Assembly: GCA_013177895.1 (NCBI GenBank)
Contig: JABLXV010000009.1
Coordinates: 1 to 64,000, forward strand
Direction of reading: 5' to 3'
DNA: 64,000 nt
From: Brevinematales bacterium
GTDB lineage: Bacteria > Spirochaetota > Brevinematia > Brevinematales > GWF1-51-8
Every line of letters starts with the position of its first letter. Within the stretch, counting starts at the first letter, position 1. Below the pieces are notes generated by a model. The model had not been told where the DNA came from. It saw nothing but the letters and a program-made list of their open reading frames with translations, and ran no database searches. A program made the translations under genes and the position numbers. Shown here piece by piece: positions 1 to 64,000 of this stretch.

Positions 1-122
1 ATACTTTATTGTGAACTATAATCATCATTGGATTATAGAACGATTGGGATATCAATCCCCGGTTTGTTACCGTGAGAATCAGGAAAAATTAGGCTTAAAA
101 ATTGCTTGATTAATTGGGGCCA
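1..122 (+). mobile_element. right end of an IS3-family insertion sequence (partial)
   Basis: The window opens inside an insertion sequence: the first 109 bases encode the C-terminus of an IS3-type transposase. The probable right end is at 121-122. Read from that end inwards (122 to 104) the sequence is TGGCCCCAATTAATCAAGC, with the TG start and C-rich run common in IS3-family terminal repeats. The left end lies outside the window, so neither the repeat nor a target duplication can be confirmed. The end lies inside the 3' end of the convergent gene at 110-949. Confidence 0.6.
2..109 (+). CDS. IS3-family transposase OrfB, C-terminal fragment
   Basis: Reading frame open from the left edge to a TGA at 107-109. 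The peptide contains YNHHW, then LGYQSPVCYRE, which matches the end of the IS3/IS150 OrfB integrase-like domain, where a YN..R.H..LGY.TP..Y block follows the last catalytic glutamate. Only about 35 residues are visible, so the DDE residues and whether the full gene is intact cannot be judged. The stop codon directly abuts the stop of the minus-strand gene at 110. Confidence 0.75.
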   Translation, partial: YFIVNYNHHWIIERLGYQSPVCYRENQEKLGLKIA

Positions 123-949
123 ATACAATCTCCTGTTTCCAATTCTGCTAATATTTCAGAATCTGTTCCAGAAAAATAACAAGTTACCCACCCTATTTTA
201 CTTTTTTTATATGAATTTACTCCTGAAGCTACTTGTTCAGCCACTTGAGGAAGAATCTCATTAACATCTAAATTAATATAATCATCTCCAATTTCTGTTA
301 TTTTTCCTGAAACACATAAAAAGTTATTAAGATAGTTATTATTTGCTTTCTTCTGGTTTTCATTATAGGCATTAAATAGCTTTACAGCCGAAATATAAAT
401 AGCTTCGGGTTCTTCTTCTTGAATTTTAGCATCTATCTTATTTTTTAACTGATTAATGATTACTAACATATTCTCAAATTGCTCGTCATGATATAACTTC
501 GAGATATTACTAATTAAATCTTCTATTTCGTCAATACTATTAACCATTGGAATGTTAACCGTAACAGGAAAAATAGTGAGATTTATTCCAATTAATAAAT
601 CATCGAGAGATACTTGTCCAAGTTCCGGCAAGACAAGATAATAATAATCACCAGATTTTTCAACTTTATCATAATATGGGGGAAAACGATATGATTCTTG
701 ATCTTTTTCACCTTTAATATCAACTATTGTAACCAGTTTAGAATTACTAAGATCAGACAATGATTTTATTGGTCCAAATTCACTACGGTAAATCAAGAAT
801 TTTCCGTTTTGAATATTTGCCGACCATTGGATGCGTACTTTGTTTGTTTGTAAAACTTTTGTATCGAGTCCGAATGTAAAAATATTTTCAGAATGTACTA
901 AAACAGGAAATGTTAAAAGGAAAAATGAAAATAATATTTTCGTTATCAT
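110..949 (-). CDS. secreted protein with C-terminal OB-fold (tRNA_anti-like) domain, probably truncated
   Basis: 279 residues. A signal peptide (basic start, hydrophobic run, cleavage near LVHS-EN at residue 20) predicts export. Residues about 40-130 contain a WSA..NGKFLIYR pattern resembling exported fibronectin-like modules, and residues about 150-185 are helical. The C-terminus (FLCVSGKITEIGDDYINLDV, then VTCYF and LETGDC) resembles the tRNA_anti-like OB fold, which usually ends in GD.VT.KG.C. Here it stops just after GDCI, and the last codons (GPN and stop) come from the presumed IS end. I infer the gene lost its last few codons to IS insertion. An AGGGG ribosome site precedes the ATG. 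The gene is AT-rich, unlike the operon to the right. Function unknown. Confidence 0.7.
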   Translation of the reverse strand: MITKILFSFFLLTFPVLVHSENIFTFGLDTKVLQTNKVRIQWSANIQNGKFLIYRSEFGPIKSLSDLSNSKLVTIVDIKGEKDQESYRFPPYYDKVEKSGDYYYLVLPELGQVSLDDLLIGINLTIFPVTVNIPMVNSIDEIEDLISNISKLYHDEQFENMLVIINQLKNKIDAKIQEEEPEAIYISAVKLFNAYNENQKKANNNYLNNFLCVSGKITEIGDDYINLDVNEILPQVAEQVASGVNSYKKSKIGWVTCYFSGTDSEILAELETGDCIGPN

Positions 950-1022
950 TTTTATTCCCCTATACTTTTTTTGTAAATGTCACAATATAATCAGTATCTT
1001 GAGGTTCAGAAATTCGTGTTGC

Positions 1023-1709
1023 TTATATACTGTCAAGACGTTCATTCCATGATTTCCTTATTCCCGGCGCAATGAATTCCTTAAACTCTTCAGCAGAGAA
1101 TTCGTCGGTTTTTGCGTTATTGCACCAATAACAACAAAGAACTATTTCACCTTTTTTATATTCATAATTTGTTCTATCTACTTCAAAATTCCACCCCTTA
1201 CCTTGTTTCCACATATCCTTAAATATTAAAAAACTGTCCAATAAACTATCTAAGTTTTTACGAGTTATTCCACAGTAATAACAAGCATCAGGTTTACATA
1301 TTTCTTCAAATTCATCTATAGTAATGAGTTTTTCAAAATATTCTTTGAAAATTTTATAAAGAGTATTGTTAATCTGCGTCAAAGTATCAAATCTCTTATT
1401 TCCAAAGTCATTAACCCTATTCCAAAAGTCTAATGCATTTATATTAAAATCTGATTTTTGCTTTAATAGTTTTAAATCTCGTTTACCCTCATAAATGTTT
1501 AATATGCTTTCATCTTTTGCAAGGATTGAACATCTTTTATAAGTATTAATTAATTCTTCTTTTATGTTATCAAAATTATTTAAGAAAGCTGAAAAATCAT
1601 TTATAAAAGTTGAATCTTTTAATTCTCCTTCTGTAAAATATTTATAGAATTTGAAGAACCTAAATTTACTTTTGTATTCTCTTATCATTAAGGAATTATA
1701 ATTTGCCAT
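1023..1709 (-). CDS. HNH-like endonuclease domain protein
   Basis: 228 residues from the ATG at 1709, chosen because GGAG lies 6 bases upstream; an in-frame ATG 45 bases further up has no such site. The N-terminal 130 residues are helical and charged with no recognised domain. The C-terminus has a treble-clef-like zinc knuckle pair, CYYCG and CCYWCNNAKTDEF, joined by FEVDR and a GEIVL strand, as in HNH nucleases whose central motif is DR rather than DH. That arrangement fits a nuclease from a mobile or defence context, but the function is inferred. The gene is AT-rich, lies next to an IS remnant and stands out from the GC-rich operon downstream, which suggests transfer. Confidence 0.65.
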   Translation of the reverse strand: MANYNSLMIREYKSKFRFFKFYKYFTEGELKDSTFINDFSAFLNNFDNIKEELINTYKRCSILAKDESILNIYEGKRDLKLLKQKSDFNINALDFWNRVNDFGNKRFDTLTQINNTLYKIFKEYFEKLITIDEFEEICKPDACYYCGITRKNLDSLLDSFLIFKDMWKQGKGWNFEVDRTNYEYKKGEIVLCCYWCNNAKTDEFSAEEFKEFIAPGIRKSWNERLDSI

Positions 1710-1880
1710 ATTATACTCCAAATTTAGGATATTAAGGATAGAAAATACCCACATTTTTTCAATATTCCTATTTTATACAACAAAATTGTATTTAACTTCT
1801 CAATATATTGCCAATAATACGAGGGTTTGATTAACGATATTTTTTACGTTGATTGTAATGATATACCGGAATTGTGGGAC

Positions 1881-2168
1881 TTACCCTCCCGCTTTCCCCA
1901 GACGGGCGGTCAGTTCGTCCTTCCCGATACCATTGATCCCGACCGTTTTATTCCGCGAGGTCCGGCCCCGGATGATGGAAATATCGCGCTTGGGGATTCC
2001 CAGTATCGACGAAAGTTCCGCTACTACCGCGTCGTTCGCCTTCCCGTCCACGGGCGGGGCGGTGATCCGCAGGGTGATATTCTCCCCGTCCGCTTCGGCC
2101 GCCGCGCGCTTACTGCGCGGGACGACCTTGATATCGGCGGTAACCCCGCCGTCCTTCTCGAGTATCAT
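1881..2168 (-). CDS. yggU: DUF167 / YggU family protein
   Basis: 95 residues, normal for this family of small alpha/beta proteins of unknown biochemical role. Diagnostic pieces are VTADIKVVPRSKR, then ITAPPVDGKANDAVVAEL and ISIIRGRTSRNKTV, which cover the whole conserved core. The start codon overlaps the stop of the upstream yggT (ATGA), so the two are translationally coupled. The yggS-proC-yggT-yggU order is a common bacterial neighbourhood linking PLP homeostasis and proline synthesis with cell-envelope genes. Last gene of its operon. Confidence 0.88.
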   Translation of the reverse strand: MILEKDGGVTADIKVVPRSKRAAAEADGENITLRITAPPVDGKANDAVVAELSSILGIPKRDISIIRGRTSRNKTVGINGIGKDELTARLGKAGG

Positions 2169-2449
2169 CCGCCCGCGATGGAGTTACGGATACGCTCGAG
2201 CACGAAGCTCAGGACGTTGATGATGATGAGGAGGTAGAACGGCGACAGGTCGAACATCCCGATACGCAGGGGCGGCAGTATCTTGAGGATACCCAGATAG
2301 ACCGGCTCGATGAGGCCGGTGATGAATTTCACGATCGGGTTGTCGCGGCTGATGGGGAACCAGTTGAGCAGGATGTACGCGATGAATATCCAACTGTAGC
2401 ATTGCAGGGCGAACCCGAGGAAGTCGAGAAGCATGATCCAGAACTGCAT
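2165..2449 (-). CDS. yggT: YggT family integral membrane protein
   Basis: 94 residues with two hydrophobic segments (about 8-30 and 66-88) flanking the family signature NWFPISRDNP and the IEPVYLGILKILPP stretch. Single-repeat YggT proteins sit in the cytoplasmic membrane. The family has been linked to osmotic tolerance and, in some lineages, cell division or photosystem assembly, but its exact role is unsettled. It starts one base after the proC stop and overlaps yggU by four bases, so it is a middle gene of this operon. Confidence 0.88.
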   Translation of the reverse strand: MQFWIMLLDFLGFALQCYSWIFIAYILLNWFPISRDNPIVKFITGLIEPVYLGILKILPPLRIGMFDLSPFYLLIIINVLSFVLERIRNSIAGG

Positions 2450-2450
2450 A

Positions 2451-3263
2451 CTAAACCCCCTGTTCGCGCGAACGGTCGGTCGCGGCGCGTACGGCGTCCA
2501 TCACGACGGCGCGGAACTTCCCTTTCTCGAGGGCGTAGACCCCCGCCGCGGTAGTCCCCCCGGGCGACATCACCCGGTCTTTCAGTTCTTCGGGATGCAC
2601 CCCGTTATCCATTTCGTTCATCGCGAGCTTCGCCGAGCCGAGCACCGTCTGCGCGGCGAGCTTCTTCGCGGCGGCGCGTGAAAGCCCCTCCCGCACACCC
2701 GCGTCGGTCAGCGCCGAGATGAACATGTATACATACGCGGGCCCGGAGCCGGAAAGCCCCGTGACGCTGTCGAGGAGCGCCTCTTTCGGCACCTCCACGG
2801 CTATCCCGCACGATTCGAATATTTTTATCACTTCGGCCTTCTTCGACGGGTCGAAGCCCTCGCTGAAGTAGATCCCCGTCGCGCCCGCTCCCGCGAGCAT
2901 CGGCGTATTCGGCATCACCCGCGCGATCATCGCCTTATCGATATACTTGCGGAACAGGCCGGTTTTCAGTCCCGCCGCGATGGAAATCACCGTCTTGTCG
3001 AAACGGTTGAGTACGTCCTTATTTTCCTTGAGGAGCGTCTCGACATCGTGCGGCTTTACCGCGATAATAACAATATCCCCGCTCTCGACCGTATCGCGGA
3101 CGTCGTCCTTACGGGATACGCCGAACTCCTTCGCGAGCTTGTCCGCCTTCGCGGCGTCGATATCGAATACCGAGATATGGCCGGGGGCTGTCATCCCCGA
3201 TTTGATTATCCCGCCGATAATCGCGGCGCCCATATTGCCGCATCCGATTATGCTAAGTTTCAT
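2451..3263 (-). CDS. proC: pyrroline-5-carboxylate reductase
   Basis: 270 residues, the usual size. It catalyses the last step of proline synthesis, NAD(P)H-dependent reduction of 1-pyrroline-5-carboxylate, in the cytoplasm. The N-terminus has the Rossmann nucleotide loop GCGNMG (7-12). The C-terminal dimerisation and substrate region carries GLSGSGPAYVYMF and, later, MSPGGTTAAGV, both signatures of ProC. It begins within the yggS stop codon (TAATG) with a GGAGG site, so it is coupled to yggS. No proA or proB is present in the window. Confidence 0.95.
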   Translation of the reverse strand: MKLSIIGCGNMGAAIIGGIIKSGMTAPGHISVFDIDAAKADKLAKEFGVSRKDDVRDTVESGDIVIIAVKPHDVETLLKENKDVLNRFDKTVISIAAGLKTGLFRKYIDKAMIARVMPNTPMLAGAGATGIYFSEGFDPSKKAEVIKIFESCGIAVEVPKEALLDSVTGLSGSGPAYVYMFISALTDAGVREGLSRAAAKKLAAQTVLGSAKLAMNEMDNGVHPEELKDRVMSPGGTTAAGVYALEKGKFRAVVMDAVRAATDRSREQGV

Positions 3264-3964
3264 TATTCCTCCGTTTTATCATAGTTCCGTTCCCCGAAGA
3301 TGATCCGCCCCAGCCGTACCATAGTCGACCCTTCGGCGATCGCCCATTCGAAATCGTCCGTCATCCCCATCGAGAGCACGTCGAGCGCCGCGTCACGGTA
3401 CACCGCGCGGGTCAGTTCGGCGGTATGGTAGAGGAGCGCGAACGCCTTCCGCACCTGTTTCTCGTTATCGGTGAACGGGGCTATCGTCATAAATCCGCGC
3501 ACGGAAAGGTTTTTCATCTCGAGCACCGCGCCCGTGAAATCTTCCGCCGATTCCGGCGCGATCCCGGTCTTAGCCGCCTCATCGGACGTTTTTACCTCGA
3601 TCAGCGCCTCGAGCTTCTTTCCGAGCTCTCCCGCGCGCCGGTCGAGTTTCCGGGCGGTGTCGGTATCGTCGAGGGACTGTATCCAGTCGAACACCGCCGC
3701 CGCCTTGTTGGCCTTGTTCTCCTGCAGATGCCCGAGGAGATGCCGCGCATAACGGACATCCGGTATCTCGGCGAATTTCTTCTCCGCTTCCTGCACGCGG
3801 TTCTCGCCGATATGGGAAATCCCCGCGTCGACCGCCTCGACAATATCGCCCGACGGGCGTGTCTTGGACACCGCGACCAATGTGACCGGCCAATTTATCC
3901 CCGCGCGGTTACGCGCATTGTCTATCCTTTCCAGAACAGATCGAATATTATCCCGAACGGACAT
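3263..3964 (-). CDS. yggS: YggS/PROSC family pyridoxal phosphate homeostasis protein
   Basis: 233 residues. A single-domain PLP-binding TIM barrel that buffers pyridoxal 5'-phosphate rather than acting as a racemase. PLP-binding Lys34 lies in VAVSKTRP, followed by IGENRVQEA, HLLGHLQENK and the phosphate-binding region SMGMTDDFEWAIAEGSTMVR near the C-terminus. A GGGGAG ribosome site precedes the ATG. First gene of the yggS-proC-yggT-yggU operon. A link to pdxJ at 58.3 kb is functional only; the two are far apart. Confidence 0.95.
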   Translation of the reverse strand: MSVRDNIRSVLERIDNARNRAGINWPVTLVAVSKTRPSGDIVEAVDAGISHIGENRVQEAEKKFAEIPDVRYARHLLGHLQENKANKAAAVFDWIQSLDDTDTARKLDRRAGELGKKLEALIEVKTSDEAAKTGIAPESAEDFTGAVLEMKNLSVRGFMTIAPFTDNEKQVRKAFALLYHTAELTRAVYRDAALDVLSMGMTDDFEWAIAEGSTMVRLGRIIFGERNYDKTEE

Positions 3965-4071
3965 TTTTCTCCCCGGTAATATTATATCGAAATTTACAAA
4001 AAAAATCGATTTCCATCAAGCAATATCGCATCGATTTTTAGTACCGCGATAAAAAACGGGCTGTCCGCTAC

Positions 4072-4283
4072 GGGGCTGTTGACGATGACGGAAATTTGGC
4101 TATTTCCCGTCACTGCGATGAGCGGAGCGAAGAAGCAGTCAATAGAACATTATACGCATTAATAAAATAGATTGCTTCTGCCTCGTTTCAAAAAGTTTTG
4201 TAGTGTGGCATCGCCTGTCTACCCTCGTAGAAGGCAGGCAATGACATTGTGTTTTTTTTATAAATTCCGATACGAACAGCCCG
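4072..4283. repeat. MITE-like element with REP-type internal hairpins, copy 1
   Basis: This fills most of the 340-base gene-free stretch between yggS and the oxidoreductase operon. The outer ends are inverted: GGGCTGTT at 4073-4080 and AACAGCCC at 4275-4282, with further similarity inwards. Inside are two opposed hairpin modules: GTCACTGCGA to GAAGCAGTC (about 4110-4141), then AGATTGCTTC to GGCAATGAC (about 4170-4244). The same order of parts occurs at 24670-24859. No open reading frame of note, so it would need an enzyme encoded elsewhere to move. Confidence 0.6.
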
Positions 4284-4306
4284 GCAATATGCGAAATGAT
4301 TGATAT

Positions 4307-4840
4307 TTACAGTTGATAACCCAGTTCCAGCGCCTGGTAGTTCAGGTTGACGACTTTTTCGCCCTTTTTCAGGAATTTCTCATTGATGACGCGCTTGAGC
4401 TCGTCGAGGGTGATGAACGATTTCTCGCGGATCAGTCTGCCGATCATAATCACGTTCGCCATCTTCTGGTTTCCCAGAGTTTCGAGCGCCATCGACTCCA
4501 TCGGTACTTTGACCACCTTCCGTCCGGGGAAATCGTAATCCTTTTTCGCGACGGTGGAGTTGATCATAATCAGCCCGTCCTTGCGGACCTGCCCGGCGAA
4601 TTTGAGGAGAGACGGCTCGTTGAACGCGATCAACGTATCCGCGTCGCTGATGATAGGCGAGCCGATCTGCTTATCGGAGATAATCACATGGCAGTTGGCC
4701 GTACCCCCGCGCATTTCGATCCCGTAAGACGGCATAAATGTCGCCTCGAGGCCGATATGTACCGCCGATTCGGCGAGCATCAATCCCGCCGACAGCGCTC
4801 CCTGACCGCCGAAACCTGAAACAATGATTCTTTCTATCAT
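4307..4840 (-). CDS. 2-oxoacid:ferredoxin oxidoreductase, gamma subunit
   Basis: 177 residues, the typical size of the gamma (pyruvate ferredoxin oxidoreductase C-type) subunit. It starts IIVSGFGGQGALSAG, the glycine-rich loop diagnostic for this subunit, followed by PSYGIEMRGGTANC. With the alpha, beta and ferredoxin subunits it oxidises a 2-oxoacid with CoA to acyl-CoA and CO2, passing electrons to ferredoxin in the cytoplasm. Last gene of a four-gene operon (delta-alpha-beta-gamma), three bases after the beta subunit. Substrate is not fixed by this subunit. Confidence 0.92.
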   Translation of the reverse strand: MIERIIVSGFGGQGALSAGLMLAESAVHIGLEATFMPSYGIEMRGGTANCHVIISDKQIGSPIISDADTLIAFNEPSLLKFAGQVRKDGLIMINSTVAKKDYDFPGRKVVKVPMESMALETLGNQKMANVIMIGRLIREKSFITLDELKRVINEKFLKKGEKVVNLNYQALELGYQL

Positions 4841-4843
4841 AGA

Positions 4844-5593
4844 CTATTCCTTATAATCGTCTTTATAGACGCCGATCGGGAAGAAATTCACGAGTTCGTT
4901 CGTGATATATTTATTGGACTCCACGGGAGTCATTTTCCAGTTCGTGTTACAGTTCGAGAGGATTTCGACGAAACTGTAACCCTTACCGTCGAGCTGGAGT
5001 TCGAATGCTTTCCTGATGGCTTTCTTGGTCTCGCGCACCCCGCGCACATCAGCGACCGTCGTCCGCACCGCGTACTTTACGCCCGGGAACGTCGCAATCA
5101 GCTCCGCCATCTTAATGGGGTAGCCCTCAGTGGAGGGGTTGCGCCCGCCGGGGGTAGTGGTGGTGATCTGCCCGACCAGCGAGGTCGGCGCCATCTGTCC
5201 GCCTGTCATCCCGTAATTCGCGTTATTGATAAATATCACCGTGATATTCTCCCCGCGGTTCGCGGCATGAATCGTCTCCGCCATACCGATAGACGCGAGA
5301 TCGCCGTCTCCCTGGTAGGAGATGACGAGCCGGTCGGGAAGGACACGCTTGATACCGGTTGCCACAGCGGCGGCGCGCCCATGGGCGGCCTCGCAGACGT
5401 CGAAGTCGAAATAGTCGTAGGCGTTCACCGCGCATCCGACAGGGGCTACCGCGATCGTGCGTTCCCGCACGTCCAATTCGTCAACCGCCTCGCAGATCAG
5501 ACGGTGCGCCGTCCCATGCCCGCATCCGGGGCAGTAGTTGAGACGGAGATCGACCATACTCGACGGGCGTTCGTATATTATTGTTTGTTCCAT
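4844..5593 (-). CDS. 2-oxoacid:ferredoxin oxidoreductase, beta (thiamine diphosphate) subunit
   Basis: 249 residues. It holds the thiamine diphosphate site: GDGD at about 100, followed by [12 protein letters not shown], the metal and pyrophosphate binding arrangement of this superfamily. YCPGCGHG near residue 20 and PVGCAV near 53 are conserved in KorB/VorA-type beta subunits. The short length and absence of an extra ferredoxin domain fit a separate-subunit enzyme. It lies seven bases after the alpha gene and three before gamma. Known relatives use 2-oxoglutarate or branched-chain 2-oxoacids. Confidence 0.93.
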
Positions 5594-5600
5594 ACTATCC

Positions 5601-6653
5601 TCACTTCAGTAACGATTTCAGCCGGCGGTATACTTCCGCTTCTTCGGGGAATGCCCCGCCCGGCGTACCGTACAACTCCACAGGCGCTTTCCCGTTGACG
5701 GCGAGACGCACGTCCTCGACCATCTGTCCGGCGCTCATTTCCACTACCAGCATCGATTTTACCCGTGAGGCCAAATCTGCGAGACGCTGGTACGGGAACG
5801 GGTAGAGCGTGATGGGGCGGAATACCCCGACCTTCAGTCCCTCGACGCGCATACTTTCGACTACAGTCCGCGCGATACGCGACGGCATCCCGTAGGCGAC
5901 CGCGATCACATCCGCGTCCTCGGTCATATATTCTTCGTAGCGGATCTCGTTCTTCTCTATCTCGCGGTACTTCGCCTGTAATTTATTGTTGTTAATAATC
6001 ACCCCGTCCTCGTCGAGCCAGAGGGAACGGATGACATTCTTCTCGCGGCCTTTGCACCCGGTCAGCGCCCACGGTTTCGCGGGAGGCTTCGGGACATAAT
6101 CGTCGCGGACAGTCACCGACTCCATCATCAGTCCGATAACGCCGTCGGAGAGGATCAGGCTGGGTATACGGTAAGTATCGGCGAGTTCGTAGCCGAGGAT
6201 GGCGAAATCCATCATTTCCTGCGGGGAGTTCGGCGCGAGAACGATGAGATGGTAGTCCCCATGCCCGCCGCCCTTGACCGCCTGGAAGTAATCGGCCTGG
6301 CTTGCGGCGATATTGCCGAGGCCCGGCCCGCCGCGCTGAACGTTAGCCATCAGGCACGGGAGATGGCACGCCGCGAGGTAGGACACCCCTTCCTGCATCA
6401 GGCTGAAACCCGGCGAGGAGGTGGTCGTCATCGCGCGCGCTCCGGCTGACGCCGCGCCCAGTACCATATTGACCGACGCGACTTCGCTTTCGGCCTGCAC
6501 GAAAACGCCGCCCGCTTCCGGGAGACGCGACGCCATATATTCGGGAATCTCATTCTGCGGCGTGATGGGGTAGCCGAAGTAATACCTGCATCCGGCGATA
6601 ACAGCCCCTTCCGCGAGAGCGATGTTTCCCTTCATCAGCATTCGTTTCGACAT
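5601..6653 (-). CDS. vorB: 2-oxoacid:ferredoxin oxidoreductase, alpha subunit (VorB-like)
   Basis: 350 residues from the ATG at 6653, which overlaps the ferredoxin stop (TAATG); a longer in-frame extension would run into the ferredoxin gene. The start [16 protein letters not shown], then [17 protein letters not shown] and [11 protein letters not shown] match alpha subunits usually annotated as 3-methyl-2-oxobutanoate (2-oxoisovalerate) ferredoxin oxidoreductase VorB. Branched-chain 2-oxoacid oxidation during amino-acid fermentation is therefore the first guess, with 2-oxoglutarate as the alternative. The assignment rests on remembered family sequence, not on a search. Confidence 0.85.
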
Positions 6654-6868
6654 TATTCGGTCTCCTTGGTGATCTTTATCACCGCATCGGGACAGATCAA
6701 GGCGCACTGCTTACACCCCGTACACAGGTCGGGATTACGGGTTTCCGCGTATAGCCAGCCCATCGAGTTCACATCATGACCGATAACCAACACCTCTTTA
6801 GGGCATACTTCCACGCAAAGGCCGCAGCCTTTACATTTTTCGGTATCGACCTCAACAATAAATTTCAC
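6653..6868 (-). CDS. 2-oxoacid:ferredoxin oxidoreductase, delta (2x[4Fe-4S] ferredoxin) subunit
   Basis: About 71 residues from a GTG at 6868, chosen because GGAGG lies four bases upstream and the protein then begins like its relatives (KFIVEVDTEKC). An ATG further up would add about 10-20 residues that do not look like ferredoxin. Two cluster motifs are complete: CKGCGLCVEVCP and CTGCKQCALICP. It passes electrons from the thiamine centre to soluble ferredoxin. First gene of the operon, coupled to the alpha gene by a one-base overlap. Confidence 0.88.
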   Translation of the reverse strand: MKFIVEVDTEKCKGCGLCVEVCPKEVLVIGHDVNSMGWLYAETRNPDLCTGCKQCALICPDAVIKITKETE

Positions 6869-7029
6869 AAATCCTCCGGTATCATTCCAAGACGGCATGT
6901 TTTTTCTTTTGATAAAAAATATCAAAAAAACAATTATAAATCAAATACATGCCACGAAAAGGGGGGAAAAAGAAAAAAATAACAAATTAAATTAACGTAT
7001 TATGACGGGAAATAAAAAAAATGTCAAAA

Positions 7030-7323
7030 TCATTTTGATTGATTTTGCAGGTATAAGGCGATCCTTTTTATCAGTTCATCCCCTTCCGGCAGGCCTGCAA
7101 GTTCCCCATCCGAAATAATCCCCCAACCGGGTAAAAGTTCTATCCGCCGCAACGGTATGACCGCATCGCCGTCATCCGGCCCGGAGAAGTACGCCCATCG
7201 CCTGCCGAATATCCGGCAGAACTGTACCCGAATGCCGTACTCCCGTTCGATGAACGCCCCGGCCATATCCAGAGCCTCTTTCAGGCCGCGTCCGGGAGTA
7301 AATATCTCAGATATAGAGGTCAC
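7030..7323 (-). CDS. small protein of unknown function overlapping hydG
   Basis: 97 residues, GTG start lying inside the last codons of hydG (17-base overlap), so probably translated by coupling. I do not recognise a family. It is soluble and compact, with a helical start (LKEALDMAGAFIEREYGI), a central aromatic stretch (CRIFGRRWAYFSGPDDGD) and a helical end. The coupling suggests a role with HydG or a hydrogenase, but that is context only. The ribosome site is weak, as expected for a coupled gene. Confidence 0.6.
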   Translation of the reverse strand: MTSISEIFTPGRGLKEALDMAGAFIEREYGIRVQFCRIFGRRWAYFSGPDDGDAVIPLRRIELLPGWGIISDGELAGLPEGDELIKRIALYLQNQSK

Positions 7324-8800
7324 GTTCGCCGTTGGTGATCCTGCCGAGGTAGTCGTCGAACGTCGTCAGCAGTTTTTTATTCTTATAGAACGGATCGGCC
7401 TTAATCTGCTCCAATTCCTTCTGTATAATCACTTCCGCGGCCGCACGTGTCTTGTCGCTCGCGAAATCGTCTATCCATTCTCTATAGGTAAGCACCGCGT
7501 TGAGTTTGCAGAACTTCCCCTCGACGCCCGATTTCAGGAGTTTCATAATCTTATCGCCGGTACGTCCGCAGCGGTATCCCGCGGTGCAGAACGATGTAAT
7601 CAGTCCCATCCCCGCGAACTCGCGGACAACATCGTCCAGAGTGCGGATATCCCCGAGCATGAACTGCTGGCGGTCGGACTCCTGCTCCTCGGCCGCGTCG
7701 CTGTACGCGCCGATCCCGATCCGGGTGGACGCATCGGTCTGGGTACATCCGAGCGGGATGATCTTTCTACGCATCCCGGCGGATTCCCTCGCGGTGATAA
7801 TCATCCCGGAATAGGGGATCGACAGCCGGAGCACGATCACGAGCTTACGGAAATCGGCGTCGGACACCATGTACGGGGATTTATTGTTTAAATCCATACC
7901 CTCGGCGGGGTTGAGGCGCGGGAAGGAGATCGTATGCGGGCCGATACCGAAACGGTCCTCGAGGTCGATAGCGTGATAGACCATCCCCATGACCTCGAAA
8001 CGCCAGTCATACAGGCCGAATAACGCGCCGATAGCGACGTCGTCGATACCCGCGTCGAGCGCGCGGTGCAGGGCGTAGAGTCTCCACTGATAGTCCGCCT
8101 TGACGCCGGAGGGGTGAAGCTCGGAGTAACGTTTATGATGATAGGTTTCCTGGAATACCTGGAATGTACCGATGCCCGCCCGCCAGAGTTTCTTGAGGTC
8201 GGCGACCGACATCGGGGCGGCGTTGATATTCGCGCGGCGTATCTGCGCGATCCCGTTCCGAACGGGCGCTTTCACATCGTAGACAGCCTCGATCGTATCG
8301 GCGATATAGTCCGCGCCGGAGCTCGGGTGCTCGCCGTAAACCATAATCAGGCGCTTGTGCCCGATTTTGCAGACCGACTCCGCTTCTTTGCGTACCTCGT
8401 CGAGAGTCAGCGTCCGGCGGCGTTCCTTCGTATTATCCGCGCGGAACCCGCAGTACAGGCAATTATTCACACAGAGATTACTGCAATAGAGGGGGGCGAA
8501 GGTAACGATACGGTTATCGTAGACCTTGCGTTTGATATCTCCCGCGGCGCGGGCCATCTCCTCCCATAACTCCTCGTCCTCGACATTCAGGAGGGCGGCG
8601 GTCTCTTCAGGGTCGAGACGCCGGATTGATAACGCCTTCGCGATAATATCGCGCACGCGGGATTTCTCCGGGCGGGCGCCCGCCGCGATCTGCGCGTGTA
8701 TCAGCGCGTCGTCGATAAAATCCTTCCCGCCTATCAGGTAACGGTCAATCTCGCCGCGCTTAATGGTGTTCGTAATAAAATCCTTTACAGCCGTGGTCAT
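7307..8800 (-). CDS. hydG: [FeFe]-hydrogenase maturation radical SAM protein HydG
   Basis: 497 residues. HydG cleaves tyrosine to supply CO and cyanide for the hydrogenase H-cluster. The radical SAM cysteines are C110, C114 and C117 in NLCVNNCLYCGF (CX3CX2C), in a TIM-barrel core related to ThiH. The C-terminal auxiliary-cluster region is present (SFCTAGYRCGRTGDKIM, then GKFCKLNA), but the canonical CX2CX22C reads C405-X2-Gly408-X22-C431, so the middle cysteine is replaced, with a new cysteine at 411. No hydE, hydF or hydrogenase gene lies in the window. A sigma-70-like promoter is at 8829-8857, and the small gene at 7030 overlaps the 3' end. Confidence 0.88.
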   Translation of the reverse strand: MTTAVKDFITNTIKRGEIDRYLIGGKDFIDDALIHAQIAAGARPEKSRVRDIIAKALSIRRLDPEETAALLNVEDEELWEEMARAAGDIKRKVYDNRIVTFAPLYCSNLCVNNCLYCGFRADNTKERRRTLTLDEVRKEAESVCKIGHKRLIMVYGEHPSSGADYIADTIEAVYDVKAPVRNGIAQIRRANINAAPMSVADLKKLWRAGIGTFQVFQETYHHKRYSELHPSGVKADYQWRLYALHRALDAGIDDVAIGALFGLYDWRFEVMGMVYHAIDLEDRFGIGPHTISFPRLNPAEGMDLNNKSPYMVSDADFRKLVIVLRLSIPYSGMIITARESAGMRRKIIPLGCTQTDASTRIGIGAYSDAAEEQESDRQQFMLGDIRTLDDVVREFAGMGLITSFCTAGYRCGRTGDKIMKLLKSGVEGKFCKLNAVLTYREWIDDFASDKTRAAAEVIIQKELEQIKADPFYKNKKLLTTFDDYLGRITNGERDLYI

Positions 8801-8828
8801 GAATCTTCTCCAATAATCCTATTAATAC

Positions 8829-8857
8829 AGTATAATATAACGCGAGGTGAAAGTCAA
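8829..8857 (-). promoter_or_regulatory. sigma-70-type promoter for hydG
   Basis: On the minus strand TTGACT (8857-8852) and TATACT (8834-8829) are separated by 17 bases, about 29 bases upstream of the hydG start. It lies in the short gap after the stop of the propeller protein gene, so hydG can be transcribed independently. Confidence 0.55.
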
Positions 8858-8866
8858 ACAAACCGG

Positions 8867-10780
8867 TTATTTTATTAATGTTCCCGCCGAGGACGTATTC
8901 CCGATCACGTCGCTGAAATAGAACTGGACGAACGCGGGCGGTATAACCTTCAGCTTGATCGTAAACGTTTCCGCCTTCGAGTCGAGGATGCCGTCGTCGG
9001 GAAGGATACCGATCCATTCGCCGCCGTTGACCGAGTACTTCGCCCGGAATACCGGGAGAAGCGCGTCGTTCGCGGTCACGGTGAACACGGTATAAAAGCC
9101 CTCGTTCTTCACCCCGGTTATCTGCACCGCGGGCGGAGTGCCGTCGATATAAAAACTTTCGCCGATAATAATATTCGTCTTGCCGCCGCTCATGGGGTTG
9201 GACTTGACGTCGCTCGCCACCACTTTCGCGCGGTAAACCCCGTCGGGGAACGCCTTGTATTCGAGGTCGAACGCGGGGCTTTTCAGCGGATTTCCGTTCA
9301 TCTTGACCCATCCGTTCTCTTCCTTCGCGATATAGACATCGTAAACCAGTTCGTCGTTATTCGGGTCGGACGCTTCCCATTTGACCGATATCATCAGGTC
9401 GGAATATTTATAGGAGATATTTTTAAACACCGGCGGCATATTCCATTCGACATACGGGATATTCATCTCGTTGAGGAACGGCGTATGCTTGCCGTCGGAG
9501 GTCAGTTTTACTTTATACTGGATATAACGCGCGGGGGCGCAGGCGATCTTTCCCTTGAGGGATACCCAGTCGCCCCAGTAATCGGTCTCGCTGACCGCGC
9601 CGGAACGGAAGAAGTACGAGATATCCGTCCCCGGCAGGAGGTTTTTCTCGATAATCGGAACGCCCCATTCGGCGACAATCCCGGCGTCGAAAATATCCGA
9701 CATATAGTAACCTTCCTTAGCGTAGCTCTCCTCGATCTTCACGATCCCGGACGGCAGAAGGAGCACGGCGTAGAGTCCGTCGGTGCCCTCGAGGAATTTC
9801 AGGAACTTACCGCTCCCGAGCGAGGTAAATTTCACGGTGGTATAGTCGGGGCTGATCTCGAAATATCCCCCGCGTTCGTCGGTGCCGATAATCAGGGAGT
9901 TTTTCAGGTGCGATACCGCGATAAAACGGAGCCCGCTTTTCTCGAACACTTTCTCGGACGCGCCGTTGGGATGAATCTTGTATACCGCGCTTAACGTGTT
10001 CTGGTCGGGGTTCTGCCCCTGTTTCTGCTGGGTCTTCTGGAAATTATACTCCATATATAAGTCCTTGCTCGACGTGGTGATAAAGATATACCCGTCGAAG
10101 AAGTCGAACCCGGTGACCGCGTTATCGAACGATACCATCGCGACCGCCTTCTGCCCGTCGAGACGGTACAGGGCTTTTTCGCCGCAGAAGTACAGCGTAT
10201 CGTTAATCATCTTCCCGTAGATGATATTGTCCTCGTCGGGAAGCGTGACTGAAAACTTCTCCTGCTGGTTCTCGAAGTAGTAAACCATAGCGGGGTCGCC
10301 CGCGAGGATATAGAAACCCTTCGCCGCGGGAACTATCTTCCACGCGTAATTATTCTTCAGGGAAATTTTCTTCTTCTGCTGGAATTTCTGGTCGAGGACT
10401 ATCACCTCGGCGTAAGGAATGGCCGTCAGGTAAATATCGGCCGAGACGACCGCGATGTCGCTGAAGAACAGCGAATCGGGCGAGGCGTACACTTCCTTTG
10501 AAGTACCGCCCTGCACCAGTACCAAACTTGCGGAATCGCCGATGCCGACGAGGTAGCCGCCGTCGAACTGCGCAAGACTCCATATGAGCTTATCGGTCTG
10601 ATACACCGATTGGTACGCGTGCGCGAGCTCAAGTCCGCCGTTCTGAAGGAGACAGACGTTGGAGAGCTGGTAGCTCGCCACATCGTCGAATTTATAATCT
10701 GAGATATATTTCGAAGTCACGGCGAACGCCGCCGTTACGGACACGATTAATGCCGTCAGTATTCCCGCACGCAGTCTCAT
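8867..10780 (-). CDS. exported beta-propeller protein with C-terminal Ig/fibronectin-like domains
   Basis: 637 residues with an N-terminal signal peptide (cleavage near AAFA-VT at about 20). Residues about 30-370 show repeated four-strand-like units (for example GGYLVGIGDSASLVLV, GFYILAGDPAMVYYF, DTLYFCGEKALYRLD), as in WD40/PQQ-like propellers. From about 440 two beta-sandwich modules follow: one with PPVFKNISYKYSDLMISVKW, the other starting at DGTPPAVQITG, a pattern of extracellular Ig-like domains. No catalytic motif seen. Probably periplasmic or surface-exposed binding protein. It lies just downstream of another exported propeller protein on the same strand. Function unknown. Confidence 0.75.
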   Translation of the reverse strand: MRLRAGILTALIVSVTAAFAVTSKYISDYKFDDVASYQLSNVCLLQNGGLELAHAYQSVYQTDKLIWSLAQFDGGYLVGIGDSASLVLVQGGTSKEVYASPDSLFFSDIAVVSADIYLTAIPYAEVIVLDQKFQQKKKISLKNNYAWKIVPAAKGFYILAGDPAMVYYFENQQEKFSVTLPDEDNIIYGKMINDTLYFCGEKALYRLDGQKAVAMVSFDNAVTGFDFFDGYIFITTSSKDLYMEYNFQKTQQKQGQNPDQNTLSAVYKIHPNGASEKVFEKSGLRFIAVSHLKNSLIIGTDERGGYFEISPDYTTVKFTSLGSGKFLKFLEGTDGLYAVLLLPSGIVKIEESYAKEGYYMSDIFDAGIVAEWGVPIIEKNLLPGTDISYFFRSGAVSETDYWGDWVSLKGKIACAPARYIQYKVKLTSDGKHTPFLNEMNIPYVEWNMPPVFKNISYKYSDLMISVKWEASDPNNDELVYDVYIAKEENGWVKMNGNPLKSPAFDLEYKAFPDGVYRAKVVASDVKSNPMSGGKTNIIIGESFYIDGTPPAVQITGVKNEGFYTVFTVTANDALLPVFRAKYSVNGGEWIGILPDDGILDSKAETFTIKLKVIPPAFVQFYFSDVIGNTSSAGTLIK

Positions 10781-10923
10781 AGAATCCTCCTGCGTATAGG
10801 ATAACGCATTCCGGGGAGTTCGGCAAGTATTCGATTAATGGACGGGAATTTATATAGGACAATGCGGATGCATAGCTAAAAAAGAAACCCATTCCTGCGG
10901 GAAGGATTTCAGTGCGCAGGCTA

Positions 10924-13548
10924 TTACTTGAACTTGGTTAAAAACATATCGCCGGTACCCGCGCTGGTTTTATCATCTGCTCCGCCCCAATCATCGCTGA
11001 AATTGACGTTAGTCTGGAAAACCCCGAAAACATAGGTCGCCCCGGATGTATCCACGGCAAGCGCAAATCCAGAATCCAGTTGAGAACCCCCGACTCTTTG
11101 AGTGATTCCATACGTACCGTCTGCGTTAATTTTTGTGATAAACATATCACTATTACCCGCGCTGACTTTAATATCTGTCCCGATATATCCCGTCCAATCG
11201 GCCGCGAAATTAACATTACTTTCGAATGATCCGGTTACATAGACATTATCACTATCATCGGTGGTAATAAAATTACCCTGATCGTTTCCTGAACCGCCGA
11301 TTATTTTAGTCCATCCATAAGTTCCGTTCGCGTTAATTTTAGTGATAAAGACGTCGTTTCCGCCGGATGAAAATTTATTGTCCGAACCGCCCCAATCCTG
11401 CGCAAAATTAATGGTATATGTTTCGGGGAAGCTGCCGGTAAAATAGACGTTTCCCAGACTATCGGCGGCGATAGAATATGCAAATTCCGACGCGCCTTGG
11501 CCTATCAGTTTCGTCCAGCTATAGTCGCCGTTATTACTGATTTTTGTAATAAAAATATCATAAAGCTGGGGCGACCTTGAATCAGTTCCTCCCCAGTCCG
11601 CGGCAAAATTTACCCCTAAGCTGCTTCTGGTATAGCCAGTAATATAAATATTTTCCCACGGGTCGGCAGTGATTTCTTCCGCCTTGTCGATTCCCGAACC
11701 GCCCAATCTTTTCGTCCATCCATAGGAACCGTCGGCACTAATTTTTGTGATAAATACATCCGAACTCCCAGCGTTGGTTTTACTATCGGTAGAGCTCCAA
11801 TCCCCCGCGAAATTCACCGTGTAATAATAATTACCGGTTATGAAGATATCACCGCTGGGCGAAACTGTAATGGAATTTGCGGTATCCTGACCTGTTCCGC
11901 CTAATCGTTTGGTCCAGCAATAGCTCCCGTTGTTACTGATTTTCATAACGAAAATATCCCAGGCCGAACTTGCATTTGTTTTAATATCACTCCCGCCCCA
12001 GTCCGCTGCAAAGTTTACGGAAGAACTGTAGTAGAACCCCGTCACGTAAACATTTCCGGCCGAATCAAACGCTAATGAGTTTCCGCTTTCTGCGAGGTTT
12101 CCTCCGGCTTTTTTCGTCCATCCATAGGTTCCATCGGCATTTATTTTAGTAATAAACAAATCCTGATCGCCCCCGCTTGTTTTTGATTCACTTTGGCCCC
12201 AGTCCGCTGCAAAATTCACGGTAGAACCGAACGAACCCGAAAGATATATATTTCCAGCCGGATCAATATTGATGGATGATGCTTGATCCATAATAGCCCC
12301 GCCGATTTGCCGTGTATAACGATAAGCAGTTGTGCAGATTATTTTCCATATAGTCCCATAATTAGTTTTTCCGTTATCGGTAATCGCCATTGTATTGATA
12401 GTGTTTGTTCCGTTTTGTAATGACAGTTCGATTGACCAAGAGGTAGTACCTGATGTATTCGACCATACTCCGCTGTTTAGTTGAACCTGAACTTGGGTGA
12501 TATGATAGGGTAATGGAACGCTGGATGAACCGGAGAGTAGAATCAGTGGTACTACAGTCGTACTCTGGTTTGCGTGTGAAGTAATACTGATAGACGGGAA
12601 TGAATATTTGATAACTTTCAAAGAGGAGACTGTTGAATTGGTAAGATCGCTATCCGAGATCGCGCGGGCATAAATAGCATTAGTACCTTCTACTAAAGTG
12701 AATGGCATCGACCAACTGAATGTTCCGCTTGCTGTCATCCATGCCCCGCCGTTTGATCGGACCTGTATCATGGAGATTTGGAACGGATTAAGTACGCTTG
12801 CCGTTCCTGAAACAGTTATTGTGGGGATATTTGTTGAAAAATTATCGGCGGGATAGGAAACCCCGATTGAAGGATAGGTCGCTTTTATAACCTTCCATAC
12901 CGCGGAAGTGTTGGTTTTTCCGTTGTCCGAGATTGCGCGGGCATAGATGGTGTTTGTTCCCTCGATAAGCAACAGGTTGTTCGTCCAAAATTCGGTTCCG
13001 GTTGCCGTATTCCATGATCCGCTGTTCAACTGTACCTGTACAGAAGTAACCACATTCGGTAGATCGATAAGTGTCGAACCCGAAAGGATGATGTTCGGGT
13101 TGGTGACCATAGACCCGTTGGCGGGGGAAGAAATAACTACAGAAGGGATATTTACACGGTTTATCCAAACCGACTTTGGGTCGCTCACATTGCCGGCGTT
13201 ATCTTCAGCAATGACCGTATTTGTATGAATTCCGTATGAAGTGTTGGAAATATTCGCAGTCCATGTTTCTCCTATCAGGGAAACAGGTATCGTTGAACCA
13301 TCGAGAAGAAGGGTGACTTTTTTAACTCCCGAATTATCATCCTGAACTATTCCGGTGACCTGATAGATTGCCCCGACTTCTTGACCGTTCTCGGGGGAAT
13401 TGATAGCGATAAGCGGTGGAATATTGTCCTTGTGTTGATTGTCAAGTATTTTTGAAATATCGCTCGGCTCCAGAAGTTCCTTGAATAAAGTACATCCTCC
13501 AAAAAACAGAATGACAAAGGTTCCGATAAAGACCCCTTTCTTTTTCAT
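10924..13548 (-). CDS. lipoprotein with Ig-like repeats and seven SBBP beta-propeller repeats
   Basis: 874 residues. A lipobox (LFFGGC, Cys at 19) predicts a lipid-anchored envelope protein. An Ig-like unit follows (about 45-130, PPLIAINSPENGQEVGA), then three more similar units (about 135-400), each opening PS..I.S.A and containing VQ..SG.W. The rest is seven SBBP-type repeats of about 62 residues, each with a G.IY.TG.F strand, VNFA.DWGG, and ITKI..NG.Y.WTK, consistent with a closed seven-bladed propeller. The repeats are similar at DNA level too, which may favour recombination or assembly error. Probable surface binding or adhesion protein; ligand unknown. Confidence 0.82.
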   Translation of the reverse strand: MKKKGVFIGTFVILFFGGCTLFKELLEPSDISKILDNQHKDNIPPLIAINSPENGQEVGAIYQVTGIVQDDNSGVKKVTLLLDGSTIPVSLIGETWTANISNTSYGIHTNTVIAEDNAGNVSDPKSVWINRVNIPSVVISSPANGSMVTNPNIILSGSTLIDLPNVVTSVQVQLNSGSWNTATGTEFWTNNLLLIEGTNTIYARAISDNGKTNTSAVWKVIKATYPSIGVSYPADNFSTNIPTITVSGTASVLNPFQISMIQVRSNGGAWMTASGTFSWSMPFTLVEGTNAIYARAISDSDLTNSTVSSLKVIKYSFPSISITSHANQSTTVVPLILLSGSSSVPLPYHITQVQVQLNSGVWSNTSGTTSWSIELSLQNGTNTINTMAITDNGKTNYGTIWKIICTTAYRYTRQIGGAIMDQASSINIDPAGNIYLSGSFGSTVNFAADWGQSESKTSGGDQDLFITKINADGTYGWTKKAGGNLAESGNSLAFDSAGNVYVTGFYYSSSVNFAADWGGSDIKTNASSAWDIFVMKISNNGSYCWTKRLGGTGQDTANSITVSPSGDIFITGNYYYTVNFAGDWSSTDSKTNAGSSDVFITKISADGSYGWTKRLGGSGIDKAEEITADPWENIYITGYTRSSLGVNFAADWGGTDSRSPQLYDIFITKISNNGDYSWTKLIGQGASEFAYSIAADSLGNVYFTGSFPETYTINFAQDWGGSDNKFSSGGNDVFITKINANGTYGWTKIIGGSGNDQGNFITTDDSDNVYVTGSFESNVNFAADWTGYIGTDIKVSAGNSDMFITKINADGTYGITQRVGGSQLDSGFALAVDTSGATYVFGVFQTNVNFSDDWGGADDKTSAGTGDMFLTKFK

Positions 13549-13732
13549 TGCCCGCCCCTAAAAAAACAATCGATGTTTCATAACATTATATCATAGACAG
13601 GTAAAAATAATGTCAAGAATGTAATATGTTTTTGTTATAATACTGCGTATGTTTAAATAAAACTGTTAATAAAGAATTTATTGATATATCTTTCCATATA
13701 AAATATTTTGTGAACTATTATATAACCGGCAA

Positions 13733-13761
13733 TTGAGAATTTTACTCGTATATGATACAAT
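13733..13761 (+). promoter_or_regulatory. sigma-70-type promoter for the GT2 gene at 13787
   Basis: TTGAGA (13733-13738), 17-base spacer, TACAAT (13756-13761), 26 bases before the TTG start. The rest of the 13549-13786 gap is AT-rich; on the minus strand TTGACA and TATAAT also face the propeller lipoprotein gene, but 20 bases apart. Confidence 0.5.
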
Positions 13762-13786
13762 ATGGAACTAAAAAAAGGAGCGCCCA

Positions 13787-14503
13787 TTGAAAGGCCTTGT
13801 AATCATCCCTACATACAACGAACTGGATAATATAACCCGGATTATCCCGGAAATCCTCGCGCAGGATAAGGAGCTCGACGTCTTAGTGGTGGACGACGGT
13901 TCGCCCGACGGGACTGCCGGCGCGGTCAAGGGTATGATGAAGAAGAGTAAGAAAATTCATATTCTCGAACGCGAGAAAAAGTCCGGCCTCGGGCGCGCGT
14001 ATATCGCGGGGTTCCGCTGGTCGCTCGAGAACGGGTACGACTATGTGATCGAGATGGACGCGGATTTCTCGCACGACCCCGGCGAACTGGGACTCCTGAT
14101 TACCGCGATGCGGAACGGGAAGGACGCCGTATTCGGGTCGCGTTATATCCACGGGGTACGGGTGCTGAACTGGGACATGAAACGCCTGATCCTGAGCGCG
14201 GTGGGCAATTCCTACGCGCGGTTCGCCACGGGGGTAAAACTCACCGACCTCACCGGCGGGTATAACCTCTACACCCGCAAGGTGCTCGAGGGGCTGAACC
14301 TCGACAGGATTACCTCCAACGGGTACTCGTTCCAGATAGAGATGAAGTCCAAGACGGTGTTCAAGAAGTTTACGGTCGAGGAAGTGCCGATTATTTTCCG
14401 CGACCGTTCGCAGGGCGCGACCAAGATGAGCGGGGGGATTGTCAACGAGGCGTTATTCAAATGCTGGAGAATCCGTTTCGATAAATGGTTCAAGAAGTAT
14501 TAG
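13787..14503 (+). CDS. GT2 glycosyltransferase, polyprenyl-phosphate mannose/glucose synthase type
   Basis: 238 residues with a TTG start, supported by AAGGAG six bases upstream. GT-A fold signatures: LVIIPTYNELDNI at the N-terminus, VVDDGSPDGTA (nucleotide and metal), and EMDADFSHDP carrying the DXD motif near residue 99, then TGGYNLYTRKVLE. This is the pattern of dolichol-phosphate-mannose synthase-like enzymes that move a sugar from GDP-mannose or UDP-glucose to a polyprenyl phosphate. It has no membrane segment, like the catalytic-only members. It could supply lipid-linked sugar to a DUF2723-type transferase such as that at 29990, but that link is speculative. Confidence 0.88.
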   Translation: MKGLVIIPTYNELDNITRIIPEILAQDKELDVLVVDDGSPDGTAGAVKGMMKKSKKIHILEREKKSGLGRAYIAGFRWSLENGYDYVIEMDADFSHDPGELGLLITAMRNGKDAVFGSRYIHGVRVLNWDMKRLILSAVGNSYARFATGVKLTDLTGGYNLYTRKVLEGLNLDRITSNGYSFQIEMKSKTVFKKFTVEEVPIIFRDRSQGATKMSGGIVNEALFKCWRIRFDKWFKKY

Positions 14504-14644
14504 AAGTAATAAGTTACCCCTCGCAAATGCTCGGGGCAGGCAAGTTACAAGTTTAAAGTGAAAAGTGAAAAGTTGAAGAGCGGGGCTTTTCGGGACTAAG
14601 TGGAATACAACACTATTGGGCGATGAATCAGACGAGGAAAGTGA

Positions 14645-15379
14645 ATGGTTGACTATATCGAAATCGCAAAAGAAATACGAAATGAGAAGTATCCTGATAG
14701 TGATTCAGTATTACTTGCAGGATCAATAGTCAGAAATGAAGAAACGAAATACTCTGACCTTGATATAATTGTTATTTATAAGTGTTTGCAAAAGGCGTAC
14801 AGGGAATCATTTATTTACAGTGGTGTTTTAGTAGAAACATTTGTCCATGATCCTGAAACCATTGATTACTTTTTAGAGAAATATGATAAAAGTAGTAGTT
14901 CTTCAGCTTTATCACAAATGATTGTAGAGGGTATTGAGATTCCGTATTCTACTCCCCTATCAAGAGAAATAAAGAAAAAAGCTCATGGATATATTCTGGC
15001 TGGGCCAAATGAACTAGATGAGCAGACCAACAATAATATGAGATATGCAATTACAAATCTCATAGACGATATTCGTGATTACAAAAACAAATCAGAGCTT
15101 TTAGGAACATTATCATATCTTTACATTTCTTTATCCGAGTTCTATTTCAAAGCAAATGGATGCTGGGCTGGAACTGATAAGTATGTATCTCGCTTAATGA
15201 AAAAGTATAATGCTGATTTAGAAAATAAGGTTTTTGATGCCTTTAACACTGCGATTAAGGACGAAAATATTGATAAAGTTATTAAAATCACAGAAGATAT
15301 TTTAAAGCCGTTTGGAGGATTTTTATTTGATGGATATAGGTTTGATGCCACTGAAGAAATGAGAATGCGGAAACAATAG
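14645..15379 (+). CDS. nucleotidyltransferase-domain protein
   Basis: 244 residues. A pol-beta-type nucleotidyltransferase motif is clear: LLAGSIVRNEETKYSDLDI, with Gly-Ser at 26-27 and the metal-binding Asp pair at 38 and 40; a third acidic residue may be in VLVETFVHD. The C-terminal half is helical, as in aminoglycoside- or MNT-type transferases. It could modify a small molecule, protein or RNA; no antitoxin gene is paired with it. Strikingly AT-rich against GC-rich neighbours, with short unstructured flanks, so probably acquired by transfer. Confidence 0.75.
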   Translation: MVDYIEIAKEIRNEKYPDSDSVLLAGSIVRNEETKYSDLDIIVIYKCLQKAYRESFIYSGVLVETFVHDPETIDYFLEKYDKSSSSSALSQMIVEGIEIPYSTPLSREIKKKAHGYILAGPNELDEQTNNNMRYAITNLIDDIRDYKNKSELLGTLSYLYISLSEFYFKANGCWAGTDKYVSRLMKKYNADLENKVFDAFNTAIKDENIDKVIKITEDILKPFGGFLFDGYRFDATEEMRMRKQ

Positions 15380-15460
15380 AGCGATAGGGACTTGCGGTCT
15401 GCTGATAGTGGTCGATGACTCAAATAGGTCAATGTCTTGCGCCTTCGCGCCGTAGTTTTT

Positions 15461-15497
15461 ATCCGCGGGGATCTGCATAATCCGTGTAATCCGCGTG
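15461..15497 (+). repeat. short tandem repeat of a 9-bp unit
   Basis: Four imperfect units: ATCCGCGGG (plus one G), ATCTGCATA, ATCCGTGTA and ATCCGCGTG. They lie in the 139-base gap between the nucleotidyltransferase gene and batD. Similar ATCCGYGTA tandems are scattered in many genomes with no known function. Nothing else is visible in this gap. Confidence 0.5.
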
Positions 15498-15519
15498 GAA
15501 TTGGGTTTAACCGACTCCT

Positions 15520-17232
15520 TTACACCTTCCCGAACACCCGCATCGCCATATCGAGGACGTCGTCCACCGATTTCTCGTCGGCCGTCCCGGAATAGGCGTT
15601 CCGGCTGCAAGCGTCGTAAATATCCTTCAACCCCGATAAAACCTCGTCGGGCAAATCTTTCTTTTTCAGTTCGTCCAATATCTCGCTGAATTTCAGCCCG
15701 GCGGGGAGTCCCCGCTTATCGGTGATATAATAGAACAAGCCCTTCTGGAGCGCGAGGTAGAATTCCTTATAACGGCGGTTCTTCAGGTTCTCGCGGGATT
15801 CGGACAGGTACTTCGACAATCGGCTGTTCGCGAGGAACCTGCGGGAGTAGCCCGTATCGGACGACATTTTCCGCATATGCAATCCGTAGAAACGCGACAG
15901 GAGCGGGAGGACTCCGAACACGATAATCACCATCCACACGAACGGGGAAAGGGGGCTGCCGTTCCGGTCGATCAGGCCGTCGAGCGGTTTCGGGTCGAAT
16001 GTGCGAACCTCGGTCAAAACACCCGCTCCCTCGACGACATCGAAACTGAACTCAGGGAGTTCCGCTTTATTCGGGATAACCCCGAGGCTGTAATACGACA
16101 GCTTCAGTCCGGGGACTGTGAACTTCCCGGGTTTCTGCGCGAGGATGGTATATTTCACGGTCTGGACGAACCACGGCAGTCCGTTCCGCCATTCCTTGAA
16201 TCCGGTCGACGTCTGCGGTGTGGAGATAAATAACCCCGGTACGGTCAGGTTCTTATACGGGTTGGCGAGCACCTTGAGGTTTCCGTTGCCCTCCATCACT
16301 AGGGTGACTTCGAGCATTTTCCCTACCGCGACTGTGTCGGTGGAGACGCTGATGCGGATTTGGAAGTCTCCGATATAGGACAATCCCGCGTCGTCGGAGA
16401 TTTTATAGGAATCGACGCCGATATTCTCGGCCATCAGCCGGAGATGCCCGTAGGAGGTGACCGCGACAATCTGCGGGGGCATGATCCCGAGCGTACCGGC
16501 CTCGATCGGATAAGCCACGTATCGTTTGATGATCTTACCGTAGTACTGTTCCCCGCTGATCGTGACGCCGAATATATCGTTATTCGAAAGGAATTGCGTC
16601 AGGTCGTAGACCAGGAGTTTATCCACGCGGATAGGGGCGGTCTCGACATACTGCCCCTCGAGAATCTCCTTAGTCGATGAGAACGCGATCGCGTCGAGCA
16701 TCAGCGGCTGTCCGGTGAATACCCCGTTCTTCGCGGGCACGAGCCGCAGGAATACTTCCGGTACTTTGGGTTTGTTGTCCTTGAACATCTGGTCGAACAT
16801 CGCGAACGGGTCGTTACCGGAACTCCCGCCGGATTGTACCGAACCCTCGACCACCTTGATCTCGAACGGTTTCGTGGTGTAGGTCTCCCCGTCGATCAGG
16901 ATAGAGAACGAGCCGACCTTGATCGTGCCCTTCGTCTTAGGGACGAAGACGAACGTATAGCTCATCTCGACCGTCTGCGAAATCTGCCCGTTGATGATGG
17001 TGGTGGTGAATCCCGATGTGACCATCGGCCCCTTGAGGCGGTACGCGTTTGATTTGGGGGTGGCGATATCGTCGGCTTTCCTGTCGAGGGTGATCGTGAT
17101 ATTCGCCTGATCGTTAATACCGATCTCCTTGGAGTCGACCGAAAACTGGATTTTCGGCGCGGCGGGGTAAATGGTGTTTGTAAAAAGCAGAAGATATAAC
17201 GGGAACAGTATTTTCAGGAGTTTTGGTTTCAT
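15520..17232 (-). CDS. batD: BatD family protein (oxygen-tolerance protein)
   Basis: 570 residues: signal peptide, tandem beta-sandwich domains (about 25-420), one membrane helix near 435-455 (FVWMVIIVFGVLPLLS) and a cytoplasmic C-terminal helical part. The opening PKIQFSVDSKEIGINDQANI and GPMVTSGFTTTIINGQISQT are typical of BatD, a membrane protein usually encoded with BatA, BatB and MoxR ATPases in the Bacteroides aerotolerance cluster. None of those partners lies here, so this copy stands alone. A strong promoter is at 17262-17290. The biochemical role is unknown. Confidence 0.85.
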   Translation of the reverse strand: MKPKLLKILFPLYLLLFTNTIYPAAPKIQFSVDSKEIGINDQANITITLDRKADDIATPKSNAYRLKGPMVTSGFTTTIINGQISQTVEMSYTFVFVPKTKGTIKVGSFSILIDGETYTTKPFEIKVVEGSVQSGGSSGNDPFAMFDQMFKDNKPKVPEVFLRLVPAKNGVFTGQPLMLDAIAFSSTKEILEGQYVETAPIRVDKLLVYDLTQFLSNNDIFGVTISGEQYYGKIIKRYVAYPIEAGTLGIMPPQIVAVTSYGHLRLMAENIGVDSYKISDDAGLSYIGDFQIRISVSTDTVAVGKMLEVTLVMEGNGNLKVLANPYKNLTVPGLFISTPQTSTGFKEWRNGLPWFVQTVKYTILAQKPGKFTVPGLKLSYYSLGVIPNKAELPEFSFDVVEGAGVLTEVRTFDPKPLDGLIDRNGSPLSPFVWMVIIVFGVLPLLSRFYGLHMRKMSSDTGYSRRFLANSRLSKYLSESRENLKNRRYKEFYLALQKGLFYYITDKRGLPAGLKFSEILDELKKKDLPDEVLSGLKDIYDACSRNAYSGTADEKSVDDVLDMAMRVFGKV

Positions 17233-17261
17233 CGGTTACCTCACGGAATCAGTACGGTTTC

Positions 17262-17290
17262 AGTATAAACAGACGGGGCGGATTTGTCAA
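17262..17290 (-). promoter_or_regulatory. sigma-70-type promoter for batD
   Basis: Minus-strand TTGACA (17290-17285), a 17-base spacer and TATACT (17267-17262), 30 bases upstream of the batD start. The -35 is a perfect consensus. Confidence 0.65.
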
Positions 17291-17311
17291 AGGGCGGGGA
17301 TATCCGGGGAA

Positions 17312-17782
17312 TTACTCCTTTTCAATCTCTTTCTTTATTTTATTTTTAAGTGCGCCGACTATATTGTCGAAACCGAACTCGAGGTCTTTGAGTATCAATT
17401 TGCGTTTCTCGCCCTCCAGTCGATTGATCGCGGCGAGAACCATGTCCGGTTCCGAGAGGTACATATCGCCCAAAATCCAACGCGGAGCCTCGGCGGCGGA
17501 GTTCCGGGTCGAAACGAGAAATTGAATATAGAGGTCAAGTAACGATACGTCCTTATTCTTACAGACGAGTTTTTTTATTTGATCTAAGCTCGGGTAGAGC
17601 ACATCGTCGTAATTCTTGTGTATTTTCTCATGCCATTCTTTATTGACAGACCCTACCTGATAGTTCTCATAAAGTTTGATATGGTCTTTCAGGATTTTTT
17701 CCGCGTCGTTATGCGTCAGTTCCTTCGCGAAGGAAAAAGACGCGATAAAGAGGAAAAATAGAATATATGGAAATCTTATCAT
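17312..17782 (-). CDS. secreted protein of unknown function
   Basis: 156 residues. A clear signal peptide (FPYILFFLFIASFSFA, cleavage near residue 19) is followed by a mostly helical, charged domain with one cysteine (VCKNKD). No recognised family. It lies 50 bases downstream of a lipoprotein gene on the same strand and 79 bases upstream of batD, so it may be cotranscribed with the lipoprotein. Ribosome site upstream of the ATG is weak. Confidence 0.6.
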   Translation of the reverse strand: MIRFPYILFFLFIASFSFAKELTHNDAEKILKDHIKLYENYQVGSVNKEWHEKIHKNYDDVLYPSLDQIKKLVCKNKDVSLLDLYIQFLVSTRNSAAEAPRWILGDMYLSEPDMVLAAINRLEGEKRKLILKDLEFGFDNIVGALKNKIKKEIEKE

Positions 17783-17832
17783 ACGCTACGCCCTGCTTTT
17801 ATCGCGAATTTTTCATCTATTTATCCATCCGC

Positions 17833-18357
17833 CTATTTACCGCCGGAAAGTTCCGCGATATTTTCCTTAAACTCCGCGATTTTCAGGAGGGTATTGTTGG
17901 TTACTTTATAGACCAGTATGGCGTTACGGGTTGTCCCGTTATAGGCGACGAGAACTTCCTTTCCGGGGATACCGTCGACATTAAGCGCGACAAGCAGGTT
18001 ATCGTCGGGAATAGATACCGGAAGTATCAGGTTGGTCACCGGGTACGATGGGAAACCGACAGGGTGATTATCCCCAATAGTTTCGATAGTTATCCTGTTT
18101 GTAAGAATCCACTTATCCTCGTTCAGGAGGTACAGGTTAAGCCGGTAGACCTTATCCTCGCCCTCCTCGACCATCGCCGCCTCGTCCTTTTTATCGCCGT
18201 TGAGGTCGTCCAGCACATAGAGGAACATATGCTTCAGGACAACCCCGAGATAATCGTCGGCGATCACGGCGTACTTAGGCTGGGACTCGGTCTGGGTCTT
18301 GGGTTTGTCCTGCGTACACCCTGTAACCAGCAATACCGCTAATAAGAAATAACGCAT
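17833..18357 (-). CDS. lipoprotein with a calcium-loop-like repeat
   Basis: 174 residues. N-terminus with lipobox LLVTGC (Cys at about 14) predicts lipid anchoring. The body is beta-rich, with DDLNGDKKDEAAM resembling a DxNxDxxxE calcium loop of FG-GAP or VCBS-type repeats, then two similar strand-rich stretches ending in VDGIPGKEVLVAY. Such proteins often record structural or binding functions in the envelope. The start has GGGAGG six bases before it, and a consensus promoter lies at 18387-18414. Specific role unknown. Confidence 0.65.
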   Translation of the reverse strand: MRYFLLAVLLVTGCTQDKPKTQTESQPKYAVIADDYLGVVLKHMFLYVLDDLNGDKKDEAAMVEEGEDKVYRLNLYLLNEDKWILTNRITIETIGDNHPVGFPSYPVTNLILPVSIPDDNLLVALNVDGIPGKEVLVAYNGTTRNAILVYKVTNNTLLKIAEFKENIAELSGGK

Positions 18358-18386
18358 TCGGCGCCTCCCCCTATCATGATGGAATG

Positions 18387-18414
18387 ATTATAATACATGG
18401 GATTGATATGTCAA
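18387..18414 (-). promoter_or_regulatory. sigma-70-type promoter for the lipoprotein gene at 18357
   Basis: Minus-strand TTGACA (18414-18409) and TATAAT (18392-18387), both perfect consensus hexamers, 16 bases apart, 30 bases upstream of the start. Confidence 0.68.
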
Positions 18415-18475
18415 GTACGGGGGTTAAAAACGCTGAGTGGAATAATCGTTCCATCTATCGAGGGTATCCCTGAGT

Positions 18476-18685
18476 TTAACCCATCGCCCGCGCGCGGAGG
18501 AAAAAGAGTACTCCGGCCGCCGCAAGAAGGATGATAGTCGAGACCGGGGTGAAGGAGCACTTAGCCTTGTACCCGAGCAGGCAGGCCTTGGAAGCGCCGG
18601 GGCTGGGTATCAGGGTCAATCCGCCCAGTACCAGCAGGATAATCGCGATCGTGAACAATGTCGACGCGGTTTTTTCTGCGCCCAT
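18476..18685 (-). CDS. small two-helix membrane protein
   Basis: 69 residues with two hydrophobic helices (about 9-27 and 46-63) separated by a loop with two cysteines (KACLLGYKAKCSF). Similar short proteins with a conserved cysteine pair occur in anaerobes, but I cannot name the family. AAGGAGG precedes the ATG. Downstream of the flavodoxin gene by 17 bases and on the same strand, so likely in the same transcript. Confidence 0.65.
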   Translation of the reverse strand: MGAEKTASTLFTIAIILLVLGGLTLIPSPGASKACLLGYKAKCSFTPVSTIILLAAAGVLFFLRARAMG

Positions 18686-18702
18686 CGGCCGTCCTCCTTA
18701 AC

Positions 18703-19173
18703 CTAATAAAATAACGCGCTCAGGGTGTTTACCGCGTCGGCGATCTGTTTGCTCCGGCTGAAACTCCCCCAATGTACGATCGCGTTCCCCGGAACCTCCG
18801 CGCCCTTCGATTTCAGGATGCCCGTCATTTGCGCCATAGCCTGATTCCCGCCCCACGCGGAGAACGGGAAGAATTGGGTCAGCAGGCACGCGGCCTTTTT
18901 GCCCGAGAACGAACGGATCCCGTTCAAGTACGCCGCCATCGCGGGCGAAAGTTTACCCCCTCTGACGGACGCGCAGAGTACCAACGCGTCGTATTTATCT
19001 ATCGACGGGCTTGTCTGGAGTCGGACGCTTTGCGCATCGTAGACCTGCTCGTCGACAGGTATTACCTTCCCGATCTCGGCGGAATGCCCTCCCGCGATAA
19101 GCTTCTCCTGTATTTTCAGCGCAACCGACAGCGTATTACCGGTCTTGGAATGCACGATGATGCCGATTTTCAT
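18703..19173 (-). CDS. flavodoxin-domain protein
   Basis: 156 residues covering one flavodoxin fold. The FMN phosphate loop is HSKTGNTLSVA (8-18); DALVLCASVRGGKLSP forms the second flavin loop region and LLTQFFPFSAWGG the third. It probably carries electrons, or acts as an FMN-dependent reductase-like protein. It is preceded by a GGAG site and lies 8 bases downstream of a lipoprotein with a similar fold. Electron-transfer use fits the ferredoxin-linked metabolism seen elsewhere, but no specific partner is shown. Confidence 0.82.
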   Translation of the reverse strand: MKIGIIVHSKTGNTLSVALKIQEKLIAGGHSAEIGKVIPVDEQVYDAQSVRLQTSPSIDKYDALVLCASVRGGKLSPAMAAYLNGIRSFSGKKAACLLTQFFPFSAWGGNQAMAQMTGILKSKGAEVPGNAIVHWGSFSRSKQIADAVNTLSALFY

Positions 19174-19181
19174 ATTTACTC

Positions 19182-19700
19182 CTATTCCGCTATGCCGGTA
19201 ATTTTCATCACTTTCGCGGATATAGCTTTCTCGGTATTCTTGAGTACCGTTTCATCCTCCGACGATGCCGATGTGATCGCGTCTATTTTCGACTGGTCGA
19301 GACCCTCGCCGTAGGGCGCCGCGAAAAGGTGGTACATCGAGACATAGACGATTTTCGGGGAGTAGTTGTTTGCGATAATATACTCTGGCGCGGGTTTCAG
19401 CGTGTGAAACGCCTCGATACTGGAGAGCAGGACGACCGCGTCGTAATCGGAGGGACTGTGTTTTACCGCGTTGGAGATCGAATCGACGGTGACGGCGATA
19501 TCCCGTGAGTTCAGGTCTGCGACCAGCGCGTCGATCAGCCGCAATTTAAAGTCGCTCCTGTAGGAAAGGATGCATACCCTGACTTGGGAGTCTCCGGCGG
19601 GATAATTTTGCAGAATCACGGGCTTTGCCGTATAGGGTTTCGACCCGCACCCCGCGAGCGTAATCATGGAAACGATACCGATAAGAAATAGATACTTCAT
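19182..19700 (-). CDS. lipoprotein with a flavodoxin-like fold
   Basis: 172 residues from the ATG at 19700, which has GGAGG five bases upstream; an in-frame upstream ATG lacks such a site. Lipobox ITLAGC (Cys at about 17). The body begins VRVCILSYRSDFKLRLIDAL, with DYDAVVLLSSIEAF and KIVYVSMYHLFAAPYGEG, an alternating strand-helix pattern like a flavodoxin but without the canonical T/S-x-T-GNT loop. It may be a flavodoxin relative that has lost or altered cofactor binding. It lies directly upstream of the flavodoxin gene and probably shares its transcript. Confidence 0.65.
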   Translation of the reverse strand: MKYLFLIGIVSMITLAGCGSKPYTAKPVILQNYPAGDSQVRVCILSYRSDFKLRLIDALVADLNSRDIAVTVDSISNAVKHSPSDYDAVVLLSSIEAFHTLKPAPEYIIANNYSPKIVYVSMYHLFAAPYGEGLDQSKIDAITSASSEDETVLKNTEKAISAKVMKITGIAE

Positions 19701-19743
19701 AGTTCCTCCATTATATTTAAACAGCAATCTTTGAAAACCCCGG

Positions 19744-20229
19744 TTACTTTTCCGGTGTTCCCGGCTGTTTCCGCAGATGCAGGCGGTAATAAATATATAC
19801 CGCTATCCCGGCGAGAAGCGACGCGATATCGACGATGATCGCCACAGTCATATCCCGGTACAGCCCGAGCCCGATCTTGGGCGAGCCTTCGAGAAATAAC
19901 GGGATATCCGGCTGAAGGTCTCCCCCCGCCATCGGGTGCGTGATAAAATCGATGATCCAATGGCTGAACACCGCCGCGCCCATGACAATACCCCCGCGCG
20001 GGCTTTTCATAATCACCCCGGCGGCCGCCCCAACTGTGATCGACCACACCGCCGACATAAATAACCCGTGCGTCCACGCCAGAATACTCTCGCTTCCGAC
20101 GGAGAACGCCATCAACGCGAAGCAGACCAAATCCAGAAACATCCCCGCCGCGACTAATACCCCCACCGGGACTTTGGGGGCGAGGGGTTTCATCGCAAAC
20201 CCGGCTCCCATATGCGCGAAAAATGCCAT
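19744..20229 (-). CDS. multi-spanning membrane protein, YdjM/DUF457-like
   Basis: 161 residues with four or five hydrophobic segments. The first residues MAFFAHMGAGFAMKPLAP and the internal GAAVFSHWIIDFITHP resemble the conserved His/Asp motifs of the YdjM family of predicted membrane-bound metal-dependent hydrolases. The biochemical activity of the family is unproven. A GGAGGAAGC site precedes the ATG. It is the first of a run of minus-strand genes (membrane protein, lipoprotein, flavodoxin, small membrane protein), with a 44-base gap to the next. Confidence 0.68.
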   Translation of the reverse strand: MAFFAHMGAGFAMKPLAPKVPVGVLVAAGMFLDLVCFALMAFSVGSESILAWTHGLFMSAVWSITVGAAAGVIMKSPRGGIVMGAAVFSHWIIDFITHPMAGGDLQPDIPLFLEGSPKIGLGLYRDMTVAIIVDIASLLAGIAVYIYYRLHLRKQPGTPEK

Positions 20230-20258
20230 TGCTTCCTCCTGATTATTCTATATTATTG

Positions 20259-20975
20259 CTAGACCTTCCGCGATGCGGATTTGTTCAGGCGGACGAAATC
20301 GCGCGCCATAAATACCAGCCATACGATCGTCGGGATAAGCGAAAGCATCGAGACCCAGATCCCGATCGTGCCCGCAGTCGGGGGAATGAACATCATCGAA
20401 GCGGTAATAATCCCCGTGACCGCGACGGGCTTTCGGAAAAAACGGCTCCGCAGCATGAGGATCGAGATGATTAAAGTGGTAGTCGCGCCCAGGATATAGC
20501 TGATATCGAACGTCGATCCGTTGTAGATAGCGAGCAGGGTCTGTCCCGCCGCGAGGAGCGCGTTTTTCTGCGCGTCCGTGGCCGCCGCGAAGTACTGATC
20601 GCTGAGCGACATCATTGTGAACGTCGCCTCGCGCGATACGATATAGAGGACAATACTTACTATTCCGAGGATCAGGGCGAGGGTCGACCATGACTTCTCA
20701 TCCCGCCGGAGAACGACGTAGATCGCTATGTACATCGGGATGATCAGCAGATAGTCGATGGTCAGCAGGAGATCGAGGTCCAAGAGGCCGAGGAGCCTGT
20801 TCTGCTGGAATAACGTGAAGAAATCGATCACAGTCTGCGGCGGCGGGGAGACCATAAAGATCACAGCCTGCACGGGGATGACCGCGATCATATAAATCGC
20901 CGCGAAGATGGCGAATTTGAAAATACCCTTCCACTCCGCGATGTCGGGGAACGATTCCTGAAAATTGACGCTCAT
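20259..20975 (-). CDS. integral membrane protein, possibly DUF4386
   Basis: 238 residues from the ATG at 20975, which has a strong GAAGGAGG site; a longer in-frame reading has none. Six or seven hydrophobic segments. The middle motif LSDQYFAAATDAQKNALLAA followed by LLAIYNGSTFDISYILGA is typical of a membrane family of unknown function that I would place in or near DUF4386 (not certain). It lies 73 bases downstream of a membrane-anchored LuxR-type regulator on the same strand, a pairing that suggests the regulator controls it or senses through it. Confidence 0.7.
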   Translation of the reverse strand: MSVNFQESFPDIAEWKGIFKFAIFAAIYMIAVIPVQAVIFMVSPPPQTVIDFFTLFQQNRLLGLLDLDLLLTIDYLLIIPMYIAIYVVLRRDEKSWSTLALILGIVSIVLYIVSREATFTMMSLSDQYFAAATDAQKNALLAAGQTLLAIYNGSTFDISYILGATTTLIISILMLRSRFFRKPVAVTGIITASMMFIPPTAGTIGIWVSMLSLIPTIVWLVFMARDFVRLNKSASRKV

Positions 20976-21048
20976 TCTTTCCTCCTTCGGATTGTTAAGC
21001 GTATATATATTACCTGATGCCGGGGAGAAAAGCAATAGGTATTTAATC

Positions 21049-21978
21049 CTATAATGAGTGATCTTTGATGAGATTGAGGAGTTCCATCTTATTACCGGAG
21101 CCGGTTTTCTGGTAAATATTGTAGATATGGTTGTTTACCGTCTTGAACGAACGGAACAGCTTCGCGCTGATCTCCTTGATCGACAGCCCGCTCAGGAGAA
21201 GTTCTATGATCTCCTTCTCGCGCGCGGTCAGCGAATATTTCTCCATGAAACTCCCGCCGATCTCGATTTTTTCCATAATCGACGGGGTTTTGATAAAAAA
21301 GTACTTGGCAGCGAAGACGACGCTCACGATATTGATCGCGAGGTAAAGGAGGTTGCGCCCCAGCATAATCAGCGTCGGGTTGCCCGTAACAATGATGATC
21401 GAGGTCTGGATGGGGATATCGATTAAAATCACGAGCGCGAGCGCTTTCAGCGCCTTCCGCAGGTCGGGATTGTCCATCTTTTTCAGGTTCAGGAATATCA
21501 GGATGCAATACCCGATAAACGACAGGAAAAGGATACCCAGATTTGCGCCGAAGGAAATATTCAGAAACGGCGGGTATACAATAGCGGGCTTGCCGGAGTT
21601 ATAGACTGCCGCGATAACCGCCGACGCGAAGATGATCAGCCACGGCAGTCCGACTATCGCCTTCTTCGCCGGCGTGAGGGGCTTTTTCATAATCCCGTTA
21701 GCGAAAAGGGTGAAGGTGAGATTGATAATCGAGATAAAAAGCGCGAAGATCAGCGTACCGGTAATCTGGTAAAGCGCGTTACTCCCGGTGTAGACGAAAT
21801 AGGTGACATAACTGAAGAACGTGGTGAAGGATACGGTAAGGGTGGTGCTGAATATGAATAACGAATAGCTCAGGATGGGTTTTATCCGGTACTTCAGATA
21901 CAGCAGGAATCCCAACAGGGCGGTGATAATGCCCGATAAGAGACAGATAAAATGAATGAAGATATCGAGATGCTTCAT
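21049..21978 (-). CDS. membrane-anchored LuxR-type transcriptional regulator
   Basis: 309 residues. Seven hydrophobic segments occupy residues about 5-240; the C-terminal 65 residues are a LuxR/GerE helix-turn-helix: LTAREKEIIELLLSGLSIKE, then ISAKLFRSFKTVNNHIYNIY. No receiver domain is present, so activation is probably not by phosphorelay; a signal sensed in or at the membrane is a reasonable inference. It resembles the regulator at 43592-44563 in architecture. The ATG is preceded by GGGG about 5 bases upstream. Confidence 0.82.
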   Translation of the reverse strand: MKHLDIFIHFICLLSGIITALLGFLLYLKYRIKPILSYSLFIFSTTLTVSFTTFFSYVTYFVYTGSNALYQITGTLIFALFISIINLTFTLFANGIMKKPLTPAKKAIVGLPWLIIFASAVIAAVYNSGKPAIVYPPFLNISFGANLGILFLSFIGYCILIFLNLKKMDNPDLRKALKALALVILIDIPIQTSIIIVTGNPTLIMLGRNLLYLAINIVSVVFAAKYFFIKTPSIMEKIEIGGSFMEKYSLTAREKEIIELLLSGLSIKEISAKLFRSFKTVNNHIYNIYQKTGSGNKMELLNLIKDHSL

Positions 21979-22169
21979 AAAATCCCCGCGATCGAGAATT
22001 GTTTACGGAAAATGCGTCTTCACGGATAACCGGACTCAATAGTATTTTAATGGTTATATTATAGAAGCAAACGGCCTAAACGGCAATATTTTCCGTCGGC
22101 GCGTCAGATGTAAGTATTTTAAAAATATCACAAATATACTCTTTTTGAGCGGCGGTTCCCGTCCGTAAT

Positions 22170-22198
22170 TTGACTCTTTGCGGGGAATTCGTTAAAAT
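22170..22198 (+). promoter_or_regulatory. sigma-70-type promoter for the lytic transglycosylase gene
   Basis: TTGACT (22170-22175), 17-base spacer and TAAAAT (22193-22198), 53 bases before the ATG at 22251. The rest of the 21979-22250 gap shows nothing clear. Confidence 0.5.
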
Positions 22199-22250
22199 AA
22201 TCCACCTTAATTTTAAGAGATAGGGTAATATACCTACGAGGAGGCCTGCC

Positions 22251-24509
22251 ATGTTCGGTACCTTCCGCGGGGAGAAGTTCCTGAAACTTGAGTTCCTGAT
22301 AAGTGCCATTCTTCTCATGTCGGCTTTAGTCTTTTCATTTGAAAGCAAGAAATATAAAATTGACTCGACTATCGAAAAGAACTACGAACAACTGGTCGTG
22401 TTTAAAGACCTTTGCGCGAAGCTGGATAAATCCGGCGGTTCGCAGACGGAGATTCTCGATGTTATCGCCGGGCTGAATACGCTTAAAGAGGGAGATTTCG
22501 TCCTGAAGGGCGACGTCGAACTGACGCTCGCGTCGGCGTATGTGAAGCTCGGGGATACCCAGAAGGCGAAGGATATCCTCGGATACCTCGCCGGGAACGG
22601 GGACGATACGATCACCCGGGCGGACGCGGTGATGACGCTCGCGATGCGTTATATCAATAACGAGAAATCCCCTTCCGCCGCCATCGCGCTCCTGGAGAAG
22701 TACCGTTCGTACTTCAAGGGATACCGCACCGACGAGTATTACCTGACCCTCGCGCTCCAGTATAACGATATCGGAAATCCGGTGACCGCCGCGCAGTATA
22801 TATCGCTCGCGTCGTATATCCCCGATAACTACACCGACCTCTATAAACGTCTGACGACCCTGAACTGGGCGAATTATACCCGTGAGAACAAGCTGAAGAT
22901 TATCGCGATGTTCTACCGGCTGGGCCTCCTGAAGGACGCGACCGACCTGATCGGGCAGTACATCGCGGAATTCAACCCGCACCCCAAGGAGGCGGAGACG
23001 CTTCTATTGGAACTGGTCACGCAGACGACGAAACCCTATGTAGCCGACCTGCTCGACCGTCTGGCGAAAAATCCGCAGTACGAGGCGGTCGCCGGGGAAA
23101 TGAAACCGTTCCTTTCCGGTACCGCCGGGACTCTGCAAAGCGATTCCGCGAAAGTGCGCGGCGCGTATTACTACGGTCTCCTGTCCGGGTTGTCCGGCAT
23201 CAAGAGCTATAATTCCTCGCTCGCCATGCAGTACTACTCGAAGTTCCTCGACGGCGATATCGATATGGATTACGCCAAGAAGAACCTGACCCTCGCGATA
23301 CGCAACCTGCTCGCCTATAAAAAATATGCCGATATCACGAATATCACGATGCAGACATACCGGAAGCTGGGGATCGAAAACGGCCCCGATGGTATCGAGA
23401 AAGGTATTTCGTTCTGGAACGGATACAGTCTGTACCGTTACGGGAAATACGACCTCGCGTTGAAGGAGTTCGAGAAATCGATCGCGGCGCGCCCGGACGA
23501 TTATTTCGCCGAGAACGCGAAGGACTATATTTTGAAGGTGTTGAAGGAACAGAAGCTCTCCCTCGAGGAATACCTCAGCCGTCTGGAGTATCTGTATATC
23601 ACCGTGACCGACGCGAACCAGAAACTCTTCTACGCGAAGGTGCTTTTCTCGTTCAGGAAGGGTTACGGTAAGGAAATACTCCGCGAGAAAATTATCGGCC
23701 TGATATCGAAACAGTCATACAACCCTATTTATACCTATACCGACGACCTGATCCGGGCGTTCCAGATGAACGCGAACTATACCAAGTTCGTGATCTATAT
23801 GCGCATCGGATTCGAGGATAAGGCCAAGGCGATCCTCTCATCGGCGGGCATCAACGATCCGCTGGTGCAGCAATTCTTCATCCTCCGCGAGTATATCTCC
23901 TACCGGAATTTCGATTACGCCGCGTCTTTCATGTGGGAGGAGACCCGGGATTCGTCCCTGAATGACAACTTCGCGTTCCTGCCGAAAGACCTCCGCATAT
24001 TGTACTACCCCCAGCCTTATGAGGGAGAGGTGCAGATGGCGTTGTCGCGTGTGATAAACGACCAGATCGATAAGAACCTGATCTACGCGATTATCCGCGC
24101 CGAGAGTCTCTATATGCCTAAGGCGCGTTCGTATGTCGGAGCGAAGGGTTTGATGCAGCTCATGCCCGCGACCGCGAACTGGATGTCCGCAAGCCTGCTC
24201 GGTAAAAAGGACGTGGACCTGTACGACACCGGTCTGAATATCCTGCTCGGTACGGCGTACCTCAGCGATAATATCAAGGCCTACGGGTATATCTCCGCTA
24301 TCGCGGCCTATAACAGCGGGTACTCGATCATCAAAAAGACTAAGGAACGGTACAGCCCCGATAACGAACTGATCCTGATGGAGATTATCCCGTATAAAGA
24401 AACGCGGGATTATATCATCAAGATACTGCGGAACTATTACCGTTATTCGGATATCTACGACAGCGAGCCGCTGAAGGTGAAATCCCCGCCGGTGAAGGCG
24501 ATTATTTGA
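22251..24509 (+). CDS. lytic murein transglycosylase with N-terminal TPR-like repeats
   Basis: 752 residues; GAGGAGG precedes the ATG. A hydrophobic N-terminal segment (about 12-28, FLISAILLMSALVFSF) is a signal anchor, so the enzyme acts in the periplasm. Residues 40-600 are helical TPR-like repeats, as in the U-shaped part of Slt70. The C-terminal SLT domain has the catalytic glutamate at about 618 in IIRAESLYMPKA, followed by GAKGLMQLMPATANWM and AAYNSGYSI. It cleaves peptidoglycan between MurNAc and GlcNAc, forming 1,6-anhydro ends. The last 10 codons are duplicated downstream in tandem. Confidence 0.88.
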   Translation: MFGTFRGEKFLKLEFLISAILLMSALVFSFESKKYKIDSTIEKNYEQLVVFKDLCAKLDKSGGSQTEILDVIAGLNTLKEGDFVLKGDVELTLASAYVKLGDTQKAKDILGYLAGNGDDTITRADAVMTLAMRYINNEKSPSAAIALLEKYRSYFKGYRTDEYYLTLALQYNDIGNPVTAAQYISLASYIPDNYTDLYKRLTTLNWANYTRENKLKIIAMFYRLGLLKDATDLIGQYIAEFNPHPKEAETLLLELVTQTTKPYVADLLDRLAKNPQYEAVAGEMKPFLSGTAGTLQSDSAKVRGAYYYGLLSGLSGIKSYNSSLAMQYYSKFLDGDIDMDYAKKNLTLAIRNLLAYKKYADITNITMQTYRKLGIENGPDGIEKGISFWNGYSLYRYGKYDLALKEFEKSIAARPDDYFAENAKDYILKVLKEQKLSLEEYLSRLEYLYITVTDANQKLFYAKVLFSFRKGYGKEILREKIIGLISKQSYNPIYTYTDDLIRAFQMNANYTKFVIYMRIGFEDKAKAILSSAGINDPLVQQFFILREYISYRNFDYAASFMWEETRDSSLNDNFAFLPKDLRILYYPQPYEGEVQMALSRVINDQIDKNLIYAIIRAESLYMPKARSYVGAKGLMQLMPATANWMSASLLGKKDVDLYDTGLNILLGTAYLSDNIKAYGYISAIAAYNSGYSIIKKTKERYSPDNELILMEIIPYKETRDYIIKILRNYYRYSDIYDSEPLKVKSPPVKAII

Positions 24510-24651
24510 GCATTGTCGCCGCCGGATGAAAAGGCGCCGATAAGGGGGTGAAATCCCCGCCGGTGAAGGCGATTATTTGAGCATTGTCGCCGCCGGATGA
24601 AAAGGCGCCGATAAGGGGGTGAAATCCCCGCCGGTTAAAGCGATAATATAG
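24477..24651 (+). repeat. 71-bp tandem repeat copying the 3' end of the transglycosylase gene
   Basis: Units begin at 24477, 24548 and 24619, exactly 71 bases apart. The first spans the last codons of the gene, its TGA stop and 38 bases beyond. The second is an exact copy. The third covers 33 bases and again encodes VKSPPVKAII plus stop, but with four synonymous codon changes and a TAG stop. Because 71 is not a multiple of 3, only the first copy is in frame with the gene. Confidence 0.85.
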
Positions 24652-24669
24652 TATCGCTCATCTCGATAC

Positions 24670-24859
24670 GGGGCTGTCCCAAAAGTCCTATACTAGAGAA
24701 GGCTTGTCATTGCGAACCCCGCGCTGCAATATATTTTCGATGCGCGGGGTGAAGCAATCTATTTAAAGAACCAATAAAGGATTAAACAGACTGCTTCGTC
24801 TCTTCGTTCCTCGCAGTGACAAAACATTACAGGTAAAAATACACTTTTATGACAACTCC
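24670..24859. repeat. MITE-like element with REP-type internal hairpins, copy 2
   Basis: This lies in the 573-base gene-free stretch 24510-25083. Imperfect terminal inverted repeats are GGGGCTGTCCCAAAAGT (24670-24686) and its counterpart at 24843-24859 (read on the minus strand GGAGTTGTCATAAAAGT). Inside, GTCATTGCGAA with a CCCCGCGC/GCGCGGGG stem and GAAGCAATCT (about 24707-24760) faces AGACTGCTTC to GCAGTGAC (about 24789-24821). The order matches the element at 4072-4283. From 24860 to 25083 I see no gene or repeat. Confidence 0.65.
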
Positions 24860-25083
24860 ACTCGACGACCGAATCTCGAACACGGGCTATATCTTAATAA
24901 AACAGATCAGTCTCATATCGGGATTAGCCTGCTTGTCCCCGACTGTAAGGAGGGGGCGCAGCAGCGATACTAACTATGTAAACCGCTTTTTAAGCCGTTA
25001 TTTCTGGCGTCAAATTATTTAACCCCCATTTTGTGCGCGTCACGTGTCTATGTTTTGCGTTTTTTTTGTTTTTCCTTTAAAAT

Positions 25084-26145
25084 ATGTTAAAGGATGGAAG
25101 CGACTTAGAGAAGGGGAATGTGGAACAAAACCTTCTGGAATTAAAAAAAGATATATATCTGGAATTACGCGACGGGAAATTCTCGAACGCGGAAGACATC
25201 GCGTTTAATGCGCTGGCCGACCAGATTACCGATTCCGATCTGGAGGAGGTGATGCGGGTCACGCGTTTCTGGGATAACCGCGCGGATGCGTTGATATTCA
25301 GCGAGGACAGGAACAGCGGCGAACTCCTTTTCGAGGAATGGGATCGTTTTGTCGAGTTCTGCGGGGAAAACAAGGTCGAGAATAAAAAGATTATCGGTTC
25401 GGTCAAGTCGTTTATTTTCCGGACCATTATCGATATGCTGATCGAGTACTTCCGGATCAATCCGTGCAAGGACAGGAATAATCTGGTAATGCTCGGGCAG
25501 GCGTTTTACGAGGTGGGGGAGAACCAGAAGGCGATTCAGACCCTCGAGTACGCTTTGAGCTTTCCGGGCGACGATAACGATATACGGATTTACCTGCTCC
25601 TCGGGGATATGTATTCCGAGAGCGGTAACGACGAACTCGCGATGGTGATGTTCGGCGAGGCGTTTTACCTCCTCCCCCAGATGATCAATATCGACGGGAT
25701 CGGGTATACACCGATCAAGAAGCTGAAGAACAAGATAATCGAGGACGGTTTCTCGGGTAACGAGATTGCCGAATGGATACCGGTCTACGGGTATCTCTAT
25801 AAGGGGCTGACGGTGCGCCGGAACCTCGAGTATAACGATTATCTCCAGTTACAGCAAAGGATTAAGGAATACGAGAAATCGCTGAAGATAGATAAAAAGG
25901 TGATCGGGATTATTACCCCGCGCCTCATCAATTATTACCTTTGGGTTTTCGACTATTACCTTTTCCAGATGAAGGCGCAGAAGGGCGCGAAAAAAGTCGC
26001 GGACAGGATTATCGCGTTATTCGACGAGCTGACCGACCGGGAAACATTGATGAATCGCCTGAAAGAGAGGGCGAGGACGATTTTCCAAAGCCTCCTTGAG
26101 GAGAATAATAGTTGGGATGCGCGGGGCGATGAGAATATAGGATAG
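25084..26145 (+). CDS. TPR-like protein of unknown function
   Basis: 353 residues, no signal peptide, rich in helices. Residues about 135-200 read as TPR units: NNLVMLGQAFYEVGENQKAI, then DIRIYLLLGDMYSESGNDEL and AMVMFGEAFYLLP. The start is uncertain: no ribosome site precedes the ATG and TAAAAT overlaps it, while a GTG 12 codons on has AAGGGG only three bases before it. The gene opens a plus-strand run leading to PfkB kinase and giant GreA. I cannot assign a function. Confidence 0.7.
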   Translation: MLKDGSDLEKGNVEQNLLELKKDIYLELRDGKFSNAEDIAFNALADQITDSDLEEVMRVTRFWDNRADALIFSEDRNSGELLFEEWDRFVEFCGENKVENKKIIGSVKSFIFRTIIDMLIEYFRINPCKDRNNLVMLGQAFYEVGENQKAIQTLEYALSFPGDDNDIRIYLLLGDMYSESGNDELAMVMFGEAFYLLPQMINIDGIGYTPIKKLKNKIIEDGFSGNEIAEWIPVYGYLYKGLTVRRNLEYNDYLQLQQRIKEYEKSLKIDKKVIGIITPRLINYYLWVFDYYLFQMKAQKGAKKVADRIIALFDELTDRETLMNRLKERARTIFQSLLEENNSWDARGDENIG

Positions 26146-26315
26146 CCCGCGTGAACGTTTTAGCGAGGCGGAGCCGGCGAGAGATGGAGCGGGAGTTCCC
26201 GCAGCGGCCTTATCGTTACAACGCGAGCCGATGCAATCTTTCAGGAAAAAAGTTTTCAATGCGGTAATGACGTAATAAGAAGTATTTTAACAAATGATAG
26301 AGGATTTGGAAGCAA

Positions 26316-27230
26316 ATGGCAATAGTGGCAGTAGGTTCTTTAGCATACGACAGTATTCGGACGCCCTCAGGCTCTAAGGAGCGGATACTGGGCGGGTCGT
26401 TGACGCATTTTTCCAACGCGGCGGCGTTCCTATCCAAGCCGAGGCTGGTGGGCGTAGTCGGCGATGATTTCGGCGAGCCCGAATGGGAATTTATCCGCCG
26501 CAAATCGTCCGCGATCGACGGGGTCTCAGTCCTCAAGGGTGAAAAATCGTTCTTCTGGAAGGGGTATTATACCAAGGATTTCGACAGCGCGATTACCGAG
26601 GTTACCGAGCTGAATGCGTTCGCCAAATTTAAGCCGGTTGTCCCCGAGAGTTACCGTAACGACGATTACCTCCTGTTCCTCGCGAATATCGACCCGAAGA
26701 TCCAGCTCGATGTCGCGAAGCAGTGTAAGAATAGCAAACTGATCATTCTGGATACCATGAATTACTGGATAAAAAGCACCCCCGATGCGCTCAAAGAAGC
26801 GATGAAGAATGTGGACGGGGTGATTATCAACGAGGGTGAGGCAGAGCTCCTATCCGGCGGCGAGAAAAATATGATCAAGGCCGCGGAGGCTCTGTTCATG
26901 CCGAACTTTAAGATAATGATACTCAAGAAAGGGTCGCACGGGGTAATGATTTTCGGGAGGGACTTCCTGGTCACGCTTCCGGCGTTCCCGGTAAAGGATG
27001 TGATCGACCCCACCGGCGCCGGCGACTCGTTCGCGGGTGCGTTTGTGAGCTATATCGATTCAAATAACCTGTATGATTTTGATAGAGACGGGATAAAACG
27101 CGCCGCGGCCTATGCAACCATTGTCGCGTCGTACTCCGTCCAGGGTTTCGGGGTCGATGGGATCGATGTGATCTCTCCCATGGATATCGACCACAGGCTG
27201 AAAGAGTTTCAGTCTATTGCCAGTTTTTAA
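26316..27230 (+). CDS. PfkB/ribokinase-family sugar kinase
   Basis: 304 residues, normal for the family. Transfers phosphate from ATP to a sugar or nucleoside. The ATP-site signature DPTGAGDSFAGAF lies near residues 229-241, with the catalytic Asp in GAGD; GSLAYDSI and GGSLTHFSNAA near the start are the N-terminal substrate-side motifs. The sugar cannot be fixed from sequence; the family includes ribokinases, adenosine kinases and fructokinases. It ends 20 bases before greA. The 169 bases upstream (26146-26315) show nothing recognisable. Confidence 0.85.
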   Translation: MAIVAVGSLAYDSIRTPSGSKERILGGSLTHFSNAAAFLSKPRLVGVVGDDFGEPEWEFIRRKSSAIDGVSVLKGEKSFFWKGYYTKDFDSAITEVTELNAFAKFKPVVPESYRNDDYLLFLANIDPKIQLDVAKQCKNSKLIILDTMNYWIKSTPDALKEAMKNVDGVIINEGEAELLSGGEKNMIKAAEALFMPNFKIMILKKGSHGVMIFGRDFLVTLPAFPVKDVIDPTGAGDSFAGAFVSYIDSNNLYDFDRDGIKRAAAYATIVASYSVQGFGVDGIDVISPMDIDHRLKEFQSIASF

Positions 27231-27250
27231 TTGAGGAGGATACCCGCAAG

Positions 27251-29962
27251 ATGGCACAGCAGACGGTAAAACAAAAGGACGACATACTTTTAGAGATTGA
27301 AGAAAAGTTAAAAGAGGAAAAGTGGACACGGGCTACTGTAGAGAGCTACACAGTCCGTAACTTTGTCGAATTGGACAGCTATATCCGTCTGGCTATAGAC
27401 GACCTGTTCAAGGACGAACTCCGCCAGTTGTGCAAGGACTATATCAAAAGCTCGCAGAACAGTATAGTGGGGCTTTATGTCATCGGAGTCCTGTCGCTCG
27501 AAGAATCTTCGATCGACGATACGCATATCCCCCAGATTATCAAGCTCTTCATAGAGAATAAGAAGTATAAAATAGCCGAGTTCCTCGCGGAGAAGATACT
27601 TTCCTACCGTGAGAACAAGTTCGCGCTCAAGACGCTCGAGTCCATCTACGAGGAACAGAACGACCATGACGAATTGTTCAATGTGAAGAAGCGTCTGGTA
27701 CTGATCGACAGTAAGGACGCGGCGAACGCCAAGTTTCTCGGCGAGTTCTACGAGAAGGAAGGCGATAAGGATATGGCGATGTTCTACTACCGTCTCGCGA
27801 TCGAACGGTTCATCAAGAGCCGAAGCGTCAAGATGGTAGAAGAACTGTGGAACCGTATCATCAAGCTCTTCCCCGATGATATGAATCTCCTCATCGGCAT
27901 CGCGCGTAAAATCCGCGAGGTCATGGGCGATATCAAGGTCGCCGATATGGCGTTCTCGGATATAGTGAAGCCCCAGATGCGCGATAATAAGTTCCAGAAC
28001 GCGCTCACGGTGCTCAAGCTGATTATCGACTTCAAGTCGGACGACAAATCGATCCGCAAGGCTGTCGAGGAATGCTACCGGAACCTGTACGCCGAGCACA
28101 GCCAGCTCGATAAATATCTCAAAGCGTCCGCCATCGGGCAGACATGGAAGCCCCATCGCGAGGCGATGCGGAACTTCGAGACCCATATCGCGTTCGACAC
28201 CGGCCGTTACGTCTCCCATAAAACATGGGGAATCGGCCTTGTCAAGGATATCCAGAACGAGATGGTGACCATCGATTTTGAAAAAAAGAAAGATCATAAT
28301 ATGTCTCTCCAGATCGCCCTCAGGGCGCTCACGGTGCTCGATAACGAGCATATCAATATATGGAAGAAGTTCCGCCATGACGAGCTCAAGGGGATGATGA
28401 CATCCGAGCCTCTCAAGGTGCTTACCGTTATCCTGAAGAGTTATGACGGGTCGATCGCGTCGAAGGACGTCAAGACCATACTGGTGCCCGATGTACTGAC
28501 CGAGAGGGAATGGCTGAGATGGTGGGCCGGCGCGAAGGCGGAGATCGAACAGAGCAATAATGTCGTGCATAGCCTGACAGTCAAAGGTTCGCTCGAACTG
28601 CGCGAGACCGACGAGACGGTTACGGATGAGCTGATCCGCAAGTTTAAGAAAACGACTAACTTTGAGAATAAAGTTAAGGTGTTCATCGATTTTGTGGTAC
28701 GCGGCGGGGATATCAATGTTCCCGGGGCGGCCGCGCTGGTATCGTATTTTAACGAGACCATCAACGCATCGAGCGAATCTCCCGAACGGAAGCTGATTTC
28801 GCATCTCGTGCTGAAGTTCGCGATAGTCGAATCCCATAAGGACAGCGATATCGACGTATCGATCCTCTTCGGTATCAAGAATATCGTCGGCCTCTACGAG
28901 ACTATCGAACAGGAAACCAAGCGGGCGTTTCTCGATATAATCAGAAATAAGCTGAAAGATTGGGAAGACCGATACGCCGATTTTATACTCCAATCCAGTA
29001 TTACGAAGATGCACAACTTCATCTTCAAGGAACTGGTGACCTACGAGAAATATGATATCCTGAACCGTATCGTGATGACCGCGATGAACAACTATCAGGA
29101 AAAGACGGAACTGTTCGCGTGGGTCGCGAGGATACTGATCGACGACGAATACCCGTCCCTGAAGGAACACGTCGGGATCAAGGATAGCGAAATAATCTAT
29201 CGTCTGCTGTCGCTGATCGATATACTCAGTAACGAGGTCGAGGCGAAGACGAATGTCGGGATGAACAAGAAGGTCATCGGACAGATATATGATATATTAT
29301 GGAAGAGAAAGGCGCTGGATAATTATATCATTATCGCCGACGAGACCCAGTCCAACGCGATACTGTCGCTGATTTATTCCGCGAACAACATGCTCGACTC
29401 TCTCAGGAAGGAATATATCGACAAGATACTCGCGAAATACCCGCATCTCGAACAGGCCGCCGGACAGGAAAAGGTGATGATACGTCACCCGTTCATGGTC
29501 ACCCGGTTATCCTACGAGGCGAAGAAACGCGAGCTCCAGCGCATTATGAACGAGGAGATACCGCAGAACAGCGCGGCTATCGGCGAGGCGATGGAGAAGG
29601 GCGATTTACGCGAGAACGCGGAATACAAGGCCGCGCTCGAGAAACAGGACCAGCTCAAAGCCGCCGCGTCCAAGCTCGAGGCCGAACTCACGCAGGCGAA
29701 GATAATCGAGAAAGACAAAGTCGATACATCGATAGTGGACGCCGGTACGCGTGTCAAACTCCAGACGGAGGACGGCAGTACCGAGGAATACCAGATACTC
29801 GGGCAATGGGAAGTCGATTTCGAGAACGGGATTATCTCGTACCATTCCCCGCTGGGGCGCGCCCTTTTGGATAAAAAGGTCGGAAAGGACGTCAACTTCG
29901 AGTTTAACGGACAGATGAAAAAGTACACCATCCTCTCTATAAAGATGGCGGATTTCGAATAG
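27251..29962 (+). CDS. greA: giant GreA-type transcription elongation factor with long N-terminal helical region
   Basis: 903 residues, against about 158 for ordinary GreA. The GreA part is the last 155 or so: a coiled-coil arm with the tip GDLRENAEYKAALEKQ (acidic residues that reach the RNA polymerase active site) and the FKBP-like C-terminal domain from about 825. It promotes cleavage of backtracked transcripts. The preceding about 740 residues are helical, TPR-like at 90-280, followed by a small domain around ETHIAFDTGRYVSHKTWGIG. This large form is known from spirochaetes, where the extension's role is unclear. GGAGG precedes the ATG. Confidence 0.88.
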   Translation: MAQQTVKQKDDILLEIEEKLKEEKWTRATVESYTVRNFVELDSYIRLAIDDLFKDELRQLCKDYIKSSQNSIVGLYVIGVLSLEESSIDDTHIPQIIKLFIENKKYKIAEFLAEKILSYRENKFALKTLESIYEEQNDHDELFNVKKRLVLIDSKDAANAKFLGEFYEKEGDKDMAMFYYRLAIERFIKSRSVKMVEELWNRIIKLFPDDMNLLIGIARKIREVMGDIKVADMAFSDIVKPQMRDNKFQNALTVLKLIIDFKSDDKSIRKAVEECYRNLYAEHSQLDKYLKASAIGQTWKPHREAMRNFETHIAFDTGRYVSHKTWGIGLVKDIQNEMVTIDFEKKKDHNMSLQIALRALTVLDNEHINIWKKFRHDELKGMMTSEPLKVLTVILKSYDGSIASKDVKTILVPDVLTEREWLRWWAGAKAEIEQSNNVVHSLTVKGSLELRETDETVTDELIRKFKKTTNFENKVKVFIDFVVRGGDINVPGAAALVSYFNETINASSESPERKLISHLVLKFAIVESHKDSDIDVSILFGIKNIVGLYETIEQETKRAFLDIIRNKLKDWEDRYADFILQSSITKMHNFIFKELVTYEKYDILNRIVMTAMNNYQEKTELFAWVARILIDDEYPSLKEHVGIKDSEIIYRLLSLIDILSNEVEAKTNVGMNKKVIGQIYDILWKRKALDNYIIIADETQSNAILSLIYSANNMLDSLRKEYIDKILAKYPHLEQAAGQEKVMIRHPFMVTRLSYEAKKRELQRIMNEEIPQNSAAIGEAMEKGDLRENAEYKAALEKQDQLKAAASKLEAELTQAKIIEKDKVDTSIVDAGTRVKLQTEDGSTEEYQILGQWEVDFENGIISYHSPLGRALLDKKVGKDVNFEFNGQMKKYTILSIKMADFE

Positions 29963-29989
29963 TTCTTGAATAATTAAGGAGCGATAGTA

Positions 29990-31933
29990 ATGGCTAACCT
30001 AATTCCTCCGCAGGGAAAGAGCGATACTAAACGGGCCGGATTCGGATCGCGGTTATTCGCGGTCATTATCGATATTCTGGTATTGTTCTTTTTAAGCCCT
30101 GTTGTCAACATGATCCTCTCGTCGAATTTTAAATTCGGCCTGATGCTCGATATTCCCGCGATAGGTCCGGTGATTTACCTGACAGTGTACGGCGCGCTCG
30201 CAATTCTCTATTTTGCGATTATGGAATCGTCTGCCTATCAGGCGTCGGTCGGCCAGATACTGATGGGGATTTATGCCGCCGATAATAAAACATTGACGCG
30301 CCTGAGCTTCATAAAAGCGCTTCTAAGAAGCGCCGCAAAGGTTGTGACCGGATGGTTCGGGTTTGTCGCCATCTTCTTCACCGCGGATAAACAGGCTCTG
30401 CATGATACATTCAGCGACTCAGGGGTATATCGTCTGGAAGACAAGAAGGACGAAAAACTGTTCGACTCGCTGTATCCCCGCGGATACGAACCGTACCAGT
30501 TCAAATGGTTCGACTGGGCTATCGCCGCCGCGCTTCTCGTGATTACCGCGATCGGCTATATCCAGACCGTATCCCCGTCGGTGTGCGCGGGAGACTCCGG
30601 CGAGTTGACTACCGCCGTATACGATATGGGCGCATGTCATCCTCCCGGATACCCGCTCTACGGGATAGTCGGGAAACTGTTCACGTTTTTACCGTTCGGT
30701 GACATCGCGTACAGGGTGAACCTGTTCTCCGCGATCTCCGCCGCGGCCTCCGTATTCTTTATTTACCTGTTTTTGATAAAACTGCTGGGATTGAACCGGG
30801 GGAGGGGTAAAATATCCCTTCCGATACATATACCCGCGATAGCGGGGTCGATCCTCTTCGCGTTCTCGGCCACACACTGGTCGCAGGCGGTTATCGGAGA
30901 AGTATACGCGCTGAACGCCGCGCTGGTCGCCGCGCTCCTGTACGCGATGGTTATCTGGTACGAGGAGATGGTCTATTTCCGTAAGGAGAAGACCCTGCAT
31001 TTCGCCGAACGCGGCACGTTGTTATTGGCGTTCATTATGGGGCTTTCGCTGACCGACCATCAACTCCCGCTGTGGTTTATCCTGACATGGCTGATAGTTC
31101 TGGTGGTGATTACGCTACTTATCCTGATCTCCGAACGTCCCGCCGATTTTATCAAGCAGATGAAGGAACGTTTCTTCGTGATTGTCGGGCTGGTAGCGGT
31201 TATGGCGATAGCGGGATATATATTCCTTACTAAGGCATATTTCTCGCGTTTGATACCGAAGATTGCGGAATCGCCCGATACGCACCTGATAATCCTGTCG
31301 ATCTTCCTGATACCGGTGTTCCTGACAGGATATGTTATCTATTCCAAATATGCCCATAAGGGTGAAGGAAACTGGGTTGACAAGTTCCTCGAGATATTTA
31401 TGCAGAGCTTCTGGCTTTTCATATTCGCGATGTCGATCTACCTCTATATGGTGGTTCGCGCGCAGGCGGTTGCTCCGTTACCGGAGCCCAAGCCTCTGAG
31501 TTGGGGCGACACCCAGTCGATGGATATCCTGTTCAACCACATGCTGCGTAAGCAGTATGGATTGGGCGGCAGTAATGTATCCAACTTCCCCGGCCAGATC
31601 AGCGCGGTACTCGAACTGATCGTCAAGCAGTTCCATTGGATCAATATGATCTTCGCGGGCATCGGTCTGGTATATATGGCATTTAAGGAAAGGGTATGGT
31701 TCATCTACACCCTGTTCTCGTCGGTGGTGTTTACTCTGATCATGATCGCGTTCGTGAACTTCGAGGTCGACCCCCGTACGATGTCGTTCCAGGAAGTGAT
31801 GTACATACAGGTATTTATGCTGATCGCGGTCTATATCGCGTTCGGGTATCAGGCGCTGATTGACCTGACGATGGGCGCTAAGAAGTTTCTAACGGGGATT
31901 AAACCCGCCGCGGCGGAGATAGAAGGGAACTAA
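29990..31933 (+). CDS. RDD domain fused to a DUF2723 membrane protein
   Basis: 647 residues. Residues about 15-155 form an RDD-type domain (KRAGFGSRLFAVIIDILVLF, then later GQILMGIYAAD), with three hydrophobic helices. From about 180 the sequence is DUF2723-like: PSVCAGDSGELTTAVYDMG, then CHPPGYPLYGIVGK and FSATHWSQAVIGEVYALN, with about ten membrane segments. DUF2723 proteins resemble O-mannosyltransferases and other lipid-linked sugar transferases (GT-C), with the D of GDSGE as a likely catalytic residue. The C-terminal soluble part common in this family is short. Its stop overlaps the FkbM methyltransferase start (TAATG), so the two are cotranscribed. Confidence 0.82.
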   Translation: MANLIPPQGKSDTKRAGFGSRLFAVIIDILVLFFLSPVVNMILSSNFKFGLMLDIPAIGPVIYLTVYGALAILYFAIMESSAYQASVGQILMGIYAADNKTLTRLSFIKALLRSAAKVVTGWFGFVAIFFTADKQALHDTFSDSGVYRLEDKKDEKLFDSLYPRGYEPYQFKWFDWAIAAALLVITAIGYIQTVSPSVCAGDSGELTTAVYDMGACHPPGYPLYGIVGKLFTFLPFGDIAYRVNLFSAISAAASVFFIYLFLIKLLGLNRGRGKISLPIHIPAIAGSILFAFSATHWSQAVIGEVYALNAALVAALLYAMVIWYEEMVYFRKEKTLHFAERGTLLLAFIMGLSLTDHQLPLWFILTWLIVLVVITLLILISERPADFIKQMKERFFVIVGLVAVMAIAGYIFLTKAYFSRLIPKIAESPDTHLIILSIFLIPVFLTGYVIYSKYAHKGEGNWVDKFLEIFMQSFWLFIFAMSIYLYMVVRAQAVAPLPEPKPLSWGDTQSMDILFNHMLRKQYGLGGSNVSNFPGQISAVLELIVKQFHWINMIFAGIGLVYMAFKERVWFIYTLFSSVVFTLIMIAFVNFEVDPRTMSFQEVMYIQVFMLIAVYIAFGYQALIDLTMGAKKFLTGIKPAAAEIEGN

Positions 31934-32730
31934 TGGGGCTTTTGAAAAGTGCTGCTAAATGGGTTCACCGGGTATTGCCCGACGGGAACCTGAAATGGAA
32001 ACTCTCCGCGATGGGTTACCGGGCGTTTTACAAGAAAGCCCTGAAGGATTTCCGTTATAAGGACGGCATCTTTACCGCCGTATTTAACAACGGTATCGAG
32101 ATAAAAAGTGTCGCCGATTTCGACCCCGACGCGATTATCAGCAATCTGCTGAACGAGACGCTTGATCCGGGTTCGGTGGCGATGGACTGGGGCGGGCATT
32201 ATGGACTGGTATCGGTCTATATGGCAAAAAAAGTCGGGCCCGCCGGGAAAGTGATCGCGTTCGAGGCAGACCCCAAGAACTACGGGATTCTCAAGCGGAA
32301 TCTCGAATTGAACGGGGTCGATAACGTGCGCGCGGTGGATAAGGGGATATTCGACGCGACCGGATGGCTGGAATTTTATTCCGGCGGAGGGTATACGTCG
32401 TCGTTCCAGAAGACCGACTATGTAGAAAAGGATAAAAACCGGTTCGCGGTAGCGCGGATTCCGGTGACCACGTTAGACGATATGGCGGAGGAATTGCATC
32501 TGAACCGCATCAACCTCATCAAGATCGATATCGAGGGGAGCGAACTCCCCGCGTTGAAAGGGGCGGAAAAAACCCTCAGAAGGTGCAAACCCGCGCTTTT
32601 AATCGAGACGCATGTGGTGGACGGGAAAGGGACCGCGGACGATGTGATCGGGTTTTTACGCACTGTCGGGTATGAGAAAATTATAGTGGAAGACACCTAT
32701 TACGGTTTGCCTTTCATTAGGGCGTTATAA
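31933..32730 (+). CDS. FkbM family SAM-dependent methyltransferase
   Basis: 265 residues. A class I SAM fold with MDWGGHYGLVSVYMAK (motif I), VIAFEADPKNYGILKRN (motif II), and LNRINLIKIDIEGSELPALK (motif IV), the set typical of FkbM-type methyltransferases, which O-methylate sugars or natural products. The start overlaps the RDD-DUF2723 stop, so it may methylate a sugar transferred by that protein. The N-terminal 60 residues lack recognised motifs. No signal peptide. Confidence 0.82.
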   Translation: MGLLKSAAKWVHRVLPDGNLKWKLSAMGYRAFYKKALKDFRYKDGIFTAVFNNGIEIKSVADFDPDAIISNLLNETLDPGSVAMDWGGHYGLVSVYMAKKVGPAGKVIAFEADPKNYGILKRNLELNGVDNVRAVDKGIFDATGWLEFYSGGGYTSSFQKTDYVEKDKNRFAVARIPVTTLDDMAEELHLNRINLIKIDIEGSELPALKGAEKTLRRCKPALLIETHVVDGKGTADDVIGFLRTVGYEKIIVEDTYYGLPFIRAL

Positions 32731-32767
32731 ACCAGCGTAAAAGTAATGTTGTTCGAGTGGAGGGAAA

Positions 32768-33049
32768 ATGGATTGGTTGACAGTGTTGGGAGTTTCAGTC
32801 ATGGTAGTCGTGGGGGCTTTTTGCGGCTTCTTCTATGTGAAAATCCTGAAAAAACCGATGATAGGTCATTTAGTCGGAGGCATCATAGTCGGTATCATAG
32901 GAAGTGTCCTCATCGGGTACTTTTTAGGATTGCTGGAAGGAGTGTTTCTCTGGTTAATTACAAATCCGCTGCATGTTAACTTTTTCTCTACTTTTGCCGG
33001 TGGCTTTCTATTGGTTTGGATTTTTTCACGTGTTTCTCACCAGGAATAA
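32768..33049 (+). CDS. small membrane protein, possibly YeaQ/YmgE (GlsB)-like
   Basis: 93 residues with three hydrophobic helices. GGIIVGIIGSVLIGYFLG in the middle resembles the glycine-rich helix of the transglycosylase-associated YeaQ family. GGAGGG precedes the ATG. It lies between the methyltransferase and CBS genes with short gaps. The family has no proven function; association with stress response is reported. Confidence 0.6.
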   Translation: MDWLTVLGVSVMVVVGAFCGFFYVKILKKPMIGHLVGGIIVGIIGSVLIGYFLGLLEGVFLWLITNPLHVNFFSTFAGGFLLVWIFSRVSHQE

Positions 33050-33067
33050 ATTTAAAAGGAGCGGAAC

Positions 33068-33484
33068 ATGGCTAATGAATTGGATGAAGTGAATGTAATG
33101 ACAATCGCGCATCCGAAGCCTCAGATGGTCTCGAAAGATACACCGTTATTCAAGGCTGCGGATAAGATGCTGCGTCTGAAAATTCACAGTGTCATTGTAG
33201 TTGATGATGAATCAGGGGGAAAACTTCTTGGGGTGCTTTCATCGCTCGATATCGTAAAGACAGCGTTCCTTTCCGCTGAAAAAGCAAAAAACATACCTGT
33301 CGGAACTCTGATCGAGGGGCAGAAGCCTTATTTTGTCTATCAGGAAGTCAATGTCCGCGACGTATTGAACCTGATGGTCGATAAGGGCATCCGAAGCCTG
33401 CCTATCCTGAACGATCAGGACAAGGTGGCGGGAATCATCACAATGTCCGATGTTTTGAGGCTGGTAAAGGAAAAATTGGTCTAG
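33068..33484 (+). CDS. CBS-pair domain protein
   Basis: 138 residues forming two CBS motifs. CBS1 contains DTPLFKAADKMLRLKIHSVI and LLGVLSSLDIVK; CBS2 contains VNVRDVLNLMVDKGIRSLPI and VAGIITMSDVLRLV. Such stand-alone pairs bind adenosine nucleotides (AMP, ATP, SAM or c-di-AMP) and tune a partner protein. The partner is unknown; metG follows after 21 bases, probably in the same transcript. Confidence 0.85.
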   Translation: MANELDEVNVMTIAHPKPQMVSKDTPLFKAADKMLRLKIHSVIVVDDESGGKLLGVLSSLDIVKTAFLSAEKAKNIPVGTLIEGQKPYFVYQEVNVRDVLNLMVDKGIRSLPILNDQDKVAGIITMSDVLRLVKEKLV

Positions 33485-33505
33485 TTTCAATCGGAAGGAG
33501 ACTTT

Positions 33506-35569
33506 ATGGCTAAATACTTGGTCACCTCGGCGCTTATTTACGCGAACGGCCCTATCCATTTGGGTCATATGGCTGGGGCTTATCTGCCCGCCGATATTTT
33601 CGTCAGATACCGCCGGATGAATGGCGACGATGTAATTCATATCTCAGGCACCGACGATCACGGAGTCCCGATTACGATTCGCGCGGAAAAAGAAGGTCTT
33701 ACTCCCCGCGAAGTCGTTGACCGTTATCATAAGCTTATTCACGACAGTTATGAGAAATTCGGGATATCGTTTGATAACTATTCCGGTACGTCGCGTCCCA
33801 AGCATTACGAAATATCCAGTAAAATATTTACCGATCTCTATGAGAACGGACATATCCTGAAAAAAGAAGAACAGCAATTCTACGATGAAGTTTCCAAGCG
33901 TTTCCTTCCCGACCGTTATGTCGAGGGGACATGCCCGAAATGCGGGTATGAGCGCGCGAGGGGCGACCAATGCGATAAATGCGGCTCGCTTCTCAATTCG
34001 CTCGAACTGATTAATCCGCGCAGTATACTTTCCAATGCCACCCCGATTATAAAATCCACGACCCATTGGTATCTCAAACTCCAGGATTTCGAGGGCAAAC
34101 TCGTCAAGTGGATAGAGGGCAATAAGCATTGGAAGGATAATGTCCGTAAATATATCCTCGGATGGATCAAGAAAGAGGGTCTCCACGAGCGGGCGATCAC
34201 GCGCGACCTCGATTGGGGTATTCCCGTGCCGTTGGCCGAAGCGAAGAACAAGGTGCTCTACGTCTGGTTCGACGCGCCGATCGGGTATATCTCATCTACC
34301 GTGGAGTGGGCGGAACGGATCGGCCAGCCCGAGAAATGGCGCGAGTACTGGGAAGGGAAGGACGTCAAGCTCGTGCATTTTATCGGAAAGGACAATATCC
34401 CGTTCCACGCGGTCATCTGGCCTGCGGTACTCATGGGGCAAAACGCCCCGTATGTTCTTCCCTACGATATACCCGCGAACGAATACCTGACGCTGGAAGG
34501 CGAAAAGATATCGACCTCGCTGAACTGGGCGATCTGGATCAACGAGTACCTCGAGACATTCCCGCCCGACCCGTTACGTTACTTCCTCGCGGCGAACGCG
34601 CCCGAAACGAAGGACGCCGATTTCTCATGGAAATCGTTCCAGGAACGCAACAATGAGGAACTCGCGAATATCCTCGGGAATTTCGCGAACCGTTCCCTGA
34701 CTTTCATCTGTAACCAGATGGACAACCATATCCCTAAGGCCGACTACCAGAAGTCCGATAACGAGCTTTTGGATAAGGCGAAGGGAATCGTAAAAGATAT
34801 GACTGCGAATTTCTCGAACTACAAGGTACGCGAAGCGGCGAAGCAGCTCATGGATATCGCGCGCCTCGGGAATAAATATTTCGACGAGATGAAGCCGTGG
34901 GAACTCAAGAAGTCCGATCCCGCGCGCCTCGATACGGTAATGAACGCGTGCGTCAACCTGCTGCGGATACTTTCGGTCGCGATGTACCCGATACTGCCGT
35001 TCTCGGCGGAGAAACTTTGGGCGATGATCGCCGAGCCGGGGAAGATCACCCACGAGCGTTGGGATACCCTCGCAGGGAAGTCCGCCGAACCGGGACGGAA
35101 GCTCGGCGAGCTCGAGATACTGTTCGTGAAGTACGACGACGATGTCATCAAACGGGAAATAGATAAACTCATTGAGAAATCCAATTCTAAAAAACAGGGT
35201 GATGCTAAGATGGAAGAGAATGTTAAAACGGATGCGCCGTCTCTGATGAGCATCGACGATTTCAAAAAATTCGACATCCGTGTGGCGGAAATCCTGCACG
35301 CGGAGCCGCTTGAAAAATCGAAGAAACTGATCAGGCTGAAGGTGAAGGTCGGCGATATCGAGAAGCAGATTCTCGCGGGCATCAAGGAATTCTATGCTCC
35401 CGACCAGCTTGTGGGAAAGAAAATTATCATCATCAATAATCTCGAACCTGCGACGCTGATGGGCGAGAAGTCGGAAGGGATGCTCCTCGCGGCATCCAAC
35501 GGGGACAGGTCGGCGCTGTCGTTACTGACGCCTGATAAAGAAATGGAGAGCGGGGGAAAGATCAGCTAA
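33506..35569 (+). CDS. metG: methionyl-tRNA synthetase
   Basis: 687 residues, class I synthetase that charges initiator and elongator tRNA-Met. HIGH motif is HLGH in GPIHLGHMAGAYLPA (about 14-28); a zinc knuckle CPKCG and CDKCG sits at about 145-165; the KMSKS loop reads KISTS (about 332), a variant common in this type. The anticodon-binding helical domain follows to about 555. Residues about 580-687 form a C-terminal EMAP/tRNA-binding OB domain (FDIRVAEILHAEPLEKS). GGAAGGAG precedes the ATG. Complete, normal gene. Confidence 0.95.
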   Translation: MAKYLVTSALIYANGPIHLGHMAGAYLPADIFVRYRRMNGDDVIHISGTDDHGVPITIRAEKEGLTPREVVDRYHKLIHDSYEKFGISFDNYSGTSRPKHYEISSKIFTDLYENGHILKKEEQQFYDEVSKRFLPDRYVEGTCPKCGYERARGDQCDKCGSLLNSLELINPRSILSNATPIIKSTTHWYLKLQDFEGKLVKWIEGNKHWKDNVRKYILGWIKKEGLHERAITRDLDWGIPVPLAEAKNKVLYVWFDAPIGYISSTVEWAERIGQPEKWREYWEGKDVKLVHFIGKDNIPFHAVIWPAVLMGQNAPYVLPYDIPANEYLTLEGEKISTSLNWAIWINEYLETFPPDPLRYFLAANAPETKDADFSWKSFQERNNEELANILGNFANRSLTFICNQMDNHIPKADYQKSDNELLDKAKGIVKDMTANFSNYKVREAAKQLMDIARLGNKYFDEMKPWELKKSDPARLDTVMNACVNLLRILSVAMYPILPFSAEKLWAMIAEPGKITHERWDTLAGKSAEPGRKLGELEILFVKYDDDVIKREIDKLIEKSNSKKQGDAKMEENVKTDAPSLMSIDDFKKFDIRVAEILHAEPLEKSKKLIRLKVKVGDIEKQILAGIKEFYAPDQLVGKKIIIINNLEPATLMGEKSEGMLLAASNGDRSALSLLTPDKEMESGGKIS

Positions 35570-35613
35570 AAATAGGGAGTGCGGTACCGGGGAAAAATAC
35601 TAAGGAGCTGAAG

Positions 35614-36810
35614 ATGAAAGTCTTAGTGATCAACGCGGGAAGTTCGTCCTTAAAGTACCAATTGATCGACACCGCCACCCAGCAGGCGATAACCAAGGGC
35701 CTCATCGAAAAAATCGGCGCGGACGCGGAGTTTTCGTTTACCGCGCGCAACGGCGATAAAATCAAATCCGCGGCTACCGCGAAAAACCATACCCAAGCGT
35801 TAAATATCGTGCTGGATAACCTGAAAGACCCGGGCAACGGGTTTATCGGTTCGCTCGACGAGATTGACGCGATCGGCCACAGGGTTGTTCACGGCGCGGA
35901 GGAATTCTCCGGGTCGGTGAAGGTCGACGAGCGGGTTATCCGCGCTATCGAGAAATGCTGCGAGATCGCGCCGTTACACAACCCCCCGAACCTTCAGGGA
36001 ATCCTCGCCTGTCAGGAAGTGCTGCCCGATACGACGCAGGTGGCCGTCTTCGATACGGCGTTCCACCAGACTATGCCGAAAAGCGCGTTCCTCTACGCGA
36101 TACCCTACGAGTATTACGAAAAATACGGCATCCGCCGTTACGGTTTCCACGGCACATCGCACCGTTATGTCGCGATGAAGTCGGCGGAATTCCTCAATAA
36201 AAAGTTCGACGAGTTCAACTGTATCGTCTGCCATCTCGGCAACGGGTCGAGCATCACGGCGGTAAAGAACGGCCGCTCGGTCGATACGTCGATGGGTTAT
36301 ACCCCGCTCGAGGGGGTGGTGATGGGCACGCGCTGCGGGTCGATCGATCCCGCCATCATCTTCACGATGATGGAGAAGGACAACCTTTCCACCAAGCAGG
36401 TCAACGATATCCTTAATAAAAAAAGCGGGCTGATCGGCCTGTCGGGCATCTCGAACGACCTTCGCGCGATTTGGGAGGAAGAGCTCAAGGGCAGCGAACG
36501 CGCCTCGGTGACGCGCGAAGTGCTGGTCAAGAGTATCCGTAAATATATCGGCGCATATATGGTGGAGCTCGGCCGTGTCGACGCTATCATCTTCACGGCG
36601 GGTATCGGCGAGAATGATTGGAATATCCGCGAACGATGTGTGGCCGGCCTCGAGAACTTCGGGATAATGATCGACCCCGATAAAAACCGAAAGGTCCGAG
36701 GCAGCGCGACCGACCTGAGCACGGACGGCGCGACGACCCGCGTCCTGATGATGCCCACCAACGAGGAACTGATGATCGCGCTCGAGACCGAAATGGTCAT
36801 GAAGGGATAA
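35614..36810 (+). CDS. ackA: acetate kinase
   Basis: 398 residues, the usual size. Converts acetyl phosphate and ADP to acetate and ATP. Motifs: VLVINAGSSSLKY at the N-terminus (phosphate loop), HRVVHGAEEF, the catalytic region AVFDTAFHQTMP, YGFHGTSHRYVA, CHLGNGSSI and the C-terminal FTAGIGENDWNIRE. Phosphotransacetylase is not adjacent. It follows metG with an AAGGAG site. It fits substrate-level ATP formation downstream of acyl-CoA made by the ferredoxin oxidoreductases. Confidence 0.95.
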   Translation: MKVLVINAGSSSLKYQLIDTATQQAITKGLIEKIGADAEFSFTARNGDKIKSAATAKNHTQALNIVLDNLKDPGNGFIGSLDEIDAIGHRVVHGAEEFSGSVKVDERVIRAIEKCCEIAPLHNPPNLQGILACQEVLPDTTQVAVFDTAFHQTMPKSAFLYAIPYEYYEKYGIRRYGFHGTSHRYVAMKSAEFLNKKFDEFNCIVCHLGNGSSITAVKNGRSVDTSMGYTPLEGVVMGTRCGSIDPAIIFTMMEKDNLSTKQVNDILNKKSGLIGLSGISNDLRAIWEEELKGSERASVTREVLVKSIRKYIGAYMVELGRVDAIIFTAGIGENDWNIRERCVAGLENFGIMIDPDKNRKVRGSATDLSTDGATTRVLMMPTNEELMIALETEMVMKG

Positions 36811-36863
36811 AAAACGCAAGCAGAACGGATTGACCTATTAAACCGCTTTTTAAAAGGACTCCT

Positions 36864-38294
36864 ATGAAAGGTTCGGTAGTCGATAAAATATTAAAAGCGC
36901 GCGAATTAAAGAATGAAAAGAATATCGCTGTCGCCCGCTTAATTTTTATCACCGTAGTTGTCATTCTGGATTATCTTTCGTTCCTAGGGGTAATTTCATA
37001 TACTAAAATAACACCTACCTTAACTACTTTAATCCTGGATACTTCATTTTTTGTATTCTCAATAATTGTCCTGATGATTTTATTAAGAAAATTCTATTAC
37101 AATTCTTTGAAATTCTTTGTGATTACTCTGGATTATTTGATTATTGCGATGATGCTCATATTCGATCCTACTGTCCCTAAAGAAGGAAACTGGCCGGGAA
37201 TGGTGGCGTCGATATTTCTATTTTTATTAAATCTGATCCGGTATTCTAAGAGCGGAACAATCTATTCAGGAATTCTCTCCGTTGCTCTTCTGACAGCATC
37301 AAGCCTCAATCAGGGAAATGCAACTGATTTATTCCCTATGATAGTGAGCTTACTGATGATGCTGTTTATCGGGTATTCGATAACCGCGTCGAATAAGAAA
37401 ATGATGGTGGAAGCCAACACTAAAAAAATGATGGAACGGTACTTGCCTCCTCAATTAGTCGGTGAGCTATACCGGCAAAATGCCAGCTTGGAGCCGGGCG
37501 GTAAAAATCAAGAAGTTACCATACTATTTTCTGATATCAGGTCATTTACCTCTATATCCGAATCTATGCCCGCCGAGGAAGTGGTCACATTACTTAACGG
37601 TTATTTATCTATTATGACGGACATTATTTTTACGAATAACGGCACGATCGATAAATTTATCGGCGACGCCATTATGACGACATTCGGCGCCCCGATAAAA
37701 AATGACGACGATGCATTTCGGGCGATAAAAACTGCGATATCAATGATTCGGGGATTAAAAGAGTTCAATAAAAACCAGACTCAACTAAAGAACCCTTTAA
37801 AGGTAGGCATCGGTATCCATACGGGCGAAGTGATAGTGGGAAATATCGGCTCCGATAGACGTCTCGATTACACAGTGATTGGCGACAATGTTAACCTATC
37901 GTCGCGTATCGAGGGACTGACCAAGTATTACAAATGCCCCATCCTGATATCCGAATCTACTTATAATCAGCTCCACGGTGAAAATATGAGCGATGTTTTC
38001 TTTTTACGGGAAGTCGATCATGTAGTGGTAAAAGGAAAAACGACCGGTATAAGAATTTTCGAGGTGATGTGTTTCGATGATGATGATGAGAGGCAAGCCA
38101 AGAAAACAATCAAAGAAGAATTCGAAAAAGGGCTAAAATTATATCAGGGGCTGAGATTTCAGGAGGCCATCGGCCAATTTAAAAAACTCCCGGAAGATGA
38201 ACTTTCCGAGCTCTATGTAAGAAGATGTGAACACTATATAAAAAATCCGCCCGAAGCATCATGGAACGGGACTCATGTTCTGGAAACAAAATAA
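36864..38294 (+). CDS. membrane class III adenylate cyclase
   Basis: 476 residues. Five or six hydrophobic segments (about 25-180) precede the cyclase domain. The class III domain spans about 210-395: ILFSDIRSFTSISE (metal Asp), DKFIGDAIMTTFGAP (metal Asp and the Lys used for adenine recognition) and DYTVIGDNVNLSSRIEG (Asp for adenine, Asn-Arg transition-state pair). Retention of Lys and Asp predicts ATP to cAMP rather than GTP. The C-terminal about 70 residues look TPR-like. The N-terminus probably senses a membrane signal. AAGGA site; 53 bases after ackA. Confidence 0.86.
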   Translation: MKGSVVDKILKARELKNEKNIAVARLIFITVVVILDYLSFLGVISYTKITPTLTTLILDTSFFVFSIIVLMILLRKFYYNSLKFFVITLDYLIIAMMLIFDPTVPKEGNWPGMVASIFLFLLNLIRYSKSGTIYSGILSVALLTASSLNQGNATDLFPMIVSLLMMLFIGYSITASNKKMMVEANTKKMMERYLPPQLVGELYRQNASLEPGGKNQEVTILFSDIRSFTSISESMPAEEVVTLLNGYLSIMTDIIFTNNGTIDKFIGDAIMTTFGAPIKNDDDAFRAIKTAISMIRGLKEFNKNQTQLKNPLKVGIGIHTGEVIVGNIGSDRRLDYTVIGDNVNLSSRIEGLTKYYKCPILISESTYNQLHGENMSDVFFLREVDHVVVKGKTTGIRIFEVMCFDDDDERQAKKTIKEEFEKGLKLYQGLRFQEAIGQFKKLPEDELSELYVRRCEHYIKNPPEASWNGTHVLETK

Positions 38295-38315
38295 TAGTTC
38301 ATTCAGGGGCACGCC

Positions 38316-39839
38316 ATGCGGTTCATAAAAATTTATCCCGTTTTGATATCTTTCCTTTTTCTATCCTGCGGCGCTCCCTCGGTCAAGAAATATATCCCCA
38401 TACCATATACCGCTTCCGGTAACGGATTCGATTACGCGCACAAGTCTCCGCCTGTGGCGGATATTCCTATTGTGCTGCAGGGCGATAAATGGCTCGCGCA
38501 TTATACGAACGACCTCCTGCCGTATTGGACGATGCCCGACGCGCTCGGCGACCCGCAGGGCAATTTCCCGACATACCGCCAGATGGACGGCGCTGTCAGC
38601 GGCGATCATACCGCCCGTTATCCCCGAATGATCGGGCGGCAGGTGTTCGTCTATTCGATGGGTTTCCTGATGACGGGCGATACGAAACTCCTCCAATACG
38701 CGAAAGACGGGATCGATTGGCTGACGGAGAAAGCGAAGGATACGAAGGCGGGCGGGTGGTATCCCATGCTCGACGCGAAGGGCAACCCGTACGGGAAAAG
38801 CCCCAAGACCGCGCAGGACCTCGCCTATACGATACAGGGCTTCGCGGCGTACTTTTTCGTGACACGCGACCCCGCCGCGGAGAAGGAAATCCTCGAATCG
38901 TGCGGCCTGATCTTCGATCCCGCAAAGTACTGGGATGCGCCCAATCAGCGGGTGAAGAACGCGATGGATTTTTCCATGCAGAAGGCGGCGGATTCACCTT
39001 CGGACGGATGGGATTTGGTCGCCCAACTCGATCAGATCAACGCATACATGCTTTTGTCTCAGCCCGTGCTGACTGAACAGTCGAATCGGCAATTATTCCT
39101 CGAACGGATGAAATTACTCGCGGAAGGCCTGGTCGCGAATTTCTGGGAGGACGGCATCTTCTGGGGCGCGAATAATATGAAGGGGAAGTTTCCCGGGCCG
39201 CACCTCGATTTCGGGCATACCCTCAAGAGTTACTGGATGATCCTACGGATCGATAAACGGCTTCCCGGGCATCCGTTCTCCGTGTTCCTGTCGAACAATG
39301 TATATTTCTGGGTCGATCTGGCTTATCAGGAGAGCAAAGGAATGTGGGCGGATAAAATGTCCGGGTACGACAGCGTTCAGCCGTCCGGGCGAAGCTGGTG
39401 GATTTACGCCGAATGCGACCAGTTGACCGCCGACCTGAATCTCATCGATTACCGTTACACCCCCGTGCTGGAAAAGACCGCGGCGAATTGGGTAAAGTTT
39501 ATCGATACGGAGTATCTCTGCGGGGAAGTCTATCCGGGAGTGAGCTACAGCGGGGGGAAATCCGGCAACGGGAACCCCGCCAGTACGTCGAAGTGTAACG
39601 AGTGGAAGAACGGGTTCCATACGACCGAGCATGCGCTGGTCATGTATATCCTCGGGAAGAATCTCGAGGGAAAACCGGTCGACCTCTATTTCGCGGTTCC
39701 CCCATCACAGGCTGATACGTTTATAGCTAAGCCCTATCTATTTGAGGGTACCGAGGTAACCCGCGCCAATCTGGGGAATTTTACCGTGGACGGGACTGTG
39801 CTTACTAAGGTAAAGGTGACATTTAAGGATATTTACTGA
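38316..39839 (+). CDS. lipoprotein with N-acylglucosamine 2-epimerase-like (alpha/alpha)6 barrel
   Basis: 507 residues. Lipobox LFLSC (Cys at 18). The body repeats helical hairpins: IQGFAAYFFVTRDP, DQINAYMLLSQPVL, then DFGHTLKSYWMILRI, which resembles the D.GH..E..W motif of the N-acylglucosamine 2-epimerase/cellobiose epimerase group. NGFHTTEHALVMYILG closes the barrel. An exported lipid-anchored form is unusual since the known epimerases are cytoplasmic. The last about 55 residues add a beta-rich tail. Substrate not predictable. A bidirectional terminator follows. Confidence 0.72.
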   Translation: MRFIKIYPVLISFLFLSCGAPSVKKYIPIPYTASGNGFDYAHKSPPVADIPIVLQGDKWLAHYTNDLLPYWTMPDALGDPQGNFPTYRQMDGAVSGDHTARYPRMIGRQVFVYSMGFLMTGDTKLLQYAKDGIDWLTEKAKDTKAGGWYPMLDAKGNPYGKSPKTAQDLAYTIQGFAAYFFVTRDPAAEKEILESCGLIFDPAKYWDAPNQRVKNAMDFSMQKAADSPSDGWDLVAQLDQINAYMLLSQPVLTEQSNRQLFLERMKLLAEGLVANFWEDGIFWGANNMKGKFPGPHLDFGHTLKSYWMILRIDKRLPGHPFSVFLSNNVYFWVDLAYQESKGMWADKMSGYDSVQPSGRSWWIYAECDQLTADLNLIDYRYTPVLEKTAANWVKFIDTEYLCGEVYPGVSYSGGKSGNGNPASTSKCNEWKNGFHTTEHALVMYILGKNLEGKPVDLYFAVPPSQADTFIAKPYLFEGTEVTRANLGNFTVDGTVLTKVKVTFKDIY

Positions 39840-39854
39840 TTGAAGGATAGACAA

Positions 39855-39888
39855 TAAAAAACCCCGCTTTTCGTGGGGTTTTTTATTT
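39855..39888. terminator. bidirectional rho-independent terminator
   Basis: ACCCCGC and GTGGGGT form a stem (one G-U pair) around TTTTC, with A6 on one side and T6 on the other, so either strand ends in a U-run. It lies between the convergent epimerase-like lipoprotein gene and the DksA-like gene. Confidence 0.85.
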
Positions 39889-40231
39889 ATCGATATCGTG
39901 TTTCCGACATGTGCTTTTTACAGGTTTCGGCATAAGGTATCGCCTCAAGACGCTCGGTCTCGATTTCGATATTGCATGCGAGACAGCTGCCGAAATTACC
40001 GTTCTTAATACGCTGAAGCGCTTTACGGATCAGCTCAAGGGTCTCTTTCTGGGTGGTGCTCAATCCTTCGCTGATCGCGACAGAACTGAATGCTTCCGCT
40101 TTATCGGCAAGGTCGCCGTCTACCTGAAACGGGTTTTCCTCATCGGAGGTTTCGCCGATTATATTGGTAAGGATTTCATCCTGCATTGCAAGGAGTTTTT
40201 TTTCGTAGTGCTTTAATTTTTCTTGTGTCAT
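39887..40231 (-). CDS. DksA/TraR-type zinc-finger protein
   Basis: 114 residues, shorter than DksA (about 150). An N-terminal coiled coil (about 1-75) is followed by a zinc finger: C83-x2-C86, then C104-x2-H107 (CKKH), where DksA usually has a fourth cysteine. RLEAIPYAETC is the family signature. DksA-like factors bind the RNA polymerase secondary channel, tuning stringent-response promoters. The acidic tip (around DGDLADKAEAF) matches the DxxDxA tip region of the family. Last gene of the rplU-prp-rpmA run, 9 bases after rpmA. Confidence 0.82.
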   Translation of the reverse strand: MTQEKLKHYEKKLLAMQDEILTNIIGETSDEENPFQVDGDLADKAEAFSSVAISEGLSTTQKETLELIRKALQRIKNGNFGSCLACNIEIETERLEAIPYAETCKKHMSETRYR

Positions 40232-40240
40232 ATTACCCGC

Positions 40241-40495
40241 CTACGCCTGATCGATTACATTGACCAGAGTTTTTCCTTTACGTTCGGAGAATTTTACCAC
40301 ACCGTCTTTAATGGCGAAAATGGTATAATCCTTCCCAAGGCCTACGCCGGCGCCGGGATGGTACTTAGTGCCGCACTGGCGGATAATAATATTTCCGGAG
40401 ATAACTTTCTCGCCGCCGAATACCTTAACACCTAAACGCTGGGCTGCGCTGTCGCGGCCGTTTCTCGCGGACCCGCCCGCTTTTTTATGAGCCAT
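40241..40495 (-). CDS. rpmA: 50S ribosomal protein L27
   Basis: 84 residues, complete. It starts [16 protein letters not shown], so the mature N-terminus that reaches the peptidyl transferase centre is encoded directly without the cleaved leader seen in Firmicutes L27. [17 protein letters not shown] is the family core. It overlaps the prp gene by 11 bases. The prp-rpmA neighbourhood is common, but in this genome there is no leader for Prp to cut. Confidence 0.95.
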
Positions 40496-40802
40496 CTTTT
40501 TCCTCCATCCTGAGTTTTATCAGGGATTCGTACTGACGCTGTAACGGTACCAGACTTACATACAAGCCCCGGAAAAACAGACTGTTCTTTTCATTTCTGT
40601 CGACTTTCGCCTCGAAAAAACCGTCCTTCCGGCTCGCCTCGCAATGCCCCTCTCCGAGTTCGTAGCAGGTCAGATACCAGCTTTCGATCAGGGTAGATAC
40701 CGCGCAGCAAACCAAGTCCTTCCCTTTTTTATCAAAAAGAGAATGCCCTTGCGCTCGTACGAAAAGGCATTCCCTTCTTATTTCTAAAAAAAGATCGATC
40801 AC
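40485..40802 (-). CDS. prp: Prp-type ribosomal-processing cysteine protease
   Basis: 105 residues. Catalytic His20 (AQGHS) and Cys32 ([10 protein letters not shown]) match the His-x11-Cys spacing of Prp (YsxB). In Staphylococcus Prp removes the L27 N-terminal extension. It lies between rplU and rpmA, the classic location. Since L27 here has no extension, the enzyme must have another target or a vestigial role. It ends in an 11-base overlap with rpmA. Confidence 0.85.
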
Positions 40803-40806
40803 CGCG

Positions 40807-41142
40807 CTACTCGGCTTTCACCGCTTTTTCCGCTTTGATATCGGTGATCTTAATTAACGTGTATTTCTGACGATGCCCGGTTTTTACACGGTAGTTCGTC
40901 TTGTTTTTATACTTGAATACGGTCTTTTTCTTGTCTTTAAAGAGAGGCGCGACAATCTTTGCTTCGACTTTCATCTTGGCGACATAAGGCTGGCCGACTT
41001 TTATTTCTTTATCGTCGCGGTACATCGTGACCGTTTCGAAACTTAACTTATCGCCGTCCTTGCCGTCGCGAAGGTCGATGAGAAGTTCTTCATCCTTTGC
41101 GACTTTATAGCTTTTTCCGCCGATTTCGATAATCGCGTACAT
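40807..41142 (-). CDS. rplU: 50S ribosomal protein L21
   Basis: 111 residues, normal size. YAIIEIGGKSYKVAKDEEL at the start and FKYKNKTNYRVKTGHRQKYT near the end are the family signatures. First gene of a rplU-prp-rpmA-dksA-like operon, with a sigma-70-type promoter at 41204-41232 and an A/G-rich ribosome site. No obg gene follows, in contrast to the common bacterial order. Confidence 0.95.
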   Translation of the reverse strand: MYAIIEIGGKSYKVAKDEELLIDLRDGKDGDKLSFETVTMYRDDKEIKVGQPYVAKMKVEAKIVAPLFKDKKKTVFKYKNKTNYRVKTGHRQKYTLIKITDIKAEKAVKAE

Positions 41143-41203
41143 CTTTTTCTCCTTTTAACACGGGACAGCGCCCGATCGGGTATTCGATAAATTCAGGAAG
41201 TAT

Positions 41204-41232
41204 ATGATACACTTTCCGGCGGAATTTGTCAA
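41204..41232 (-). promoter_or_regulatory. sigma-70-type promoter for the rplU operon
   Basis: Minus-strand TTGACA (41232-41227), 17-base spacer and TATCAT (41209-41204), 62 bases upstream of rplU. The -35 is a perfect consensus. Confidence 0.62.
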
Positions 41233-41298
41233 ATAACGCGAGGAAATTTTATTTACTGATGAGGTCAATTCACTGTAGTTACTGCCATTACAGTAGAG

Positions 41299-41997
41299 CT
41301 ATATCCCCTTCAGCAGGTACTCCGCGAGCTTGAAATCGAACTCGGTGTCGATATCCACCGAACGCTCGCGCGGCATGATGTACGCATAGGACTCGTCGCC
41401 GATAAAGCTCTCCCGCCTGCGGAGGTATTCGGTCTCGGCGATATTCACCGCCCCGTTCAGGCGGTAATAGACGGGGAAGTTCTGCCGTCGGATATTAATG
41501 ACCTCCGGGGGGAGGAAGTCCTTCATGCAGCGGTCGGGCGGAAGGGTGTTGCTCCATTGGGGGAGATGCTCGGCCTCGCTGACCGAAATAATCGCGCGCG
41601 CGGAGCTTTCGACCATCTGCCGGAGAGCGTTGTCGATATCCGCCGCGGTACGCATCGGGGAGGTAGGCTGAAGGCAGACGATGATATCGTAACGCTGGCC
41701 GCGTTCGGCGAACCAGTCCGCGGCGTGGAGAAGCACGTCCACACTGCGCGCGGTATCGGTGGCGAGGTCGTCCGGGCGCGTGAACGGCACTCCCGCGCCG
41801 GCGTGCTCAGATATAGCCGCGATCCGCTCGTTATCGGTCGAGACTATCACGCTGTCGAGATACACGCTCTTCTTCGCGCTCTCGATACTCCATACGATTA
41901 ACGGTTTACCCGCGATAGGCCGGATATTTTTGCCGGGGATTCCCTTGCTCCCGCCGCGCGCGGGGATAATTCCGATGACCCGTTTCTGTTCTATCAT
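41299..41997 (-). CDS. CMP-N-acetylneuraminate/legionaminate synthetase-like cytidylyltransferase
   Basis: 232 residues, normal for NeuA/PseF/LegF-type enzymes that form CMP-sugars from CTP and nine-carbon acidic sugars. GIIPARGGSKGIPGKNIRPI is the nucleotide loop; VIVSTDNERIA and FTRPDDLATDTA follow, and CLQPTSPMRTAADID is the sugar-side region. NeuB/NeuC-type synthase genes are not present here, so the acid sugar is unknown. It starts 9 bases downstream of murE and is probably cotranscribed. A short inverted repeat (41272-41294) follows the stop. Confidence 0.85.
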   Translation of the reverse strand: MIEQKRVIGIIPARGGSKGIPGKNIRPIAGKPLIVWSIESAKKSVYLDSVIVSTDNERIAAISEHAGAGVPFTRPDDLATDTARSVDVLLHAADWFAERGQRYDIIVCLQPTSPMRTAADIDNALRQMVESSARAIISVSEAEHLPQWSNTLPPDRCMKDFLPPEVINIRRQNFPVYYRLNGAVNIAETEYLRRRESFIGDESYAYIMPRERSVDIDTEFDFKLAEYLLKGI

Positions 41998-42006
41998 AAA
42001 GTACCT

Positions 42007-43491
42007 CTATGCGAGACCTTTCTCTGTCAGATAATTCTCCGCTTCCTCGCGGTCGCTGAAATGATGCTTGATCTTCCCGAGTATCTGGTAATCCTCGTGG
42101 CCCTTTCCCGCGAGCACGATGATGTCCTTCGGGCGCGCGATATCGATTGCGTGACGGATCGCCTCGCGGCGGCCGGGTATGACTTCGTGCGCGCGGGTGA
42201 CTCCGGGGAGTATATCCTCGATGATCGCGTCGGGGTCTTCCGTGCGCGGGTTGTCCGATGTTACGATAACGAGATCGGAGTAATCCGACGCGGCCTGTCC
42301 CATCAGCGGGCGCTTCGTCTTATCGCGGTCGCCGCCCGCGCCGAACAGGGTGATGACCCGCCCGCCCGCCGGTACGACCTTCCGCATCGTCTGGAGCAGG
42401 TTGATCAGCCCGTCGGGGGAATGCGCGTAATCGATAAAGATATTGAACCCGCCCTCGGTATGCACGCGTTCCATCCGTCCTCGGGTATGTATCGTTCTCA
42501 GGAGGCCGCTGAAGCTGCCAAGCGCGAAACCGTGCTCCATCAGGATAGCGGACGCGAGCGTGAAGTTGTACACGTTGGGGTCGCCGATCATGCCGGTCTC
42601 CAGCGGGACGCCGTTCAGCTCGAAACGGGTATAGCGCGGGTTGAGGTCGATGATCCGCGAGTAGTAGTCCGCGCGGGCGTCATGGATGGAGTAGGTCTTG
42701 AATTCGTAACCGCCGCGCGTGCCGGAGTACGCCCTGATCCGGGGGAATTCCGGTATATCGAGGTTAATGAGCGCGGTCTTATCGGTTTTGACCGATGTAT
42801 AGAGCAGGTCGAATATTTTCAGTTTCTCGTTCAGGTAATTTTCCATCGTGCCGTGGAAATCCAGGTGATCCTGCGTGAAGTTGGTGAACGCCATCGTGTC
42901 GAACTCGAGGCCGAGCACGCGCCCGAGCGCGAGGGAGTGCGACGATACCTCCATAATAATATACTCCACGCCCTCGGCGGCCATCTCCGCGAACAGGCGG
43001 TTCAGCGCGAGGATATCCGGGGTGGTGTTCGTCGCCGGGACGATACGGTCGTTGATACGGTACTCGATAGTGCCGATCAGCCCCGCGCGGATGCCGAGCT
43101 TCCGCAGGATGGAGTACGCCGTGAACGCCGTGGTGGTCTTGCCGTTGGTGCCGGTAATTCCGATCAGGCGCATGCGGGCGGTCGGGTCGCCGTGGAAATT
43201 TTTCGCGCTGTACGCGAGAGCGTGACGGATATCCGCTACCGGGATAAAATCCGCGGCGGGGAACTCCGCGCGGAGGCCGGGGGCGAATTCGCTGTCCACG
43301 ACGAATATCCTGCACCCGCGCGAGTAGGCGTCGGGGATAAAGTCGCGCGACTTATCGGTGTATCCCGACGCCGCGATAAACAGGGTGTCGGGGCCGGCGC
43401 CGCGGGAATCGTTCTCGAGCGCGGATATTTCCGTATCGGCGGGAAGGTCGTCGGGCTGGGCGATGTTTCGCAGGATGTGATGCAAACGCAT
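42007..43491 (-). CDS. murE: UDP-N-acetylmuramoyl-tripeptide synthetase MurE
   Basis: 494 residues, three domains as usual. ATP P-loop GITGTNGKTTT (about 115-125); EVSSHSLALGR and FTNFTQDHLDFHG in the central domain; DNPRTEDP (about 405) in the C-terminal domain. The DNPR motif is the recognition signature of enzymes adding meso-diaminopimelate; lysine-specific enzymes differ there. It adds the third stem residue to UDP-MurNAc-L-Ala-D-Glu. The start is ATG. Downstream, the cytidylyltransferase gene follows after 9 bases. Confidence 0.92.
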   Translation of the reverse strand: MRLHHILRNIAQPDDLPADTEISALENDSRGAGPDTLFIAASGYTDKSRDFIPDAYSRGCRIFVVDSEFAPGLRAEFPAADFIPVADIRHALAYSAKNFHGDPTARMRLIGITGTNGKTTTAFTAYSILRKLGIRAGLIGTIEYRINDRIVPATNTTPDILALNRLFAEMAAEGVEYIIMEVSSHSLALGRVLGLEFDTMAFTNFTQDHLDFHGTMENYLNEKLKIFDLLYTSVKTDKTALINLDIPEFPRIRAYSGTRGGYEFKTYSIHDARADYYSRIIDLNPRYTRFELNGVPLETGMIGDPNVYNFTLASAILMEHGFALGSFSGLLRTIHTRGRMERVHTEGGFNIFIDYAHSPDGLINLLQTMRKVVPAGGRVITLFGAGGDRDKTKRPLMGQAASDYSDLVIVTSDNPRTEDPDAIIEDILPGVTRAHEVIPGRREAIRHAIDIARPKDIIVLAGKGHEDYQILGKIKHHFSDREEAENYLTEKGLA

Positions 43492-43591
43492 GCTATGGCT
43501 CCCGTTAGTATTCGGGAAATATTATAACATGGAACGAAAAATTAAGAAATAAACGAAAGATTTTCACGGCAGAAAGGAAACTATCGGGAGA

Positions 43592-44563
43592 TTAGAAATC
43601 GGCCTCCCCGCCTGATTGATGGAAAATCCTGAATACGAGCTGATTCCTGTTGGTGACCTCGGCTTTATGATAAATATTGGAAAGGTGGTTTTTTACGGTG
43701 TTCTGTGAAATAAAAAGGCGGGCGGATATCTCCTGCGGGCTATATCCCTGCAGAACCAGTTCTATCACCTCCTTTTCACGCTGGGTAATGGAAAACTGTT
43801 TGATAAACGACTCGTCGATAGTCTGGTTCAACACCGGAAGGTCTTTAGTGATTTCTGAGACGCCCATGAGAAATAGATTCAATAAAAAGCCGGAAATAAT
43901 GATAAAAAAGAATCCGATAACCGCGAATGTGAGATAGGGAACCGGCGCGGCATCGGTGATCGAGTTGAGATGATAATATAGAACGGCGATAAAAACAGCC
44001 AGTATGGGCGACGATACCCCGAGGAAAATCGCAATCCCCGTGTTTCCCGGGATAAAGCGCTTCCTCGCATAAGAATTATGCTGATCCCTTGCGACCAGAA
44101 ATTTTACGGCTAATTCATACGAATACCTGTTCACGATAAGATAGAGCAACGGTATTTTTATCATACAGAAAAGAATGAAAATCGTGAACCCGTAGAAAAA
44201 CGAACTGGTATCGAGGACAAACCCGTGCCGTCCCAGATTATATGCGGCTACCAGATATCCCAGCATGTGCGAGATAAACATCATAATGGACATCAATACG
44301 GGTAAAAATTCCAGCCTGCGGATAAAGGGCGCGGCTTGGGGCGTATCTTTTTCGGGAATTCTTTTCGGGTTGATGTATAAACGCACGACAAGTAACTGTA
44401 ATAGAAGGATACCGAATACGAAATAAGAACCTTCGCTTAATAAAATAACGGTAAATTTAGAGCCAAGCGGTTTGAAAAACAGGGCTATTAATAAAATAGG
44501 AATGACTATCATAAAATGAAAGACGGTAAGTAATAAGTAATAGTGCCGTGAATCCTTTTTCAC
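43592..44563 (-). CDS. membrane-anchored LuxR-type transcriptional regulator
   Basis: 323 residues, GTG start with AGGA upstream. Seven hydrophobic segments occupy residues about 10-235. The C-terminal LuxR helix-turn-helix has ITQREKEVIELVLQGYSPQE and ISARLFISQNTVKNHLSNIY. Its architecture and HTH match the regulator at 21049-21978, but the membrane portion differs. No receiver or kinase partner nearby. It lies upstream of murE on the same strand, with a near-perfect promoter at 44591-44619, so it may also read into murE. Confidence 0.82.
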   Translation of the reverse strand: MKKDSRHYYLLLTVFHFMIVIPILLIALFFKPLGSKFTVILLSEGSYFVFGILLLQLLVVRLYINPKRIPEKDTPQAAPFIRRLEFLPVLMSIMMFISHMLGYLVAAYNLGRHGFVLDTSSFFYGFTIFILFCMIKIPLLYLIVNRYSYELAVKFLVARDQHNSYARKRFIPGNTGIAIFLGVSSPILAVFIAVLYYHLNSITDAAPVPYLTFAVIGFFFIIISGFLLNLFLMGVSEITKDLPVLNQTIDESFIKQFSITQREKEVIELVLQGYSPQEISARLFISQNTVKNHLSNIYHKAEVTNRNQLVFRIFHQSGGEADF

Positions 44564-44590
44564 CGAACAATCCTCATATATTGTGTATTA

Positions 44591-44619
44591 ATCATATAAC
44601 ATTATATAAAAAGTGTCAA
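44591..44619 (-). promoter_or_regulatory. sigma-70-type promoter for the LuxR regulator at 43592
   Basis: Minus-strand TTGACA (44619-44614), 17-base spacer and TATGAT (44596-44591), 28 bases before the GTG start. The 17-base spacer with perfect -35 is the best promoter match in the window. Confidence 0.7.
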
Positions 44620-44793
44620 TATAGTACAAAACTACTATAAAATCGTGACTTTGGTCTATAGAATTTTATTTAATTCGGGTGTAGAGTATAATCATGGAAA
44701 AATTGAATTGTCGCTTACAAATCCGGCATAGAATTGAAAGTATATGAAAGTAAGGCGAATCGATGCAAGAATTGGACAATAGGTCGGCGTTAT

Positions 44794-44846
44794 CCCGGGA
44801 AGCGCGGGGGCTATCTTTCCGCCCGATAGGCGGAAGGCTTCCCGGG
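44794..44846. terminator. long hairpin at the end of the polysaccharide locus
   Basis: CCCGGGAAGC (44794-44803) pairs with GCTTCCCGGG (44837-44846), and CTTTCCGCC (44815-44823) with GGCGGAAG (44829-44836). It starts 5 bases downstream of the last minus-strand glycosyltransferase stop. There is no U-run, so it may be a transcript-stabilising hairpin or a weak terminator. The rest of 44620-44793 shows nothing clear. Confidence 0.55.
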
Positions 44847-44850
44847 GTAT

Positions 44851-45981
44851 TTATTTCGACGGCTTCTTCCCGGATGGGACTTTTTTATCCTTGACGTAGG
44901 CCTGCTTATTGAGGAACACCGTGTCGATAATCAGCCTGATCCGTCCGAATTGCAGGCGGAGTATCCGGTTGATAATCACGCCGATAAAGCTGAGTTTGAC
45001 CAGCCATAAATTTCGCGGATAGTACTTTTTAGTGAACAGGATCCTGCTTCTGAAAGAGTAATAGTCCATCATCTCGGGCTTGGTTTTCTTTACGGGCGAA
45101 TATCCCATCGAACCGCCTTCCTTATGATAGACGACCGCCTTCGGGCAATATCCCAAATCCCATCCGGCGCGTTTTACCCGGATCGCCCAGTCGGGTTCCT
45201 CGAAATAAAGGAAATACTCCTCGTTCATCGGCCCGGTATCCGCCAGACATTGCGCGCGGATAAACATGCACGCGCCCTGGATATAATCGATGGGAATATC
45301 CTCCCTATCGTACTGGCCGTGGTCTTTCTCGAACGCGCCCAGATTTTTCGATGTGGCGTATTTCGGATTGAGAAGCCCGCTGACACATTGAATCGTATCG
45401 GGAGAATGATAATAGAGCAGTTTACCGCCCGTCATGCCGGTTTTCCAGTGCGCGGGACGTTCCATATAGGCGGTAAGTTCGGAGAGGGTATCCTTACGGA
45501 CGACGGTATCGGTATTGAGGAGCCAGTAATACCCGGCGTTTCCCGCCGCTTGGGCGTAACGGATACCGAGGTTATTCCCACCGGCGAACCCGAGGTTTTC
45601 ATCGGAACGGATAAACACGAGCGGGTGAGCGAGCGGCAATGCGCCGGGCGTCCGCAGGGCTTTGGCTTCCTTCGCGGGGCTGCCGCCCTGCTCCGCTTCC
45701 TTGCGGGTATAGACTACATACGGGACGGGCTTTTTCACAGGCGGGTCGCTGTAGGGACGCATTTCCGAGGTCTCCCATCCGTCCCACTCAGTCGTACCGT
45801 CCGCCCACTTGATCATCTCGTCGAGCGATTCGTTATCCGAACCGTTATCCACGACGACTGCGCGAAAATTCGTATAGTCGCCGCGAATCAGACTCTCGAG
45901 GCATTCGAGGGTCTGCCGGTAGTTTTTATAGTTCACGAGAATGATGGCGACTTCGGGGGTAATTGGTTTCTTCGCGCCCAT
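44851..45981 (-). CDS. GT2-family glycosyltransferase
   Basis: 376 residues. GT-A core: EVAIILVNYKNYRQTLE at the start, VVVDNGSDNESLD, then NLGFAGGNNLGIRYA, YWLLNTDTVV (DxD-like) and FLYFEEPDWAIRVKRAGW, the set of rhamnosyltransferase-like enzymes. It carries an insertion of about 60 residues (about 65-125, with EAEQGGSPAKEAKAL) between the first strand and NLGFAGG. Last gene of the minus-strand polysaccharide run, followed by a large hairpin. Adds an unknown sugar in surface polysaccharide. Confidence 0.85.
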   Translation of the reverse strand: MGAKKPITPEVAIILVNYKNYRQTLECLESLIRGDYTNFRAVVVDNGSDNESLDEMIKWADGTTEWDGWETSEMRPYSDPPVKKPVPYVVYTRKEAEQGGSPAKEAKALRTPGALPLAHPLVFIRSDENLGFAGGNNLGIRYAQAAGNAGYYWLLNTDTVVRKDTLSELTAYMERPAHWKTGMTGGKLLYYHSPDTIQCVSGLLNPKYATSKNLGAFEKDHGQYDREDIPIDYIQGACMFIRAQCLADTGPMNEEYFLYFEEPDWAIRVKRAGWDLGYCPKAVVYHKEGGSMGYSPVKKTKPEMMDYYSFRSRILFTKKYYPRNLWLVKLSFIGVIINRILRLQFGRIRLIIDTVFLNKQAYVKDKKVPSGKKPSK

Positions 45982-46011
45982 ATTTAAACCGTCCTGCGGG
46001 AAACGATCGAT

Positions 46012-47244
46012 CTATTTATTCCCGCCCGTTCTATGACTTTTCGATTTCAGCGCGGTTCGGATAATTTCATCGAGGCGTTTCGCGCGTACGGTATAGGAGT
46101 GATCCTTCAATGTCCGGGCCTGCCCCGCCCGCGCGATCGCTTCCATCTCGGCGGGATGCGATATCAGCCATTTGGCCTTCTCGAGGCACTCCTCCGGGGA
46201 TTGATAGGTGACTACTTCCTTATCGGGCACGAATAATTCGCCGATATTCTGTTTCCAGTCGGTAAGGAGGCACGCCCCGGGGCCGGGGATTTCGAACATC
46301 CGCACATTCGACGCATACTGCGGGGAGGAATCCGCGTGTATATTCAGCGCGATCTTCGAATTTTTTACAGTCTGGTACATATCCAGCCCGAACACGGGGG
46401 GCTTCAGGAAGGGTTTGAGCTTTTTATTGATAGGCGGGAGCGGCTTCCCGTCCCATTTCGTGACCTTGTTATAAATTTTTATTTTATCCATCAGCTTCCG
46501 CGTCGGCCCGGTTTTCATCAGCACCCGCGACGTGCCGTACAGGAACATTTTCGCGGAATATTTGAAAAATTCCTTTAATCCGATATGCGCGCTCGGGGAA
46601 AAGATCACCAGTTCCATTTCATTGGCGAGATATTCTAAAATCTGCTCGCGGATGAGATGAAACTCGACGTTGCGGATGATCTTTCCGCTGAACGAAATAT
46701 CGTAGGGTTTGCCCATCTCCTTCAGCCGCTCGTTGATTCTCCCGTCGAACGCGTGATGGAGCTGGCGGGCGTAAACTCCCTGCGCGGAAAGTTTCTCGAT
46801 TGTCTCGGGGGCGCAGGATAAAACGAGATCGATATGTTTCCAGAGGTCGGTCTTCTGAAGCGCGCTTCCCACCGAGCTGATAATAAGCCTGACCGGCGGG
46901 ATTTCCGCGAGGATTTTCCGCAGGGACGGTTCGTCATGGTAATTGTACCAGAGGATGTCCGGCGCGAATTCCTTAATCTGGCGGATGACGATCTGGATGG
47001 GGTCGGCGGAAAACCCGCGCTCGGCGGCCCACGCCCTCTGCATCGGCTCGGCGTTCATATTCGCTTCGCGGAACTCATACCCGTACTTTGCCAACGCGCC
47101 GCCCCAGAATTCCTCCTTCCCGTAGGAATCGAGCCTGAAAAACTCCTTCTGCCCGGCGAAGGATTTTTCGGCTAAGCCGGGATTTTTATCATAGAGGTAG
47201 GATATGTATTCGGGATACGCGAAAGTAACCATAAATATCTTCAT
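46012..47244 (-). CDS. CgeB-like glycosyltransferase
   Basis: 410 residues. The C-terminal half resembles the CgeB/Glyco_trans_1_2 domain: PYDISFSGKIIRNVEFHLI, then DSSPQYASNVRMFEIPGPGA, GELFVPDKEVVTYQSPEEC and a helical end. The N-terminal half is a GT-B-like Rossmann domain (MVTFAYPEYISYLYDKNPG). Enzymes of this type decorate surface or spore polysaccharides. It follows wecB by 42 bases and precedes the GT2 gene by 30 on the same strand, so it belongs to the polysaccharide transcript. Confidence 0.8.
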   Translation of the reverse strand: MKIFMVTFAYPEYISYLYDKNPGLAEKSFAGQKEFFRLDSYGKEEFWGGALAKYGYEFREANMNAEPMQRAWAAERGFSADPIQIVIRQIKEFAPDILWYNYHDEPSLRKILAEIPPVRLIISSVGSALQKTDLWKHIDLVLSCAPETIEKLSAQGVYARQLHHAFDGRINERLKEMGKPYDISFSGKIIRNVEFHLIREQILEYLANEMELVIFSPSAHIGLKEFFKYSAKMFLYGTSRVLMKTGPTRKLMDKIKIYNKVTKWDGKPLPPINKKLKPFLKPPVFGLDMYQTVKNSKIALNIHADSSPQYASNVRMFEIPGPGACLLTDWKQNIGELFVPDKEVVTYQSPEECLEKAKWLISHPAEMEAIARAGQARTLKDHSYTVRAKRLDEIIRTALKSKSHRTGGNK

Positions 47245-47286
47245 GCGGTTTCCTTCAATGTAATCATTAGCCGGGCGGGAAAGGTT

Positions 47287-48417
47287 TTAGCCGACAATAC
47301 CCTCGAAGTATTTACCGACGATATCGACGACCTTTGACGAGGTAGTCCCGTCGCCGTAGGGGTTCGCGGCATGCGCCATCTTCTCATACTCCGCGGGAAT
47401 ATCGAGAAGTTTCGTAGCCTCGCGCACGATCAAGTCCTCGTCGGTACCCACCAGCATCGCCGTACCTGCGTCGACTCCCTCGGTGCGTTCGGTGACCTCG
47501 CGCATCACGAGCACCGGTTTGCCGAGCGAGGGAGCCTCCTCCTGTATCCCGCCGGAATCGGTCAGTACGAGATAACTGCGGTTCAGGAGCCAGATGAGCT
47601 TCGGGTAATCCACCGGTGGGATGAGATGCACATTATGCACGTCCTTGAGGATACGTTTCACCGGTTCCTGCACGTTGGGGTTGAGGTGCACGGGATAAAC
47701 GATGGAAACGTCGCCGCGATCCGCGATCCGTTTGAGCGCGCCGCAGATAGCCTCGAACGGTTTGCCGAAACTTTCCCGGCGGTGCCCGGTAACCAGAATG
47801 ACGCGTTTATTAAAATCGAGGAACGAGTAAAATTTCGCGTATTCGCCGTCGCCGCGCTGCTTGATGATATCCAGACCGAGGAAGAGCGCGTCGATCACCG
47901 TGTTGCCCACGACATGGATATTATCGTTGATCGCCTCGCCGCGAAGGTTCTTTTCCGCGAGCGGAGTAGGGGCGAAGTGAAAATCGGCGACACGCCCGGC
48001 AAGAATGCGGTTCATCTCCTCGGGGAAGGGCGAGAATTTATTTCCGCTCCGCAGTCCCGCTTCGATATGGGCGACTTTGATTTTCTTGTAGTATCCCGCG
48101 AGCGCGCCGACGAACGCGGTGGTAGTATCGCCCTGCACGAATATCATATCGGGGTGCACCCGGTCGAGCACGTCCTCCAACCCCTTGAGGGAGTCGGCAG
48201 TGATGTCGAAAAGGGTCTGGTTGGGCTTCATCAGGTTCAGGTCGAAATGAGGCTCGATCCCGAAAAAGTCCAGCACCTGGTCGAGCATCTCGCGGTGCTG
48301 CGCGGTGACACATACCTCGGTGACAAACTGTTCCTTCCGGCCGCCGAACGCTTTAATCAGCGGAGCCATTTTTATCGCTTCGGGACGCGTCCCGAAAATA
48401 AACAGAACTTTCTTCAT
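47287..48417 (-). CDS. wecB: UDP-N-acetylglucosamine 2-epimerase (non-hydrolysing)
   Basis: 376 residues, the usual length. Converts UDP-GlcNAc to UDP-ManNAc, a precursor for polysaccharides. Signatures: FIFGTRPEAIKMAPLI, VQGDTTTAFVGALAG, HIEAGLRSG, VTGHRRESFGKPFEAI and TDSGGIQEEAPSLGKPVL. It lies nine bases from the GT4 gene on the same strand. No wecC (UDP-ManNAc dehydrogenase) is visible in the window, so UDP-ManNAc may be used directly. Confidence 0.95.
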   Translation of the reverse strand: MKKVLFIFGTRPEAIKMAPLIKAFGGRKEQFVTEVCVTAQHREMLDQVLDFFGIEPHFDLNLMKPNQTLFDITADSLKGLEDVLDRVHPDMIFVQGDTTTAFVGALAGYYKKIKVAHIEAGLRSGNKFSPFPEEMNRILAGRVADFHFAPTPLAEKNLRGEAINDNIHVVGNTVIDALFLGLDIIKQRGDGEYAKFYSFLDFNKRVILVTGHRRESFGKPFEAICGALKRIADRGDVSIVYPVHLNPNVQEPVKRILKDVHNVHLIPPVDYPKLIWLLNRSYLVLTDSGGIQEEAPSLGKPVLVMREVTERTEGVDAGTAMLVGTDEDLIVREATKLLDIPAEYEKMAHAANPYGDGTTSSKVVDIVGKYFEGIVG

Positions 48418-48426
48418 CGGTATCTC

Positions 48427-49662
48427 CTAACTTTTAAAAAACGCCTTCAGGATTTTCCAGACCCAGTTCGGGAGTTTCAGAAGGAACGTGTTTTTCTGCG
48501 AGGCTTTTTCCGCAAGACCCATCCCGTGATGAGTCGAATGGAGAATTTTTCCGGCGGCCTCGCGTTTCTGATCCTGCGATAGTTTTTTATAATCCGGTAT
48601 GGATTTGACCATCTCCGCGGTATTCTTCATCCAGTCGAGGTTCTTCTCGGCGTATTTCCTCGCGGCCTTTTTCAGTTTACCGATCGATTCGGGCCGCGCT
48701 GCATAATAGTTCATCGCATCGGTAAGGTTGCCGAGATCGGCGATACACTGCGGCCAGTAGTACCCGTCGGCGCGCGCGAATGTCCGCGCGATTTTTACCG
48801 TGCGTGAGACCGGCGGTTCGACAAACTCGTTCATAGGGGGGAAATCGACGGTTACGAGCGGGAGCCCGCACGCGAGCGCCTCCGCCATCGTCAGCCCGAT
48901 GCCCTCGAGGCGCGACGGATAAACATACACGTCCCCGAGATGGTACAATCCCGGCGCGGTGACCGTCTCCTCATGGCAGACCAGCCGCCCCTGCTTCTCC
49001 AGCCCCGCGATCAAATCCTTCAGCTTTGGGAAAAACTTTTTTAGCTCGCGCTGGGAATGGATCACCAGTTTGGAATCGCCCTTCACCTGATCGAACGCGC
49101 GGATCACGAGATCGGTACCCTTCCGTTCGGGATTCATCCCCGCGGAATGGAAAAACACCGTCCGCCCCGGCTCGACCGGCTCAAGGCTCCGGGGGGCGAA
49201 TAGTTCGAGGTCGGCGCCCCACGGGATATACATCGCCTGCGGGTGCCAGTCGAACGCGCTGTAATGACGGCGGGTATTGCACAGGAGGAAATCGTACGCC
49301 GCGAATAGAGGGATAGTCTCCTCGGTATAGTAATCGACATACGCGCCGGTCAGCGCGCCGGCCTCGGACGCCCATAGCACGGGACGCCACCACTGCTGCT
49401 CGTTGAAAAGTACCGCGTCTATACGATTGGCGGAAATCCATCGCTGGAAGTCCTTTTTATCCATGACGGTGGAGATCGGGATATTGAGGCGGCGCCCCCA
49501 TGTGACGTAATCCCTGTCCCAGACGGGGTCGCCCTTCGCGTAAGCCTCGCCCGCGCGCGCGTAGATAAAGACCTGATGCTCCCGCGCGAGGGAATCCATG
49601 TACTGCCGGGAGACATACGCCGCGCCGCGTTCGAACCATGTAGTGACTATTCCGATATTCAT
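48427..49662 (-). CDS. GT4-family glycosyltransferase
   Basis: 411 residues from the ATG at 49662, which has GAGG about six bases upstream; a GTG four codons earlier is less likely. GT-B fold: VFFHSAGMNPERKGTDLVI (nucleotide-side loop) and YPSRLEGIGLTMAEALACG, with the E-x7-E pair typical of GT4. It probably transfers a sugar from a UDP- or GDP-donor in the surface polysaccharide pathway. The promoter at 49720-49748 makes this the likely first gene of a four-gene run ending at 44851. Confidence 0.85.
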   Translation of the reverse strand: MNIGIVTTWFERGAAYVSRQYMDSLAREHQVFIYARAGEAYAKGDPVWDRDYVTWGRRLNIPISTVMDKKDFQRWISANRIDAVLFNEQQWWRPVLWASEAGALTGAYVDYYTEETIPLFAAYDFLLCNTRRHYSAFDWHPQAMYIPWGADLELFAPRSLEPVEPGRTVFFHSAGMNPERKGTDLVIRAFDQVKGDSKLVIHSQRELKKFFPKLKDLIAGLEKQGRLVCHEETVTAPGLYHLGDVYVYPSRLEGIGLTMAEALACGLPLVTVDFPPMNEFVEPPVSRTVKIARTFARADGYYWPQCIADLGNLTDAMNYYAARPESIGKLKKAARKYAEKNLDWMKNTAEMVKSIPDYKKLSQDQKREAAGKILHSTHHGMGLAEKASQKNTFLLKLPNWVWKILKAFFKS

Positions 49663-49719
49663 GCATCGCCTCACTAGCGGGAAAAAGTGTGAATCGGGGA
49701 TGTAAGAATCGCCTGTAAT

Positions 49720-49748
49720 ATTATACCCCGCCGTGGATAAAACATCAA
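49720..49748 (-). promoter_or_regulatory. sigma-70-type promoter for the GT4-wecB run
   Basis: Minus-strand TTGATG (49748-49743), 17-base spacer and TATAAT (49725-49720), 58 bases upstream of the GT4 start. The flank AACATCAACTTA recurs around the promoter at 50538-50566. Confidence 0.58.
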
Positions 49749-49859
49749 CTTAGAGAAAAGAGGGACAAAGTTGTAAGTAGGTTAAGTACAAAAAATAAAT
49801 TCTTTTGGTTAAGAATGCCATATCTTCTTAAAAGTAACAGGTGAGAAATTGGAAATTTG

Positions 49860-50510
49860 TTATATCGCTTTTGCAGTGACTCCGAATTGAACATATTTCA
49901 TATCACTGAGAAAACCGAAGAGTAGAAAATTCAGTATTTTCAGTTTTTTATTCCTATCTTCATTAATACCCTTTAGGTTTACAATTTCATAACCGCATTC
50001 GTTAAAGGTTCGAATAATGCTTTTTTTAGTGAAAAACCGGTAATGGGTATAGTCCAATATGCCCGCGGAAATATACTGAAACTCTTTTTTAAATAGAATT
50101 TCCTTAATATTCCTATAAAAACGGAAATTCGGGATAGATCCCGCGATAAATCCACCGGGAATCAGGTTCTTTTTTAATTCTTGCAGAACTAAATAATGGT
50201 CGGTAAGATGTTCGAGCGAATCGTTAAAAATAACGCAATCAAAGTAACTTTTAGGCAGCTTTTTTATATTCTGTACGAAATCTCCTGTTATGACTTTATC
50301 AAGCCGGGTAGCGGCAACTTTAGCCTGGTCATCCATCAACTCGGCTCCCCACACTTCGGCCTTGTTTCGCTCCTTGATATACGCCCCGAATGCACCCTGT
50401 CCGCATCCCACTTCCAGTACTCGCTTACATTCCGACGGAACAAATTCAATCATTTCGGGACGTGTACCCATGAAATAATTTTCGGCTTTCTGGGAGAGAT
50501 TTTGATTCAT
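49860..50510 (-). CDS. class I SAM-dependent methyltransferase, paralogue A
   Basis: 216 residues. Motif I is VLEVGCGQGAFGAYIKE (about 30-46), with WGAELM after, YFDCVIFNDSLEHLTDHY as motif IV, and AGSIPNFRFYRN, DYTHYRFFTKKSI in the C-terminal part. Length and motifs match the family of methyltransferases found in polysaccharide loci. It is divergent from a close paralogue starting at 50666; a third, broken copy is at 54891-55207. The substrate is likely a sugar or lipid-linked glycan but is not shown. Confidence 0.88.
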   Translation of the reverse strand: MNQNLSQKAENYFMGTRPEMIEFVPSECKRVLEVGCGQGAFGAYIKERNKAEVWGAELMDDQAKVAATRLDKVITGDFVQNIKKLPKSYFDCVIFNDSLEHLTDHYLVLQELKKNLIPGGFIAGSIPNFRFYRNIKEILFKKEFQYISAGILDYTHYRFFTKKSIIRTFNECGYEIVNLKGINEDRNKKLKILNFLLFGFLSDMKYVQFGVTAKAI

Positions 50511-50537
50511 AATTACCTTCTTTAATTAGTAGTAAAT

Positions 50538-50566
50538 ATAATAATATAAGGCAGAAAAAACATCAA
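50538..50566 (-). promoter_or_regulatory. sigma-70-type promoter for methyltransferase A
   Basis: Minus-strand TTGATG (50566-50561) and TATTAT (50543-50538), 17 bases apart, 28 bases before the ATG. Confidence 0.5.
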
Positions 50567-50611
50567 CTTATATACACGGGCGGTCAGAGCGGGATAATCG
50601 GGCGAATTAAT

Positions 50612-50640
50612 TTGCCTCAGTAAGAGTATTACGATATAAT
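50612..50640 (+). promoter_or_regulatory. sigma-70-type promoter for methyltransferase B
   Basis: TTGCCT (50612-50617), 17-base spacer and TATAAT (50635-50640), 26 bases upstream of the ATG at 50666. It lies in the divergent intergenic region with the promoter of paralogue A. Confidence 0.58.
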
Positions 50641-50665
50641 ATTTATTATTAAAAAAGGGGTTATT

Positions 50666-51304
50666 ATGGAACAGGAAAATAAAAACGGTTCATATTACGC
50701 GAATACCCGTGAGGAAATGCTCGATTTTATACCTGCCGAGTGCAGGCATATTCTCGAGGTGGGATGCGGCGAGGGGAAGTTCGGCCTATTACTGAAAAGC
50801 CGTAACGGGGCTGAGGTCTGGGGCGCGGAATTGATGGAAGAACCCGCGAAGACCGCGAAAAAGAATCTGGATAAGGTGCTTGTCGGCGATTTTGAGGAAC
50901 AGTTGAAAAACCTGCCCAAGAACTACTTCGACTGCATCGTTTTTAACGACGCCCTCGAACACCTGAAGGATCATTATACCGTGCTCAGGGAATTGAAAAA
51001 TTGTTTAATCGACGGGGGTTACATTGCTTGTTCCATCCCGAATATCCGGTACTATAAAGTACTATTTGAAATATTGTGCAAAAAAGAATTCAGGTACGCG
51101 CACGCCGGGGTACTGGATTATACTCATTACCGGTTCTTTACGAAGAAAAGTATCGTCAGGACGTTTCGGGAATGCGGATATGAGATAGTTAAAATCCGCG
51201 GGCTTCGGGGAGTAAAAAAATGGCCTCTGATCAAGAAAATTCTGTTCTTCTTCCTCGGGGATAAGAAATTTGTACAGTTCGGGGTTACCGCGAGGGCGGT
51301 GTAA
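50666..51304 (+). CDS. class I SAM-dependent methyltransferase, paralogue B
   Basis: 212 residues, close to paralogue A over nearly its full length: ILEVGCGEGKFGLLLKSRNG, WGAELMEEP, YFDCIVFNDALEHLKDHY and DYTHYRFFTKKSIVRTFREC. It is the only plus-strand intact gene in the polysaccharide locus, read divergently from paralogue A. Duplication followed by inversion or separate capture could explain the arrangement. Function in glycan modification is inferred from context. Confidence 0.88.
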   Translation: MEQENKNGSYYANTREEMLDFIPAECRHILEVGCGEGKFGLLLKSRNGAEVWGAELMEEPAKTAKKNLDKVLVGDFEEQLKNLPKNYFDCIVFNDALEHLKDHYTVLRELKNCLIDGGYIACSIPNIRYYKVLFEILCKKEFRYAHAGVLDYTHYRFFTKKSIVRTFRECGYEIVKIRGLRGVKKWPLIKKILFFFLGDKKFVQFGVTARAV

Positions 51305-51331
51305 TAATCTATATATACATATTTTCCCCGG

Positions 51332-52372
51332 TCAAGTATTAATCTCCACCCACGGGAATCTGTCCGACTTCCCGGTGCTGATCACGTCGAGCATCATAGC
51401 GGTGATATTCCGGGTGTTGTATTCTTCGAGCATTTTCTGCTGACCCGCGCGCGCGATTGCATACCTTTCTTCGGGGTTTGCGAGATAGTGCGATATTTTT
51501 TTATCGAGGTCGTCAGTCCCCTCGAACCAAACCAGTTCCTTACCGTACTCGAAAAGTTCCCCGATGCGCGGGAATTTCCACGGGAGATAAAATGTCCCGA
51601 AAGTCAGGTAATGCGACAGGCGGTCGCTGGTGTACTTGTCTATCTGCTGGAACGCGCTGACCCCGACGCCGATATCCGCGCTTTTTATCGCGGCGATATA
51701 CTTCTCCCCGCGCACCCATTCGGACGATTTCACGATCTTCATCGCCTTCAACGATTTACGGAGTATCCGCGAGAACGGGTTCGTCTTCCATACCAGTTCC
51801 TCGATACCCCCGTAGAAACGGACGTCGCGGCGTTTCCGCAGATAACGGACGGTAGCTAAACGCTCGTGATCGGCGAAACCGTAGGGCGAGCCGCTCATAA
51901 CGACGGGATATCGCTGCGGAGGGGTGAGACTGGCGTACTTTATCGGTATATCCGGGTCGGACGGGTTGAAGAAATATGCCGCGATACGGGGATTTCCCTG
52001 CCGTTTATATTCCCGTAGGAGTTCGCCGCCGGAGGACATAAAAAAGTAATCGACGGAACCCAGCAGTTCCTTCAGCCACGGTTCGACCGGGATACGGATA
52101 TCCCCGTACCATAATGCGACCGGGATCTTGCCGGTTTTTATACTGCGGATTGCCTCCGTTTCGAGATACTGCCCCTTTCCGATAAAAATCAGGTCGTTTC
52201 CCGGGATAAGTTCGGATAGACGGGTGTCGGCGGCAGTGCGTCCTTTTTTTCTCATCAGGTCGGGATAGTCGTACTCGGTTACATCGCACCCGTTCATCCG
52301 CAGTCCCTTGGAGAAAATAATGTCCCCGCCCAGTTCGTGATCGTTGAAATACCCGATATGGAGAATTTTCAT
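51332..52372 (-). CDS. CgeB-like glycosyltransferase
   Basis: 346 residues. N-terminal GT-B half opens KILHIGYFNDHELGGDI; the C-terminal half contains YTSDRLSHYLTFGTFYLPW, ELVWFEGTDDLDKKI and YLANPEERYAIARAGQQKML, the pattern of CgeB/Glyco_trans_1_2 family proteins. The donor and acceptor are unknown. Located between methyltransferase B (convergent; 27-base gap) and a GT2 gene 81 bases upstream, so it may be cotranscribed with the GT2 gene. Confidence 0.78.
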   Translation of the reverse strand: MKILHIGYFNDHELGGDIIFSKGLRMNGCDVTEYDYPDLMRKKGRTAADTRLSELIPGNDLIFIGKGQYLETEAIRSIKTGKIPVALWYGDIRIPVEPWLKELLGSVDYFFMSSGGELLREYKRQGNPRIAAYFFNPSDPDIPIKYASLTPPQRYPVVMSGSPYGFADHERLATVRYLRKRRDVRFYGGIEELVWKTNPFSRILRKSLKAMKIVKSSEWVRGEKYIAAIKSADIGVGVSAFQQIDKYTSDRLSHYLTFGTFYLPWKFPRIGELFEYGKELVWFEGTDDLDKKISHYLANPEERYAIARAGQQKMLEEYNTRNITAMMLDVISTGKSDRFPWVEINT

Positions 52373-52453
52373 CGTTTCCTTCGTAGTGTTTAATAAAACA
52401 ATCCCGGCGATTAAAGAATTACATCGTTGAGGTCATGCCGGCGGATTTTCCGT

Positions 52454-53242
52454 CTACTTGACGAAAAATCCTTCTTCATCAATTTGATTGTATTTCCTGA
52501 GGTCAAATCCCCACTTCTTTTCGAGGAGATTGTGCGATAAATCTCCATTGGTACTGGTGCCTTTCATATAGCGTGATTTACCGGCAAAATGATAAACGCG
52601 GGACGCGGGGGTGGCGACAAATCTCCAGCCCGCAGTAAGGAGCTTGAGGCATAAATCCACATCTTCGCAGCTGTTGCGGTATCCCTCGTCGAAGAAATCG
52701 ACCTGTTCGAGCGCTTCCCGTCTGCCGAGGAAACAAAATCCGCCGACGATCGGTACGAAAGTATCGCGGTCAATCGTGTTTTTTAGTTTAATCATAGTGA
52801 CTACGGCATCCTGATAATTATAAACAGCGGAATCCTCAAAGGTTCTAAAAAAACCTTCCCGTGTTTCCATAGTAGGCGCGGCGAGCGCGGTTTTAGGGTG
52901 TCTGATTAAAGCCTGATGAAGCTCCGTAAGCCAATTTTTTCTGGGTGTAGTATCATCGTTGATAGTCCCCAGGAATTCTATCGATGGAAATTGCTCGATT
53001 AAATATTGCCACCCGGCGTTATTTGCGCCGGCGAAACAACGGTTTTCAGGGAGATTTAAAATATGTACCCGTTCATCCCATTTGAATTTTGCCAGATATT
53101 TTTCTACCGATTTTTGTCCGTCGTTGACTACACAGATTACCAAATCCGGATGGAGTTTCTCTTTAAGAATAGTATTTACCGTTTTCCTGATAAAGGTAGT
53201 CTGATAGATAGGTATTACCATACCGATTTTATAATCTTGCAT
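52454..53242 (-). CDS. GT2-family glycosyltransferase
   Basis: 262 residues. GMVIPIYQTTFIRKTVNTI starts the GT-A fold, VVNDGQKSVEKYLAK follows, NRCFAGANNAGWQYL marks the GT2 loop, FLGTINDDTTPRKNWL has the DD metal pair, and RNSCEDVDLCLKLLTAGW is the acceptor-side motif with ED. Likely transfers a sugar onto the lipid-linked or nascent polysaccharide. It lies 54 bases downstream of the flippase gene. Confidence 0.88.
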   Translation of the reverse strand: MQDYKIGMVIPIYQTTFIRKTVNTILKEKLHPDLVICVVNDGQKSVEKYLAKFKWDERVHILNLPENRCFAGANNAGWQYLIEQFPSIEFLGTINDDTTPRKNWLTELHQALIRHPKTALAAPTMETREGFFRTFEDSAVYNYQDAVVTMIKLKNTIDRDTFVPIVGGFCFLGRREALEQVDFFDEGYRNSCEDVDLCLKLLTAGWRFVATPASRVYHFAGKSRYMKGTSTNGDLSHNLLEKKWGFDLRKYNQIDEEGFFVK

Positions 53243-53296
53243 TTTAACCTCTTTACTTGGTAATTTGTAGATAAACCGGGTCAGTGTATTTTATAC

Positions 53297-54766
53297 TTAC
53301 GTTTTTGGCGTTATTCTTAATATTTTCAGCAGGATACTTTTACCCTTCTCGATAATTTTATAGATAAACTCATCTTTTATCAATAAAAGAAGAAGAATAT
53401 AGAAAGCCGAGGAGGTCGCGGTTCCGAGGATGAATAGAAGAAGGGTATCGGGGATAAAAATACGGAACACGAATATAATACCCAGCATCCCCGCGGCGCC
53501 TATCAGGTAATTGATACTGCTCCGTGGGAATAAAGGGATGGACAGGTATTTCCGTGATAATATGTATAGCGTGATAACAAACGACGCCTCTGATAACGAC
53601 ATGGCCGCGCAGGTCGCGTTAAACGAAAATAATGGGATAAAAATAATATTCAGGGTAAAATTCACTACCGCTCCCGCTAATGTTGCGAGAGTCATTTTTC
53701 GCTCCTGGTTATTGGGTAAAAGGACGTGGAAAACAAAGAAAGCCGATAACGGGGTGAGTAGAACGATTGGGGCAAGAAATTTAAGCGCAAGGCTTGCCGC
53801 TAAAAACTTGTCGCCGCCGAATACGAATAACAATTCGTGGGAAAAGGATGTTAAAAGAACGATGGCGGGGAAGGAGAGAAAAAATATAAAGTTCAGGGAA
53901 CGTGTAGCCAGCTCGTTATACTCCTTCTGCATCCGGTTATTCAGATAGAACGATAGTCGCGGTATCAGTACATTGGAGAGGGACATGATGAGCGCCATAG
54001 ACATTGCAACAATTTTCCCGTTGATCGCGTATAACCCCACCGCCGCGTCGCCCTTTATGCCGCCTAAAAGAATTGTATCAAGTGTTTTATATACACTGGC
54101 GATAATTCCCCCCAGGAAAAGAAGGAATACGGGTTTCAAATGTCGCCGCAGGTCCAGATTCCTAAAGCTGAAGCTGACATATCTTCGGCTGTTGATCATA
54201 TTGAGTATATTCGCCCCGCTGATCGCTATCACGAAAATCAGCGCGTAAAAAAGGTAATCGGATTTCTGATGAATCAGGATAAAGATCAGCCCGAAAGAAA
54301 CGATTTTAAAAACGATGCTCCGGATAGTGATATATCTGTAATTCTCGATCCCGCTGTAGAGCCAGTCGATCGCGAAAATATTGAGAATTAAATTTCCTCC
54401 CAGGATAATGTATAAAAGAGGGTCGTTTTTCATTTTATCGATAAACATAAAAAGAACGATATAAGCGAGAGTGGAAACAAGCGTAAAGATGGTGCTGAGG
54501 ATAAACAATTCTGAGAACACTTTATTCAGTTTATCACGGTCTCCCCTGACTTTAGAAACCTCCTTGATACCGTATGCGGGAATCCCAACGCTGGCTAATA
54601 GAATAAAATACCCGACAACAGACTGTGCATAGTTGACTCTTCCGATACCCTCGGGCTCTAAGAGTCTCGCCACATAAGGGAATGTGATGAGAGGAAAGAT
54701 TATATTCAGGACGGTTAATAGGGTATTATAAATATAGTTTTTTGAAATCGAAGGTTGATTACTCAT
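53297..54766 (-). CDS. Wzx-like oligosaccharide flippase
   Basis: 489 residues with about 12-14 hydrophobic helices, a polysaccharide biosynthesis/MATE-like transporter. FPLITFPYVARLLEPEGIGR near residue 25 is the typical N-terminal signature of Wzx flippases, followed by YAQSVVGYFILLASVGIPAY. It moves lipid-linked oligosaccharide units across the inner membrane. It anchors the polysaccharide locus and has its own promoter (54811-54839). No Wzy polymerase or chain-length regulator is recognised in the window. Confidence 0.9.
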   Translation of the reverse strand: MSNQPSISKNYIYNTLLTVLNIIFPLITFPYVARLLEPEGIGRVNYAQSVVGYFILLASVGIPAYGIKEVSKVRGDRDKLNKVFSELFILSTIFTLVSTLAYIVLFMFIDKMKNDPLLYIILGGNLILNIFAIDWLYSGIENYRYITIRSIVFKIVSFGLIFILIHQKSDYLFYALIFVIAISGANILNMINSRRYVSFSFRNLDLRRHLKPVFLLFLGGIIASVYKTLDTILLGGIKGDAAVGLYAINGKIVAMSMALIMSLSNVLIPRLSFYLNNRMQKEYNELATRSLNFIFFLSFPAIVLLTSFSHELLFVFGGDKFLAASLALKFLAPIVLLTPLSAFFVFHVLLPNNQERKMTLATLAGAVVNFTLNIIFIPLFSFNATCAAMSLSEASFVITLYILSRKYLSIPLFPRSSINYLIGAAGMLGIIFVFRIFIPDTLLLFILGTATSSAFYILLLLLIKDEFIYKIIEKGKSILLKILRITPKT

Positions 54767-54810
54767 AATTTATCCGCTAATACTCATTAAATTCTCCCTA
54801 AAGAAGGTAT

Positions 54811-54839
54811 ATTATAATCTTCTTTGTGCTTTTTCACAA
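54811..54839 (-). promoter_or_regulatory. sigma-70-type promoter for the flippase gene
   Basis: Minus-strand TTGTGA (54839-54834), 17-base spacer and TATAAT (54816-54811), 45 bases before the ATG. Confidence 0.55.
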
Positions 54840-54890
54840 GATACTTTGTAAGAAAGAAAATAGGATGATTAGATAGACCTTTCAAAAAAA

Positions 54891-55207
54891 TTCGATAGCG
54901 ATATTTATAACGATTCCCTTGAACTTTGTACCGATCATCTCCTGGATTGCAGGATATGAAAAAACCTTTAAATCCCGGGGGCTGTTCGCGGGTTCTATCC
55001 CTGATTTCCGAGGGTATATTGGACTATACCCACTACCGTTTTTTTACCCAAAAAAGCATCCTTAGGATTATCAACGAATTCGGTTATGAAGTTTTGAATT
55101 TGAAAGAGTTAAAACCGGATAAAAACAGGATATTAAAAAATGCAAAAATTTTTGTTTTTGGATTTCTTAGTGTTATGAAATATATTCAATTTGGCATCAC
55201 TACTTAA
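54891..55207 (+). pseudogene. decayed third copy of the SAM methyltransferase
   Basis: Matching pieces of paralogues A and B occur in three frames. FDSDIYNDSLELCTDHLLD (54891 on) aligns with YFDCVIFNDSLEHLTDHYLV, then a TGA interrupts it. GLFAGSIPDFR (another frame) aligns with GGFIAGSIPNFR. After losing about 20 residues, GILDYTHYRFFTQKSILRII to YIQFGITT aligns to the C-terminus, ending at the stop at 55207. The N-terminal motif I half is gone. At least two frameshifts and a deletion leave it non-functional. Confidence 0.85.
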
Positions 55208-55257
55208 TCGGTATAGAACGATAGAACTTCCCGAGGTCTATTTATATATTTCATGCT

Positions 55258-56214
55258 CTATAAGATATATTTCTCGCCTGCGCACATTTTTAAAAAAGCG
55301 GTATTTTCCTTCGCGGTGTGTTTTTTTCTGAAGATATCTATGAACATCATAACTAAAATAGAGGTCAGCACTATAGCCTTATAGCACAAATAAGATAAAA
55401 TAAACGCGTGCTTCCTGAAATACTTAATTTTACTGACGGTAGAAATATTCCATTTTCGGAATGAGTTCTGCGGGCTGCCTCCCTCGAGATGGATAATTTT
55501 TGGCCCGGTAATTATCATGCGCTTCCAGTTCTTTTTTTTCATCCTGTATTGGAGATCGTTTTCTTCGGAATAAAGGAAGAAAGATTCGTCGAATGGCCCG
55601 CATTCGGAAATCGCATTTTTTGGGACGAACATATCCGCACCGACAATCACTTCCACTTCTTTGGTTTCCCCCGGAGTAGTAGAAGCAGGGGTAGATTTCT
55701 TTCTTCGCAGAATTTTCCTTGTCATTTTTTTTATCCGGTTGAAAATCTCCTGAAATAATCGATGAAAACCGCCGTAAGAGTTGGTAACTTTTAAATCTTT
55801 ATCAAATAAATATGTCCCGATACATCCTATATGTTCCGCTTCATGCTCTTCCATAAAATCATAGAATTGCTTGATCGCATTATTCAGAAGAATAGTGTCG
55901 CAGTTTAGAAAGAACAGGTATTTTCCTCCGGCATGAGGGATTCCCAGATTATTGCCCGCGCCAAACCCGCGGTTTTCTTTGCTCGCGATTAACGTAATAT
56001 TTTTAATATTTTCCCTGATAAAATTGACGGAGGTTTCGGATGATGCGTTATCCACGACGATTAATTCATAATTTAGACCTTTCGTTTTCTCCCGGATAGA
56101 TTGAATGCAATTTTGCAATAACTTTTCGGTATTGTAATTTACAAAGATGACTGATACGTCTATTTTTTCTTGAGAAAGTTTACCACCTTCTTTCCGGGAG
56201 ATATTATCATTCAT
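55258..56214 (-). CDS. GT2-family glycosyltransferase
   Basis: 318 residues from the ATG at 56214, supported by AAGGA about six bases upstream; the much longer in-frame opening would run into the promoter of the divergent barrel gene. GT-A motifs: VSVIFVNYNTEKLLQNCIQ, VVDNASSETSVNFI, NRGFGAGNNLGIPHA, YLFFLNCDTIL (DxD-like) and SFFLYSEENDLQYRMKKKNW. The C-terminus has one hydrophobic helix. Rhamnosyltransferase-like. It is the end of the polysaccharide locus nearest the barrel-TPR protein gene. Confidence 0.85.
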   Translation of the reverse strand: MNDNISRKEGGKLSQEKIDVSVIFVNYNTEKLLQNCIQSIREKTKGLNYELIVVDNASSETSVNFIRENIKNITLIASKENRGFGAGNNLGIPHAGGKYLFFLNCDTILLNNAIKQFYDFMEEHEAEHIGCIGTYLFDKDLKVTNSYGGFHRLFQEIFNRIKKMTRKILRRKKSTPASTTPGETKEVEVIVGADMFVPKNAISECGPFDESFFLYSEENDLQYRMKKKNWKRMIITGPKIIHLEGGSPQNSFRKWNISTVSKIKYFRKHAFILSYLCYKAIVLTSILVMMFIDIFRKKHTAKENTAFLKMCAGEKYIL

Positions 56215-56367
56215 TTTCAGTCCTTTTTTGGATTCGAAGCGCTCGGTGAATAATAAACTTTCATAGAACCATAAATTCCAAGATTTATTAAATATTATAA
56301 GGATATTCCCCATTTCTCTCAAATATCGGGCGGGGTCGGATAATGCGGCGTTTTCATTTTCCCATGC

Positions 56368-56396
56368 TTGTTTTTTTTCCGCGCGTGGGGTATAAT
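56368..56396 (+). promoter_or_regulatory. sigma-70-type promoter for the barrel-TPR gene
   Basis: TTGTTT (56368-56373), 17-base spacer and TATAAT (56391-56396), extended upstream by TGGGG. It is 98 bases before the ATG at 56494. Confidence 0.5.
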
Positions 56397-56493
56397 ATGG
56401 ACGCTTGAATTGGATTGCATGAGCCGTAAAACCCCTGATGATTCCTGTCATCCGGGGCTTATAAATCGTCAAAAAGAAAATGGAGGAACTGCG

Positions 56494-58320
56494 ATGAAAA
56501 AAAAATTTATAGGGCTTCTGATGATACTGGCCGCGGCATCGGGAGCATACGCGAAGAACGAGATACAACAGGCGCAGGTTATTCCCAACGGGTTCGTCGT
56601 GAACTCTTCGGGATTAGCCGACGATTGTATGTCGCTATTCATCAATCCCTCCGGGTTATCGCGGCTCGACCGTATCAACTTCCTTGTCTCCACCGGGCAG
56701 TCTCTCGACCTGAACTTCGCGGGCATCTCAGGGACTCTCCCGTATATCGGGGGGATGGGTATCGGTATCTTCCGCTTGACCACCGCGCAGGGGACGACCA
56801 AAGAAGGGCTTGTGATCGGGTGGGGTAAGGAACTCCTCGAATCGTTCGCGGTGGGGCTGAATTTCCGCACTGCCGCCCCGACCGTATTCGGGATGAATCA
56901 CAACCTCCTATTCGACGTCGGGCTGATGGTCTATCCGAATTCTAGCTGGGGCGCGTTCTTCGCGGGCTCATGGATAGCGAACCGCCTGCATATCGGCGCG
57001 GTGCTGCAGAATATCGGGAAGCATACCGGGGACGACCTCGACGAGGAGATGAACCTCCGTCTGGGGCTTTCCTATAATATCAAGGAAATCTGGACGAAGG
57101 TGTTTTTCGAGAAGAACCTGATCAGCACGGCGGACTTTTTTACCCTCGGGTTCGAGTTTAAACCGAAGCCGCTCGAATGGATCACCCTGCGTTTCGCGTA
57201 CGACGTCAACTGGGAACGGGACGATTTCAAGATCGGGCTGAGTTTCAACGGGCTGGATTTCAGTCTCGACGCGGGTTACTCGGTCAACCGGAACGATTAC
57301 CATGTTTCGGTGACGGGGTACTTCGAGAGCTCCAAGAAGGATATCGCCGAGGAAGTTTATGACGACGGGATGGGGCTATATAAGGAAGCGTTGGCGTATG
57401 ATAAAAATAACGACGACTCGGCGTACTTCAGCTATAAGGCGGCGCTGGCGAAATTTAAGCTCGCGCTGTTCTACGACCCTGAAAACGAGAAGGCGGACTA
57501 TCAGCGGAATGTAGTCGAGGATGTTCTCGACGGGTATCTCAGCAAGTTCATCAAGAAGGCCGAGACCGCCGAGAAGGGGAAGGACTATATCAAGGCGCTG
57601 AATTACTATTATCAGGCGTCTCTGATAGAAAATACCGCCGAGATAGACGCGCGTGTCAAGGACCTCTCCACCAATAAAACGGTGAGCCAGTATATCGACG
57701 ATAAGACCCAGTCCGCCGAGAAGAACTTCAAGAAGGGCGACCTGATCGCGGCGAAAAAGGACTATCAGGATATCTATGTCGCGAAACCGTACGATAAATC
57801 GATCGACGGCAAGATCAAGGACCTCGAGAACCTCCTCCGCGACAAGGCTAAGGTCTATTATGATAAGGCATACGACTATTACAAGAACAATAACTATAAG
57901 GCCTGCATCGACTATCTGAATAAGGCGCTGGTTTCGTACCCGGACTACCAGGACGCGAAGGAACTCAAGAGCGCCGCCAATTCGCTCTACCAGACGGCGG
58001 AGAACCTCAAGAACGCGTATGCGATGTACAAGCAGGGCAATACGATGGGGGCTCTCGCAGCGGTCAACAAGGTGCTGAATTACAATAAGAACAATTCCGA
58101 CGCGCAGGAGTTGCAGGAAAAAATCATGGACAGTCTTCGCGCGGATATCAAGGCCAACCTTGACAAGGGTATCGTGTATTACAACGATAAGAAGTACGAT
58201 AAGGCGATTGCCGAATTCAATAAGGTACTGACCGTAGATAAGAACAACAGCGTGGCGCTGGATTACAAGAATCGCGCCGAATCGAAACTCGAAGCGCTGA
58301 AAAAGCTGGGCGGAATGTAG
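56494..58320 (+). CDS. outer-membrane beta-barrel fused to C-terminal TPR repeats
   Basis: 608 residues from the ATG at 56494, with GGAGG upstream. Signal peptide ([13 protein letters not shown], cleavage near 21). Residues about 25-290 are amphipathic strands resembling PorV/UPF0164-type barrels: [20 protein letters not shown] at the start and FALG-like strand ends later. From about 300 the protein is TPR-like, for example [20 protein letters not shown], then [17 protein letters not shown]. An outer-membrane barrel with periplasmic or surface TPRs is uncommon. It precedes pdxJ by 14 bases. No function assigned. Confidence 0.75.
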
Positions 58321-58334
58321 CCCATGGAGGACTG

Positions 58335-59051
58335 ATGCGTAAGAAACTCGGAGTCAATATCGACCATATCGCGACCCTGCGGGAAGCCCGCAAGACGAAC
58401 TATCCCGACCCCGTGGAGGCCGCCGTATTCGCGGAACTCGCGGGCGCGGACGGGATCACGGCGCACCTGCGCGAGGACCGCCGTCATATCCAGGACCGCG
58501 ACGTTTATATCCTGCGGAGCACCCTCAAGACCTCGCTCAACCTCGAGATGGCGCTCAATCCGTCTATCCTCGAGATCGCACTGAAGGTGCTTCCCGACGA
58601 GGTCTGTATCGTGCCGGAGAACCGTGAGGAAGTGACCACCGAGGGCGGACTCGACGTGATCGCGAACCGCGCGAAGCTCAGGGAGTTTGTCCCCGCGCTG
58701 CAGGAGAAGCGGATAGTCGTGAGCCTGTTCGTCGATCCCGACCCCCGTCAGATCGAGGCGGCTGTGGACTGCGGCGCGGAGTTTATCGAAATCCACACCG
58801 GGAGTTACGCCGACGCGAAGGGCGAGACCGTGTCGCACGCGGAGTTCGAGAAGGTGCGGAACGCCGCCGGGTTCGCGGTGTCGATCGGCCTGCGCGTCAA
58901 CGCCGGGCATGGGCTGAACTACCGCAATGTCGCGCCCATCTGCGGCATCCCCCAGATCGAGGCGCTGAATATCGGGCACTCGATTGTCTCGCGCGCGGTG
59001 TATACCGGCCTCGAACGCGCGGTGCGGGATATGATCGACGCGATGAAATAG
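58335..59051 (+). CDS. pdxJ: pyridoxine 5'-phosphate synthase
   Basis: 238 residues, the usual length. It condenses 3-amino-2-oxopropyl phosphate with 1-deoxyxylulose 5-phosphate in the DXP-dependent vitamin B6 pathway. The start [20 protein letters not shown], then [39 protein letters not shown] and [12 protein letters not shown] cover the TIM-barrel active site. GGAGGACTG directly precedes the ATG. The final steps of the pathway (pdxA, pdxH) are not present here. Confidence 0.95.
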
Positions 59052-59059
59052 ATTAGTAT

Positions 59060-59482
59060 TTATTGGATCGGCAGCAGTTTCAGCCCCAGCACGATGATAA
59101 ACGTTCCCACTACCCCGTTGACGAACTCCACCGCCAGTAACTTGCGGGGGTAGGTCGACTGGATCAGCATGTTCCAGAACCGGGGGTAGACCCGGACTGC
59201 GGAGAAAATCGCCGCGAGTATGAGCGCGGTAGTCCATCCTGTGGGCTCGGCGAACAGGCTCCGCAGGTAGATATACCCGGCGGTCAGGATATACACCTCC
59301 GCCTGCGTCCCCAGCGCCATCTTGAGGATATACTCGCCCTGCTTGGGCCACTTTCGGAGCGCGGGATGTTCGCCCGCATCTCGATACAGTTTCGCCGTGA
59401 AGGGGTTCATGTAGAGTATCCCCACCGCGACGAAATGGATCACGCCGATCACGAGCCCCCACAGTAAAATCTGCAATAGCAT
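59060..59482 (-). CDS. integral membrane protein of unknown function
   Basis: 140 residues with four hydrophobic helices (about 3-25, 50-70, 80-100, 115-135). HFVAVGILYMNPFTAKLYRD and LKMALGTQAEVYILTAGYIY stand out but I do not recognise a family. It is convergent with pdxJ, nine bases from its stop. The ATG is preceded by GAGGA. Confidence 0.65.
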   Translation of the reverse strand: MLLQILLWGLVIGVIHFVAVGILYMNPFTAKLYRDAGEHPALRKWPKQGEYILKMALGTQAEVYILTAGYIYLRSLFAEPTGWTTALILAAIFSAVRVYPRFWNMLIQSTYPRKLLAVEFVNGVVGTFIIVLGLKLLPIQ

Positions 59483-59513
59483 CTATGTCCTCCTATAGAG
59501 TATTCTTTGTTTA

Positions 59514-59945
59514 CTAAATATTAATCTTCGTGTTTATTATTGTAATTAAAATTTGAATAATTGATCCAATTCCAATAAATATTAAGCCAAAAATTGTTAA
59601 GCACTTATTATTCTTGTCATCTGCTATATATCCCTGAAGGATTTCTGCTTGCTTCTGAATGAGTGAAATTTCTACTTGATTATTGGGTAAAATTGTGCCC
59701 ATATCATATTCATTTTTGGGTTCTCTTTTTTCAATTCGTTCTTTTAAATATGCAATATTTTTTACAGTTTTTAGTCGAAATTCTTGAATATCAATTAATC
59801 TATTATTTATTATTGTAAAATATTCTATGCTATTCGCTGTCGATAATCGTAATCTTTTATATAAATTATTAAATGCAATTGCTAATAAAATCGTGCCTCC
59901 CACAATAAACACATATGACAGAATTGAAATAACCATAGTTTGCAT
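59514..59945 (-). CDS. small two-helix membrane protein, AT-rich
   Basis: 143 residues from the ATG at 59945, supported by AGGAG nine bases upstream; a longer reading extends into repeats. Two hydrophobic helices, residues about 5-25 (SILSYVFIVGGTILLAIAF) and 115-140, flank a coiled charged middle (RIEKREPKNEYD). No family recognised. Clearly AT-rich against its neighbours, beside palindromic repeats and a GIY-YIG gene, suggesting acquisition. Confidence 0.6.
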   Translation of the reverse strand: MQTMVISILSYVFIVGGTILLAIAFNNLYKRLRLSTANSIEYFTIINNRLIDIQEFRLKTVKNIAYLKERIEKREPKNEYDMGTILPNNQVEISLIQKQAEILQGYIADDKNNKCLTIFGLIFIGIGSIIQILITIINTKINI

Positions 59946-59985
59946 AGTATACTTCTCCTTAGACACTTGGTTTTTATTATCAGTT

Positions 59986-60044
59986 TCGGCTGCGCTCGAT
60001 GCCCGGTTATTCAACTACGGACACTGAGCGTAGCCGAAGTGTCC
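59986..60044 (+). repeat. 59-bp repeat with palindrome, left copy flanking the GIY-YIG gene
   Basis: TCGGCTGCGCTCGATGCCCG at the start and, further on, GGACACTGAGCGTAGCCGAAGTGTCC (60019-60044), a palindrome with GGACACT/AGTGTCC arms. The whole 59 bases recur at 60537-60595 with three mismatches. The first CGGCTGCGCTC is also inverted relative to GAGCGTAGCCG, giving a larger stem. Confidence 0.8.
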
Positions 60045-60064
60045 CGGACTACGATCCCCGTTAT

Positions 60065-60118
60065 GGTCGTTGAGCGTAGTCGAAACGTGGTCGTTGAGCG
60101 TAGTCGAAACGTGGTCGT
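60065..60118 (+). repeat. 24-bp tandem repeat
   Basis: Two exact copies of GGTCGTTGAGCGTAGTCGAAACGT at 60065-60088 and 60089-60112, with the start of a third copy up to about 60124. It contains the GAGCGTAGTCGAA core shared with the nearby palindromes. Downstream to 60209 the sequence continues with related GAGCGAAGCCGAGG fragments and a CTTCCGC/GCGGGAG stem. Confidence 0.78.
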
Positions 60119-60209
60119 TGAGCGCGCGCCCTGAGCCTGTCTTCCGCGAATGCGGGAGGCGAAGCCGAAGGGTAGCCGAGGTTGGTCGCCGAGCGAAGCC
60201 GAGGCGAAG

Positions 60210-60515
60210 CTATCCCTTCTCCTCGGGTACCCTAGTTACATTCCTGCAAATAGCTAATTGATGGAGAAGTTTTTCATCCCCGTCCATCAATGCATCCTTT
60301 TTTGCGTGCCCCCATCCTTGTACCTGTTTCTCACGGTTAAACGCATCTTCGATACGGGTATATTCTTCATAGTATATTAAACTGACCGGAAGACGTTTCG
60401 ACGTATAATTAGCGCCTTCACCCGATTGGTGTTCCGATAAGCGTTTCTCTAAGTTCCATGTACTCCCGGTATAGTACGTTCCGTCGCTGCATTGAAGAAT
60501 ATACATATACGGCAT
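60210..60515 (-). CDS. GIY-YIG domain endonuclease, repeat-associated
   Basis: 101 residues, a stand-alone GIY-YIG domain of the UvrC/YhbQ-like group. YMYILQCSDGTYYTGST holds the GIY-YIG strands, NLEKRLSEHQSGE the conserved Arg, and EDAFNREKQVQGWGHAKKDA the catalytic Glu. It lies between two near-identical 59-bp palindromic repeats (59986-60044 and 60537-60595), with more related repeats around. The pairing of such small GIY-YIG genes with palindromic repeats is suggestive of repeat processing or spreading; a cellular role is not established. Confidence 0.85.
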   Translation of the reverse strand: MPYMYILQCSDGTYYTGSTWNLEKRLSEHQSGEGANYTSKRLPVSLIYYEEYTRIEDAFNREKQVQGWGHAKKDALMDGDEKLLHQLAICRNVTRVPEEKG

Positions 60516-60536
60516 GAATTTTCCTTCTCCGGCATC

Positions 60537-60595
60537 TCGGCTGCGCTCGATGCCCGGTTATTCAATATCGGACACTGAGCGTAGCCGAAGTGTCC
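60537..60595 (+). repeat. 59-bp repeat with palindrome, right copy flanking the GIY-YIG gene
   Basis: Near-identical (56 of 59 positions) to 59986-60044. The palindrome is GGACACTGAGCGTAGCCGAAGTGTCC at 60570-60595. It lies upstream of the GIY-YIG start, so the gene is bracketed by direct copies. Confidence 0.8.
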
Positions 60596-60664
60596 GTCCC
60601 GCAATAATCAGTATCCGATTGTTTTCTATACTGAAGTAAAATAAAAATCTTCATATATATAACC

Positions 60665-60692
60665 CGGTCGTTGAGCGAAGCCGAAACGACCG
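60665..60692 (+). repeat. palindrome abutting the dnaE stop codon
   Basis: CGGTCGTTGAGCGAAGCCGA, then AACGACCG: arms CGGTCGTT/AACGACCG around GAGCGAAGCCGA. It uses the same loop core as the repeats at 59986 and 60537 and ends two bases before the dnaE stop codon. It may act as a terminator-like hairpin for dnaE. Confidence 0.75.
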
Positions 60693-60694
60693 TC

Positions 60695-63600
60695 CTAATA
60701 CATCCAATACCCCTTCAAATTCGGCAGGGTCTTGATATGCTCGATGAGTTCCCGCGAGTAACGGGTGCTGTACCGGTCGGAGGCGTTGACGGTGACGGGG
60801 GTGTTTTCCTCGAAGGTGTGGAACACGAGCTTGATCTGCCCGCGGTTGGATTGTTCGCGCGCGAGTTCGCGCAGTTTATCGAGCTTGTCCGCGAACCCGT
60901 TCCCGGTATGCGCGTTCTCGATATACATGTGCAGTTCGGTGAAACTCTCGCGCGCTCCGGTCAGGTCGTCGATCGGGCGGACGCTCGCCACATCGTACTG
61001 GAGCCCGTTGTTGCCCTGCGTGATCACCACACGGACGCAGACGAACGAGGTGGGCTGGATGAACGGTTTGAACTGCTCGTACTTCTCGGAGAACAGGAAG
61101 AATCGGAAACTGTCGCCGAGGGTCTCGAGGGTGAAGATGGCGTACTGGGAGTTCCGCGCGCCGGTCTTGATCTGGATATCGGAGATATAGCCCCACAGGT
61201 ACACGGGTGTGCCCTGCTTGAGGCGGGACTGGAGGGAGTGCGTGTAACGGGTGATGTCGCCGATTTTGCCGATCACCGAGCTGAACAGTTTTCCGGTGAG
61301 GTAGAACCCCAGGGTCTGGAGCTCGTTCTCGAAGTCCTCTTTCAGCGTCAGGGGTTTGCACTTCCGGTTCAGGTGGATATCGCATCCGCCGTCGCCGTTA
61401 TCGAACAGGCCGAGCTGGCCGATTTCTTTCTCTTTCTGTTCCTGCTGGATCTGCGAGATATAGCAGTCGATATTGTTCAGGAGGACCGCCTTCTCCATAA
61501 ACGGGTCTTCGCCGCCGATCACGGAATCCATCCCTCCGCAGCGGACGAGTATTTCGAGGGTGTTCTTCTTAAATTCGCCGTATCCGCTCATCCTGCGGAT
61601 AAAGTCGTCCGCGGACGCGAATTTCCCGCCGAGCCGCCGTTCCTCGAGTATCGCGTCGGCGACCGCCTCGCCGATACCCTTGACCCCGCCGAGGCCGTAA
61701 CGGATCGAATCGCCCCGGTCGGCGAACACCCATTCGCTGTCGTTGATATCCGGCGGGAGCACCGGGATTTGCCGGGCGGCGCATTCCTTGCAGTAGTTGC
61801 GGATATCGTCGGACTTCCACATATTCTGCGACAGCAGGGACGCCATGAACTCCACCGGGTAATGGGTCTTGAGATAGGCGGTCTGGTATGCGAGCACCGA
61901 GTAGGCCGCGGAATGAGATTTATTGAACGCGTACTCCGAGAAGGGCACCATGATATCGAGGATTTTCCCGGCGAGCTCGGCGGTATACCCGCGCTCGACG
62001 CTCCGTTCGATCCAGCCCGGCCGGAGCTTCTCGATCTCTTCCTTCTTTTTCTTCGCCATAATACGGCGCACCATATCGGCCTCGCCGAGACTGTATCCCG
62101 CCATAATCTGCCCGATCTGCATCACCTGCTCCTGATACACGATGATACCGTAGGTCGGCATGAGCACCGTCTCGAGGGTCTCGTGATGGCAGTCCACTTC
62201 CTCGCGGCCGTGCTTACGCGCGATATAGTTCGGGATGAACTGGATCGGGCCGGGGCGGTATAACGCGTTCATCGCGATCAGGTCTTCGATGGAGTTCGGG
62301 CGGAGCTGTTTCAGGTACTCGGTCATCCCGTCCGATTCGAACTGGAATATCCCCATCGTGTAGCCGTTGGTGAATAGCTCGAACACGCGGGGGTCGTCGA
62401 GCGGGATACGGTCGATATCTATTTCTTTCCGGTACTTTTTACGGATACGGCTCAGGCAGTCCTTGATCAGCGAGAGGTTGCCGAGGCCGAGGATATCCAT
62501 TTTGAGGAGACCGTTCGCCTCGAGGTACTCGCCCTCGTACTGCGTGACATTGTCGACGTTACGCTGGTCTTTATAGAGCGGCACGACGTCCTTAAGGGGT
62601 TCGTCGGAGATGATCATACCCGAAGCGTGCGTCCCGATATTCCTGATAGTGCCGTCGAGCGCGATCGCGTACTCGATCCACTGCCGCTCGACCGGTTCGC
62701 CTTTCGCGCGTAGGTTGCGGATTTCCTGATATTTGTCGGGGTTCTTCTCGAGTATCTTATCGAACGTGTCCTTATCGATCGCGTCCTTGTCGTCGATGAG
62801 CTTGGTGACGCCGTTGACTTTATCGAGCGGGATGTCCAGCACGCGCCCGACGTCCTTGAGGGCGTTGCGCATCTTCATCATGCCGAACGTGATGATATCG
62901 GCGGTGCGCCCATAACCGTAGGTCGAACGGATATACTCCTTGACCTCGTCGCGGCGGTCGTCCTGGAAGTCGGAATCGATATCGGGCATCGACACGCGTT
63001 CCGGGTTCAGGAAACGCTCGAAGAAGAGGCCGTAACGGATGGGGTCGATATTGGTGATATTCATGCAGTACGCGACCAGCGCGCCCGCCGCCGAACCGCG
63101 CCCGGGGCCTACGCCGATACCCTGCCGGAGCGCGAAATCCACATAGTCCGCGACGATGAGGAAATAGTTCGAGAAGCCCATCTTCCTGATGACCGCGAGC
63201 TCCATTTCGAGACGGTCGATATATTCCGCGGACGGTTCTTTCCCGAAACGGCGCGCGAGCCCCTCGTAGGAAAGTTTATTGAGCATACTGTCCGCGGTCT
63301 CGGTCTCGGGTAACGGGTACTGCGGGATATGCATCTTCTTGAGGTAGGGCGTGAGGTCGAACTGGCACATCTCGGAGACCGCGAGAGTATTCGAGATCGC
63401 CTCGGGGACTTCGGCGAAAAGTTTGGACATTTCCGCGCCGGTCTTCATATAGAATTCGTTATTGGCGTACCTGAAACGTTTGGGGTCGGACAGAAGGTTC
63501 TTGTCGCGGATGGCGAACACGATCTGCTGGAGCATCTCGTCGTCCTTCTCGATATAATGCGCGTCGTTGGTCGCGACAAGGCGCAGGCCGGTCTCCTTCG

Positions 63601-64000
63601 ACACCTCGATGAGGCGTTTCGCGGCGACCAGCTCCTCGGGCATGCCGTGGTTCTGTATCTCGAGGAAAAAGTTCTCCTTACCGAACAGGTCGATATACCA
63701 CTCGAGAGCCTCGTCGAACTCGGACTGGGCGCCGTTGAGGATATACCACGGGAGTTCGCCGGTGAGGCACGCCGACATCGCGACCAGCCCCTTGCCGTGC
63801 TCCGTCAGGACTTCGCGGTCGATACGCGGCTTATAGTAGAACCCCTCCTGGTATCCGATGCTCGACAACTGCATGAGGTTCTTATACCCGTCGTAATCCT
63901 TCGCGAGGAGGACGAGGTGGAAATAATTCTTTTCGTTCTTATCCTTGATATAGCGGCCGCGCGGGGAAATATAGAATTCGCATCCGTAGATAGGCTTGAT
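60695..64000 (-). CDS. dnaE: DNA polymerase III alpha subunit (5' end beyond the window)
   Basis: 1101 codons visible; the reading frame runs to the right edge, starting IKPIYGCEFYISPRGRY, which is part of the PHP domain, so about 100 N-terminal residues are missing. The polymerase core follows: GVGPGRGSAAGALVAYC and PDIDSDFQDDRRDEV carry two catalytic aspartates (the third is downstream), NIGTHASGMIISD and ALYRPGP are typical. The C-terminus has an OB domain (VYLWGYISDIQIKTG) and the beta-clamp region. Main replicative polymerase. No error-prone marker seen. It ends two bases from a palindromic repeat. Confidence 0.95.
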   Translation of the reverse strand: MKPIYGCEFYISPRGRYIKDKNEKNYFHLVLLAKDYDGYKNLMQLSSIGYQEGFYYKPRIDREVLTEHGKGLVAMSACLTGELPWYILNGAQSEFDEALEWYIDLFGKENFFLEIQNHGMPEELVAAKRLIEVSKETGLRLVATNDAHYIEKDDEMLQQIVFAIRDKNLLSDPKRFRYANNEFYMKTGAEMSKLFAEVPEAISNTLAVSEMCQFDLTPYLKKMHIPQYPLPETETADSMLNKLSYEGLARRFGKEPSAEYIDRLEMELAVIRKMGFSNYFLIVADYVDFALRQGIGVGPGRGSAAGALVAYCMNITNIDPIRYGLFFERFLNPERVSMPDIDSDFQDDRRDEVKEYIRSTYGYGRTADIITFGMMKMRNALKDVGRVLDIPLDKVNGVTKLIDDKDAIDKDTFDKILEKNPDKYQEIRNLRAKGEPVERQWIEYAIALDGTIRNIGTHASGMIISDEPLKDVVPLYKDQRNVDNVTQYEGEYLEANGLLKMDILGLGNLSLIKDCLSRIRKKYRKEIDIDRIPLDDPRVFELFTNGYTMGIFQFESDGMTEYLKQLRPNSIEDLIAMNALYRPGPIQFIPNYIARKHGREEVDCHHETLETVLMPTYGIIVYQEQVMQIGQIMAGYSLGEADMVRRIMAKKKKEEIEKLRPGWIERSVERGYTAELAGKILDIMVPFSEYAFNKSHSAAYSVLAYQTAYLKTHYPVEFMASLLSQNMWKSDDIRNYCKECAARQIPVLPPDINDSEWVFADRGDSIRYGLGGVKGIGEAVADAILEERRLGGKFASADDFIRRMSGYGEFKKNTLEILVRCGGMDSVIGGEDPFMEKAVLLNNIDCYISQIQQEQKEKEIGQLGLFDNGDGGCDIHLNRKCKPLTLKEDFENELQTLGFYLTGKLFSSVIGKIGDITRYTHSLQSRLKQGTPVYLWGYISDIQIKTGARNSQYAIFTLETLGDSFRFFLFSEKYEQFKPFIQPTSFVCVRVVITQGNNGLQYDVASVRPIDDLTGARESFTELHMYIENAHTGNGFADKLDKLRELAREQSNRGQIKLVFHTFEENTPVTVNASDRYSTRYSRELIEHIKTLPNLKGYWMY

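Follow-up and report, generated by a model that had tools for sequence, protein, structure and literature searches.

The stretch of DNA analysed here, referred to in full as the window (64,000 nucleotides from a Brevinematales bacterium), encodes a HydG that has lost the middle cysteine of its C-terminal cluster motif, carries a cysteine three residues further on, and has an altered tyrosine pocket; the variant is real and widespread. We consider it probable that this protein belongs to a large clade of HydGs that still serve [FeFe]-hydrogenase maturation, with both active sites remodelled and the auxiliary cluster sitting on Cys405, Cys411, and Cys431. The radical-SAM cluster would still cleave an amino acid, most likely tyrosine, and the Fe(CO)2(CN)(Cys) unit would still be built on the dangler iron beside the C-terminal auxiliary cluster. 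The ligands of that cluster would be Cys405, Cys411, and Cys431 (CX5CX19C) instead of Cys405, Cys408, and Cys431, the middle one lying roughly a helical turn further on, and the pocket substitutions (Thr to Ala, Ser to Asp) would have been in place before the cysteine moved.

The hydG gene lies on the minus strand at 7307..8800 (497 amino acids, ATG start) and was assigned from the TIGR03955 HydG profile (445.5 bits, cut-off 312.15), the alignment with Thermoanaerobacter italicus HydG (4wcx, 445 bits), and the predicted fold; the protein was also aligned with a second solved HydG, 4rtb. ThiH, HydE, and NosL were ruled out as its identity by profile scores, and the ThiH profile TIGR02351 reaches 268 bits, under its cut-off of 380. 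The translation reads ITSFC405-T-A-G408-Y-R-C411-G-R-T-G...FC431KLNA, exactly as an earlier note on this DNA had described it (C405-X2-G408-X22-C431 with the register kept and a cysteine at 411). Against 4wcx the register is intact and the middle cysteine is the sole loss, and, since CX2GX2CX19C stands in place of the canonical CX2CX22C, we class the protein as a HydG variant with CX5CX19C and not as a canonical HydG. In 126 selected full-length HydGs Cys110, Cys114, His276, Cys405, and Cys431 are invariant, and the cysteine lists for these sequences show that Cys117 is likewise kept. All lie on the minus strand: the radical-SAM CX3CX2C motif (Cys110, Cys114, Cys117) at 8450..8473, His276 at 7973..7975, and the first and last auxiliary-cluster cysteines, Cys405 and Cys431, at 7586..7588 and 7508..7510. 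By the 4wcx alignment His276 stands at the place of the dangler-iron histidine, which we take to be His265 of T. italicus HydG. Gly408 (7577..7579, minus strand), at the place of the canonical second cluster cysteine, is Gly in 65, Cys in 52, and Asp in 9 of the 126 full-length rows; the candidate replacement ligand, Cys411, is encoded at 7568..7570 on the same strand. Outside these 126, in the larger set of 228 described below, one full-length variant sequence (L297, from the same family as Syntrophomonas sp. BM5) has Gln aligned at the position of His276.

CTAGYRCGRTG is present in all four genomes of the genus, the window's own included, and the HydGs of the three relatives are 96, 89, and 79% identical to that of the window. 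A nucleotide pattern was run against 84,980 species genomes with codon 408 barred from beginning with T, which makes it blind to Cys, to TCN serine, and to some other residues at this position; it found at least 118 loci lacking Cys408. The motif lies in an open frame in all 118 loci listed, some of them clipped by contig ends, and the residues at 408/411 among these are Gly/Cys in 108, Asp/Cys in 5, Gly/Glu in 2, and Gly/Gln, Gly/Ile, and Gly/Ala in 1 each, so that Cys411 is found in 113 of the listed loci and CTAGYRC in 108. The listed matches include members of the Kiritimatiellae, Omnitrophota, Spirochaetota, Bacteroidia, Planctomycetota, and Archaeoglobaceae and, as named species, Sphaerochaeta halotolerans, Desulfosarcina widdelii, and Peptoclostridium litorale. 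The earlier note had taken a canonical cysteine in relatives as the sign of a sequencing error or an isolated mutation; within the genus all four genomes carry the variant, and with at least 108 further loci having the motif, an error or lone mutation as the source of Gly408 can be dismissed.

Cys408 and Cys411 exclude each other. Two phylum samples were searched with a pattern that left residues 408 and 411 free, one of 392 genomes from the window's phylum with one mismatch allowed and one of 249 genomes from the phylum of P. litorale with zero mismatches. Together they gave 211 matches, 169 with Cys408 and 42 without; Cys411 occurs in 0 of the former and 31 of the latter (Fisher p 3e-28, with kinship ignored). 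The 42 include two CTGYYR matches that are probably not HydG, since one of them (L247) gave no row in a set of 228 HydG sequences in which only Cys, Gly, and Asp are found at 408. This set was assembled from all loci fetched, with duplicates dropped by identity over the last 300 residues and 16 fragments included, and contains 62 sequences with Cys408 only, 154 with Cys411 only, 12 with neither, and 0 with both; Cys411 is thus present in 154 of the 166 HydGs that lack Cys408. An independent-pairs test of the two residues found only 3 pairs, too few for significance.

A tree of HydG was built with columns 408-411 removed, the Syntrophomonas wolfei gene discussed below not being among its rows. 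All rows without Cys408 fall into one clade of 81 (SH-aLRT 99), which includes seven Cys408 rows as well. Its core of 53 rows (SH-aLRT 100) comprises 51 Gly/Cys sequences, that of the window among them, and 2 Gly/Ile sequences. On this tree the loss of Cys408 takes at least 3 changes and the presence of Cys411 7, but a single clade for the loss of Cys408 narrowly escapes rejection (AU p 0.056). Canonical HydG occurs in other families of the window's order (L018, L022, L025, L026, L028), outside the variant clade, and on these grounds the window's genus may have gained its hydG sideways.

The second altered site is the tyrosine pocket. In ThiH the phenol oxygen of tyrosine is held by T299, S318, and S321 with R306 nearby, and this Thr/Ser/Ser/Arg site has been called strictly conserved in HydG (PMC9046217; this and the other papers cited by PMC number are cited from excerpts). 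By alignment with ThiH 7pd1, in which the letters T299, R300, R306, S318, and S321 are all consistent with a chain offset of 10, these residues become Ala337 (7790..7792), Asp356 (7733..7735), and Thr359 (7724..7726), all on the minus strand, and Arg344, so that of the four only the arginine is retained. Residue 337 is Thr in all 44 outer canonical rows and both ThiH rows and in 0 of 74 variants, and residue 356 is Ser in the same 44 canonical rows and Asp in all 74 variants. Among the 228 HydGs, Asp356 is found in all 166 without Cys408, and the 62 with Cys408 divide into 53 with Ser356 and 9 with Asp356. Those sequences combining Asp356 and Cys408 that are present in the tree all lie within the variant clade, from which the change in the tyrosine pocket apparently came before the loss of Cys408. 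A NosL-like tryptophan pocket is unsupported, as NosL has Thr and Ile at 337 and 356, not Ala and Asp. The earlier note had recorded the altered auxiliary motif, and that observation stands; the pocket was not among its observations. Literature searches returned zero reports of an Asp pocket in HydG, and its coupling to the loss of Cys408 is apparently new.

These changes admit a bolder proposal, which we hold tentatively and think rather less likely than not: that this is a major, so far unrecognised clade with different chemistry at both active sites, with Asp holding the phenol and with cluster ligands that are shifted and sometimes reduced to two cysteines, the first change enabling the second. 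The pocket change may have opened the way for the cysteine change, given that no HydG without Cys408 was found outside the Asp clade. If so, Asp would keep the phenol protonated or take its proton, or the substrate would not be tyrosine; in the canonical enzyme a phenolate rests on Thr/Ser/Ser.

The window's genome (G000) contains one HydG and a ThiH-like protein, together with HydE, HydF, and three Fe_hyd_lg_C proteins, two of which have complete P1-P3 H-cluster motifs. The third, a 712-codon frame (L036, G000:C39), matches Fe_hyd_lg_C weakly and shows none of the P1-P3 motifs. Within the window no hyd genes lie next to hydG. Its minus-strand neighbours are a short frame resembling a two-[4Fe-4S] ferredoxin, which follows hydG (about 6653-6940), and the alpha (5601-6707), beta (4844-5593), and gamma (4307-4840) subunits of a 2-oxoacid:ferredoxin oxidoreductase. 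The positions of the VorB-like gene and of the gene upstream of hydG are conserved across the genus, and a small minus-strand frame over the 3' end of hydG (about 7030-7365) has 83, 59, and 45% identity in the three genus relatives.

Context was examined in 80 of the 127 variant-bearing genomes, many of them incomplete. A HydG match at 1e-60 was obtained in 79, the gene in the remaining one (G071) being cut by a contig end; 72 have a single HydG and seven a second (G069, G072, G078, G085, G097, G106, and G116, the last truncated). HydF was found in 75, in 64 above the model cut-off. Eleven genomes have a sub-cut-off HydF of 272-319 bits covering most of the model (G065, G068, G073, G083, G099, G101, G103, G112, G115, G128, and G130), perhaps a divergent type of HydF. 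The [FeFe]-hydrogenase domain is present in 71 of the 80, neither it nor HydF was found in three of these often incomplete genomes (G088, G102, G108), and HydE scored above cut-off in all 12 genomes tested, including all 9 variant ones. In four genomes (G064, G100, G111, G121) hydG adjoins hydF and hydA. The co-occurrence with HydE, HydF, and [FeFe] hydrogenase that the earlier note had proposed looking for is seen in the window's own genome, and that with HydF and hydrogenase in most of the 80.

Published work supplies two experimental anchors. Expression of S. wolfei hyd1ABC in E. coli with its own HydE, HydF, and HydG gave an active purified enzyme (PMC5626996), for which the purification table lists 3,340 U/mg and the activity table 571, with methyl viologen; co-expression of the maturases is stated there to be necessary, and the same S. 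wolfei maturase plasmid also matured HydAB of S. aciditrophicus (PMC7311640). Four primer cores of PMC5626996 match genome G479 at consistent places, and on this basis we take the HydG of G479 to be that of S. wolfei. The gene that starts at the forward maturase primer is a HydG with C401-TA-D404-YR-C407 and an Ala/Asp/Ser pocket, and the Asp at the lost position could itself be a cluster ligand. For Clostridium autoethanogenum HydG a motif C-x(5)-C-x(19)-C has been described as "supposed to coordinate" the cluster, in a paper (PMC9431212) that also cites purification of the Hyt hydrogenase of this organism, King 2006 for the essential nature of the canonical C-terminal cluster as judged by mutation, and Duffus 2012 for variability of the C-terminal motif, and that gives about 1% activation for HydE and HydF without HydG. 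Indirect evidence therefore points to the variant HydG being functional.

An AlphaFold2 model of the window HydG was calculated, metal-free, from 58 window and locus sequences. Its pLDDT averages 94 and falls to about 76-81 round the motif (81 for residues 401-410, 76 for 411-420), and it superposes on 4wcx with 2.0 Å (TM 0.96 by target). The model places residues 407-410 in a short helix with residue 411 just beyond it and Cys431 on a helix spanning 427-446. Positions 408 and 411 are thus predicted to be separated by roughly one turn, so that a shift of the ligand from one to the other is plausible.

Taken together, the exclusion of Cys408 and Cys411, the functional relative with Asp404/Cys407, and the retention of the other residues make Cys411 the most likely replacement for Cys408 as third cluster ligand. 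This was one of three options raised in the earlier note, and it is well supported by the exclusion, the kept cluster and dangler residues, and the activity of the S. wolfei system; the ligation is a prediction. Another of its options, a cluster with different ligands, may apply to the minority lacking both cysteines (12 of 228), in which Gly408 is paired with Ala, Glu, Gln, or Ile at 411, or Asp408 with Leu411. In one of these, L127 from a Syntrophomonas sp. (G084; Gly408/Ala411), there is no stand-in cysteine near the site and no second HydG match in the genome, which also carries HydF and five hydrogenase-domain matches; this suggests that a third cluster cysteine may not be essential. Such sequences encourage the view that HydG is functional with a cluster on Cys405 and Cys431 plus water, Asp, or bound L-cysteine, Cys411 being structural or tuning, as does the finding of other cysteines: Cys420 is common to the Asp/Leu rows, Cys425 to the Gly/Ile rows, and Cys396 is found in most Gly/Ala, Gly/Glu, and Gly/Gln rows, and also in 9 of 52 canonical rows. 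In the sequences without both residues the third cysteine may be dispensable, or Asp, Cys396, Cys420, or Cys425 may serve in some. A merely structural role, however, leaves unexplained why Cys411 is so regular without Cys408 and never seen beside it, and we regard a two-cysteine cluster in the main form as unlikely. Two HydG-like matches in one genome (L235 and L236, G275) each have Gly408/Ile411; the second has Arg in place of the first cluster cysteine and a low HydG score.

The last option would make the variant a HydG-like lyase that serves something other than H-cluster maturation. It could draw on the altered phenol pocket (Ala337, Asp356), on the lack of a hydrogenase-domain match in 9 of the 80 genomes, many incomplete, and on three genomes (G069, G072, G078) in which a Cys408 HydG is accompanied by a Gly408 copy that lacks Cys411. 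The loci L071 (4602-6077), L081 (2877-4352), and L104 (4285-5772) combine Gly408 with Glu411 or Gln411, and each of their genomes also has a Cys408 HydG; ATPases resembling Fe-S carriers (of ParA/NifU and CbiA/ferredoxin type) are encoded close to L071 and L081. The Gly/Glu and Gly/Gln paralogues, which share their genomes with a second HydG, may do another job. For the main form this option is unsupported and we judge it improbable, since most genomes with the variant have no other HydG and combine it with HydE, HydF, and H-cluster hydrogenases, and the published hydrogenase work on S. wolfei and C. autoethanogenum, as far as the excerpts go, also speaks against it.

The solved HydG structures, 4WCX and 4RTB, are both of the canonical form, and the natural ligand shift, together with the forms in which the third ligand is missing or Asp takes its place, offers a test of which ligands the dangler iron needs. 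The Asp pocket likewise puts to the test whether tyrosine has to bind as phenolate. Missing CX2CX22C is poor ground for scoring hydG as absent from a genome; one motif-based survey of acetogens was unable to find hydG in five of eight species (PMC9431212). That paper is the one report of the CX5CX19C spacing that our literature searches returned, in excerpt, and an earlier mention is possible; the spread of the variant and the strict exclusion of Cys408 and Cys411 appear to be new.

Compared with the HydGs of T. italicus (4WCX) and Carboxydothermus hydrogenoformans (4RTB), the window HydG has the same radical-SAM cysteines, dangler histidine, and first and last auxiliary cysteines, and its model shares the fold of 4WCX, but the middle cysteine is missing, a cysteine stands three residues on, and Ala and Asp replace Thr and Ser in the pocket. 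With S. wolfei HydG (SWOL_RS05190) it shares both the cysteine at +3 of the lost one and the Ala/Asp pocket, the lost position being Asp in S. wolfei and Gly here, and it has the same CX5CX19C spacing as C. autoethanogenum HydG (CLAU_RS03260) in its published description (PMC9431212). With ThiH, the 2-iminoacetate synthase, it has the tyrosine-lyase core in common (163 bits to 7pd1), whereas ThiH lacks the C-terminal cluster domain, the match to 7pd1 stopping at residue 393 of the window protein, and retains Thr/Ser/Ser round the phenol (PMC9046217).
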